Origin: Embleya hyalina
GTDB lineage: Bacteria; Actinomycetota; Actinomycetes; Streptomycetales; Streptomycetaceae
Assembly (NCBI RefSeq): GCF_003967355.1
Contig: NZ_BIFH01000065.1
Span: 1 to 36,886 of the forward strand
Direction of reading: 5' to 3'
DNA: 36,886 bases
The notes beneath the pieces are model-generated. The model was given only the letters and a program-made list of their open reading frames with translations, was not told the origin of the DNA and made no database searches. Shown here in pieces: positions 1 through 36,886 of this stretch (positions within the stretch are counted from its first letter, which is position 1; each line of letters begins with the position of its first letter). Made by a program: the position numbers and the translations under genes.

Positions 1-177
1 ACAAACGCAACGCCCGTCAAGAGCGCCCGACCCCCTCCGCAAGGCACCCGAAGAACCCGACCCGACCACCCTCCCCGCCCCGCTGCCGGCCGGTTTTCGC
101 CGAGCAACGCACCCACCTTGCCGGAAACCCAAACCTCCGAGCCCCGAACGCCGCAGGGGCCCATGCCCCGCGCTGGA

Positions 178-217
178 CCGGCCCCGCGCCGGACCCCGCC
201 AGGGTCGGCGGGGCCGG
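178..217. terminator. Strong hairpin downstream of the DUF305 gene
   Basis: A 10-bp outer stem (178-187 with 208-217) and a 5-bp inner stem GACCC/GGGTC (192-196 with 202-206) close a 5-nt loop, with a small internal bulge. It lies about 85 nt past the stop of the minus-strand DUF305 gene and pairs with the second hairpin at 237-289. There is no U-tract, as is common for actinomycete terminators. The rest of 1-177 shows no gene I can support. Confidence 0.5.
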
Positions 218-236
218 CGTTGTGGGGTGCGCGGGC

Positions 237-289
237 CGCCGCCGTCCCTCGCCGCGTGGGGAATCGGCGGCGGAGGGAGGGCGGCGGCG
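237..289. terminator. Hairpin just past the DUF305 stop codon
   Basis: CGCCGCCG-TCCCTC (237-250) pairs with GAGGGA (273-278) and CGGCGGCG (282-289), leaving a 3-nt bulge and a loop of about 22 nt. It starts 12 nt beyond the stop codon of the minus-strand DUF305 gene, which fits a factor-independent terminator for that unit. Confidence 0.55.
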
Positions 290-300
290 TTCGAAGCCGG

Positions 301-1020
301 CTAGTGGTTCATGCCGGGCATCGACGGCGAACTCGGCGCGGCACCGCCGCCCTTGGTGGTGAGCAGTTGCCGCATCTGCTGCACCTCGGTCGCCTGCGAA
401 CTCTTGATCTGCTCGGCCAACTTACGCGCGGCGGGATCGACGCCCTGGGCGAGTTCCGTCTCCGCCATGGCGATCGCCCCGTTGTGGTGTTCGATCATCA
501 TGGTGAGGAACCGCCGGTCGAAGTCGGCGCCGGTGGACGCCTTGAACATGGTCATGTCCGCCTCGGACATCATGCCGCCGCCATGGTTCATGCCGCCCGG
601 AGCCGAGGTCGGCTTGCCCCACGTGGTGAGCCAGCCCTTCATCAGCTTGATCTCCGGGGCCTGCGCCGCCTCGATCGTCGCGGCGAGCTTCTTCACCTCG
701 GGGTCGGCCCCCTTGGCCGGTGCCTCCTTGGCCATCTCCACGGCCTGCTCGTGGTGCGGAATCATCATCTGCGCGAACATCACATCCGCGTCGTTGAACG
801 CACCCGCCGACGCCGGAGCCGAGGCCGAGGCGGAGGCCGGGGCGGACGCCGCAGCCGGCGCGGGTGCCGAAGTGGACGCCTTCGCCGAGGACTTGTCCTT
901 GTCGTCGCTGCCGCACGCGGCGAGGACGAGCGCGCCGGACAACACGGCGGCGGTCAGGGCAAGGGAGCGGGTACGGGTACCGGTACGGCTACGGGTACAG
1001 CTACGGGTGGATCGCTTCAT
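301..1020 (-). CDS. DUF305 lipoprotein
   Basis: A 239-residue secreted protein. It begins with a basic stretch rich in Thr-Arg repeats, a hydrophobic segment and a lipobox LAAC at about residues 33-36, so it should be a lipoprotein anchored outside the membrane. An Ala/Ser/Pro linker follows. The DUF305 core has two copies of the family pattern, MMIPHHEQAVEMA and MMIEHHNGAIAMAE, each with paired histidines, plus Met/His-rich stretches (GGMNHGGGMM and a C-terminal MPGMNH). DUF305 proteins such as cyanobacterial CopM bind copper and silver, so a periplasm-side metal-binding role is likely but inferred. The start is set by AGGAGAAG 8 nt upstream of ATG. It lies downstream of the DUF6153 gene, with a hairpin between them. 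Confidence 0.88.
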   Translation of the reverse strand: MKRSTRSCTRSRTGTRTRSLALTAAVLSGALVLAACGSDDKDKSSAKASTSAPAPAAASAPASASASAPASAGAFNDADVMFAQMMIPHHEQAVEMAKEAPAKGADPEVKKLAATIEAAQAPEIKLMKGWLTTWGKPTSAPGGMNHGGGMMSEADMTMFKASTGADFDRRFLTMMIEHHNGAIAMAETELAQGVDPAARKLAEQIKSSQATEVQQMRQLLTTKGGGAAPSSPSMPGMNH

Positions 1021-1046
1021 CGTCTTGCTTCTCCTGGGAGTGCGCG

Positions 1047-1066
1047 GCCCGCCCTTACGGGCGGGC
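1047..1066. terminator. Perfect 8-bp hairpin with TTAC loop between the DUF6153 and DUF305 genes
   Basis: GCCCGCCC-TTAC-GGGCGGGC is a perfect stem-loop in the 105-nt gap between two minus-strand genes. It could end the DUF6153 transcript, act as an attenuator, or sit in the 5' leader of the DUF305 mRNA just before its ribosome site. Confidence 0.5.
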
Positions 1067-1124
1067 TCGGCGATGCGGAACAGGGCGCGAAGTCCCCGGC
1101 CGGGGCCCGGGACCGGGCAGCGGC

Positions 1125-1634
1125 CTATATACGCAGCACTCGCAGGAGGGCAAGGTCGGGTGTCGCCGGTGGCGGCAACCCCAGTACGAACGCCGCCAGT
1201 CGGGCCCGCGGCCGGCGTCGGCGCCGGGTTCGGGCGCGACGCAGGGCGAGTACGGCCAGGGCGGCCACCACGACGCCGAGGCCCGCGAGCAGCACGGCCA
1301 GGCAGATCGTGGTCGGGTCGGAACCGTGGTGCGGGCCGCCGCCGGCGGAGCAGTCGCCGTCCGGGCAACCGCCGTGCCGGCCCGGCGCCATCGGCCGCAT
1401 CGCGCCGCCGCCCGCGTCGACCGGGTCCACGGCCGTGGAGGCGGCGGCGGGATCGGCCGGCGCGACCGAGGCGGATCCGGGCGCCGACCCCGGCGCGGCC
1501 GCCGACGCCGGATGGCCCAGCGTGTGCATGCCCATGACGCCGAGCGTCAGCAGCACCAGGAGCAGGCCGCGCACGAGGACACGGTCGGTGCCACGCGGCG
1601 CGCGTGCCACCGCTCCCACCGTCCGCGCCGCCAC
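1125..1634 (-). CDS. DUF6153-type small membrane protein
   Basis: A 169-residue protein with an N-terminal membrane segment ending in GVMGMHTLGHP. A long Ala/Pro/Ser region follows, then a Cys/His patch (HGGCPDGDCSAGGGPHHG), a second membrane segment (CLAVLLAGLGVVVAALAVLAL) and a very basic tail. This resembles actinobacterial DUF6153 proteins, which have no established function. I place the start at GTG because GGAGGG stands 6-8 nt before it; the frame is open further upstream but without a ribosome site. It lies upstream of the DUF305 gene on the same strand. The Cys/His patch between two membrane spans would suit metal binding outside the membrane, which is inference. Confidence 0.7.
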   Translation of the reverse strand: MAARTVGAVARAPRGTDRVLVRGLLLVLLTLGVMGMHTLGHPASAAAPGSAPGSASVAPADPAAASTAVDPVDAGGGAMRPMAPGRHGGCPDGDCSAGGGPHHGSDPTTICLAVLLAGLGVVVAALAVLALRRARTRRRRRPRARLAAFVLGLPPPATPDLALLRVLRI

Positions 1635-1661
1635 GTACCCACCCTCCGCCTCGCGCCGTCC

Positions 1662-1678
1662 ATACCCCACGTTGGTAT
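1662..1678. promoter_or_regulatory. Inverted repeat ATACC-N7-GGTAT, candidate operator
   Basis: ATACCCCACGTTGGTAT lies 28 nt before the DUF6153 start. Its spacing and TACC/GGTA ends recall CsoR-type copper-repressor operators, but no csoR gene is in the window, so the regulator is a guess. Confidence 0.35.
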
Positions 1679-1734
1679 CCAGACTAGGCCCTGGAGCAAC
1701 ACATCGATGAATGGGGACCGATGAAATGATCTTC

Positions 1735-1763
1735 TGGTCATGCATACCCCCACCCCGTAAACT
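1735..1763 (+). promoter_or_regulatory. Candidate promoter for the DUF4396 gene
   Basis: TGGTCA, a 17-nt spacer and TAAACT give a plausible vegetative promoter ending about 45 nt before the DUF4396 start. The spacer holds ATACCCCCACCCC, a C-rich stretch that could carry an operator. Confidence 0.35.
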
Positions 1764-1807
1764 CGCCGGGCGCTGTCGCGCCGCAAGTACACACGGGAGA
1801 GACATTC

Positions 1808-2497
1808 ATGACCACACGCCACGAACCACCCACCGGACACGAACACTCGGAGCATCACCACTCCGAGCCCACACCCGGCGGCCACGACCACGGCCACAGC
1901 CACGGCGGCGACAGCGGCGACGGCGGCAATCACGGGAAGCCCGAGGAGCACAGGGAGCACGGAAGCCACGGCGACCACGCGGACCACGCGGACCACGGCA
2001 ACCAGTCACCCCACCCCCACCACGCCGCCCACCATCACCACCCCCACGATGCCACCGAAGGCCCCGCCTCCTGGAAGATGGCGGCCATGGCCACGCTGCA
2101 CTGCCTGACCGGCTGCGCCATCGGCGAGGTCCTGGGCATGATCATCGGCACCGCCCTCGGCTGGTCGAACCTCGCGACGATCATCACCGCCGTCGTCCTC
2201 GCGTTCGTCTTCGGGTACGGCCTCACCATGCGCGGCGTACTGCGTGCGGGCGTCGACCTGCGCCGAGCCGTCAAGGTCGCGCTCGCCGCCGACACCGTGT
2301 CGATCATCGTCATGGAGGTGATGGACAACAGCGTGATGATGCTCGTGCCCGGCGCGATGCACGCCGGACTCGGCGACCTCCTCTTCTGGGCCAGTCTCGC
2401 GCTGTCGTTCGCCGTCGCCTTCGTGATCACCGTCCCGGTCAACCGTTGGCTGATCGCCCGCGGCAAGGGCCACGCGGTCGTGCACGCGTACCACTGA
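1808..2497 (+). CDS. DUF4396 membrane protein with His-rich N-terminal tail
   Basis: A 229-residue protein. Residues 1-78 are extremely rich in His, with Asp, Glu and Gly, and look like a metal-binding tail. From residue 82 it has four hydrophobic segments that fit DUF4396 (MATLHCLTGCAIGEVLGM, then FGYGLTMRGVL, VIMEVMDNSVMM and LALSFAVAFVITVPVNRWLI). It should sit in the cytoplasmic membrane. The family has no proven function; the His tail and the DUF305 and DUF6153 neighbours suggest handling of a transition metal such as copper, which is inference. ATG is preceded by GGGAGAG. It is divergent from the DUF6153/DUF305 genes and ends 15 bp from the convergent MFS gene. Confidence 0.85.
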   Translation: MTTRHEPPTGHEHSEHHHSEPTPGGHDHGHSHGGDSGDGGNHGKPEEHREHGSHGDHADHADHGNQSPHPHHAAHHHHPHDATEGPASWKMAAMATLHCLTGCAIGEVLGMIIGTALGWSNLATIITAVVLAFVFGYGLTMRGVLRAGVDLRRAVKVALAADTVSIIVMEVMDNSVMMLVPGAMHAGLGDLLFWASLALSFAVAFVITVPVNRWLIARGKGHAVVHAYH

Positions 2498-2512
2498 CCG
2501 AGCCGAGCCCCC

Positions 2513-3916
2513 TCAGGCGCGCTCCGACAGCGCGTCGGGCCGGTGGTGGTGCCGGTCGATCACATAGGCGTGCCGGTGCCGCCACCCGCCGGCCGAGGGC
2601 ACCGCATCGGCCAGGTGCGGATGGTCGGCGGGCAAGTCGCGGTGCACGTGTACGAGTTCGGCATGCCCACGACGAGGTCGACACGCCGCCGCGCCGGCCA
2701 CGCCCGCCAGGGCGATACCGCCCAGCACCACCGCGGTGACCGGCAGACCCGCACCGGCCGCCAACCATCCGGCGAGCGGATAGGTCACCAGCCAGCACCC
2801 GTGGGACAGGGAGAACTGGGCGGCGAACGCGGCGGGCAGGTCCACGGCCCCCGCCGACCGCCGAATCACCCGCCCGGCCGGGGTGAGCACCAGCGAACAC
2901 GCCGCGCCGATCGCCGCCCACGCGACCAGAAGCAGCACCCAGGACAGCGTGTTCGGCGCCGCCGCCGTAATCCCCGCGACGGCGGCCAGCACCACCGGAA
3001 GCGCGCAGGCCGCGGCCGACATCACGCCGCGATCCGCAAAGCGGCGCAGCAGGCGCGGCAACAGCAGGGCCGCCACCATCGAACCCCCGCCATACGCGCC
3101 CAGGGCCAGCGACACCGCACCCGCACTCCGCCCGAAGTGCTCCCGAACCAGAACGACCGTATTCACGAAGACGATCGCACTCGCCGCCGCGACCGCCAGA
3201 TCAAGCGCCAACAGCGCCCGCAACCCCGGCGTCTCCCGGAACAACCGGAACCCGAGGCCCGCCCGCGCATACCGACCCCGCACACCCTCCACCCGCTCCC
3301 GCTCCACCGGTGCCGACGGGGACGGCGCCGGCGCCGGCGCCGGCCGAGGCAACACGACCGAGACGACCAGGGCGGCCGAGGCGACGAAGCCCACCGTCGT
3401 GCCGGCGAACAGCCAGTGATACGAGACCAGTTGGAGCAGCAGCGCGGCCAACGCCGGGCTGAACAGGCTCTCCAGGTCGTAGGCGAGCCGAGACATCGAC
3501 AGGGCGGCCGTGTACTCGCCCTCCTCGGGCAGGAGTTCGGGGATGCCGGCCTGGAACGTGGGCGTGAAGATCGCCGACGCGCCCTGGAGCAGCAGGATCA
3601 ACACGTAGATCTGCCACACCTGGGTGACGAACGGCAGTGCCAGCGCCACGAAGGCGCGGACGAGGTCCATCGCGGCCAGCAGTCCCCGACGGGAGACCCG
3701 ATGCGCGAGCGCGCCGGCGGCGGGCGAGATCGCGACATACGCGACCATCTTGATCGCGAGCGCCGTGCCCAGCACGACGGAGGCGTCCGCCCCCGCGATG
3801 TCGTAGGCGAGCAGGCTCAGGGCGACCGTGGCCAGACCCGTACCCACGAGCGCGACGATTTGCGCGGTGAACAGACGGCGATAGGTGCGATTTCGTAATA
3901 CGGCAAGCATCGGCAT
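2513..3916 (-). CDS. MFS transporter
   Basis: A 467-residue major facilitator protein with about twelve hydrophobic segments and the usual positive loop after the second span (AHRVSRRGLLAAMD). It resembles MFS proteins that actinobacteria carry beside ArsR regulators. The C-terminal tail holds several histidines (HVHRDLPADHPHLAD, HRHAYVIDRHHH), perhaps a metal-responsive tail. It lies 130 bp downstream of the ArsR gene on the same strand, with a palindrome in the gap, so ArsR control of this exporter is likely. The start is at the first of two close ATG codons (3916 or 3910), with a weak GGGACGAGG upstream. The substrate cannot be read from the sequence. Confidence 0.85.
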   Translation of the reverse strand: MPMLAVLRNRTYRRLFTAQIVALVGTGLATVALSLLAYDIAGADASVVLGTALAIKMVAYVAISPAAGALAHRVSRRGLLAAMDLVRAFVALALPFVTQVWQIYVLILLLQGASAIFTPTFQAGIPELLPEEGEYTAALSMSRLAYDLESLFSPALAALLLQLVSYHWLFAGTTVGFVASAALVVSVVLPRPAPAPAPSPSAPVERERVEGVRGRYARAGLGFRLFRETPGLRALLALDLAVAAASAIVFVNTVVLVREHFGRSAGAVSLALGAYGGGSMVAALLLPRLLRRFADRGVMSAAACALPVVLAAVAGITAAAPNTLSWVLLLVAWAAIGAACSLVLTPAGRVIRRSAGAVDLPAAFAAQFSLSHGCWLVTYPLAGWLAAGAGLPVTAVVLGGIALAGVAGAAACRPRRGHAELVHVHRDLPADHPHLADAVPSAGGWRHRHAYVIDRHHHRPDALSERA

Positions 3917-3965
3917 CGGCCTCGTCCCGTTCGGCGGCGTCGAGCGGCGAGACCAGCGTACTCAT

Positions 3966-3981
3966 CATGTGCGTACACATG
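3966..3981. promoter_or_regulatory. Inverted repeat CATGTG-CGTA-CACATG, candidate operator
   Basis: Perfect 6-bp arms with a 4-nt spacer in the gap between the ArsR and MFS genes, about 50 nt before the MFS start. The preceding CGTACTCAT is also found at the start of the ArsR gene (4395-4403). A binding site for the neighbouring ArsR protein is plausible. Confidence 0.4.
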
Positions 3982-4046
3982 CACGCGTTGATCTTCACGA
4001 ATCGAATCCCACCGGAGGCAGGCCCGGCCCAGGGCCCGCACACGCG

Positions 4047-4403
4047 TCAATCGTGCGGCGGCAGTTCGCCGATCGTGTGATCGGCCACCTGGAGCGCCTC
4101 GTCCACCAGCCGCCGCAGATGCCCGTGGCGCAGCGAGTAGACGACGCGGCGCCCGTCCTTGCGGGCCGTGACGAGACCGGCCAGCCGCAGCTTGGCGAGG
4201 TGCTGGCTGACGGAGGGGCGCGGTGCGGCGCAGTCCCGGGTCAGCGTGGTGACGTCGGCCTCGCCCCGGCCGAGCCGATCGAGCAGGGCGAGCCGGGTGC
4301 GGTCCGCGAGCAGGGCCAGGACCGAAGCGGCGACCTCCAGGCGTTCACCGGCGGCCGACTCCTGCGTCATCGAGGCACCTGCGTGTCGTTCGCCCGTACT
4401 CAT
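4047..4403 (-). CDS. ArsR/SmtB-family metalloregulator
   Basis: A 118-residue winged-helix repressor. The recognition region reads APRPSVSQHLAKLRLAGLVTARKDGRRVVYSL. A Cys (C58) precedes the recognition helix, and the last helix has HGHLRRLVDEALQVADH with His at 93, 95 and 109, which resembles the helix-5 metal sites of SmtB/NmtR-like sensors. This points to Zn, Ni or Co rather than arsenite, but metal choice is uncertain. A second possible start is ATG at 4370 (107 residues), which has AGGTG just upstream; the 4403 start has no clear ribosome site. It heads a likely unit with the MFS gene. A perfect 11-bp palindrome lies 72 nt upstream. Confidence 0.85.
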   Translation of the reverse strand: MSTGERHAGASMTQESAAGERLEVAASVLALLADRTRLALLDRLGRGEADVTTLTRDCAAPRPSVSQHLAKLRLAGLVTARKDGRRVVYSLRHGHLRRLVDEALQVADHTIGELPPHD

Positions 4404-4474
4404 GCGCACATCGTAGGGCGAATCCCGGAGCCGCGACCGAAGGCCACGACTCCCCCGCGACGGGGCCGCCGCCA

Positions 4475-4499
4475 TACCTCCTACGATGCGTAGGAGGTA
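4475..4499. promoter_or_regulatory. Perfect 11-bp palindrome in the divergent ArsR promoter region
   Basis: TACCTCCTACG-ATG-CGTAGGAGGTA has perfect arms and a 3-nt spacer. It lies between the minus-strand ArsR gene and the plus-strand gene at 4554, close to the 12-2-12 geometry of ArsR/SmtB operators. It is the best candidate for ArsR autoregulation and could also control the plus-strand run. Confidence 0.6.
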
Positions 4500-4553
4500 G
4501 GCTGACCGCTCGAGCGAAACAGCGGTCGCGATTCGGGACGGAGGGGTCCGCGC

Positions 4554-5039
4554 ATGGGTCGTTCCTCCGCAGTAGGGAAGTTCGCAGCAGGGAAGCCCGC
4601 CGTTGGGAAGCTCGCTGTTGGGAAGCTCGTCACGGGGGACCTCGCCGGCCGCGGCCGCAGCCGTGGCCGCGGGCTCCGTCGGGTGATTCCGCTGCTCCTG
4701 CTCCTGCTCGTGGCGTGCGCGACGGTCGGGACGTCCGGCGCGAACGAGGCGACCGCCGTACCGATCCCGACCCTCGGCGCCCCCGCCGCGATGGCCGCCG
4801 AACCGGCCGGACATCCGGATCCGGGTTCCCCGCACGGCGCGCTCGGCGCCGACTGCCGTCCCGGGGACCGCCATTGCGCGGCCGTACTGACCGGCGGCCC
4901 CGTCGTCCCGCCCCGATCGTCCCTCGTCTCCGACGGTCTCGACACCACGACGGCGGACACGACTCGCCTCACCGTCCCGCCCTCGACCGTCCCCCGGGAT
5001 CCGCCCGACACCCGGGAGTTGTGCGTCAGTCGGACCTGA
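4554..5039 (+). CDS. Small single-span membrane or secreted protein with pentapeptide repeats
   Basis: A 161-residue protein I do not recognise. Residues 5-29 are a short repeat with unit A-V-G-K-L (AVGKF, AAGKP, AVGKL, AVGKL, VTGDL). A basic stretch and one hydrophobic span (VIPLLLLLLVACATVG) follow, so the repeat should be cytoplasmic. The rest is outside and includes DCRPGDRHC, which loosely recalls the Cys patch of the DUF6153 protein. GGAGGGG 7 nt before ATG fixes the start. It precedes the DUF3105 gene by 94 nt and probably shares its transcript; the ArsR palindrome lies upstream. Confidence 0.6.
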   Translation: MGRSSAVGKFAAGKPAVGKLAVGKLVTGDLAGRGRSRGRGLRRVIPLLLLLLVACATVGTSGANEATAVPIPTLGAPAAMAAEPAGHPDPGSPHGALGADCRPGDRHCAAVLTGGPVVPPRSSLVSDGLDTTTADTTRLTVPPSTVPRDPPDTRELCVSRT

Positions 5040-5132
5040 CCACGACCACCCGACTCGCCCGCGCCGCGACACCGGCGCGCCCCGGCGAGCGGGATCCGTC
5101 GTCGATGTCACCGAGACGCCCGAGGGACACCC

Positions 5133-5981
5133 ATGGACCAGCAGGACCGGCCCCACCCGTCCGCAGCCGACAAGAACAAGCCGAGCGAACCGAACCAACC
5201 GGAAAACCAACCGGAAAACCAACAGGGAAGCCAACGGGAGAACCAACCGGGAAACCAACCCGGCAAATACTCCAACAAGCCCTCCAAAAAGCAGTCGAAA
5301 GCCGAACGAGCCGCCAAAATGGCCGAGACCCGCCGCCGTGTCGCCGCCGAACGCGACCGGCAGCGCCGAGCGCAGCGTCGCCGAACCCTCGCGGTCAGGA
5401 GCGTCGTGACGCTGCTCGCCACCGGTGTGATCGCGGCCCTGGCCGTCGTCGTGTCGCGGAGCAACGAGGACGCGAACAACCGCGCCGGCACGGCCGGTTC
5501 GAGCGGCGGCGCGCTCGTCGCCGAGGTGAAGTCCGCCGCCGGAATCTCCTCCCCGATCCGGGGGGTCACCACCTACACCGCGTCCCAGGGCCACGAGGCC
5601 AAGCGGGAGATCCGCTACGAACAGGTGCCGCCCGTCGGGGGACAACACGATCCGGTGTGGCTGAACTGCGGCACGTACACCCAACCCGTCCCGGCCCGCA
5701 ACGCGGTGCACTCGCTCGAACACGGCGCGGTATGGCTCACCTACCGCCCGGACCTGCCCGCCGACCGGCTCGCCCTGCTGACGGCCAAGGCCAAGGCGTC
5801 GTACGTGATCCTGAGCCCCGTCCCGGACCTCCCGTCGCCGGTGGTCGCCAGTGCCTGGGGCATACAACTGCCGCTGACCGACGTCGGCGACCCGCGCCTG
5901 GACGAGTTCCTGAAGACGTACCGGGAGGGACCACAATCGCCCGAACCCGGCGCACCGTGCAGCGGCGGGGTGAGCAGGTGA
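5133..5981 (+). CDS. DUF3105 membrane-anchored protein
   Basis: A 282-residue protein. Residues 17-50 are Asn/Gln/Pro/Glu-rich repeats built on ENQP, unlike the Ala/Arg-rich style of neighbouring proteins and encoded by locally A-rich DNA. A basic segment and one membrane span (about 88-107) follow. The external DUF3105 domain has the family signatures PVGGQHDPVWLNCGTY (about 168-182) and NAVHSLEHGAVWLTYRPDLP (about 190-209) with conserved His, Cys and Glu. The family function is unproven; DUF3105 genes commonly sit near DUF305 and copper genes in actinobacteria. GAGGGAC precedes the ATG. The stop overlaps the next gene's GTG by 4 nt. Confidence 0.85.
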   Translation: MDQQDRPHPSAADKNKPSEPNQPENQPENQQGSQRENQPGNQPGKYSNKPSKKQSKAERAAKMAETRRRVAAERDRQRRAQRRRTLAVRSVVTLLATGVIAALAVVVSRSNEDANNRAGTAGSSGGALVAEVKSAAGISSPIRGVTTYTASQGHEAKREIRYEQVPPVGGQHDPVWLNCGTYTQPVPARNAVHSLEHGAVWLTYRPDLPADRLALLTAKAKASYVILSPVPDLPSPVVASAWGIQLPLTDVGDPRLDEFLKTYREGPQSPEPGAPCSGGVSR

Positions 5982-6307
5982 AGGCGCTCGGCGCGGTCGT
6001 CGAACTCACCCCGTTCCTGGTGGTCGCCTTCGGCTTCGCCTACCTCATCCGCGCGATCCTCGACGCCGACCGCCGCGAACGCGCCCTGATGGACGCCCGC
6101 GACCGCACGGCGGCGACAACGACGTCGACGGCGGTGACATCGACAACAGCGCCGACAACCGGTGCCGACACGAACACCGATACCGACACCGATGCCGACA
6201 CGAACACCGATGCCGACATCGATGCCATCACCGGCACCGGCACCGACACCGGCGCCGTCACCGGCGCGGCCCACGAACCCTCCCGGGACACGAGAACACG
6301 CGAGTGA
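5978..6307 (+). CDS. Short membrane protein coupled to the DUF3105 gene
   Basis: A 109-residue protein starting at a GTG that overlaps the DUF3105 stop (GTGA), so translational coupling is likely. It has one membrane span near the N-terminus (VVELTPFLVVAFGFAYLIRAIL) and a charged segment. A low-complexity Thr/Asp tail follows, built from repeats such as DTNTDTDTDADTNTDAD, encoded by short direct repeats around 6165-6250. No family is recognised. The hydrophobic N-terminus looks constrained while the tail looks like repeat expansion. A partner or anchor for the DUF3105 protein is possible from the overlap alone. Confidence 0.55.
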   Translation: MKALGAVVELTPFLVVAFGFAYLIRAILDADRRERALMDARDRTAATTTSTAVTSTTAPTTGADTNTDTDTDADTNTDADIDAITGTGTDTGAVTGAAHEPSRDTRTRE

Positions 6308-6446
6308 CGACCCGGCAACGCCCCGACCCCACCCAAGATCTCGACCTGGCATCTTCATCCCGGCAACGAGGTGTTACCGGATGCTTTCCTGGTTACGCTG
6401 CGAAGTGGCCGACGTGTGATCTTCGTTCGTGGAAGGGACGTTCACC

Positions 6447-7214
6447 ATGTCCGTTTGCGAGCTGTTGGCGCCGCCGCATGTGTGTGACGCCGTCGACGAT
6501 CGCGTCGACCTCGATCGACACGGGCGGCGGGACCTGACCGTGCGGATCACCGCCCCGGCGGCGGTGTGCGGGCCCGGCGACGGCCTCGTGGTGACCTGGG
6601 CGCCGCAATCCCCCACCCTCATCGGGGTGTTCGAGGTACACACCGCCGTCGCGGGGGTCGGCGCGGTATATGTCACCCTCCCGCACGCCAAGGTCTGCTG
6701 GAGCGCGGGCGCCGCCGTGCGGGTGACCTACCGACTGATCAAACCGGACGGCAGAACCCTGGAGGCGCCCAGCGGCGCCGTCGTCGAATGCGTCAGCGAA
6801 TACCCGCCGTTGCTCGACTTCGCCGACGTCACCGAGGCGAGCAACGGACACATCAGCCTGGACCGACTCGACGCGCGTGGCGCGACCGTCACCGTGCCGT
6901 ACGACGACGTCCCGGTCGACAGCGGCGACACCGTCGTCGTCACCTGGACCCCACGATCGTCCGGCGTCGAGCCGTTCGAGACCCGCTTCACCGTCGAACA
7001 GGCACGGGGCGACGGCTCGGCGCAGATCCCCCTGGACCGGGTACGCGCCTGCGAGGGCAGCAGCGCCGAGATCCACTATCGCGTCATCAAACGCGGCGGC
7101 ATCGGCGAAGCCACCTCCGGCCGCAGCGTCTTCGCGATAGACCCCACCCCGGATCCCACCCCCTTCCCCCGCCGCCCTTGGCCGGCGACGATCCGCCGCC
7201 CGTACATCGGGTAG
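6447..7214 (+). CDS. Cytoplasmic protein with two Ig-like repeat modules
   Basis: A 255-residue protein with no signal peptide or membrane span. It contains an internal duplication. Module 1 (about 30-115) and module 2 (about 146-230) both run: V..P.....GD.VVVTW.P, then an F-V strand, a C..G(S/A) turn, V.YR(L/V)IK, and SG. The pattern recalls Ig-like beta-sandwich repeats of large proteobacterial surface proteins (V..GD.V.V.W...V.V.Y.V), but those are exported and this one appears not to be. Cysteines recur at about 41, 84 and 202. ATG follows GGAAGGGACG; a GTG 18 nt earlier is a weaker start. Function is unknown. It stands alone between the DUF3105 run and the iron locus. Confidence 0.65.
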   Translation: MSVCELLAPPHVCDAVDDRVDLDRHGRRDLTVRITAPAAVCGPGDGLVVTWAPQSPTLIGVFEVHTAVAGVGAVYVTLPHAKVCWSAGAAVRVTYRLIKPDGRTLEAPSGAVVECVSEYPPLLDFADVTEASNGHISLDRLDARGATVTVPYDDVPVDSGDTVVVTWTPRSSGVEPFETRFTVEQARGDGSAQIPLDRVRACEGSSAEIHYRVIKRGGIGEATSGRSVFAIDPTPDPTPFPRRPWPATIRRPYIG

Positions 7215-7228
7215 CGCCCCACCTCGGT

Positions 7229-7242
7229 CGGGGCGAGCCCCG
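7229..7242. terminator. Small GC hairpin after the Ig-like gene
   Basis: CGGGGC-GA-GCCCCG, 15 nt past the stop codon. It is short and has no U-tract, so it is only a weak terminator candidate. Confidence 0.3.
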
Positions 7243-7266
7243 GGGTGCTCGACAAGATCGCCGAAG

Positions 7267-7285
7267 TCAGCTTAGGCTTACCTAA
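7267..7285 (+). promoter_or_regulatory. Iron box before the siderophore permease genes
   Basis: TCAGCTTAGGCTTACCTAA matches the 19-bp DmdR/IdeR/DtxR consensus TWAGGTTAGSCTWACCTWA at 17 positions. Fe(II)-loaded repressor would block transcription of the permease-ATPase genes when iron is plentiful. It is framed by a perfect 8-bp inverted repeat, CGCCGAAG (7259-7266) and CTTCGGCG (7288-7295). Confidence 0.8.
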
Positions 7286-7373
7286 ATCTTCGGCGTGCCG
7301 CTCTATCGATGCGCCCATCCCCGGGAGTCGCCGCATGCCCGGCGGGTGACCGCCGCAGCACGACGGGAGTGGC

Positions 7374-7427
7374 ATGTCACGGGGTGTTCCTGACGCATGG
7401 TCGGTTCCCGACGGGTGGCCGGCATGA
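7374..7427 (+). CDS. Possible 17-residue leader ORF overlapping the permease start
   Basis: ATG with GGGAG 4 nt upstream opens a frame for MSRGVPDAWSVPDGWPA. Its TGA overlaps the ATG at 7424 (ATGA). It could couple translation of the permease or be chance; it is too short for coding statistics. Confidence 0.3.
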   Translation: MSRGVPDAWSVPDGWPA

Positions 7428-8494
7428 CGGGCGTCACCCTTCGCGAAACCGCGCCCGCGCGCCCCGCGCCCGCCACCGCGGACGTACGTCGGCGACGACT
7501 GGTCGGACTGTGCGTGCTCCTCGCCGCGCTCCTGCTCGCGACGGTGGCGTCCCTGGCCGTCGGCGCGCGGGCGCTGAGTCCCTCCGAGGTGTGGCACGGC
7601 CTGTTCGCGGCATCGGACCCCGACCAGCGGCGCAACGAGATCCGGCTCATCGTGCAGACCGTGCGCCTCCCGCGTACGGTCCTCGCGATCGTGGCGGGCA
7701 TCGCGCTGGGCGTCGGCGGCGCGTTGATCCAGGGGTACACGCGCAACCCGATCGCGGACACGGGGTTGGTGGGGGTCAATGCCGGCGCGTCGTTCGCCGT
7801 CGCGACGGCCATCGCCGTGTTCGGGTTCGCCGAGCCGACGCAGTACGTGTGGTTCGCCGTCGCCGGGGCCGGTGTCGCCGGCGCCGTGGTGTTCGGACTG
7901 GCGAGCATCGGGCGGGGAGCGGGTGATCCGCTGACCCTGGCACTGGCCGGCCAGGGGGTCACGGTCTTCCTCGCCGCGATGACGACCGCGGTGTCGTTGT
8001 CGGACAAGGCGGCGATGGACGCGCTGCGCTTCTGGAACGCGGGCTCGGTGGCCGGCGTCGGGTTCGACGTGATCTGGCCGGTGGCCGGGCTCGTCGCGCT
8101 CGGATCGACGGCGGCGCTCGCCACGTTGCCCGCGCTCAACCTCCTCGGCCTGGGCGACGACGTGGCCAGGGGCCTGGGGGTCGACATCGTGCGCACCCGC
8201 GTCATCGGCATCGTCGCCGTCACCGTCCTCGCGGGAGCGGCGACGGCGGCGTGCGGCCCGATCGCCTTCCTCGGTCTCATGGTGGCCCACGTGGCCCGAT
8301 ACCTGACCGGCCCGGACTATCGCTGGCTGGTGCCCTACGCGGGCCTGCTCGGCGCGCTCGTCCTGCTGGCCTGCGACATCGTGGGACGCGTCGTGGTGCG
8401 GCCCGGGGAGTTGGACGCGGGTGTGCTGGTGGCCGTGCTCGGCGCCCCGTCCTTCGCGGTTCTGGTGTGGCGCGGAAGGATCAAGGGCCTGTGA
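7424..8494 (+). CDS. FecCD-family siderophore permease, first subunit
   Basis: A 356-residue membrane permease of the BtuC/FecCD/FepD type with about nine to ten hydrophobic segments. Typical motifs are VRLPRTVLAIVAGIALGVGGALIQGYTRNPIADTGLVG, here read from VRLPR through NPIADT, and GPIAFLGLMVAHVARYLTG near the C-terminus, which contacts the ATPase. With the second permease it should form the channel for an Fe(III)-siderophore. The start could be ATG 7424, overlapping the tiny upstream ORF, or ATG 7397 (9 residues longer, GGGGTG 10 nt upstream). The stop overlaps the next gene's GTG by 4 nt. The iron box upstream implies repression by iron. Confidence 0.92.
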   Translation: MTGVTLRETAPARPAPATADVRRRRLVGLCVLLAALLLATVASLAVGARALSPSEVWHGLFAASDPDQRRNEIRLIVQTVRLPRTVLAIVAGIALGVGGALIQGYTRNPIADTGLVGVNAGASFAVATAIAVFGFAEPTQYVWFAVAGAGVAGAVVFGLASIGRGAGDPLTLALAGQGVTVFLAAMTTAVSLSDKAAMDALRFWNAGSVAGVGFDVIWPVAGLVALGSTAALATLPALNLLGLGDDVARGLGVDIVRTRVIGIVAVTVLAGAATAACGPIAFLGLMVAHVARYLTGPDYRWLVPYAGLLGALVLLACDIVGRVVVRPGELDAGVLVAVLGAPSFAVLVWRGRIKGL

Positions 8495-9573
8495 GCGGCA
8501 CGGAGGTCGACCCCCCGACCCGCCCCACGACCCGACCCGGGGTGCGGTTCGGCCAGGTGTCGTTCGTCTGGCGACCGCGCGTCGTCCTGGTGACGCTGTC
8601 GCTGGCCGCGGCGACCTTCCTGATGTTCTGCGTGTCCATCGCCGTCGGCGACTTCCGGCTCGGACTGGACCGGGTGATCGCGACGATCCTCGGCCGGGGC
8701 GACGCGGTCGACGAGTTCGTGATCATGGACCTGCGCATGCCGAGGGCCCTGGCGGGCCTGATCGTGGGCATCGCCCTGGGGGTCTCCGGGGCGCTCACCC
8801 AGTCGCTCGCCCGAAATCCGCTGGCCAGTCCGGACGTTCTGGGCATCACCGGCGGCGCGAGCGCGGTCGCGGTTTTCCTGGTGACGGTGTCGGGCGGGGC
8901 GTCCGCGGCGATCGCCGGCTCCGTGGGACTGTCCACCGCGGCGCTCGCGGGCGGGCTCGGGACCGGTCTGCTCGTGTACGCCCTGGCCTGGCGCCGGGGC
9001 ATCGACGGACTGCGGCTCATCCTCATCGGCATCTCGGCGAACGCGGTGACGCAGGCGGTCACGACCTGGCTGCTGGCCACCGCCGACATCCGCGACGTGG
9101 CCAGGGCCCAGGCGTGGTTGGTCGGCTCGCTCGACAACCGCTCGTGGGACGAGGTCCGCGTGGCCTTCTGGTGCACGCTCGTGCTGATGCTCGTCGTGGT
9201 GGCGATCGCCTTCCAGTTCAAGCCGATGCACTTGGGCGACGAGGTCGCCGCCGGCCTGGGCGTGCGATATGTCGCCGTACGCGCGGTACTTCTGCTGTGC
9301 GCGGTCCTGCTCGCCGGTGCCGCGGTGAGCGCGGCGGGACCCGTTCCGTTCGTCGCGCTGGTGGCGCCCCAGGTGGCGATGCGACTGGTCGGGACCCCGA
9401 CGCCCCCGTTGGCGGCGTCGGGCGTGCTGGGGGCGCTGCTGCTCATCGGCGCGGACCTGGTCGCGCGCACCGCGCTGCCGGTCACGCTGCCCGTGGGCGT
9501 GGTCACGGCCGCCGTCGGCGGCCCCTTCCTCGTGTACCTGCTGGTACGGGCGAACCTCCGGCAGCGGGCGTAA
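8491..9573 (+). CDS. FecCD-family siderophore permease, second subunit
   Basis: A 360-residue partner permease. The GTG start overlaps the stop of the first permease (GTGA) and follows GGAAGGA, so the two are translationally coupled. Motifs include LRMPRALAGLIVGIALGVSG, LARNPLASPDVLGITGGA and GPVPFVALVAPQVAMRL, the last matching the coupling helix that meets the ATPase. It forms a heterodimeric inner-membrane channel with the product of 7424-8494, fed by the lipoprotein encoded at 10660 and driven by the ATPase at 9599. The substrate is an iron-siderophore by context; which siderophore cannot be told. Confidence 0.92.
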   Translation: MSGTEVDPPTRPTTRPGVRFGQVSFVWRPRVVLVTLSLAAATFLMFCVSIAVGDFRLGLDRVIATILGRGDAVDEFVIMDLRMPRALAGLIVGIALGVSGALTQSLARNPLASPDVLGITGGASAVAVFLVTVSGGASAAIAGSVGLSTAALAGGLGTGLLVYALAWRRGIDGLRLILIGISANAVTQAVTTWLLATADIRDVARAQAWLVGSLDNRSWDEVRVAFWCTLVLMLVVVAIAFQFKPMHLGDEVAAGLGVRYVAVRAVLLLCAVLLAGAAVSAAGPVPFVALVAPQVAMRLVGTPTPPLAASGVLGALLLIGADLVARTALPVTLPVGVVTAAVGGPFLVYLLVRANLRQRA

Positions 9574-9598
9574 TGGACAGGCAATCCGAGGGGTGTTC

Positions 9599-10591
9599 GT
9601 GGTCGCGCAGCGCATGACCGAGGCCGGGAACGAAGCCGGACGCGAGGCCGGGAGCGAAGCCGGGACGGCGTCCGGGGTCGACCGGATCCCGCGCCTGACG
9701 GCCGACGGGATCACCGTCGGCTACGGCGGCGCGACGGTCATCGACGGCCTCGACGTGGTGATCCCGCCGGGCCTGGTGACCACGATCATCGGCCCCAACG
9801 GCTGCGGCAAGTCGACGCTGCTGCGCACCCTTTCGCGGCTGCTCAAGCCGACGCGGGGCGCGGTCGTGCTGGACGGCGAGGACATCGCCGGGCTCAGGAC
9901 CCGTGACGTGGCGAAGAAGCTCGGCCTGCTGCCCCAGGCGCCGATCGCGCCGGAGGGGCTGACGGTGGCGGATCTGGTCGCCAAGGGCCGTCATCCGCAC
10001 CAGAGTTGGCTGCGCCAGTGGTCGTCCGACGATGCCTCGGTCGTCGAGCGCGCACTCGCCATGACCGGCGTGGCCGACCTGGCCGACCGCGCGGTCGACT
10101 CGCTGTCCGGCGGGCAGCGCCAACGCGTGTGGATCTCGATGACCCTGGCCCAGGGAACCGACCTGCTGCTCCTGGACGAGCCGACCACCTACCTCGACCT
10201 GGCGCACGCGATCGACGTCCTCGACCTGGTGGACGACCTGCACGAGGCGGGCCGCACGGTGGTCATGGTGCTGCACGACCTCAACCTGGCGGCGCGATAC
10301 AGCGACAACCTCGTCGTGATGCGGGCGGGCGCGATCCTGGCCCAGGGACACCCCCGCGACGTGATCAGCGCCGAACTGCTGCGCGAGGCCTTCGGGTTGA
10401 CCGCGACGGTGATCGACGACCCGGTCGGCGACCGACCGCTCGTCGTGCCGATCGGCCGCGCCCACGTCCGGGCGGAAGCCGGGGCCGAGGTCCGGGCCGA
10501 GGTCCGGGCCGAGGTACCGGCGGAAGCACGGGCGGACGCGCGGGCCGATGACGCCGCACATGAGGATCGCCACACGGCGGACCCCGCCTGA
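9599..10591 (+). CDS. Siderophore ABC transporter ATPase (FecE/FepC type)
   Basis: A 330-residue ATPase with Walker A GPNGCGKST (about 65), Q-loop LLPQAP, signature LSGGQRQR (about 169), Walker B LLLLDEPTTYLD (about 189) and switch His in VLHDLNLAARY. It powers the two permeases just upstream. Short in-frame repeats flank the domain. Near the N-terminus is EAGx repeated four times (9620-9666), and near the C-terminus AEVR repeats from a 12-bp DNA unit (10484-10519). Neither end is needed for the fold, so they look like repeat expansions. The start is GTG 9599 with GAGGGG 5 nt upstream; GTG 9593 and ATG 9614 are alternatives. Confidence 0.92.
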   Translation: MVAQRMTEAGNEAGREAGSEAGTASGVDRIPRLTADGITVGYGGATVIDGLDVVIPPGLVTTIIGPNGCGKSTLLRTLSRLLKPTRGAVVLDGEDIAGLRTRDVAKKLGLLPQAPIAPEGLTVADLVAKGRHPHQSWLRQWSSDDASVVERALAMTGVADLADRAVDSLSGGQRQRVWISMTLAQGTDLLLLDEPTTYLDLAHAIDVLDLVDDLHEAGRTVVMVLHDLNLAARYSDNLVVMRAGAILAQGHPRDVISAELLREAFGLTATVIDDPVGDRPLVVPIGRAHVRAEAGAEVRAEVRAEVPAEARADARADDAAHEDRHTADPA

Positions 10592-10602
10592 CCCCGATCA
10601 AG

Positions 10603-10621
10603 TAAGGTTAGCCTGCCCTAA
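10603..10621 (+). promoter_or_regulatory. Iron box before the binding-protein gene
   Basis: TAAGGTTAGCCTGCCCTAA matches the DmdR/IdeR consensus at 17 of 19 positions. It lies 38 nt before the lipoprotein start and suggests a second iron-repressed promoter for the binding protein and the ABC heterodimer. Confidence 0.82.
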
Positions 10622-10659
10622 GTCGGGGTGAGCGCACGTCTGCGACCAAGGAAACCCTC

Positions 10660-11739
10660 ATGCACCTCCCCGGAACCACGCGCACGAAGCCCTGGCAACG
10701 CCTGGCGGCGACAGCCTCCGCCGCGGCCCTCGGCATCGGCCTCCTCGCCGGCTGCGGCTCCGACAAGGCCGACGACAAGGCGGACGGGAAGGCCGACGGC
10801 GCTGCCGCCGGCAACACCCCGCCGCCGGCCGCCGCAGGGGCCTTCCCGACCACCGTGGAGCACGCGTTCGGGTCGACGACGATACGCAAGGCGCCGCAGC
10901 GCATCGTCACCGTCGGCTACACCGACGACCAGGCGGTCCTGGCCCTCGGCTACAAGCCGGTCGGCATGGTCGACCAGTATCCGAACCCGCCCGGGACCAC
11001 CCCCGACATCAACACCCAGTGGCCCTGGACGAAGGACAAGTGGGGCGGCGCCCGCCCCGAAGTCGTGATGAAGAACGGGGACTCCGGCCCCAACTACGAG
11101 AAGATCGCCCAGTTGCGCCCGGACCTGATCATCGCCGTCTACTCCGAGATCGACCAGGCCGCGTACGACAAGCTCTCCAAGCTCGCCCCGACGGTCGGTC
11201 GCACCAAGGGCGAGAAGGAACCGTTCAGCGCACCCTGGCAGGACAACGCGCTGCACATCGCCAAGACCCTGGGCAAAGCCGACGAAGGCGCCCGGCTGGT
11301 ACAGGACATCCGCACCAAACTGGACACACTTCGCACCACCCGCCCGGAGTTCACCAACCAAAAGGCCGTCGCGGTCTCCTGGTACAAGGACTCGCTCGCG
11401 CCGTTCACCACCACCGACGTACGCGGCCAACTGCTCACCGGGATGGGCTTCCAGGGTGTGCCGGAGATCGACCGGCTCGCCGACGGCAAGTTCTATGTAC
11501 CGCTGTCGCCCGAGCGGGTCGACCTGATCAACGTCGACCGCATCTTCGTGATCAACGACCAGGCCGACATCAACGCGCTGAAGAACTACCCGCTGTTCAC
11601 CAACCTGCCCGCCGTCAAGAACGGCAAGGTGTCGTACCTGCTCGACAGCGAGGGCCCGGCGGTCGGCGCCGCGATGTCGCAGGCCACCCTGCTGTCCCTG
11701 CCCTACGCCATCGACGAGACCGCCAAGTCGATCGGCTGA
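10660..11739 (+). CDS. Iron-siderophore-binding lipoprotein
   Basis: A 359-residue periplasmic-binding-protein-like (FepB/FhuD/BtuF class) lipoprotein. It has a basic N-terminus, a hydrophobic stretch and lipobox LLAGC (Cys at about 32), then a Lys/Asp-rich linker. The mature part has APQRIVTVGYTDDQAVLALGYKPVG and LRPDLIIAVYSEID in the first lobe, joined by a long helix to the second lobe ending in VKNGKVSYLLDSEG. It should capture Fe-siderophore outside the membrane and hand it to the two upstream permeases. AAGGAAA precedes ATG. Iron box 2 lies directly upstream, so it is probably transcribed on its own and with the downstream ABC pair. Confidence 0.92.
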   Translation: MHLPGTTRTKPWQRLAATASAAALGIGLLAGCGSDKADDKADGKADGAAAGNTPPPAAAGAFPTTVEHAFGSTTIRKAPQRIVTVGYTDDQAVLALGYKPVGMVDQYPNPPGTTPDINTQWPWTKDKWGGARPEVVMKNGDSGPNYEKIAQLRPDLIIAVYSEIDQAAYDKLSKLAPTVGRTKGEKEPFSAPWQDNALHIAKTLGKADEGARLVQDIRTKLDTLRTTRPEFTNQKAVAVSWYKDSLAPFTTTDVRGQLLTGMGFQGVPEIDRLADGKFYVPLSPERVDLINVDRIFVINDQADINALKNYPLFTNLPAVKNGKVSYLLDSEGPAVGAAMSQATLLSLPYAIDETAKSIG

Positions 11740-11744
11740 CCGTC

Positions 11745-11819
11745 ATGGCGACTCCCCCCGCGCTCGCCGCGCCGACCCACGCGCCCCCTCGCCACCCGGC
11801 CCCGGCGGCCGGCGCGTGA
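11745..11819 (+). CDS. Possible 24-residue ORF bridging the binding-protein and ABC genes
   Basis: ATG six nt after the binding-protein stop opens a 24-codon Ala/Pro-rich frame whose TGA overlaps the GTG of the next ABC gene (GTGA). It has no ribosome site of its own, and neither does the following gene, so reinitiation would be the route. It may be chance. Confidence 0.25.
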   Translation: MATPPALAAPTHAPPRHPAPAAGA

Positions 11820-13621
11820 ACACTCCCGGCATACCCGCGCCGGCGTTGCACACCGCCTCCGGGCGCGAGGCGACCCGGTGGGTGGTGGCGCACCTCCGGC
11901 GCCGGCCGTGGCCGGCTGCGGCCACCGTGTTCACCATGGTCGCCGCGGCGGCCCTGCACGTGGTCCCGGTACTGCTCCTGGGTCGTGTGGTCGACGCCGT
12001 CGTCGCGGGCGAACCACGCTCGACCCTGGTCGTGATCGGGGCCTGGCTGGTGGCCGCCGCGCTGCTCGGCGCGGCGGCCACCGCGGTGTCCACCCACCTG
12101 ATCGGACGGCTGGGCGCCGACCTGCTCGCCCGACTGCGCGAGGGCGCGGTGCGCGCGGTACTGGGCATGCCCGGCACCCGAATCGAACAGGTCGGCCGCG
12201 GCGACGTGCTCTCCAGGGTCGGCGACGACGTGGCCGTGCTGTCCAAGGGCATTCGCGTGGCCGTCCCCACGGTGTTCTCCGCCGGCGTGCTGGTCGTCAT
12301 CGCCACCGCCGGCATGTTCGGGCTCGACTGGCGGCTCGGCCTCGCCGGCGCCGGCGCCCTTCCGGCGTACGCGTTCGCGCTGCGCTGGTACCTCCCGCGT
12401 TCCGCACCGCTGTACCGGCGGCAGCGGAGCGCCCAGGCGGAGCGTGCGCAGGCGCTGATCAGCGGCCTGCACGGGATCGACACGGTCCGGGCGTTCCGCC
12501 TCGAAGCGACCTTTCGCGAGCAGGTCGACAGCAGTTCGCGGCGCGTGCGCGACCTGGGCATCGACGTGTTCCGGCTCTTCGGCCGATTCGTCGGCAGGGA
12601 GAACCGCGCCGAGTTCATCGGACTGACCCTGATCGTCCTGGTCGGCTACGCCCTCCTGGAGGCGGACGCCGCGAGCCTCGGCGAAGTGGCCGCCGCCCCG
12701 ATACTGTTCCACCAGTTGTTCGTGCCGCTCGGATCCATCATGTTCACCTTCGACGAGGCACAGAAGTCGGGGGCGAGCCTGACCCGGCTGGTCGGCGTAC
12801 TGGGCGAGAGCACCCCGGACCGACTCGTCGGCGACCCCGCCGTGCCCGCCGCCGGCGACGAACCCCGATCGGTGACCGTCCGAGGACTGACGTTCGCCTA
12901 CCCCGACGGCGACCGGCCGGTGTTGCGCGACGTCGACCTGACGATCCCGGCCGGTGGTTCGCTCGCCCTGGTCGGGGCGAGCGGCGCGGGCAAGTCGACC
13001 CTGGCCGCGTTGATCGCGGGCATCGGCACCCCGCTGTCCGGGTCGGTGCACATCGGCACGACCGACCTCGCCGACCTGGACGAGGCCGGGGCCCGCTCCC
13101 TCGTCGGCATCCTCACCCAGGAGACGCATGTGTTCTCCGGACCGCTTGCCGACGACCTGCGCCTGGCCGCGCCGGACGCCACCGACGCCGAACTGCTCGC
13201 CGCGCTGCGTACCGTCGGCGCCGACACATGGGTGTACGCACTCCCCGAAGGTCTGCACACCGACGTCGGCGAAGGCGGCCGGCGGCCGGACGTCACGGAG
13301 GTCGCCCGCATCGCGCTGGCCAGGTTGACGCTGCGCCGAACCCCGGTCGTGGTGCTGGACGAATCCACCGCGGAGGCCGGCAGCACCCACGCGGCCGAGT
13401 TGGAACGCGCCGTACTGGCGGCGTGCGCGGGCCGGACCACTCTCCTGGTGGCCCACCGGCTGACCCAGGCGGCCGCGGCGGATCGCGTCGCCGTCCTGGA
13501 GGCGGGGCGGGTCGTGGAAGAGGGCTCCCACGAGGAGTTGATCGCCCTCGACGGTCGATACGCGCGGCTGTGGCAGGCGTGGCGCGAAGGCGCCGACACC
13601 GCCGAAGGCCCCGCGCGGTGA
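11816..13621 (+). CDS. ABC transporter permease-ATPase with intact Walker motifs (heterodimer subunit 1)
   Basis: A 601-residue half-transporter: about six membrane spans (residues 30-310) and a nucleotide-binding domain (about 345-590). Walker A GASGAGKST (about 387), Q-loop (LTQETHVFSG), Walker B VVVLDEST (about 511) and switch His (LVAHRL) are intact. The signature position, normally LSGGQ, reads GEGGRRPDVTEVARIALARL and is degenerate. It pairs with the next gene, which has the opposite defects. By its place in an iron-regulated unit it handles siderophores, either import like IrtAB/YbtPQ or export; direction cannot be told. The GTG start has no clear ribosome site; coupling to the preceding 24-codon ORF is possible. 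Confidence 0.88.
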   Translation: MNTPGIPAPALHTASGREATRWVVAHLRRRPWPAAATVFTMVAAAALHVVPVLLLGRVVDAVVAGEPRSTLVVIGAWLVAAALLGAAATAVSTHLIGRLGADLLARLREGAVRAVLGMPGTRIEQVGRGDVLSRVGDDVAVLSKGIRVAVPTVFSAGVLVVIATAGMFGLDWRLGLAGAGALPAYAFALRWYLPRSAPLYRRQRSAQAERAQALISGLHGIDTVRAFRLEATFREQVDSSSRRVRDLGIDVFRLFGRFVGRENRAEFIGLTLIVLVGYALLEADAASLGEVAAAPILFHQLFVPLGSIMFTFDEAQKSGASLTRLVGVLGESTPDRLVGDPAVPAAGDEPRSVTVRGLTFAYPDGDRPVLRDVDLTIPAGGSLALVGASGAGKSTLAALIAGIGTPLSGSVHIGTTDLADLDEAGARSLVGILTQETHVFSGPLADDLRLAAPDATDAELLAALRTVGADTWVYALPEGLHTDVGEGGRRPDVTEVARIALARLTLRRTPVVVLDESTAEAGSTHAAELERAVLAACAGRTTLLVAHRLTQAAAADRVAVLEAGRVVEEGSHEELIALDGRYARLWQAWREGADTAEGPAR

Positions 13622-13704
13622 CCGCCGTCCGCCTCGCGCCATCGGCCCCGCCCGCCCACGTCCACATCCACGTTCGCCGGAAGAGACGCACGGCCCCCCG
13701 ATGA
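13618..13704 (+). CDS. Possible 28-residue ORF bridging the two ABC subunit genes
   Basis: GTG overlaps the first subunit's stop (GTGA) and the TGA overlaps the second subunit's ATG (ATGA), filling the 79-nt gap with a 28-codon frame that includes HVHIHVRRKRR. It may serve translational relay or may be chance in G+C-rich DNA. Confidence 0.3.
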   Translation: MTAVRLAPSAPPAHVHIHVRRKRRTAPR

Positions 13705-15404
13705 CCACACCCGAAAGCCCGCGGCCCCTCACCGGGCCCGACATCGTCCGGGCCACCCTGCGCCGCAACGTCGGCGCCATGGCCCGAGGCACCGTCCTCA
13801 TGGGCATGTACCAGGCCGGCGAGACCGCCTTCCCCATCGCGCTGGGTCTGATCGTCGAACACGCGCTGCGTGATCGCGGCCTCGCACCACTCGCCCTGGC
13901 GATCGTCGCGCTGGCCGTGATCAGCACGACCGTCTCGCTGTCGTGGCGGTTCGGCATGCGGGTGTTGCAGAAGGCCAACACCACCGAAGCACACCACTGG
14001 CGCGTGCAGGTGGCGGCCCGCGGACTGCGACCCGTGGCCGGGGGCGGCGACCTCAAGTCGGGCGAGGTGCTGACCATCGCCACCGACGACGCCGATCAGA
14101 CCGCCGACCTCGTCGAGGTGATCCCGGTGCTGATCGGCTCCCTGGTCGCGGTGCTCGTCGCGGCGATCGCCCTGGGCCTGGCCAGCGTGCCGCTCGGCCT
14201 GTTGGTGATCGTCGGGACCGCCGCGATCCTGGCGGTGATGAGCGTGCTGTCCAAGCGGATCGACGCCGGCACCCGCGAGCAGCAGGCCCACGTCGCACGG
14301 GCCGGCGCGAAAGTCGCCGACCTGATCACCGGATTGCGCCCGCTGCACGGTTTCGGCGGCAACCACGCGGCGTTCGCCTCGTATCGGGGGGTCAGCTCGG
14401 CGGCCCGGCGCCAGGCGATCGCGGTCGCGAGGGTCAACGGCGCGTACGCGGGCACGGCGCAGGCCCTGAACGCCGTGCCGGCCACCGCCGTGACGCTGAC
14501 CGCGGGCTGGCTGGCGTTCGAGGGTCGGATCGGCATCGGCACGCTGGTGATGGCCGTCGGCCTGGCGCAGTTCATCGTGGAACCGCTCCGGCTCTGCTCG
14601 AACATGCCCAAGTACGTGATGATCGCGCGCGCGTCGGCCGAGCGTATGGCGCTGGTGCTCGCCGCGCCCCCGGTCGTGCCGCCGCCGGCGGAGGAGCCCC
14701 CGGTCACCGGAGGCGGTCTCGACGTCGAGTCGGTCCGGTACGGATCGCTGCGCGAACTGTCCTTCCGGGTGCGGCCCGGCGAGTTCGTGGCCGTGGTCGC
14801 GCGCCGACCGGGCGCGGCGGCCGATCTCGTGGCGCTCCTGGCCGCACGCGTCCCGCACGACGCGTATCGGGGCACCGTGCGCCTCGGCGGCACCCCGATC
14901 GCCGACCTGTCGGTCGACACGATCCGCGCGCACATGCTGGTGAACCCCGGCAACGCGGAGATCTTCGCGGGCACCCTCCGCAGCAACATCGACCCGTCGG
15001 GCGGGGGGCGGCCGCTCGCGGAGGCCGTCGAGGCGTCCATGCTCACCGACGTCGTCGCCCTGCACCGTGACGGACTCGACCACGCCGTCCGCGACCGCGG
15101 CGCCAACCTCTCCGGCGGCCAGCGGCAACGGCTGTCCCTGGCCCGCGCGTTGGCGGCCGACGCCGAGATCCTGGTCCTGCCCGACCCGACGACCGCCGTC
15201 GACGCCGTCACGGAGCAACTGATCGCCCGCAACATCGCCACCCTGCGTCGGGGCCGGACCACGGTGGTGATCACGAGCAGCCCGGCGTTCTTGGACGCCG
15301 CGGACCGGGTCCTGATGCTGGACGAGGGCACGATCGTCGCCGAGGACACACATCGCAACCTGCTGGCCGGCAACGAGACCTACCGAGCGGCGGTATCGAG
15401 GTGA
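13701..15404 (+). CDS. ABC transporter permease-ATPase with degenerate Walker motifs (heterodimer subunit 2)
   Basis: A 567-residue half-transporter with about six membrane spans (residues 20-310) and an ATPase domain. Walker A is degenerate, VVARRPGAAADLV (about 365), lacking the GK(S/T) that holds phosphate. The expected Q-loop Gln is not seen (LVNPGNAEIFAGT). Walker B is LVLPDPTTAVD (about 491) without the catalytic Glu, and the switch His is replaced (ITSSP). The signature LSGGQRQR (about 469) is perfect. Together with subunit 1 it would form one working and one dead ATP site. ATG overlaps the bridging ORF's stop; a weak GGAAGAG stands upstream. Its last 25 bp overlap the convergent macro-domain gene. 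Confidence 0.88.
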   Translation: MTTPESPRPLTGPDIVRATLRRNVGAMARGTVLMGMYQAGETAFPIALGLIVEHALRDRGLAPLALAIVALAVISTTVSLSWRFGMRVLQKANTTEAHHWRVQVAARGLRPVAGGGDLKSGEVLTIATDDADQTADLVEVIPVLIGSLVAVLVAAIALGLASVPLGLLVIVGTAAILAVMSVLSKRIDAGTREQQAHVARAGAKVADLITGLRPLHGFGGNHAAFASYRGVSSAARRQAIAVARVNGAYAGTAQALNAVPATAVTLTAGWLAFEGRIGIGTLVMAVGLAQFIVEPLRLCSNMPKYVMIARASAERMALVLAAPPVVPPPAEEPPVTGGGLDVESVRYGSLRELSFRVRPGEFVAVVARRPGAAADLVALLAARVPHDAYRGTVRLGGTPIADLSVDTIRAHMLVNPGNAEIFAGTLRSNIDPSGGGRPLAEAVEASMLTDVVALHRDGLDHAVRDRGANLSGGQRQRLSLARALAADAEILVLPDPTTAVDAVTEQLIARNIATLRRGRTTVVITSSPAFLDAADRVLMLDEGTIVAEDTHRNLLAGNETYRAAVSR

Positions 15405-15925
15405 GACCCGGCCGGCGGCCGTAGCGAGGCGAGCGCCGCCTCCAGCACGTCCCGCCCTTCGCGGTCGAACGCCACCAGCCGCACCCGCTCGACGGCACTC
15501 GACGCCCCCACGACGGTCGCCACCGCGATCCGCGCGGCCGCCTCGGCCGGAAATCCGTACACTCCGGTGGCGATCGCCGGGAACGCCAGGCTCCGCACGC
15601 CCAATTCGTCCGCGACCTCGAGGCAGCGCCGGTAGCACGAGGCCAGGATCTCGGCCTCGCCGAAGTCACCGCCCTCCCAGACCGGCCCCACGGTGTGGAT
15701 CACGTGGCGCACCGGCGGATACAGGTCGAAGGCCGGCGTCGCCATCGCGTCGCCCGGATCGCACGGCCCGATCTCGGCCCCCGCCGCCGCGAGCCGTGGA
15801 CCCGCCGCCCGGTGGATCGCGCCGTCCACGCCGCCGCCACCCATCAACGACTCGTTCGCCGCGGTCACGACGGCGTCCGTGTCCTGGAGCGTGATGTCAC
15901 CCTGCACGATCTCGATCACGGTCAT
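15380..15925 (-). CDS. Macro-domain protein (O-acetyl-ADP-ribose deacetylase type)
   Basis: A 181-residue single macro domain. The ADP-ribose loops are clear: VVTAANESLMGGGGVDGAI (about 20-38), RHVIHTVGPVW, and LAFPAIATGVYGFP. This fits the YmdB/MacroD-like class, which hydrolyses O-acetyl-ADP-ribose or removes ADP-ribose from proteins, in the cytoplasm. ATG at 15925 begins the domain directly (MTVIEIVQGDIT); the frame is open upstream but without domain sequence. It lies 92 nt downstream of the Cse2-like gene on the same strand, so the two may share a transcript. Its 3' end overlaps the convergent ABC gene by 25 bp. Confidence 0.92.
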   Translation of the reverse strand: MTVIEIVQGDITLQDTDAVVTAANESLMGGGGVDGAIHRAAGPRLAAAGAEIGPCDPGDAMATPAFDLYPPVRHVIHTVGPVWEGGDFGEAEILASCYRRCLEVADELGVRSLAFPAIATGVYGFPAEAAARIAVATVVGASSAVERVRLVAFDREGRDVLEAALASLRPPAGSHLDTAAR

Positions 15926-16017
15926 GCCCCGATCATGCCGGCGATCTTCCGGGCGACGGATCCGGAAGTCGACCGGGCGGCGGGCGAGTTGGCCGGAGCC
16001 GTGCGACGTGCCGGCGA

Positions 16018-16599
16018 TCAGCCGTCGTGGTGCGGGGGTCGGGGGGTCAGGTCGTGGAAATCCTCCTCCCAGCGGTTTCGGGTGTAGCGGCGACCGACGG
16101 GGGTTTCCCACCACAGCAGGTCCTTGGCCAGGCGGACATGGTCCAAGGCGATCCGGCGGCGGCCCAGTTCGGCCATCAACGGGTGCAGGCCGGTGGCCAG
16201 TTCGTCCAGGGTCTCGGCCTCGACCGCGTCGTCGAAGCGGGTGCGTTCGCGGCGTTGCACCAGGGTGTGGTCGGGCGCGATCAGTCGGGCCAGGTCCCGG
16301 CAGGCCGCGCCGATCGAGGTGCCGTCCGGGCGGTGCAGACCGCCGGCGAGGGAGCCCTGGTGCACCGCGTACAGGGCGATCGCGTGTCGCACGGCCCGGG
16401 TGGCCAGGCGGCGTTCGAGGGTGACGGGCAGATGGACGGTGATCGCCTCCACGGCGGGCACGGGCGGGTCGGACGCCGCGGCCGGCAGGAATCGGGCGGC
16501 CAACCGGCGATCACCGTGGACCCGCGCCAGGAACGTATGCAACGCGTGCTCCCACGGCGCCCAATACGCGGAGACGCGCGGTATCGGCGGCGCGGTCAT
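16018..16599 (-). CDS. Isolated Cse2/CasB-like protein (type I-E Cascade small subunit)
   Basis: A 193-residue, all-alpha, Arg-rich protein. It matches the layout of Cse2/CasB: HAIALYAVHQ in the first bundle, an LHRPDGTSIGAACRDLAR segment, RRERTRFDDAVEAETLDELATGLHPLM, and a C-terminal LDHVRLAKDLLWWETP...RNRWEEDFH. The last part lines up with Thermus Cse2 (IDFARLLDDLLRW...ARWAREYY). Cse2 forms the dimeric belly of Cascade and binds the crRNA and displaced DNA strand. No cas1, cas2, cas3, cse1, cas5, cas6 or cas7 and no repeat array is in the window, so it is an orphan here. ATG 16599 lacks a clear ribosome site; a longer open frame reaches 16686. It is followed by the macro-domain gene. Confidence 0.8.
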   Translation of the reverse strand: MTAPPIPRVSAYWAPWEHALHTFLARVHGDRRLAARFLPAAASDPPVPAVEAITVHLPVTLERRLATRAVRHAIALYAVHQGSLAGGLHRPDGTSIGAACRDLARLIAPDHTLVQRRERTRFDDAVEAETLDELATGLHPLMAELGRRRIALDHVRLAKDLLWWETPVGRRYTRNRWEEDFHDLTPRPPHHDG

Positions 16600-16983
16600 C
16601 GTGGTCGATTCGTCGTGAGGCGCATGATCGATTCCTCGGGGTCGACGCCCGGACGGGCGCCGGGGTGGGCGGGTGCGGTCATCCATCGGAACGGACCGGG
16701 ACGCGCCCGTCCGGGCGGTCCCGCTCCATCACCGTTATGACGAACCGGAGCGCCGTTTTGTGACGGACGGGCGTACCCGAAACCACCGCGCGCCCCGGGC
16801 CCGCCCGCCTCCGGGGCCGGCATCACCCCCGAAGTCCCGGCGCCGCCGCGCCGGACGCCCGCCCGGTGTGCTTCGCACGGCGTTCGTGAGGTGTTCAGCG
16901 TGGCGCCGTCGGTGTGCCCCATGCTTCGATCCGAGGGCGAGTGCGCCGCTCGCCGCCGATCCCCGAGCAAAGGACTGGCCATC
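16600..16983. other. Intergenic region between the Cse2-like and lamin-tail genes
   Basis: 384 bp between divergent genes, so it should hold both promoters. I find no -35/-10 pair, operator or RNA that I can support, and no CRISPR-like repeat. Confidence 0.4.
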
Positions 16984-18429
16984 GTGCGAAAGCGTTTGCC
17001 TGGAAGAGTGCAACTCGTCGTAGCCGCCCTGTCGTTCGTCGCCCTGGGACTCTCGGGCGCGCCGGCGTCCGCGCAGCCGCGGACACCCGCGCAGACACAG
17101 CCGCAGACACAGCCGCAGACCGCCGGACAGGCCGTCGTTCGGATCAACGAGGTCGAGTCGAACGGCGGCACCCCGGGCGACTGGGTCGAGTTGGTCAACA
17201 CCGGTTCGGCCGCGGCGGACCTGTCCGGGTGGGTCGTCAAGGACAACGACGACTCGCACACCTACCCGATCGCCGCCGGTACCTCGCTGCCCGCCGGCGG
17301 CTACCTGGCGCTCGACGTCGAGACGTCCTTCGGTCTCGGCAGCTCCGACTCCGCCCGGCTGTTCGGGCCCGGCGGCACCACCCTCGTCGACTCGTACAAG
17401 TGGACCACGCACGCCACCACGACGTACGGCCGCTGCGCCGACGGCACCGGATCGTTCGCCACCACCGCCGCGCCGACCAAGGGCGCGCCGAACTCGTGCG
17501 CCGCCTCGTGGGCCGCGTGGCCCGGCGCCGGCACCGTCACCGTCGCCGACGGCTCGAACGTGTTCGGCACCAACCTCAGCGGCCTCTCCTTCCAGGACGC
17601 CGGCGTGTTGTGGGCGGTGAAGAACGGTCCGGGCACGCTGTACCGCCTCGTGCCGGACACCGGCGGCAAGTGGCGGCCGGATCCGGCCGGCGGCTGGGCC
17701 TCGGGCAAGGCGCTGAACTACCGCGACGGCACCGGCGATCTCGACGCGGAGGGGGTGACCTTCACCCCCGACGGACTGTTCGTCGCCACCGAGCGCGACA
17801 ACGACGACAGCGACGTCAGCCTGCCGAAGATCGCCCGCTTCGACACCTCCTCGACGGCCGGCGCACTGAACGCGACCGCCGAGTGGAACCTGACCGCCGA
17901 CCTGCCCGCGGTGGACGCCAACAGCGGCCTGGAGGGCATCACCTGGATCCCCGACACCTTCCTCACCGGACACGGCTTCCGGGACGAACACACCGGCGCG
18001 GCCTACGACCCGGCCGCCTACCCCGACCACGGCAGCGGGTTGTTCTTCGTCGGCCTGGAGGCCAACGGCACGGTGTACGCCTACGCGCTCGACCGGACCG
18101 GCGGCGGATATCACCGGGTCGCCACCTTCGCGAGCGGCTTCCCGGCGGTGATGGAGCTGCAGTTCGAGCCGGCGACCGGTCGGCTGTGGGCGGTCTGCGA
18201 CAACACCTGCCAGGGCCGGAGCACCACCCTCGGCATCGACGCCCAGGGCCGGTTCGCGATCACCGCCCGGTACAACCGACCCTCGGGGTTGTCCGACTAC
18301 AACAACGAGGGCTTCGCCATCGCCCCGCAGACGGCCTGCGTGTCCGGCCGCAAGCCGGTCGTCTGGTCCGACGACGACAACGACGGCGGCCACGCGCTGC
18401 GGGCGGGCACGCTGAACTGCACGCCGTAG
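16984..18429 (+). CDS. Secreted lamin-tail-domain protein with beta-propeller-like region
   Basis: A 481-residue exported protein. A basic start and hydrophobic segment end in APASA-Q, a signal peptidase I site near residue 30. A Gln/Thr/Pro linker follows, then a lamin-tail domain (about 50-155; VRINEVESNGGTPGDWVELVNTG, with GWVVKDNDDSHTYPI). The C-terminal 300 residues have repeated strands such as DAEGVTFTPDGLFVATERDN and GLEGITWIPD, resembling a propeller of the phytase or SdiA-regulated type, with many Asp that might bind Ca2+. In bacteria such domains occur on secreted hydrolases or surface proteins; the substrate is unknown. GTG follows AAAGGAC at 8-9 nt. It ends at a strong bidirectional terminator. 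Confidence 0.85.
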   Translation: MRKRLPGRVQLVVAALSFVALGLSGAPASAQPRTPAQTQPQTQPQTAGQAVVRINEVESNGGTPGDWVELVNTGSAAADLSGWVVKDNDDSHTYPIAAGTSLPAGGYLALDVETSFGLGSSDSARLFGPGGTTLVDSYKWTTHATTTYGRCADGTGSFATTAAPTKGAPNSCAASWAAWPGAGTVTVADGSNVFGTNLSGLSFQDAGVLWAVKNGPGTLYRLVPDTGGKWRPDPAGGWASGKALNYRDGTGDLDAEGVTFTPDGLFVATERDNDDSDVSLPKIARFDTSSTAGALNATAEWNLTADLPAVDANSGLEGITWIPDTFLTGHGFRDEHTGAAYDPAAYPDHGSGLFFVGLEANGTVYAYALDRTGGGYHRVATFASGFPAVMELQFEPATGRLWAVCDNTCQGRSTTLGIDAQGRFAITARYNRPSGLSDYNNEGFAIAPQTACVSGRKPVVWSDDDNDGGHALRAGTLNCTP

Positions 18430-18443
18430 CCGACACGGGATGC

Positions 18444-18501
18444 GGCGCGGGGCGGGTGGCCTCTCGGTACCTCTTCGTACCGAGACCACCCGCCCCGCGC
18501 C
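18444..18501. terminator. Long bidirectional terminator hairpin
   Basis: A stem of about 25 bp with one 2-nt bulge, GTAC-ctcttc-GTAC at the loop end and GGCGCGGGGCGGG / CCCGCCCCGCGCC at the base. It stands in the 82-nt gap between the lamin-tail gene and the convergent lnt gene and should serve both. Confidence 0.85.
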
Positions 18502-18511
18502 GTCGGCGGGT

Positions 18512-20191
18512 TCAGCGCTCCCCGGACGCACCCTCCGGGGCGACGGCGGAGGGGACCGACGCGGTGTCGGCGGCGGGCGCGGTCGCCGAGTCCGCGCCGG
18601 CGTCCGTCGGCGGCGCGTCGTCACCGGCGGTCGCCGCCGCGGGGGACCCGTCGCGCCGGTCGCGCCGGGTGCGGCGGATGCCCTCGGCCATCGCCGCCAC
18701 GGCGATCAACACCAGCCCGCCCTCGGGGAGTTCGCCCAGCCGGGTGGCCAGGGTGGTCTCGCTGCGCAGCGGCACGGTCGCGTTGAGCACCGTGCGCGTC
18801 CACGGGTCGCTGGACTTCACGATCGTGCCGTCGGGGGCGATGACCGCGCTGATCCCGGTGGTGGAGGCGACCAGTACGGACCGGCCGTGTTCGACGGCGC
18901 GCAGCCGGGACATGGCCAACTGCTGCTTCGGCTCGGCGAGGCTGCCGTTGCGCATGTAGGTGGCGTTGTTGGTGGGTACGGCGAGGAGGTTGGCGCCGGT
19001 GCGGACCGCGCCGCGGACCTGGCCGTCGTAGGCGACCTCGTAGCAGATCGAGGAGGCCAGGTGGATCGGGCCGACGTCCAGCCGCACCGGTCCCGAGCCG
19101 GCGACGAAGTCGCGCGGGATCAGCTGGAGGTCGCCCAGCCCGCCGATCAGGTCGCGCAGCGGGATGTACTCGCCGAACGGCACGAGCTGCTGCTTCGCGT
19201 AGTAGCGACCCGGGCCGGTGTCGGGGAACCACAACAGGCTGGTGTTGCGGATCCGGTCGTGGGAGGCGTCGAGGATGGCGCCCACCACGATCGGCGCGCC
19301 GACCTCGCGGGCGGCGAGCGAGATGCCCTCGCGCAGGCCGACGTCGGTGCGCGGGTCGCGGTCGGTGGCGTTCTCGGGCCACAGGACCAGGTCGGGTTGC
19401 GGGGCCTTGCCGAGCTTGATGTCGCGGGCCAGCTCGCGGGTGGCGGCGATGTGGTTCTCCGCGACCTGCTGGACCCGGGCCTGCTCCTCCATGTTGCGGG
19501 CGCGCGGCACGTTGCCCTGGACGACGGCCACCTTCGCGGTGCGGTCGCCGTGCGTACTCGGCAGCAGGAACACCCCGCTCGACGCGAGCGCGCCGGCCAC
19601 CACGAGGCCCGCGCCGAAGCGGACACGGTGCGCGCGGGGCGCGGTGAGCAGCGCGGCCAGGAAGGCGGCGGTCAGCGCGACGACGGCACTCACACCGGGG
19701 GCGCCGGCCACGGAGGCCCAGCCCAGGGTCGGCGCGTCGGCCTGGCTGAAGCCGAGCCGCCCCCACGGAAAGCCGCCGAGCGGGACCCGCGAGCGCACCG
19801 CCTCCGTGGTCACCCACCAGCAGGCCGCCCACAGCGGCCACCCGGGCAGCCGGGCGAAGGTCGGCACGACGCAGCACAGCAGCCCGAGCAACAACGCCTG
19901 GGCCACACTCAGCGCCAGCCACGGCAGTACGCCCAGGTTGGTCAGCCACCACAGCAGCGGGACGAAGAAGGTCAGTCCGAACAGCGTGCCGAGCCGGAAC
20001 GCCACCTTGGCCCGCCGATGCCGAATGGCGGCCAACAACAGCGCCGGCCCGACGGCCGCGGCGGGCCACAACCCGACCGGCGGAAACGCGAGCGCGAGCA
20101 ACAGTCCACCGGAGGCCGCCATGATCGCCCCGGCCCAGGTTCGCAACCGCCGCTGCACCCGCCCCCGAACCTGCACGACAACCGCCGTCAT
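18512..20191 (-). CDS. lnt: Apolipoprotein N-acyltransferase
   Basis: A 559-residue membrane enzyme that adds the third acyl chain to the N-terminal Cys of lipoproteins. About six to seven membrane spans (20-210) are followed by a CN-hydrolase domain outside the membrane (about 218-480). Catalytic residues are visible: Glu in VLWPENATD (about 273), Lys in RYYAKQQLVPFGEY (about 333) and Cys in ASSICYEVAYD (about 383). A last span and a 50-residue Ala/Asp/Pro-rich tail follow. ATG 20191 has GGGTGGG just upstream; a longer frame from 20245 is possible. Actinomycetes often have more than one lnt. The product would act on lipoproteins such as those at 301-1020 and 10660-11739. Confidence 0.93.
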   Translation of the reverse strand: MTAVVVQVRGRVQRRLRTWAGAIMAASGGLLLALAFPPVGLWPAAAVGPALLLAAIRHRRAKVAFRLGTLFGLTFFVPLLWWLTNLGVLPWLALSVAQALLLGLLCCVVPTFARLPGWPLWAACWWVTTEAVRSRVPLGGFPWGRLGFSQADAPTLGWASVAGAPGVSAVVALTAAFLAALLTAPRAHRVRFGAGLVVAGALASSGVFLLPSTHGDRTAKVAVVQGNVPRARNMEEQARVQQVAENHIAATRELARDIKLGKAPQPDLVLWPENATDRDPRTDVGLREGISLAAREVGAPIVVGAILDASHDRIRNTSLLWFPDTGPGRYYAKQQLVPFGEYIPLRDLIGGLGDLQLIPRDFVAGSGPVRLDVGPIHLASSICYEVAYDGQVRGAVRTGANLLAVPTNNATYMRNGSLAEPKQQLAMSRLRAVEHGRSVLVASTTGISAVIAPDGTIVKSSDPWTRTVLNATVPLRSETTLATRLGELPEGGLVLIAVAAMAEGIRRTRRDRRDGSPAAATAGDDAPPTDAGADSATAPAADTASVPSAVAPEGASGER

Positions 20192-20497
20192 GCCGCCCAC
20201 CCGCCCCGCGGCTCCGGGCGACCGACGGCGGCGAACAACGAGCATCCGTCGTCGAAAACCCTGTCGAACACGGGCAGTGGAACCTTCCCGACCGGAACCG
20301 ACATCGGCGTCTCCTCGGCTGAACTCGGGGCGGCGCGTAGGGCGATCCGCGGAACGAACTGAACAAACGGGCAGGCGAGCCGACCAACGACAACACCCAC
20401 GCCGAGCCGGACCCGAACCCGTCCGGAGGAGGCGCCGGCCCGGAACGACCCCGGGGCCCGGCGGGGAACGTCCCGGCGGGCGCTGCCGGCATGCGTC
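20192..20497. other. Gap between lnt and the CmtR-like gene
   Basis: 306 bp between two minus-strand genes, presumably with the lnt promoter. Open frames here have no ribosome site or recognisable domain, and I see no clear promoter, operator or hairpin. Confidence 0.35.
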
Positions 20498-20893
20498 TCA
20501 GCCACGGAGCACCCCCTCGGGTATCGCCGCGTCGTCGGCATCGTCGATCGCACGATCCCGGTTCGCCTCTCCCCCGTCGTGATCCGCCGGAGGCAGGAGG
20601 GCCGCGAGGCCGGCGAGCGCGTGGGCCAGTTTGGGGTCGACCGGCTCGTACCGCACTCGGCGGCCCACCGCGACCGCGCGCACCAGCCCGCAGTCCCGCA
20701 GGCGCGAGAGGTGGTTGGACACGTTCCCCCGGGTCAGCCCCAGCCGCTCGGCCAGTTCCGACGGGTACGCGGGCGCCGCCAACAGCGCCAGCAACAACCG
20801 GCGCCGGCTCTCGTCCGCGAGCGCGGTCCCCACCCGGGCCAGCGCGGCGGCGTCCACCACGACGGCCGGCCCGTCCTCTTCGTACGTATGCAC
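20498..20893 (-). CDS. CmtR-like ArsR/SmtB regulator lacking the usual Cys set
   Basis: A 131-residue winged-helix regulator. The recognition region YPSELAERLGLTRGNVSNHL with SRLRDCGLV closely follows mycobacterial CmtR (NVSNHLSCLRGCGLV), a Cd/Pb sensor using Cys57, Cys61 and Cys102. Here the Cys61 equivalent is present (C68), the Cys57 equivalent is Arg (R64), and no Cys follows in the Asp/Ala-rich tail. It probably does not sense Cd/Pb as CmtR does. The start is GTG with no ribosome site, possibly leaderless. No metal exporter is adjacent; the divergent gene encodes an amidohydrolase and lnt lies downstream on the same strand. Operator-like repeats lie just upstream. Confidence 0.85.
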   Translation of the reverse strand: MHTYEEDGPAVVVDAAALARVGTALADESRRRLLLALLAAPAYPSELAERLGLTRGNVSNHLSRLRDCGLVRAVAVGRRVRYEPVDPKLAHALAGLAALLPPADHDGGEANRDRAIDDADDAAIPEGVLRG

Positions 20894-20912
20894 GCGTAGA
20901 CGTTACAGCACG

Positions 20913-20947
20913 CACTGAATCAAGCAACCACTGAATCGAACATTCAA
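20913..20947. promoter_or_regulatory. Operator-like repeats upstream of the CmtR-like gene
   Basis: CACTGAATC occurs twice (20913-20921 and 20929-20937), 16 bp apart, and the second copy forms TGAAT-CGAAC-ATTCA (20932-20946). TGAA/TTCA half-sites suit ArsR/SmtB proteins. The site sits between the regulator and the divergent amidohydrolase gene. Confidence 0.5.
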
Positions 20948-21083
20948 CCGCCGGACCCAACCGGGCAGGCCCGAGGCCGACCGGCTCCGGGCCGGCCCGC
21001 CTTGTGCTCGGCCACGAAGCCGTGCGGGAGATTTCGGCGTCGCGGACAACGCCCCACACCCGGCGGCTTCCTAGCGTGTGGCC

Positions 21084-22577
21084 ATGACGCGAACCGCCGG
21101 GCCACCGTCCCAGACCCACGACCTCGTGCTGCGCGGTGGTCGGGTACTCGACCCCGAGACCGGGCACGACGCACTCGCCGACGTGGGGGTGACCGGCGGC
21201 ACCATCACCGCGGTGTCCGCGCGCCCGCTGGTCGGCCGGCGCACGCTCGACGTGCGCGGCCTCGTGGTCGCGCCCGGCTTCATCGACATGCACAGCCACT
21301 CGCACGACGTGGCCGGCCATCGACTCCAGGCCATGGACGGCGTCACCACCGCGCTCGAACTCGAGGCCGGCCTCTCGCCCGTCGACGAGGGCTACCGCCA
21401 GGCCGCCGCCGAGGGCCGACCGCTCAACTACGGCTTCTCCGCGTCGTGGTGCCAGGCCCGGATGGCGGCCGTCGGCGGCCTCCCGCACGGCGGCGGCATG
21501 CACGCCGCCCTCGGCCTGCTCGGCAATCCCGCCTGGCAGCGCGAGGCCACCGGGACCCAGGTCGACGAGATGCTCGAACTCCTCCGCCTCGACCTGGCCG
21601 CCGGCGCCCTCGGGATCGGCGTCGTGGTCGGCTACGCGCCGCGGGTCAAGCCGGAGGAGTACCTGGCGGTCTCCCGCCTGGCCGCCGAATCGGGCCGCCC
21701 CACCTACACGCACGCCCGAGATCTGGTCGAGCAGTTCCCGGACGTCCCGATCGACGGCGCGCACGAGATCGCCCGCGCCGCGGCGGAGACCGGCGTACAC
21801 GCGCACTACTGCCACATCACCTCGACCTCGCGGCTGCACAGCGACAAGGTCATGCGGCTGATGGACGACACCCGCGCCGAGGGCGGCCGGATCTCCACCG
21901 AGGCCTACCCGTACGGCGCGGGCATGACCGCCATCGGCGCCGCCTTCCTCGCGCCCGAATTGCTGGCGGCCACCGGGCTCACCCCCGACGGCATCGTCCA
22001 CGCCGCCACCGGCGAGCGCATGGCGAACGCGGAACGGCTGCGCGAGGTGCGGGCCGAGGACCCGGCGGGCCTGGCCATCGCGCACTTCCTCAACGAGGCC
22101 GACCCGTTCGAACAGAGCCTCATCGACCGGGCCCTGCTCCACCCGTCGACCGTGGTCGGCTCCGACGCGATGCCGCTGACCTGGACGAACGGCCGGCCCG
22201 ACCCGCTGGCCTGGCCGTTGCCCCCGACGGCGGTCACCCACCCGCGCACCTCGGGCACGTTCGCCAAGGTGTTGCGGCGCTACGTCCGCGAACTCGGCGC
22301 GCTCACCCTCCTGGAAGCGGTCTCCCGAAGCAGCTTCGGGCCCGCGCGGATCCTCCAGGACAGCGTGCCCGCGATGCGCCGCAAGGGCCGCGTGCAACCC
22401 GGCTGCGACGCGGACCTGATCGTCTTCGACGCGGACACGGTCACCGACCGGGCGACGTACGAGCACAGCACGCGGCCTTCGCTGGGCTTCGCGCACGTGC
22501 TGGTCGGCGGCGTGCCGGTGGTCCAGGACGGCACTTTGTGCCTCGACGCCTTGCCGGGGCGGCCGGTACGGGCTTGA
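21084..22577 (+). CDS. Amidohydrolase, N-acyl-D-amino-acid deacylase family
   Basis: A 497-residue cytoplasmic metal-dependent amidohydrolase. It has the small N-terminal beta domain (LVLRGGRVLDPETG), the metal-binding HxH in PGFIDMHSHSHD (about H70, H72), a barrel with YTHARD and HAHYCHITS supplying further His, GSDAMPLT with a likely catalytic Asp, and the C-terminal KGRVQPGCDADLIVFD strand. The family cleaves N-acyl-D-amino acids or related D-aminoacyl compounds; exact substrate unknown. ATG 21084 begins 6 nt after an in-frame GTG (21078); no strong ribosome site is seen. It is divergent from the CmtR-like gene. A G-run-rich repeat begins right after the stop. Confidence 0.87.
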   Translation: MTRTAGPPSQTHDLVLRGGRVLDPETGHDALADVGVTGGTITAVSARPLVGRRTLDVRGLVVAPGFIDMHSHSHDVAGHRLQAMDGVTTALELEAGLSPVDEGYRQAAAEGRPLNYGFSASWCQARMAAVGGLPHGGGMHAALGLLGNPAWQREATGTQVDEMLELLRLDLAAGALGIGVVVGYAPRVKPEEYLAVSRLAAESGRPTYTHARDLVEQFPDVPIDGAHEIARAAAETGVHAHYCHITSTSRLHSDKVMRLMDDTRAEGGRISTEAYPYGAGMTAIGAAFLAPELLAATGLTPDGIVHAATGERMANAERLREVRAEDPAGLAIAHFLNEADPFEQSLIDRALLHPSTVVGSDAMPLTWTNGRPDPLAWPLPPTAVTHPRTSGTFAKVLRRYVRELGALTLLEAVSRSSFGPARILQDSVPAMRRKGRVQPGCDADLIVFDADTVTDRATYEHSTRPSLGFAHVLVGGVPVVQDGTLCLDALPGRPVRA

Positions 22578-22579
22578 GG

Positions 22580-22706
22580 TCGCGGGGGCGGGGCGCGGGG
22601 GCGCGGGGGCGCGGGGCCGGGTCGCGGGGCCGGGGCGCGGGGGCGCGGGGCCGGGTCGCGCGGTCGCAGGGCCGGGTCGCGCGGTCGCAGGGCCGGGGCG
22701 CGGGGT
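22580..22706 (+). repeat. G-run-rich tandem repeat after the amidohydrolase gene
   Basis: The first 40 nt hold five runs of four or five G separated by 1-3 nt, a strong quadruplex pattern on the coding strand. A 21-bp unit beginning GGGCCGGGTCGCGC is then repeated exactly twice (22648-22668 and 22669-22689) with partial copies around it. It starts 2 nt past the stop codon. Confidence 0.8.
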
Positions 22707-22779
22707 GAACGCGAGGGGGAGCGGCGGTCGTGTGCGGGGGCTGTTTGTTGGGCGCTTCGCGCCGGCTCGCGAGGGACCA

Positions 22780-23014
22780 CTTTTCTGCTCCCCCGCTTCG
22801 CTCCGCCGCAGAAAAGCGGCCCCTCGCTCGGGGTCGGGTGCCCCTCCGCTTCGCTCCGGGTCACCCGACCCAAGTTCTGCGGCTCCGCCGCTCTCCGCGC
22901 TTCGCGCGTCGATCGCGTGGGCAGTCAGGGTCGGGGGCGCTGACGCGCCATCGCCGGCACGCGAGGCACCACCGCTTCGCTCCGCCGCTCTCCGCGCTTC
23001 GCGCGTCGATCGCG
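22780..23014. repeat. Noncoding hairpin and direct-repeat block
   Basis: Perfect inverted repeats CTTTTCTGC/GCAGAAAAG (22780-22788, 22808-22816) and GGGTCGGGTG/CACCCGACCC (22831-22840, 22862-22871) have loops containing CCGCTTCGCTCC. A 36-bp sequence is repeated exactly at 22882-22917 and 22979-23014; each copy contains small GCGCTTCGCGC hairpins. GCTGACGCGCC also occurs twice. No gene is convincing between 22578 and 23030. The block lies between convergent genes and could be terminator-like, an RNA, or a dispersed repeat. Confidence 0.7.
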
Positions 23015-23030
23015 CTGACGCGCCGTCGGG

Positions 23031-23684
23031 TCAGGTGGGGTTGGGGCCGGTGGGTTGGGGGGTGGCCGCTTCGAGTAGGCCCGAGGCCAGGGAATGGGCG
23101 TGGGTGTGGGCGGGGCATGCGTGTGGGCCCAGGCCGAAGGGGGCCTCGGTGAGGTCGATCTCGACCGTGGTCCCGTCCGGGGCCACCCGGCGGGTGCGCG
23201 GGACCGGGGGGTCGGTGCGTCCGGACGCCAGGTGCGCGACCAGGGCCTTGGTCGCGTCGCACGCCTGGACGAGCAGGCCGATGCGGTTGGCGGTGGCCTC
23301 GTCGGCCACGCCGCCGCACACCCGGACCAGGCGCACCACGGCCCGGTCCGCCTCGGCGGTGATCGCGGTATGCGGCTGGTAGGCCGTCGCCACCACCGCG
23401 ACGTCGGCGGCGATGCTCGCGGCGAGTTCGCCGGGCAGGCCGAGCGCCTCGGCCAACACCTCGACCGGCCCGCGGCCGTCCCGCGCGGCAGACTCCCGGA
23501 GGCGTCGCGGATCGATCCGGTCCAGGTCGGCGACCACCAGGGCACGCCGCCGCCGGTGCACGGCACCGTCGCTGAACCGGGCGACGCCGGCCCGCAGCCA
23601 CGCGACACCCGCGGGTGGCGCGGCGGGGACGACCGGCATGGTGTGGGCGGGATCGGTCAACAGGGCGTGGTTTCGCGACGTCAT
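23031..23684 (-). CDS. Half-size cytochrome P450-like protein
   Basis: A 217-residue protein with parts of a P450 in the right order but about half the usual 400 residues. A C-helix-like ARFSDGAVHRRRRALV (about 35-50), an I-helix-like LLVQACDATKALV (about 138-149) and the haem loop APFGLGPHACPA (181-192) with the proximal Cys at 190 can be seen. The final Gly of FxxGxxxCxG is Ala. I do not find the ExxR of the K helix, nor the region between the C and I helices expected in a full enzyme. It may bind haem without being a monooxygenase, or be a reduced relative. ATG 23684 has no clear ribosome site. It is divergent from the kinase gene. Confidence 0.62.
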   Translation of the reverse strand: MTSRNHALLTDPAHTMPVVPAAPPAGVAWLRAGVARFSDGAVHRRRRALVVADLDRIDPRRLRESAARDGRGPVEVLAEALGLPGELAASIAADVAVVATAYQPHTAITAEADRAVVRLVRVCGGVADEATANRIGLLVQACDATKALVAHLASGRTDPPVPRTRRVAPDGTTVEIDLTEAPFGLGPHACPAHTHAHSLASGLLEAATPQPTGPNPT

Positions 23685-24055
23685 GCGGCCATCGTGACCC
23701 GGGGATGCTTCGGCGGGCACCGAAACGACGCCGGGGCGATGCCGGGACGACCCGGGAGGAGCCCGCCCCGGTGCCGGCGCGACCCCGTCCCGCCTCGTCC
23801 GGCTCCGATCGAGCGCTCGACCCCGATCCACCGCCGCCCGATGTCCGGCGTCCACCTCAGGGATGAGTCCCACCCCGGACCTCGGTCCCGGGCAGGCATC
23901 GGATCGGGACTCCGGTCCCGGGTCGAGATCGTCTGCCGAACGGCCCGACAAGGCCGCCGAAGGCGGTGAAATGGAACGGAAGCTCCATACTCGCGCCCTC
24001 GACCCCGCCCCCACCCACCGCTCACCATCCACTCGCCATCGAAGGAGACCCGAGC
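23685..24055. other. Divergent intergenic region before the histidine kinase gene
   Basis: 371 bp between the P450-like gene and the kinase gene, expected to carry both promoters. GGTCCCGGG occurs twice (near 23885 and 23915) as a short direct repeat. I see no other supportable element. Confidence 0.35.
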
Positions 24056-25363
24056 ATGGGGTCCGATCACGGCCTGGCGGCCCTCGCGCCGACGCCCGCC
24101 GCCCCGCTTCGCGCGACGGAGCGTGATCCGAGGCTCGATCCACGCGCACCGACGCGCCGCGTCGTCGTGCCGAGGTCCGGCGTCACCGCGTGGCGCCGTC
24201 TCCGGGCGAACCGGGCGATCGCCTTCCTCCTGCGGCACCGCGCGAACCTGATCGTCACGCTGGTCGCGGGCGCCATCGACGCCCTCGCCTATCTCGCCCC
24301 CGACGAAGGCATGGAACCCAGGCGGGTACCGCTCGGCATCGTGCTGGCCCTGGCCGCCGCCGCGATCCTGCCGGCGCGACGGCGGCACCCGATGCGCGTG
24401 CTCGCCGGGGTCGTCGTCATCCAGATGTGCCTGGTCGTCCTGACCACCGCCACCACCCACTCCTTCGGCGGCGCCCTCTTGGTCGCGCTGTACACCGTGG
24501 CCCGCTTCGGCAGCACTCGCGATCTCTGGATCGCCGGCGTCGGGGCGTTCTCGGTCCAGGTCCTGCGCGACGCGTACGACTCCGAGACGTTCGTCCAGAT
24601 GGTCGGCGCCGACCTGCTGGCCACCCTTCTGGTCGTGGGGGTCGGGCTCGGCACCGCCAAGTGGCAGGGCCAGGTCGAGCTCAACCGCCGGTTGCTCGCC
24701 GATCGGGCCGTCACCGAGGAACGCCGGCGGATCGCCCGGGAGTTGCACGACATCGTCGCGCACCACATCACCACGATGTACCTGATGTCCGGCGGCGCCC
24801 GGGCCACCCTCGACCGCGACCCCGACACCGCCCGGGAAGCGCTGTTCACCCTGGAGTCGTCCGGCCGCTCCGCACTGCGCGAGATGCGCCAACTGCTCGG
24901 CGTACTGCGCAGCGACGACGGTCCCGAGCAGGCGCCCTCCGAACCCCAGCCCGGGATGGACGACATCGACGGACTGATCATCGAGTCCCGCGCGGCCGGC
25001 CTCCCGGTGGAGTACCGCGAACTCGGCGAGCGTGAACCGCTGCCCCCGGCCACGGGTCTGACGCTGTATCGGATCGTCCAGGAGGCGCTGACCAACACCC
25101 GCAAACACGCGGGCAACGCGCGCACGTGCGTCGAGGTGCGGCATCTGCCCGATCGCGTCCTGATCGAGGTGCTCGACGACGGCGCGGGCAACATCCCCGC
25201 GACCGGCGTGGTCGGCGGCTACGGCCTGACGGGCATGCGGGAGCGGGTGGCGCTGCACGGCGGGACGCTGGAGGTCGGCCCGTGCCCGGGCGGCGGGTTC
25301 CGGGTGTTCGCGAGCGTGCCGCTGCCGCCGAAGGCCCCGACCGGCGCGGCCGAACGGGTGTGA
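24056..25363 (+). CDS. NarL-type sensor histidine kinase without adjacent response regulator
   Basis: A 435-residue membrane kinase. A 55-residue basic leader precedes four to six membrane spans (about 62-200) with little external sequence, so it probably senses a membrane or cytoplasmic signal. A short coiled segment leads to the HisKA_3 box ERRRIARELHDIVAHHITT with phospho-acceptor His about 231. The ATPase domain has QEALTNTRKHAG (N box) and GGYGLTGMRERV (G box). AAGGAGA 7 nt before ATG fixes the start. Such kinases normally sit next to a LuxR-type response regulator; none is present here. The next gene, 490 bp on, is an ECF sigma factor. Confidence 0.92.
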   Translation: MGSDHGLAALAPTPAAPLRATERDPRLDPRAPTRRVVVPRSGVTAWRRLRANRAIAFLLRHRANLIVTLVAGAIDALAYLAPDEGMEPRRVPLGIVLALAAAAILPARRRHPMRVLAGVVVIQMCLVVLTTATTHSFGGALLVALYTVARFGSTRDLWIAGVGAFSVQVLRDAYDSETFVQMVGADLLATLLVVGVGLGTAKWQGQVELNRRLLADRAVTEERRRIARELHDIVAHHITTMYLMSGGARATLDRDPDTAREALFTLESSGRSALREMRQLLGVLRSDDGPEQAPSEPQPGMDDIDGLIIESRAAGLPVEYRELGEREPLPPATGLTLYRIVQEALTNTRKHAGNARTCVEVRHLPDRVLIEVLDDGAGNIPATGVVGGYGLTGMRERVALHGGTLEVGPCPGGGFRVFASVPLPPKAPTGAAERV

Positions 25364-25583
25364 CCGGAACACCCGACCGCCGGGAGCGCGACGGATATGC
25401 CCCGGAGCGCCCCGGTTCGCCTACCACGCTGGTTGACCCTCGTTTCCCGCCTCTCCACCCCTGGTACCCCCCGAATCCCCACCGAGCGTGTGACGCTCGG
25501 ACGCGCATCGGTTGCCTACCGTCGTTCGCATACACCGGTGGGCGGTCGGTACCTGGGGGCCGCCGTCCCCCGGTGTGCCCGAC

Positions 25584-25609
25584 CGGAACTCACACGGGGG
25601 AGTTCCGTC
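25584..25609 (+). promoter_or_regulatory. ECF-type promoter overlapping a perfect inverted repeat
   Basis: GGAAC, 16 nt, then CGTC matches the general ECF promoter pattern. The same stretch is the inverted repeat CGGAACTC-N8-GAGTTCCG. It lies about 250 nt before the sigma gene and suggests autoregulation. The rest of 25364-25855 shows no gene or other clear element. Confidence 0.45.
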
Positions 25610-25855
25610 CGCATCGAACCGTCGGCGCCGCCGGGTGCCGGTCCGCGGGCAGGCGCGGCGCAGACCGCCGCCCCGCCGGGACGACCGCCCGGCCGGGTGG
25701 TCCGACGGCTTCGGCGGTCCCGTCGGCCCGTCGGCTCCCGGGCGACGGGCTGTGCGTCCCGGATGCCGGGGGCGGGGGCCGCGTGCCGGGAAATCGGGCT
25801 CGCGACTGGACCGTTCGGCGCTCCGAGGGGGGTCGGCGGAGGCTGTGAGGTTGAT

Positions 25856-26908
25856 GTGAGTACGTCCGACGATGTAGCGCGCGGGGTCCTGGCCGCGGTT
25901 CGGGCCGAGGACGAGGGGGCGTTCGTACGACTGGCGGAGTACCACCGAAACGATCTGCGGGTGCACTGCTATCTCATGCTCGGCTCGTTCACCGACGCCG
26001 AGGACGTCCTCGACCGAACCCTGCTGCGGGCCTGGCGGGCGCGGCGGGGGTTCACCGGGCACGCGCCGTTCCGGTCGTGGCTGTACCGGATCGCGACCAA
26101 CGCGTGCCTGGACGCGCTGGCCGCCCCGGCGCGGTGCCGACGGGAGATCGCGATCGCCACGAACGGCGCGGGCGAGCCGGTGCGTTCGGCCCTCGCCGAG
26201 GTCACCTGGCTCCAGCCCCTCCCGGACCGGCCCGAGGACGGGGCGGTCGCCACGCGCGACACCGTCGATCCGGCCTTCGTGGCCGTACTCCAGCACCTCC
26301 CGCCCCGCCAACGCGCCACGCTGATCCTGCGCGACGTGGTGCACTGGCCGGCCGCGGACACCGCCGACACCCTGGGCATGAACGTCGCGGGCGTCAAGAG
26401 CGCCCTCCAGCGGGCCCGACGCACCCTGCGCGCGGAACTGCCCGACCGCCACCCGTCCGACCACGATCGGCCGGCCGGGCCCGACGACGCCGAACGTGCC
26501 TGCCTGGAGCGCTACGTCACCGCGTCGCGCCGGGCCGACCCGGCGGCATTGGCCGCGCTGCTGCACGCGGACGCCCGCCAGGCGATCCCCCCGGCCCGGC
26601 TCGTGCACACCGGCCGGCCCGCCATCGTGGAGACGCGCGGGCCCGTCCCGGCCGACGCCCCAGGGCACGGCGAGCGCGAGGCGCTGCCGCTGGCGATGAA
26701 CCGCCGGCCCGCGGTGGCGCACTACTTCCGCCGGCCGGGCGAGGGCGTGTTCACCGCGACGAACCTCGACGTACTGCGCATCGACAACGGCCTGATCACC
26801 GAAATCGTCACCTTCGGCCCGGAGTTGCTGACCACGATCGGCCTCGGCGCGATCCTGGACGTCACCGCCGCCGACCACGAGTGCGCGGGCCGGGTCGGCG
26901 GCCGCTGA
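25856..26908 (+). CDS. ECF sigma factor with SnoaL-like C-terminal domain
   Basis: A 350-residue sigma factor. Region 2 has LRVHCYLMLGSFTDAEDVLDRTLLRAWRARRGF and FRSWLYRIATNACLD; region 4 has LQHLPPRQRATLILRDVVHWPAADTADTLGMNVAGVKSALQRAR. About 130 further residues resemble the SnoaL/NTF2-like tail of SigJ- and ECF41-like factors, which usually controls activity in place of an anti-sigma factor. In those families the tail has conserved aromatic or acidic motifs; here it is Ala/Arg-rich but retains the length and NGLITEIVTFGPELL ending. GTG follows GAGG at 5 nt. No anti-sigma gene is adjacent. It ends 27 bp from the convergent cupin gene. Confidence 0.9.
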   Translation: MSTSDDVARGVLAAVRAEDEGAFVRLAEYHRNDLRVHCYLMLGSFTDAEDVLDRTLLRAWRARRGFTGHAPFRSWLYRIATNACLDALAAPARCRREIAIATNGAGEPVRSALAEVTWLQPLPDRPEDGAVATRDTVDPAFVAVLQHLPPRQRATLILRDVVHWPAADTADTLGMNVAGVKSALQRARRTLRAELPDRHPSDHDRPAGPDDAERACLERYVTASRRADPAALAALLHADARQAIPPARLVHTGRPAIVETRGPVPADAPGHGEREALPLAMNRRPAVAHYFRRPGEGVFTATNLDVLRIDNGLITEIVTFGPELLTTIGLGAILDVTAADHECAGRVGGR

Positions 26909-26935
26909 GCCGGCGCGCCCGCCGAGGCGTCCTCG

Positions 26936-27397
26936 TCAGACCTCGTATGCGATGCCGTGCGGCGCCGCGATCGGGTTGATCCGGTCCGGGTCGAGCGCAC
27001 CGTCCGCGTGCAGTACGTCGGGACCGGCCTCGAACATGTCCTCCAGGAAACACTCCCACCCGCCGGGCGAGGACATCTGGAGCACCCGGGGCGGGGCCTG
27101 GCCGACCCGACTCAGCGCATGCGGAACACCCTTGGGCAGGAGGACGAACGACCCGGCCGGCACGGAGGTGTCCTCACCGTCGAAGTGCACGCCCAGTTCG
27201 CCCTCCAGCACGTAGATCAGTTCGTCGGCCCGGTGGTGGGTGTGTCGCGGGATGTCCCGGACCAGGGTCACCTCCAACACCGACAGGCGCCCCTCGGTGT
27301 CCTCGGTGCGCGCCAGCACCCGGAAGGGCGGCGGCAGCGGCACGCGTCCGGGTCGCCGCTCGCCCGGGTCGAGCTTGACGAAGCGCTCGTTCGACAT
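26936..27397 (-). CDS. Cupin-domain protein
   Basis: A 153-residue single cupin. The metal motif is IPRHTHHRADELIYVLEGELG (residues about 48-67; His, His, Glu) and the second motif is PAGSFVLLPKGVPHALSR, with His. It may be a small dioxygenase, isomerase or quercetinase-like enzyme, or a binding protein; the motif gives the fold, not the reaction. It follows the MarR gene on the same strand. ATG 27397 is preceded by a distant GGGAC. An alternative GTG at 27445 overlaps the MarR stop (GTGA) and would add 16 residues. MarR-cupin pairing suggests that the regulator controls response to a small aromatic or oxidant. Confidence 0.85.
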   Translation of the reverse strand: MSNERFVKLDPGERRPGRVPLPPPFRVLARTEDTEGRLSVLEVTLVRDIPRHTHHRADELIYVLEGELGVHFDGEDTSVPAGSFVLLPKGVPHALSRVGQAPPRVLQMSSPGGWECFLEDMFEAGPDVLHADGALDPDRINPIAAPHGIAYEV

Positions 27398-27441
27398 GGG
27401 GAAGTCCCGTCTCTGGAAGGGGTACGGATGCGAGGGGGCGG

Positions 27442-27948
27442 TCACCGATCGGGATCGGCGGCCGCCAACACCTCGGCCAGCCGGGTCAACGCGGCGACGA
27501 CCTTCTCGCGGTCCTCGCCGAGCCCGGCCAGCAGTTCGACCTCACGGGCCAACAGGCGCGGGAAGAGCGCGTCGACGACGGCCCGGCCCGCGTCGGTGAT
27601 GACCACCTCCACGGACCGGCGATCCACGGCGCTGGGCGTACGTCGGATGTGACCGCGCTCCTCCAGCCGGGCCAGGCTCTTGCTCACCGCCACACGCGAG
27701 ATGCCCAGATTCGCCGCGAGCCGCCGGGCGATCACCGGCCCCGGCGCGTGCCGGAGCGGAATGAGCAGGTCCAACTCCGGTGGTGTCACCGGCGCCGTCT
27801 CGTGCAGCGGACGCAACGCCCGTTCGTGCAACAGGTGGATCCGCCGGATCAGCCCGACGATCTCCATCGGCGAGGTGTCCAGCCCGGGGTGCTCCGCCGC
27901 CCACCGCGCCCGCACCTCCGCCAGGGGAAGCAGCACGTCCACTCCCAT
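27442..27948 (-). CDS. MarR-family regulator
   Basis: A 168-residue winged-helix regulator. The DNA-reading part is VIARRLAANLGISRVAVSKSLARLEERGHIRRTPSAVDRRSVEVVITDAG, with the wing DRRS. Helical ends give the dimer. It lies upstream of the cupin gene and may be translationally coupled to it. ATG 27948 (MGVDVLLP) is chosen; a TTG 9 nt earlier is possible and no clear ribosome site is seen. An inverted repeat 13 nt upstream of the ATG is a likely autoregulatory operator. MarR proteins usually respond to phenolics or oxidants; the ligand is unknown. Confidence 0.9.
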   Translation of the reverse strand: MGVDVLLPLAEVRARWAAEHPGLDTSPMEIVGLIRRIHLLHERALRPLHETAPVTPPELDLLIPLRHAPGPVIARRLAANLGISRVAVSKSLARLEERGHIRRTPSAVDRRSVEVVITDAGRAVVDALFPRLLAREVELLAGLGEDREKVVAALTRLAEVLAAADPDR

Positions 27949-27960
27949 GATTGTCAACCG

Positions 27961-27977
27961 GTGAACAATAGGTTCAC
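27961..27977. promoter_or_regulatory. MarR operator candidate, GTGAAC-N5-GTTCAC
   Basis: Perfect 6-bp inverted repeat 13 nt upstream of the MarR gene. The half-sites equal those before the TetR gene at 28728, where the spacer is 3 instead of 5. Confidence 0.6.
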
Positions 27978-28065
27978 AATATCGAACCCGGCCGACGGCA
28001 CAAGACCCGCCGAGGGTTCACCTCGGCGGCAACTCCCGTACCCACCGGTCGATCGGCTCGGGCGG

Positions 28066-28677
28066 TCAGGTCAGGCGTTGGGCGATGCCGTCCAGGAAGA
28101 CGTCCAGGCCGTAGGCGAACCGCGCCGCCGGGTCGGCGGTGACCAGGGCCGACATGGCCTTTTCGTACGTGGCGGACTCGTCGGGGCCCGCGGCGGCCAG
28201 GCGCGCGGCCCAGTCGTCGGACTCGGCCAGGCGGGACTGGGCCTGCTCCTCGATGGTGTGGCCGAGGACGTAGTAGAACATCGCGAACGTGATCCACCCG
28301 GCCTGTTCCGGGGCGAGGCCCGCGCGACACAGCACCTCCACCGCCAGCCGGCCGGCGGCGTTGGTGTTGGCGTCCGGCACGTAGGTGCCCGCGACCACCC
28401 GGGCGCCGTCCCGGCGGGAGAGCAGCGCGCCGCGCAACCGGTCGCCGAGCAGCCGTAGTTGCTCGTCCCAGGACGCCTCCGGCAACGGCGCCGCGACACC
28501 TTCGAGCAGTTGCTCCGCCATCGCGTCGAGCAGCGCCTCCTTGCTCGGGAAGTGCCGGTACATCGCGCCCGCCCGCACGTTCAGCGCGGTGCCGAGTCTG
28601 CGCATGGTGAGGCCGTCCAGCCCCTCGGCGTCGAGCAGGTCGAGCGCGCCCTTGACCACGTCCGGCCGTCGCAACAT
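28066..28677 (-). CDS. TetR-family regulator
   Basis: A 203-residue repressor. N-terminal helix-turn-helix LTMRRLGTALNVRAGAMYRHFPSKEALLDAM (about 24-54), then an alpha-helical ligand domain of the tetracycline-repressor C-terminal type (AMFYYVLGHTIEEQAQ). ATG 28677 has GGGAG 6 nt upstream; a GTG at 28710 is possible. It is divergent from the DHA2 exporter gene, with a triple palindrome between them, so it most likely represses both. The inducer is probably a substrate of the exporter. Confidence 0.92.
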   Translation of the reverse strand: MLRRPDVVKGALDLLDAEGLDGLTMRRLGTALNVRAGAMYRHFPSKEALLDAMAEQLLEGVAAPLPEASWDEQLRLLGDRLRGALLSRRDGARVVAGTYVPDANTNAAGRLAVEVLCRAGLAPEQAGWITFAMFYYVLGHTIEEQAQSRLAESDDWAARLAAAGPDESATYEKAMSALVTADPAARFAYGLDVFLDGIAQRLT

Positions 28678-28727
28678 CGAGAACTCCCGCTTCCGTGCCG
28701 TTGACAGCACTCTGATCCGATCCTAAC

Positions 28728-28774
28728 GTGAACAACGTTCACTGTGAACATCGTTCACCGTGAACGGCGTTTCC
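28728..28774. promoter_or_regulatory. Triple palindromic TetR operator
   Basis: GTGAACAACGTTCAC (28728), GTGAACATCGTTCAC (28744) and a degenerate GTGAACGGCGTTTCC (28760) recur at exactly 16-bp steps in the divergent promoter region. The last copy ends 40 nt before the exporter ATG. Confidence 0.85.
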
Positions 28775-28814
28775 ATCTGCCTCCATGCTATCCACCACCT
28801 CCCAGGAGTCCCCC

Positions 28815-30260
28815 ATGGCGAACAGTCCCGGTCGACCGGACGCCGCGCCCCCGCTCGCGAAACCCGCCCCACGCCCGACCCGCCCGGCCCGGCGCGACGT
28901 GATCGCCCTGGTCGCCTGCGTGGCGCAGTTCATGGTCGTGCTCGACTCGACCATCGTCACGGTGGCCCTGCCGGACCTGCGGACCTCGCTCGACCTGAGC
29001 GACACCGGGCAGCAGTGGGTGGTCAACGCCTACCTGATCACCCTCGGCGGCCTGCTCGTGGTCGCCGCCCGGGCGGGCGACCTGTTCGGCCGCAAGACCG
29101 TGTTCCAGACCGGCCTGTTGGTCTTCACCGCCGCCGGCGTGCTCGGCGGCGTGGCACAGGACACCACGACCCTCCTGGTGGCCCGGGTCGCCCAGGGGCT
29201 CGGCGCCGCCGCGCTCGCCTCGAACGGCCTGAGCCTGATCGCCGCCGGCTACGCCCACGACCCGATCCGCCGCGGCCGGGCGCTGACCCTGTGGAGCCTG
29301 ACCGGGGGCGTCGCCGCCGCGGCCGGACTGGTCCTGGGCGGGGTGCTGACCCAGCAGTTCGGCTGGCGCTGGGTCTTCCTGGTCAACGCCCCCGTCGGCG
29401 TCGCGCTGCTGCTCACCGCCGGCCTCGGTCTCGCGCCCACCCCGGCGGCCGACCCCGGCGAGCGGCGCCGGATCGACGTCGGCGGCGCGCTCGCCGTCAC
29501 CGGCGCCACCGGCCTGTTCGGCTACGCCGTCTCCCGTACCACCACCCACTCGTGGACCTCGCCGGGCGTCCTGGGCACATTCGCCGGCGCCGCGCTGTGC
29601 ACCGTCGCGTTCGTCCTGATCGAACGCACCGCGGCCCGTCCCCTGGTGCCGCTGAAGATGTGGCGGCTGCCCGCGCTGCGCTTCGGCAACCTGATGATGC
29701 TCGTGCTGGGCTCCGCGATGACGGCCACGCTCTACTTCATGTCGCTCTACCTCCAGGGCATCCTCGGCTACGGGGCGCTGCGCGCGGGCGGGGCGATGGT
29801 GCCGTTGACCGTGACGATGCTCGCCTCCGGGATGGCCGCGCATCGCCTGATCGCCGTACTCGGTCCGCGCGCGCTGCTGGCCGGCGGTGCGGTGACGGCG
29901 GCGGTGGGTGTGCTGTTCCTGGCCTGGCTCCCGGCCGACGGCGGCTTCCCGGTGCGTTTCCTGATCGGTTCGGTCGTGGCCGGCGCCGGGGTGGGGCTGA
30001 TGCTGCTGCCGGTCACCGTCGCCGCGACGGCCGGCATCGAGGCCCGCGACGCGGGCGCCGCGTCCGGCCTGCTCAACACCGCCCGCCAACTCGGCGGCGC
30101 GCTCGGGCTGGCCGTACTGGTGACCGTCGCCGCCCAGGACTCCGCGACCGACCCGGCCGCCGTCCTGGACGGCTACCACACCGCGTTCGCGGTCGACGGA
30201 TTCCTCATCCTGCTCGTCGTCCCGCTGGCCCTGCTCCTGCCCCGCCCCCCGCGTCCCTGA
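28815..30260 (+). CDS. DHA2-family drug exporter (14-TM MFS)
   Basis: A 481-residue transporter with about fourteen membrane spans. It has the DHA2 first-span motif VVLDSTIVTVALPDL, loop motif GDLFGRKTVF and the antiporter motif-C region GGVAAAAGLVLGGVL. Such pumps expel drugs, dyes or natural products by proton antiport. AGGAG 5-8 nt before ATG 28815 fixes the start. It is divergent from the TetR gene and presumably repressed by it through the triple operator. The substrate cannot be told. Confidence 0.93.
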   Translation: MANSPGRPDAAPPLAKPAPRPTRPARRDVIALVACVAQFMVVLDSTIVTVALPDLRTSLDLSDTGQQWVVNAYLITLGGLLVVAARAGDLFGRKTVFQTGLLVFTAAGVLGGVAQDTTTLLVARVAQGLGAAALASNGLSLIAAGYAHDPIRRGRALTLWSLTGGVAAAAGLVLGGVLTQQFGWRWVFLVNAPVGVALLLTAGLGLAPTPAADPGERRRIDVGGALAVTGATGLFGYAVSRTTTHSWTSPGVLGTFAGAALCTVAFVLIERTAARPLVPLKMWRLPALRFGNLMMLVLGSAMTATLYFMSLYLQGILGYGALRAGGAMVPLTVTMLASGMAAHRLIAVLGPRALLAGGAVTAAVGVLFLAWLPADGGFPVRFLIGSVVAGAGVGLMLLPVTVAATAGIEARDAGAASGLLNTARQLGGALGLAVLVTVAAQDSATDPAAVLDGYHTAFAVDGFLILLVVPLALLLPRPPRP

Positions 30261-30413
30261 CGCCCGAAGTCGCCCTCCCCGCCGGGATCACACCCGCGCC
30301 GACACGTCACCCGGATCGCACCGGCCGGCCCCGCGCCCGGTCCGAGTCCCGGTGACCGGCCCGGCCCGGCGGGGAGGGCCCGCGCGTGGCACGACGGCGG
30401 TACCGCCCACCCG

Positions 30414-31856
30414 CTAGGGCAACGCCGCCACCGGTTCCGCCGCGCCCGGGTTCGGGCCGCTCGCCCGGCGCGGCGCGGCGGCGGCCGACGCGGTGATCCG
30501 GGCGTGCAGTTCGCCCACGCGCGACTCGGCGGCGGGGTCCAGGAGTTCGCTGCGCAGCACCCGCGTGCGGTTGCGGTCGGCGACCGCCCGGGGGTGGCGG
30601 CGCAGGAAGTCCAGGACCCGGACCGGGAGCGTGCTCAGGTGGCTCGGGTGCGCGAGGTGTTCGGCACCGGCGGTACCGGCCCGCAGGATGTACCCGCTGG
30701 ATGCCTCCACCCGGGACATCCGGGGGTGCTGCTCGCCGGTGAGCGCCAGGTAGGTCAGGATGTCCAGCTCGGGTCGCTGGAAGAGCATCAACTCCGGTTC
30801 CGCCTCGATCAGTTCGCACCATTGCCGGGTGCCGCGCAGGCGCGCCGCGAGCCCCGAGCCGACCCCTTCGGGGCTGAGCGGGAGCGCGCGCAGGGTCAGC
30901 CACAGGGCCGCGGCGAGGGCGCCGGGACGGGCGCGGTCCGCGCCGAGTTCGCCCGAGCGCGACACGTCGGAGGAGAAGTCGCCCACCAGGGGATCGCGGC
31001 ACCCGCCGGACCCGGGCACCGGCTCGCGGAACAACACCGCACCGCAGCCGGAGGGGTACAGGCCGATCCGGTGCGGATCGACGACCACCGAATCGCACTC
31101 GGCGAGCGCGCGCAGATGCCGGGCCGCGGGCGTCGCGCGCAGTTCGTCCGCGTCCACGAGCAGCGTGAAGAACCCGCCGTAGCCGGCGTCCGCGTGCACC
31201 CGCACCCCGCGTTCCCGGCACAGGGGCAGGATGTCGGCGATCGGGTCGACCGCGCCCAGCGTCGTGGTGCCGGCGCTGACCACGACGGTGCCGACCCGCT
31301 CCCGACCCAGTACCCGCGCCAGCGCGTCGGGGTCCATCCGCCCGGCCGCGTCGGTCGGCACGGGATACGCGGGAGTGCGCAGCACGGCGCACATGTGTTC
31401 GTGCGCGGGATACATGTCGGCGCCGTGCGCGATGCCGAGGTCGGGGTGCGCCTCACGGGCCGCCCACAGCGCCTCCAGGCCGGCCACGGTCCCGCCGGAG
31501 GTGAGGTGTCCGTGGGCGGTGGGCAGCCCGAGCATCGCGGCGAGGTCGGCGACCACCTCCTCCTCCAGCGCGACCGTGGTCGGATCACCGTCGAACACCC
31601 GGTCCCCGGGCCCGACCAACGAGATGGCGAGCCGAGCGGCCACCGCGGCCCGGTGCGGCGGCTTGACCGGACGCCCGGCGTCCGCGGCGTGCGGGAACGG
31701 CCGACCGCCGCGCAGATGCTCGGCCAGCGCGGCCACGTGCGCCTCGAACCGGGCCCCGGCGCGCTCGCCGGCCCCCTCGGGCGGGGGCTCCCGATACGCG
31801 TCGGCCCACGCGGACACGGTGTCGAACGCCTCGGTCAGCCGGCCACGGGTGTCCAT
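30414..31856 (-). CDS. PLP-dependent group II decarboxylase homologue lacking the catalytic Lys
   Basis: A 480-residue fold-type-I PLP protein of the aromatic-amino-acid/glutamate/tyrosine decarboxylase group. HLTSGGTVAGLEALWAAR (phosphate and substrate pocket), HADAGYGGF with the Asp that pairs the PLP ring (D223), and VVVDPHRIGLYPSGCGAVLF can be seen. In working members the last motif is DPHK, with Lys forming the PLP aldimine. Here the codon at 31070-31068 is CGG, so residue 263 is Arg. The frame is intact, so this is not decay by frameshift. It may be catalytically dead, regulatory, or use another chemistry. GGAGG 6 nt before ATG fixes the start. The serine hydrolase gene lies 234 bp upstream on the same strand. 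Confidence 0.88.
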   Translation of the reverse strand: MDTRGRLTEAFDTVSAWADAYREPPPEGAGERAGARFEAHVAALAEHLRGGRPFPHAADAGRPVKPPHRAAVAARLAISLVGPGDRVFDGDPTTVALEEEVVADLAAMLGLPTAHGHLTSGGTVAGLEALWAAREAHPDLGIAHGADMYPAHEHMCAVLRTPAYPVPTDAAGRMDPDALARVLGRERVGTVVVSAGTTTLGAVDPIADILPLCRERGVRVHADAGYGGFFTLLVDADELRATPAARHLRALAECDSVVVDPHRIGLYPSGCGAVLFREPVPGSGGCRDPLVGDFSSDVSRSGELGADRARPGALAAALWLTLRALPLSPEGVGSGLAARLRGTRQWCELIEAEPELMLFQRPELDILTYLALTGEQHPRMSRVEASSGYILRAGTAGAEHLAHPSHLSTLPVRVLDFLRRHPRAVADRNRTRVLRSELLDPAAESRVGELHARITASAAAAPRRASGPNPGAAEPVAALP

Positions 31857-31917
31857 GTCTGCCTCCGGATACGACGGCCGGCGCGCGCTCCACGCCGCGG
31901 ACGCCCGGCGATTCCGC

Positions 31918-31965
31918 GTACGGACGGGTACGGACGGGTGCGGACGCGGACGGGCGTGTACGGAT
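31918..31965. repeat. Short tandem repeats upstream of the decarboxylase gene
   Basis: CGGACGGGT-like 10-bp units recur (at 31921, 31931 and, less exactly, after), all within the 5' region of the minus-strand decarboxylase homologue. It may be slippage-prone; no function is evident. Confidence 0.45.
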
Positions 31966-32090
31966 GCGTGAAGACATCCGCGGGACAACGAGAGTTCCCT
32001 ACCGGACGGCGATCATGCCCGCCCCTGCGGCATCCGTGTGACCACGCCGCCCGGCCCCGGGTGGCGGCGCGCCGACGCCCGAAGCGCCCG

Positions 32091-33290
32091 TCAGTGCCCG
32101 CCGTCGAGGATCAGCCGGTCGGGCAGTTCGATCAGCGGGCGCAGGTCGACGAGGGACTGGTTGGCGACGAACAGCGCCACCCAGTCCACGTCGGGGTAGC
32201 TGTGTACGTTCGCGGTGATCCCGGGGTCGCCGCCGCCGTGACCGATCCGCCGACGCCCGTTGACGATCGAGATCAGCGAGCCGTAGGAGGCCATGCCCGG
32301 GCCGAACGGATACTTCCCGCTCACCATCATCTCGGTGTGCGCCTCCCCCACGAGCCGTCCCTCGCGCAGCGCCACCGCGAAGCGCAGCAGGTCGGGGGCG
32401 GTGGAGAAGACCCCGCCGTCGCCGCCCCCGATCTCGGCGCCCCGCATCGCGGCGGTCAGGTCGGGACGCCGGCCGTCGGCCTGCGGATCCCCGTACGCGT
32501 GCGCGTAGGTCGGGTCGGTCTGCCAACGCGACAGCGGGGCGAACTCGGTGCGGGTCATCCCGGCGGGACCGAGGATGTGCTCGTGCACGTAGTCCGCGTA
32601 GGTGCCGCCGGAGATCCGCGCCACGATCGCGCCGAGCACCCGGAAGCCGGAGTTGCTGTACGCCGACCGCGTCCCGGGTGGGAACAGCGGTCGTTGCCGG
32701 CGGATGAAGTCCAGCGTCCCGGCCTCGAACTCGGCCGGCGTCCGCCATCCGCGCACCGCCTCCCGCCACTCCGGGTCCGCCCGGTGGTCGCCCAACCCCG
32801 AGGTGTGGGTGAGCAGTTGGTGCACGGTGACGGTGTCGGCCACGCCCGGGGGGAAGCCGTCCAGCCAGGTCCCGATGGTGCCGTCGAGCCGGATCAGCCG
32901 GCGTGCGAAGAGTTGGGTGACGGCCAGGCCGGCGAAGAACTTGCCCACGGAGGCGATGTTGAAGACGGTGTCGCGCCCGTTCGGGATCCCCCGCTCCCGG
33001 TCGGCCATCCCGTGCGAGCGGATCAGCACCGGCCGCCCACGATGCGCGAGCAGCACCGTGCCGGCGAATCGATCCCGCGCGGCCAGATCCGCGACGAGCC
33101 GGTCGTACTCCCCGCCCGGCCGCAACTCGTCCGGCACCCGGCCGGCCCCGGCCGCACCGGAACCGGCGACGGCCCCCGCGGCCGACCCACCGCCGGCCGA
33201 TACACCCCCGCCGGCCAACGAGGCCGCCCCGACCAGCCCCATCACCGAACGCCGCGACGGTCGCGTCTTCGATCCCGAGTAGTCACTCAT
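32091..33290 (-). CDS. Exported serine hydrolase, beta-lactamase/DD-peptidase fold
   Basis: A 399-residue enzyme of the class C beta-lactamase-like family. The N-terminus has a twin-arginine signal (SRRSVMGLVGAASLAGG) and a Gly/Ala linker. The active-site Ser and Lys are in NIASVGKFF (S114, K117), the second element is YSN (211-213) and the third is IGHGGG, in place of KTG, as usual for esterase-like members. It may be a peptidase, esterase or D-aminopeptidase; not a proven beta-lactamase. ATG 33290 lacks a strong ribosome site. It precedes the decarboxylase homologue on the same strand. Confidence 0.9.
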   Translation of the reverse strand: MSDYSGSKTRPSRRSVMGLVGAASLAGGGVSAGGGSAAGAVAGSGAAGAGRVPDELRPGGEYDRLVADLAARDRFAGTVLLAHRGRPVLIRSHGMADRERGIPNGRDTVFNIASVGKFFAGLAVTQLFARRLIRLDGTIGTWLDGFPPGVADTVTVHQLLTHTSGLGDHRADPEWREAVRGWRTPAEFEAGTLDFIRRQRPLFPPGTRSAYSNSGFRVLGAIVARISGGTYADYVHEHILGPAGMTRTEFAPLSRWQTDPTYAHAYGDPQADGRRPDLTAAMRGAEIGGGDGGVFSTAPDLLRFAVALREGRLVGEAHTEMMVSGKYPFGPGMASYGSLISIVNGRRRIGHGGGDPGITANVHSYPDVDWVALFVANQSLVDLRPLIELPDRLILDGGH

Positions 33291-33449
33291 GGGTGGTGTC
33301 TACCGAAGCCCACCGATGGCGGACCGATGGCCCGACCATCGCGAACCCATCGGTCCGGCACGGGATGCCGGAAGCGGAAAGCGGTGATAAGTCTGAAATG
33401 CGGGCCTGTTTCGACGCCCGGTCGCAACCCTGCGAGGAGTGGAGTTCCC

Positions 33450-33857
33450 GTGGACGACTATCCGCTGCTGAACGTGTTCTGGACCATGATGTGGCTCTTC
33501 CTCTGGGTCCTGTGGTTCTTCCTGCTGTTCAAGGTGATCACCGACATCTTCCGCAGCCACGACCTCGGCGGCTGGGGCAAGGCCGGTTGGCTCGTGTTCA
33601 CGATCGTGCTGCCCTATCTGGGCGTGCTGGTCTACCTGATCGTGCGCGGCAGGTCGATGGGCCGGCGGGACCGGGATCAGGCGAAGGAGAACGAGGCGGC
33701 CTTCAGGGCGTACGTCCGCGACGCGGCCGGCTCCGAGGGTGGGACGAACCGGGGCGCCAGTCCGGTCGAACAGCTCGGCAAACTCGCCGATCTCCGGAAC
33801 AACGGCGCCATCTCCGAGGAGGAGTACCAGCAGGCGAAGCAGAAGGTGCTCGGCTGA
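33450..33857 (+). CDS. PLDc_N/SHOCT-domain membrane protein
   Basis: A 135-residue protein with two membrane spans (about 8-32 and 45-67) of the PLDc_N type (FWTMMWLFLWVLWFFLLFKV; GWLVFTIVLPYLGVLVYLI). A charged linker and a C-terminal SHOCT motif follow (VEQLGKLADLRNNGAISEEEYQQAKQKVL, about 107-134). SHOCT domains are short oligomerisation elements. GTG follows GGAG at 6 nt. A terminator hairpin comes 19 nt after its stop. Function is unknown; such proteins occur in envelope-stress settings in actinomycetes. Confidence 0.87.
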   Translation: MDDYPLLNVFWTMMWLFLWVLWFFLLFKVITDIFRSHDLGGWGKAGWLVFTIVLPYLGVLVYLIVRGRSMGRRDRDQAKENEAAFRAYVRDAAGSEGGTNRGASPVEQLGKLADLRNNGAISEEEYQQAKQKVLG

Positions 33858-33876
33858 CCCGCACCCGGGGTGCGTC

Positions 33877-33899
33877 CGGGTCCGTCTTCGACGGACCCG
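33877..33899 (+). terminator. 10-bp hairpin terminator after the SHOCT gene
   Basis: CGGGTCCGTC-TTC-GACGGACCCG is a perfect stem with a TTC loop, 19 nt past the stop codon. It separates the SHOCT gene from the ClC gene. Confidence 0.65.
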
Positions 33900-33934
33900 A
33901 ACGAATCACTCCGAGGTGCGGAGAGGGTCACCGT

Positions 33935-33985
33935 ATGTACTCATGGACGGGCATGGCCGTTCCGCTGTCGTCACCCCCGGAGTGA
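33935..33985 (+). CDS. Possible 16-residue leader ORF before the ClC gene
   Basis: GGAGAGGG 6 nt before ATG gives a good ribosome site for MYSWTGMAVPLSSPPE. The TGA overlaps the in-frame GTG of the ClC gene (GTGA). This is the best ribosome site in the interval. Confidence 0.4.
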   Translation: MYSWTGMAVPLSSPPE

Positions 33986-35358
33986 CCTTGAGTACCCCGC
34001 CCGAGCCACCACCGGATCCACCCGACCGGGCGTCGCCCGCGCGCGCGACGCGGGAGTTGCACGAGGTGTTGCGCGCGCCCGGCTATCTGCGATTGTTGCT
34101 GGTCGCCGCCGTCGTGGGTATTCCGGTCTCACTGGCCGCGTTCGGCTTCCTCACGCTCGAACACGCGATGCAGACCGGCCTGTGGGAGCACCTGCCGCAC
34201 GAGATGGGTTACTCCGTCGCGCCGTGGTGGTGGCCGCTGCCCCTGCTCACCCTGGCCGGTCTGGTCGTGGCCGGGGTCGCCGCGCGGCTGCCCGGGGCCG
34301 GCGGGCATCTGCCCGTGAACGGGCTCGGCGGCCCGCCGATCCTGCCGTCGGCGCTGCCCGGTGTGGTGGTCGCCGCGCTGGCGAGCCTGTCGTTCGGCGC
34401 GGTACTGGGCCCGGAGGCCCCGCTGATGGCGATCGGCAGCGCCCTCGCGCTGTCCGCCGTGCGCAGCGCCAAGCGCGCCGCCGCCCCCGAGTTGGTCGCG
34501 GTACTCTCGGCGGCCGGATCCGCCGCCGCGATCGCCGTCGTGTTCGGCAGCCCGCTGGTCGCGGCCGTACTGATCATCGAGGGGGCGAGGCTCGCCGGGC
34601 CCCGGCTGACCGCGCTGATCCTGCCGTGTCTGTTGGCGAGCGGCGTCGGGGCGGTGGTGTTCACCGGGTTCGGCGCGTGGAGCGGCCTGGCCACGGGCGC
34701 GTTGGCGCTGCCCTCGTTGCCGCCGAGCCGGTCGTTGCGGGCGGGCGACTTCCTGTGGGGCATGCCGTTGGCGGCGCTGATCGGCTGCGGGGTGGTACTG
34801 CTGATGACACTCGGTCGCCGCGTCGCCGACTGGACCGGGCCGCACCCGACCCGCCGGATCGTCATGTGCGCGATCGTGGTCGGCGCGCTGACGGCCGGAT
34901 ACGCGGCGAGCACCGGCCGCTCGCCCGAGGAGGCGGCGCTCTCGGGCCAGTCGACACTGGCCGCGCTGGCGGCGGACCCGCATTCCTGGTCGACGTCCGC
35001 GCTGGCCCTGCTCGTCCTCGCCAAGGGGCTGGCCTGGTCCGTCTCGCTCGGCTCGTTGCGCGGCGGGCCGGTCTTCCCGGTACTGATGCTCGGCGCGGCC
35101 GCCGCGCTGTTGTGCCAGGACCTGCCCGGCTTCGGCGCCCTGCCGGGACTGGCGGTGGGTCTGGCCGCGGCGGCCTCGGCCGCGCTGCGACTGCCGCTGT
35201 CGGCGACCGTGCTCGGCGTACTGCTCCTCGGCGACCAGGGCACGGAGCAGGTGCCGGTCCTGATCGTCGCGTCGGTCGTCGCCTTCGTCGTCGGCGAGCT
35301 GACCCGCGCCCGGTGCGCGCCCCACCCGCCCGATTCGGCGACGGCCGGCCCGTCCTGA
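33982..35358 (+). CDS. ClC-family chloride channel/transporter
   Basis: A 458-residue membrane protein with about ten to twelve hydrophobic segments. ClC motifs are recognisable but diverged: LPVNGLGGPPILPS for GSGIPE, GAVLGPEAPLMAIG for the GREGP loop with the gating Glu kept, and LRGGPVFPVLMLG for GxFxPxL. It could exchange H+ for Cl- or serve another anion; I saw no fluoride riboswitch. The start is uncertain: GTG 33982, coupled to the 16-codon ORF; TTG 33988, with GGAG 5 nt upstream; or ATG 33943. It follows the SHOCT gene after a terminator and precedes a K+-channel-like gene. Confidence 0.88.
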   Translation: MTLSTPPEPPPDPPDRASPARATRELHEVLRAPGYLRLLLVAAVVGIPVSLAAFGFLTLEHAMQTGLWEHLPHEMGYSVAPWWWPLPLLTLAGLVVAGVAARLPGAGGHLPVNGLGGPPILPSALPGVVVAALASLSFGAVLGPEAPLMAIGSALALSAVRSAKRAAAPELVAVLSAAGSAAAIAVVFGSPLVAAVLIIEGARLAGPRLTALILPCLLASGVGAVVFTGFGAWSGLATGALALPSLPPSRSLRAGDFLWGMPLAALIGCGVVLLMTLGRRVADWTGPHPTRRIVMCAIVVGALTAGYAASTGRSPEEAALSGQSTLAALAADPHSWSTSALALLVLAKGLAWSVSLGSLRGGPVFPVLMLGAAAALLCQDLPGFGALPGLAVGLAAAASAALRLPLSATVLGVLLLGDQGTEQVPVLIVASVVAFVVGELTRARCAPHPPDSATAGPS

Positions 35359-35381
35359 CCGGCGACACGCAGTATTTTGCT

Positions 35382-35410
35382 CTGATATCTCCCATAGGTC
35401 CGTCTAGAGT
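35382..35410 (+). promoter_or_regulatory. Vegetative promoter candidate for the K+-channel gene
   Basis: CTGATA, 17 nt, TAGAGT. The -10 matches the Streptomyces TAGRRT pattern and lies in a locally AT-rich stretch, 33 nt before the leader ORF. Confidence 0.5.
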
Positions 35411-35443
35411 GTGCCGCGAGGAGGAGCCCCGAGGAGGCGGATC

Positions 35444-35476
35444 GTGACGCTCGACCCCCGGCGACCGACCCCGTGA
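35444..35476 (+). CDS. Possible 10-residue leader ORF before the K+-channel gene
   Basis: GAGGAGG about 6 nt before GTG is a strong ribosome site for MTLDPRRPTP. The TGA overlaps the channel's GTG (GTGA), and the channel itself lacks a ribosome site. Confidence 0.4.
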   Translation: MTLDPRRPTP

Positions 35477-36117
35477 CCGGCCCCCGCTCCGAAGGCACCG
35501 ACGCGGGCTCCCCCGAAGGCCCGGCCGACGGCCCCGGCGAGGGCGCCACCAGGAGCCCCACCACGGCCCCCGCCACCCGCCGCATCGCGCTGTTCGGCGC
35601 GTTGCGCGCGCTGGGCTCGTCGACCCTGCTGCTCGTCCTCTACTACGTGCTGCCGCTGGACCGGGGTCTGGACACGACGACCGGCATCGGACTCGCCGTC
35701 GGACTCGTCCTGTTCGCGGCCCTGGTGGTGTGGCAGGTGAACGTCATCGCTCACGCCGAGCGGCCGCGCCTGCGCGCCGTCGAGGCGCTGGCCGTCTCGC
35801 TGCCGCTCCTGCTCCTGCTCTTCGCCGCGACCTACTTCGTCATCGGCCGCGAGCGACCCGAGTCCTTCACCGAACCGCTCACCCGCACCGACTCCCTCTA
35901 CTTCACCCTCACCGTCTTCGCCACCGTCGGCTTCGGCGACATCGCCCCGAAAAGCGAGAGCGCGCGCGTGGTGGCGATGATCCAGATGGTGGTGAACCTG
36001 ATCGCGGTCGGCGTGATCGCCCGGGTGGTGCTGGGCGCGGTACAACAGGGCCTGCGCCGCCGGTCGAAACCTGCGGCCCCCGTCGACGCCGTCGACGCCG
36101 TCGACGCCGTCGATTAG
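35473..36117 (+). CDS. Two-pore-helix type K+ channel family protein
   Basis: A 214-residue ion channel. After a 35-residue Pro/Gly-rich tail come about four hydrophobic segments; the last two flank a pore loop with selectivity filter TLTVFATVGFGDIAP (TVGFGD at about 149-154). This is the K+ filter signature. The C-terminus ends in V-D-A repeats encoded by a 9-bp tandem unit (GTCGACGCC three times, 36082-36108). No RCK ligand domain is present. GTG 35473 has no ribosome site and overlaps the 10-codon leader ORF's stop. A hairpin begins at its stop codon. Confidence 0.88.
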   Translation: MTGPRSEGTDAGSPEGPADGPGEGATRSPTTAPATRRIALFGALRALGSSTLLLVLYYVLPLDRGLDTTTGIGLAVGLVLFAALVVWQVNVIAHAERPRLRAVEALAVSLPLLLLLFAATYFVIGRERPESFTEPLTRTDSLYFTLTVFATVGFGDIAPKSESARVVAMIQMVVNLIAVGVIARVVLGAVQQGLRRRSKPAAPVDAVDAVDAVD

Positions 36118-36133
36118 TCCCGTCCGACGGGAC
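36117..36133 (+). terminator. Hairpin at the K+-channel stop codon
   Basis: GTCCCG-TCCGA-CGGGAC (arms extendable by two pairs) starts on the last base of the stop codon. The stem is short, so it is only a likely terminator. Confidence 0.5.
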
Positions 36134-36342
36134 GAAGTCGAGCCCGGGCACGCCCCTCGCCGGAGCATGTACCGAAGTCCACATCGACCGTGTACTTCAA
36201 GCCGGGGACCAAGCCTCCGGAACCGGCATCTTTCGCCTGCCGGATCCGCCCTGGTCGGGTCGGGGGTGTTCGGCCCTTTTGGATGTTTCCTACAACTGGC
36301 GCCGCTCAGTGTGCACTGCCCGCGACATGGCGTTGCCGGCCG

Positions 36343-36360
36343 GTTCACGGAATGGTGAAC
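36343..36360. promoter_or_regulatory. Inverted repeat GTTCAC-N6-GTGAAC before the carboxylase gene
   Basis: Perfect 6-bp arms 64 nt upstream of the GTG start. TetR-type regulators often control acyl-CoA carboxylases. The half-sites are those of the TetR and MarR sites in this window, in the opposite order. I see nothing else certain in 36134-36424. Confidence 0.45.
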
Positions 36361-36424
36361 ACTGTCGGGGGTCGCCGCAACGTCGCGGCGAGCACAATCG
36401 TTGGTTTGCAGGAGGTTCGGTCGG

Positions 36425-36886
36425 GTGTTCAGTCGTGTCGCCATCGTCAATCGCGGGGAGGCCGCGATGCGGCTCATCCACGCCGTCCGGGAACTCGCCG
36501 CGGAGACCGGCACCCGGATCGAGACCGTCGCTCTGTACACCGACGTCGACCGTGCGGCCACTTTCGTGCGTGAGGCGGATCTGTCGTACGACCTGGGGCC
36601 CGCGTCGGCGCGTCCGTATCTGGACCTGAAGGCGCTGGAGCGGGCGTTGGTGGCGACGGGGGCGGACGCCGCGTGGGTCGGGTGGGGTTTCGTCGCGGAG
36701 GATCCGGCGTTCGCGGAGTTGTGCCGCGAGCTCGGGGTGGCGTTCGTCGGCCCGGACGCGGAGGCCATGCGCAGGCTGGGTGACAAGATCGGTTCGAAGC
36801 TGATCGCCGAGGAGGTCGGCGTCCCGGTCGCGCCGTGGAGCCGGGGTGCGGTGGAGACGCTGGACGCGGCGCTGGCGGCGGCGGCC
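36425..36886 (+). CDS. Acyl-CoA carboxylase, biotin carboxylase N-terminal part (partial)
   Basis: The first 154 residues of a biotin carboxylase; the gene continues past the window. FSRVAIVNRGEAAMRLIHAV is the family start (normally NRGEIA), followed by VALYTDVDRAATFVREAD and VGWGFVAEDPAFAELC (GYGFL.E region) and FVGPDAEAMRRLGDKIGSK leading into the ATP-grasp domain. Streptomycetes have very long fused carboxylases that start like this; whether this is such a fusion cannot be seen. It carboxylates an acyl-CoA for fatty acid or polyketide supply. AGGAGG 10 nt before the GTG is a strong ribosome site. Confidence 0.9.
   Translation, partial: MFSRVAIVNRGEAAMRLIHAVRELAAETGTRIETVALYTDVDRAATFVREADLSYDLGPASARPYLDLKALERALVATGADAAWVGWGFVAEDPAFAELCRELGVAFVGPDAEAMRRLGDKIGSKLIAEEVGVPVAPWSRGAVETLDAALAAAA

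Follow-up and report, generated by a model that had tools for sequence, protein, structure and literature searches.

Cse2, also called CasB or Cas11e, is the small subunit of type I-E Cascade and is a two-domain, all-helical protein (PMC3727216). Several described systems bear on a Cse2-like protein standing by itself: (i) In type IV-B, a Cas11 filament binds heterogeneous small RNAs, a precedent for Cas11 in a complex dealing with RNAs that are not crRNA (PMC8730458). (ii) AcrIB3 is an anti-CRISPR that mimics a Cas protein, Cas5 (PMC13131331). (iii) Isolated or orphan cas loci hold cas genes away from arrays and other cas genes (PMC5294841). (iv) In an anti-CRISPR study, expressing a Cas11 in the absence of Cas7 reportedly gave an unstable protein (PMC12883894), which counts against a Cse2 core working alone.

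The gene that we call the orphan lies in a 36,886-nt stretch of Embleya hyalina DNA, referred to as the window, from contig 65 of a 12.05-Mb assembly in 78 contigs (genome G000). Its protein aligns with canonical Cse2 over residues 50-187, but unlike canonical Cse2 the Embleya orphans have a conserved, non-aligning stretch of about 49 residues at the start, a leader of their own, no operon, and no array nearby. Like AcrIB3, the orphan stands alone and is homologous to, but diverged from, a Cascade subunit; unlike mimics of that type (PMC13131331), it sits on a host replicon in four species of one genus, has no viral relatives that we could find, and is present in a genome where Cas7e was not found. 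It shares with isolated cas loci (PMC5294841) its distance from arrays and other cas genes, and differs from them in that it consists of one small-subunit gene, on which purifying selection acts. Type IV-B has Cas7-like subunits (PMC8730458), whereas no partner of the orphan is coded nearby. Our literature search, with most subscription journals outside its scope, found no paper on a stand-alone Cse2.

The orphan gene and its surroundings

The initial annotation called the gene a Cse2/CasB-like one with an intact frame, and both points hold. The frame is uninterrupted from start to stop (Table 1), its start codon backed by an MTAP beginning common to all four copies described below. The protein passes the curated cut-offs for Cse2/Cas11e membership in both Pfam (PF09485 Cse2, E 1e-17, 65.3 bits against a cut-off of 24.6) and NCBIfam (TIGR02548, 2.5e-13, 50.5 bits against 28.5), and it also matches the PADLOC Cas11e model (1.2e-13) and PDB 4h79, a Cse2-family chain of solved structure (1e-7). 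The fit over the whole length that had been claimed is not borne out, because significant matches start anywhere from residue 42 to 68 depending on the model: the Pfam match covers residues 62-182 (profile positions 32-137 of 137), the TIGR02548 match residues 42-182, and an hhalign profile-profile alignment with eight canonical Cse2 proteins residues 50-187 (98.9% probability, E 3.3e-17).

In that alignment residues 1-49 have no counterpart in the eight canonical proteins, and neither the Pfam nor the TIGR02548 profile recognises Cse2 in the first ~42 residues. The N-terminal part of the Cse2 profile, where most canonical rows aligned carry an R-x-G motif, is unmatched in the orphans, and the match begins at profile position 30-32 in three orthologues; late starts (beyond position 5) also occur in at least two family rows among the matches listed (G361 at 15, G018 at 34). 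As far as profiles can tell, the orphan retains the C-terminal part of Cse2, and its N-terminal part is not recognisable. Identity is 25-34% to 12 typical canonical Cse2 proteins and 19-20% to three divergent ones; columns invariant across 19 aligned sequences include orphan L76, G93, G97, L138, L157 and W177. Net charge ranges from +2 to +8 in the orphans and from -5 to +9 in other Cse2 rows, so the orphans are no more basic. A structure prediction from two input sequences was all-helical at a pLDDT of 39.9, a confidence that makes it uninformative.

Table 1. Features at and around the orphan gene, in positions of the window
Feature	Position	Strand	Remarks
Stand-alone Cse2/Cas11e-like gene (the orphan)	16018..16599	-	ATG at 16599, stop ends at 16018, 193 aa; residues 50-187 Cse2-homologous, residues 1-49 conserved among the four Embleya copies
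Macro-domain gene	15380..15925	-	Best NCBIfam match O-acetyl-ADP-ribose deacetylase, with the family assignment (Pfam, NCBIfam) made on 163 of 181 codons; 92 nt downstream of the orphan; not counted as part of the unit
Lamin-tail-domain/phytase-like gene, divergent	16891..18429	+	Start codon uncertain; flank only
Leader mini-ORF, 9 codons	16596..16625	-	TGA overlaps the orphan ATG (ATGA); longer in-frame starts exist
GAGGA, ribosome-binding-site-like	16633..16637	-	Before the mini-ORF; read from sequence
Leader block	16720..16768	-	TCACAAAA ... TTCGTCATAA ... GGAGCGGG; common to the orthologues at both genomic places in differing degree

The solitude of the gene, also claimed initially, was confirmed within the window. 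When the eight type I-E proteins encoded elsewhere in this genome were used as tblastn queries, only the Cse2-like gene was significant (best other E 0.06), and no 18-mer occurs in three or more copies at the 50-85 nt spacing of CRISPR-like repeats. The Pfam scan, which covered 17 frames of the window, showed ordinary chromosomal genes, among them ABC transporters, apolipoprotein N-acyltransferase, regulators and MFS transporters. PADLOC, run on 12 window proteins, reported besides the Cse2-like one a MarR-type regulator (27442-27957, minus strand; Pfam MarR), whose weak matches to models of Csa3 and CARF (E about 2e-5) most probably reflect a shared winged-helix domain.

Upstream of the orphan lies a mini-ORF whose stop overlaps the orphan start in all four copies (window, L041, L042, L061). 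Counted from the nearest ATG it has 21 codons in G004 and 9 in each of the other three. Its frame is open far upstream, with other candidate starts, and any start followed by A yields the overlap; long open frames with alternative starts are common in such GC-rich DNA. Translational coupling of the mini-ORF with the orphan is possible on this layout. AAGGA replaces GAGGA in E. scabrispora and NBC_00888, and the leader block, possibly a promoter region, is least conserved in NBC_00888. Judged by these sequence features, the orphan gene looks like a self-contained unit.

Orthologues, selection and phylogeny

Four Embleya genomes carry the orphan. The copies in G004, E. scabrispora (G020) and Embleya sp. 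NBC_00888 are 93%, 73% and 71% identical to that of the window, and the frame is open in all four; G031, one of five Embleya examined and assembled in 1650 contigs, gave no match. The neighbours in G004 are those of the window (ArsR, Lnt, the lamin-tail gene, the macro gene and two ABC genes). In E. scabrispora and NBC_00888 the orphan occupies a second genomic place, where it lies downstream of a sensor-kinase-like gene and faces a conserved set of genes, one of them sigma-factor-like (both names given by eye). G000 and G004 have this set too, with no orphan beside it (L065, L066). The NBC_00888 copy, the single orthologue in the plasmid collection, lies on a 5.73-Mb linear replicon that PLSDB types as mobilizable. 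A tblastn search of 20-kb regions enclosing the orthologues of G004 and G020 gave no cas gene; for the NBC_00888 region, the comparison covered gene homology with the other orphan loci.

These neighbourhoods bear on the macro-domain gene, which had been correctly placed on the same strand just downstream of the orphan and had prompted speculation about an ADP-ribose link. Such a partnership in an ADP-ribose pathway would agree with the near-identical spacing in two genomes, 92 nt in G000 and 91 nt in G004. The pair does not recur in E. scabrispora or NBC_00888, where no macro homologue was found around the orphan. The ADP-ribose idea is not supported, because the macro gene adjoins the orphan in only two of four carriers; we dropped the partnership, the neighbourhood not being conserved, and regard it as extremely improbable.

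No orthologue was seen outside Embleya among 297 family genomes and 394 class genomes, the class sample including some genomes of the same family and, of Embleya, only G000. Among the 297, 60 match the orphan at E 1e-5, 57 of them outside Embleya at 31-39% identity; all 15 of the non-Embleya loci that were read (L046-L060, from 14 genomes) are in type I-E cas operons. The match in G202 starts as early as residue 24 and lies in a normal operon. At E 1e-8, 31 of the 394 class genomes match, and apart from the window none extends into residues 1-42.

A 2024 study by Katz et al. reportedly concerns viral cas genes. A mobile-element or phage origin of the orphan was rejected: it has no match in 50,697 phage records or in PHROGs, and pattern-based scans of IMG/VR gave no relative. 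Plasmid records matching the orphan number 26, of which 25 are from Streptomyces at <60% identity; among the 20 of 26 listed, most are annotated casB.

Purifying selection across the four species bears out the initial view that the gene has been kept. The dN/dS ratio is 0.30-0.38 in all six orphan pairs. Neutral simulations, run with the counted numbers of differences, reached the observed value in 2 of 500 runs for window against G004 and in 0 of 500 each for window against G020, window against NBC_00888, and G020 against NBC_00888. Five flanking genes compared between G000 and G004 give 0.15-0.39, with the orphan at the upper end; it is therefore constrained, but not unusually so. The most conserved part of the protein is residues 1-37 (31 of 37 positions invariant), as against 13 of 38 in residues 38-75 and 78 of 109 in residues 76-184. 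In a tree of 23 Cse2 rows (fragments L046, L052, L069, L071 and L073 left out), whose deep branching is not resolved and in which certain other rows sit on long branches too, the orphans form one clade (99/100) with a stem of 2.1 changes per column and tips of 0.03-0.22.

The initial annotation had offered three fates for the gene, the first being the last trace of a type I-E system. Isolated cas loci can indeed be relics (PMC5294841), and the family holds one, in G059:C1, where cse2 lies beside a broken cse1. That a lost operon left the orphan as a non-functional relic is nevertheless very improbable: all four copies are open, the dN/dS range is one that 0 to 2 of 500 neutral simulations reach, the window has no other cas remnant, and the clade sits on a long independent branch. 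Comparison with the G059 locus, a true remnant, likewise disfavours it.

Type I-E systems in Embleya and its family

A genome-wide search for cas genes and arrays, as had been proposed, did find a complete type I-E operon, and found it on another contig. Contig 34 (C34) carries cas3, cse1, cse2, cas7, cas5, cas6e, cas1 and cas2 in that order, followed by arrays with 61-nt periodicity. The cas2 model TIGR01573 has no match in the genome, and the C34 cas2 is named from its position and from 46-80% matches at the same position of other operons. The initial annotation had allowed that an intact operon nearby might explain the orphan as its displaced member. The C34 operon is complete and has an intact Cse2 that shares 28% identity with the orphan across the alignment (35% over residues 55-186), so the orphan is not a displaced member of it; the tree also places the orphan clade apart from the C34 Cse2. 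By its sequence, the orphan is a second, distant Cse2 paralogue in its genome.

Beyond the C34 operon, CRISPR repeat blocks are numerous and lie in either orientation; interrupted by gaps, they extend over more than 12 kb (L003:18871-19991 and L004:17-11796) and include several repeat variants, GGAGCATCC, GGAACATCC and GGACCATCC. Upstream of the operon is a direct repeat array of 33-nt period (L003:2693-3451).

A resident operon with arrays makes it possible, in this genome, that the orphan serves a Cascade coded elsewhere, the second suggested fate, as a spare and normally interchangeable Cse2. The operon has its own Cse2, from which the orphan is far diverged, the canonical N-terminal part is missing from the orphan, and Cas7e was not found in G004; we consider such a role improbable.

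The G004 result comes from a genome-wide search of its eight contigs, restricted to Cas7e and Cse2, in which Cas7e (PF09344) gave no match; the other three of the four Embleya genomes searched have Cas7e. Normal Cascade is therefore not expected in G004. Among 394 family genomes Cse2 occurs in 177 and Cas7e in 177 (sets compared by eye), with Cse2 and no Cas7e in two, G004 and G131, and Cas7e and no Cse2 in G282 and G319. The G131 cse2 is at a contig end, adjoining a cse1-like frame.

We also note some peculiar Cse2 loci: (i) G004 has a second solitary Cse2-like gene, a different protein of 249 aa (Pfam 40.7 bits) at L045:9756-10502 (G004:C5:131755-132501), about 6 kb from a pPIWI_RE gene (L045:974-3769); it was found in this one genome and in none of the 393 other family genomes searched. 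(ii) L074 (G059:C1:5593000-5612900) is a decaying type I-E locus with a cse1-like gene in two frames beside an intact cse2, no Cas7e match (another contig of G059 has one) and, by eye, transposase-like frames downstream. (iii) Two side-by-side Cse2 matches occur on one contig each in G087, G108, G344, G370, G376, G191, G012 and G071, apparently within one open frame of about 400-580 aa, as tandem or fused small subunits. (iv) The double Cse2 match of G080 is two adjacent pieces beside a Cas7e gene.

Possible roles of the orphan

The main rival to a job outside CRISPR-Cas is a trans-acting alternative or decoy subunit, which would replace the native Cse2 in type I-E Cascades and tune or block them, as AcrIB3 does for Cas5; it could restrain autoimmunity or be an anti-CRISPR that was captured. 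An altered subunit would be expected to look like this, with homology limited to the Cse2 core and an N-terminal part that has changed. The 25-34% identity to the 12 typical Cse2 proteins compares with 38% between AcrIB3 and Cas5 (PMC13131331), a full I-E operon is at hand in the same genome, and the reported instability of Cas11 without Cas7 (PMC12883894) would favour a role inside Cascade. Against this, the orphan has no match in phage records or PHROGs and no relative in the pattern-based scans of IMG/VR, its neighbours among the Pfam-scanned window frames are ordinary chromosomal genes, and it is kept in G004, where Cas7e was not found. The Cascades of G000 and G020 moreover differ strongly (their Cas7 proteins are 35% identical), and the orphans, at 73%, do not. 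We take this role to be unlikely, if a good deal less so than the alternatives weighed above.

The orphan has probably acquired a function of its own, because it is intact in at least four species with a different front end, one of them without detectable Cas7e. Among the three suggested fates, a new nucleic-acid-binding job fits best, though it is unproven. We lean, with slightly more belief than doubt, towards a Cas11e/Cse2 paralogue kept for a job that is independent of Cascade and probably involves nucleic-acid binding; binding by the Cse2 core is what the known role of the family would lead one to expect. Of the readings, a domesticated small subunit is the most economical; the observed basis for it is the gene's homology, solitude, conservation and selection, the similarity of the leaders, and the genome without detectable Cas7e.

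The following course of events can be proposed. In the Embleya lineage, an old type I-E small subunit would have been captured as a unit of one gene and its own leader, would have left CRISPR-Cas, and would be maintained for a job that needs no Cascade. The retained helical Cse2 core would be the nucleic-acid-binding body, and the near-invariant residues 1-37 may supply self-assembly or contact with a partner, in place of the contacts to Cas7 and Cse1. Acting as a regulator or a protective factor, the protein would then need no guide to bind single-stranded DNA, RNA or R-loops, and the changed N-terminus might, speculatively, be an answer to the instability of Cas11 without Cas7. G004 may have lost its Cascade recently, a point against independence. 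The most specific form of the proposal, a fully domesticated, genus-level and CRISPR-independent Cas11 with a newly evolved N-terminal interaction segment, its own and possibly coupled leader, and the role of a general nucleic-acid-binding regulator, is put forward tentatively, with the balance of our opinion just on the side of doubt.

The orphan is one small gene of a soil actinomycete genus, and its role is directly testable. A Cse2 core preserved by selection where Cas7e was not found is a natural test of that core acting alone, and the orphan is also a case to compare with the anti-CRISPRs that mimic Cas proteins.
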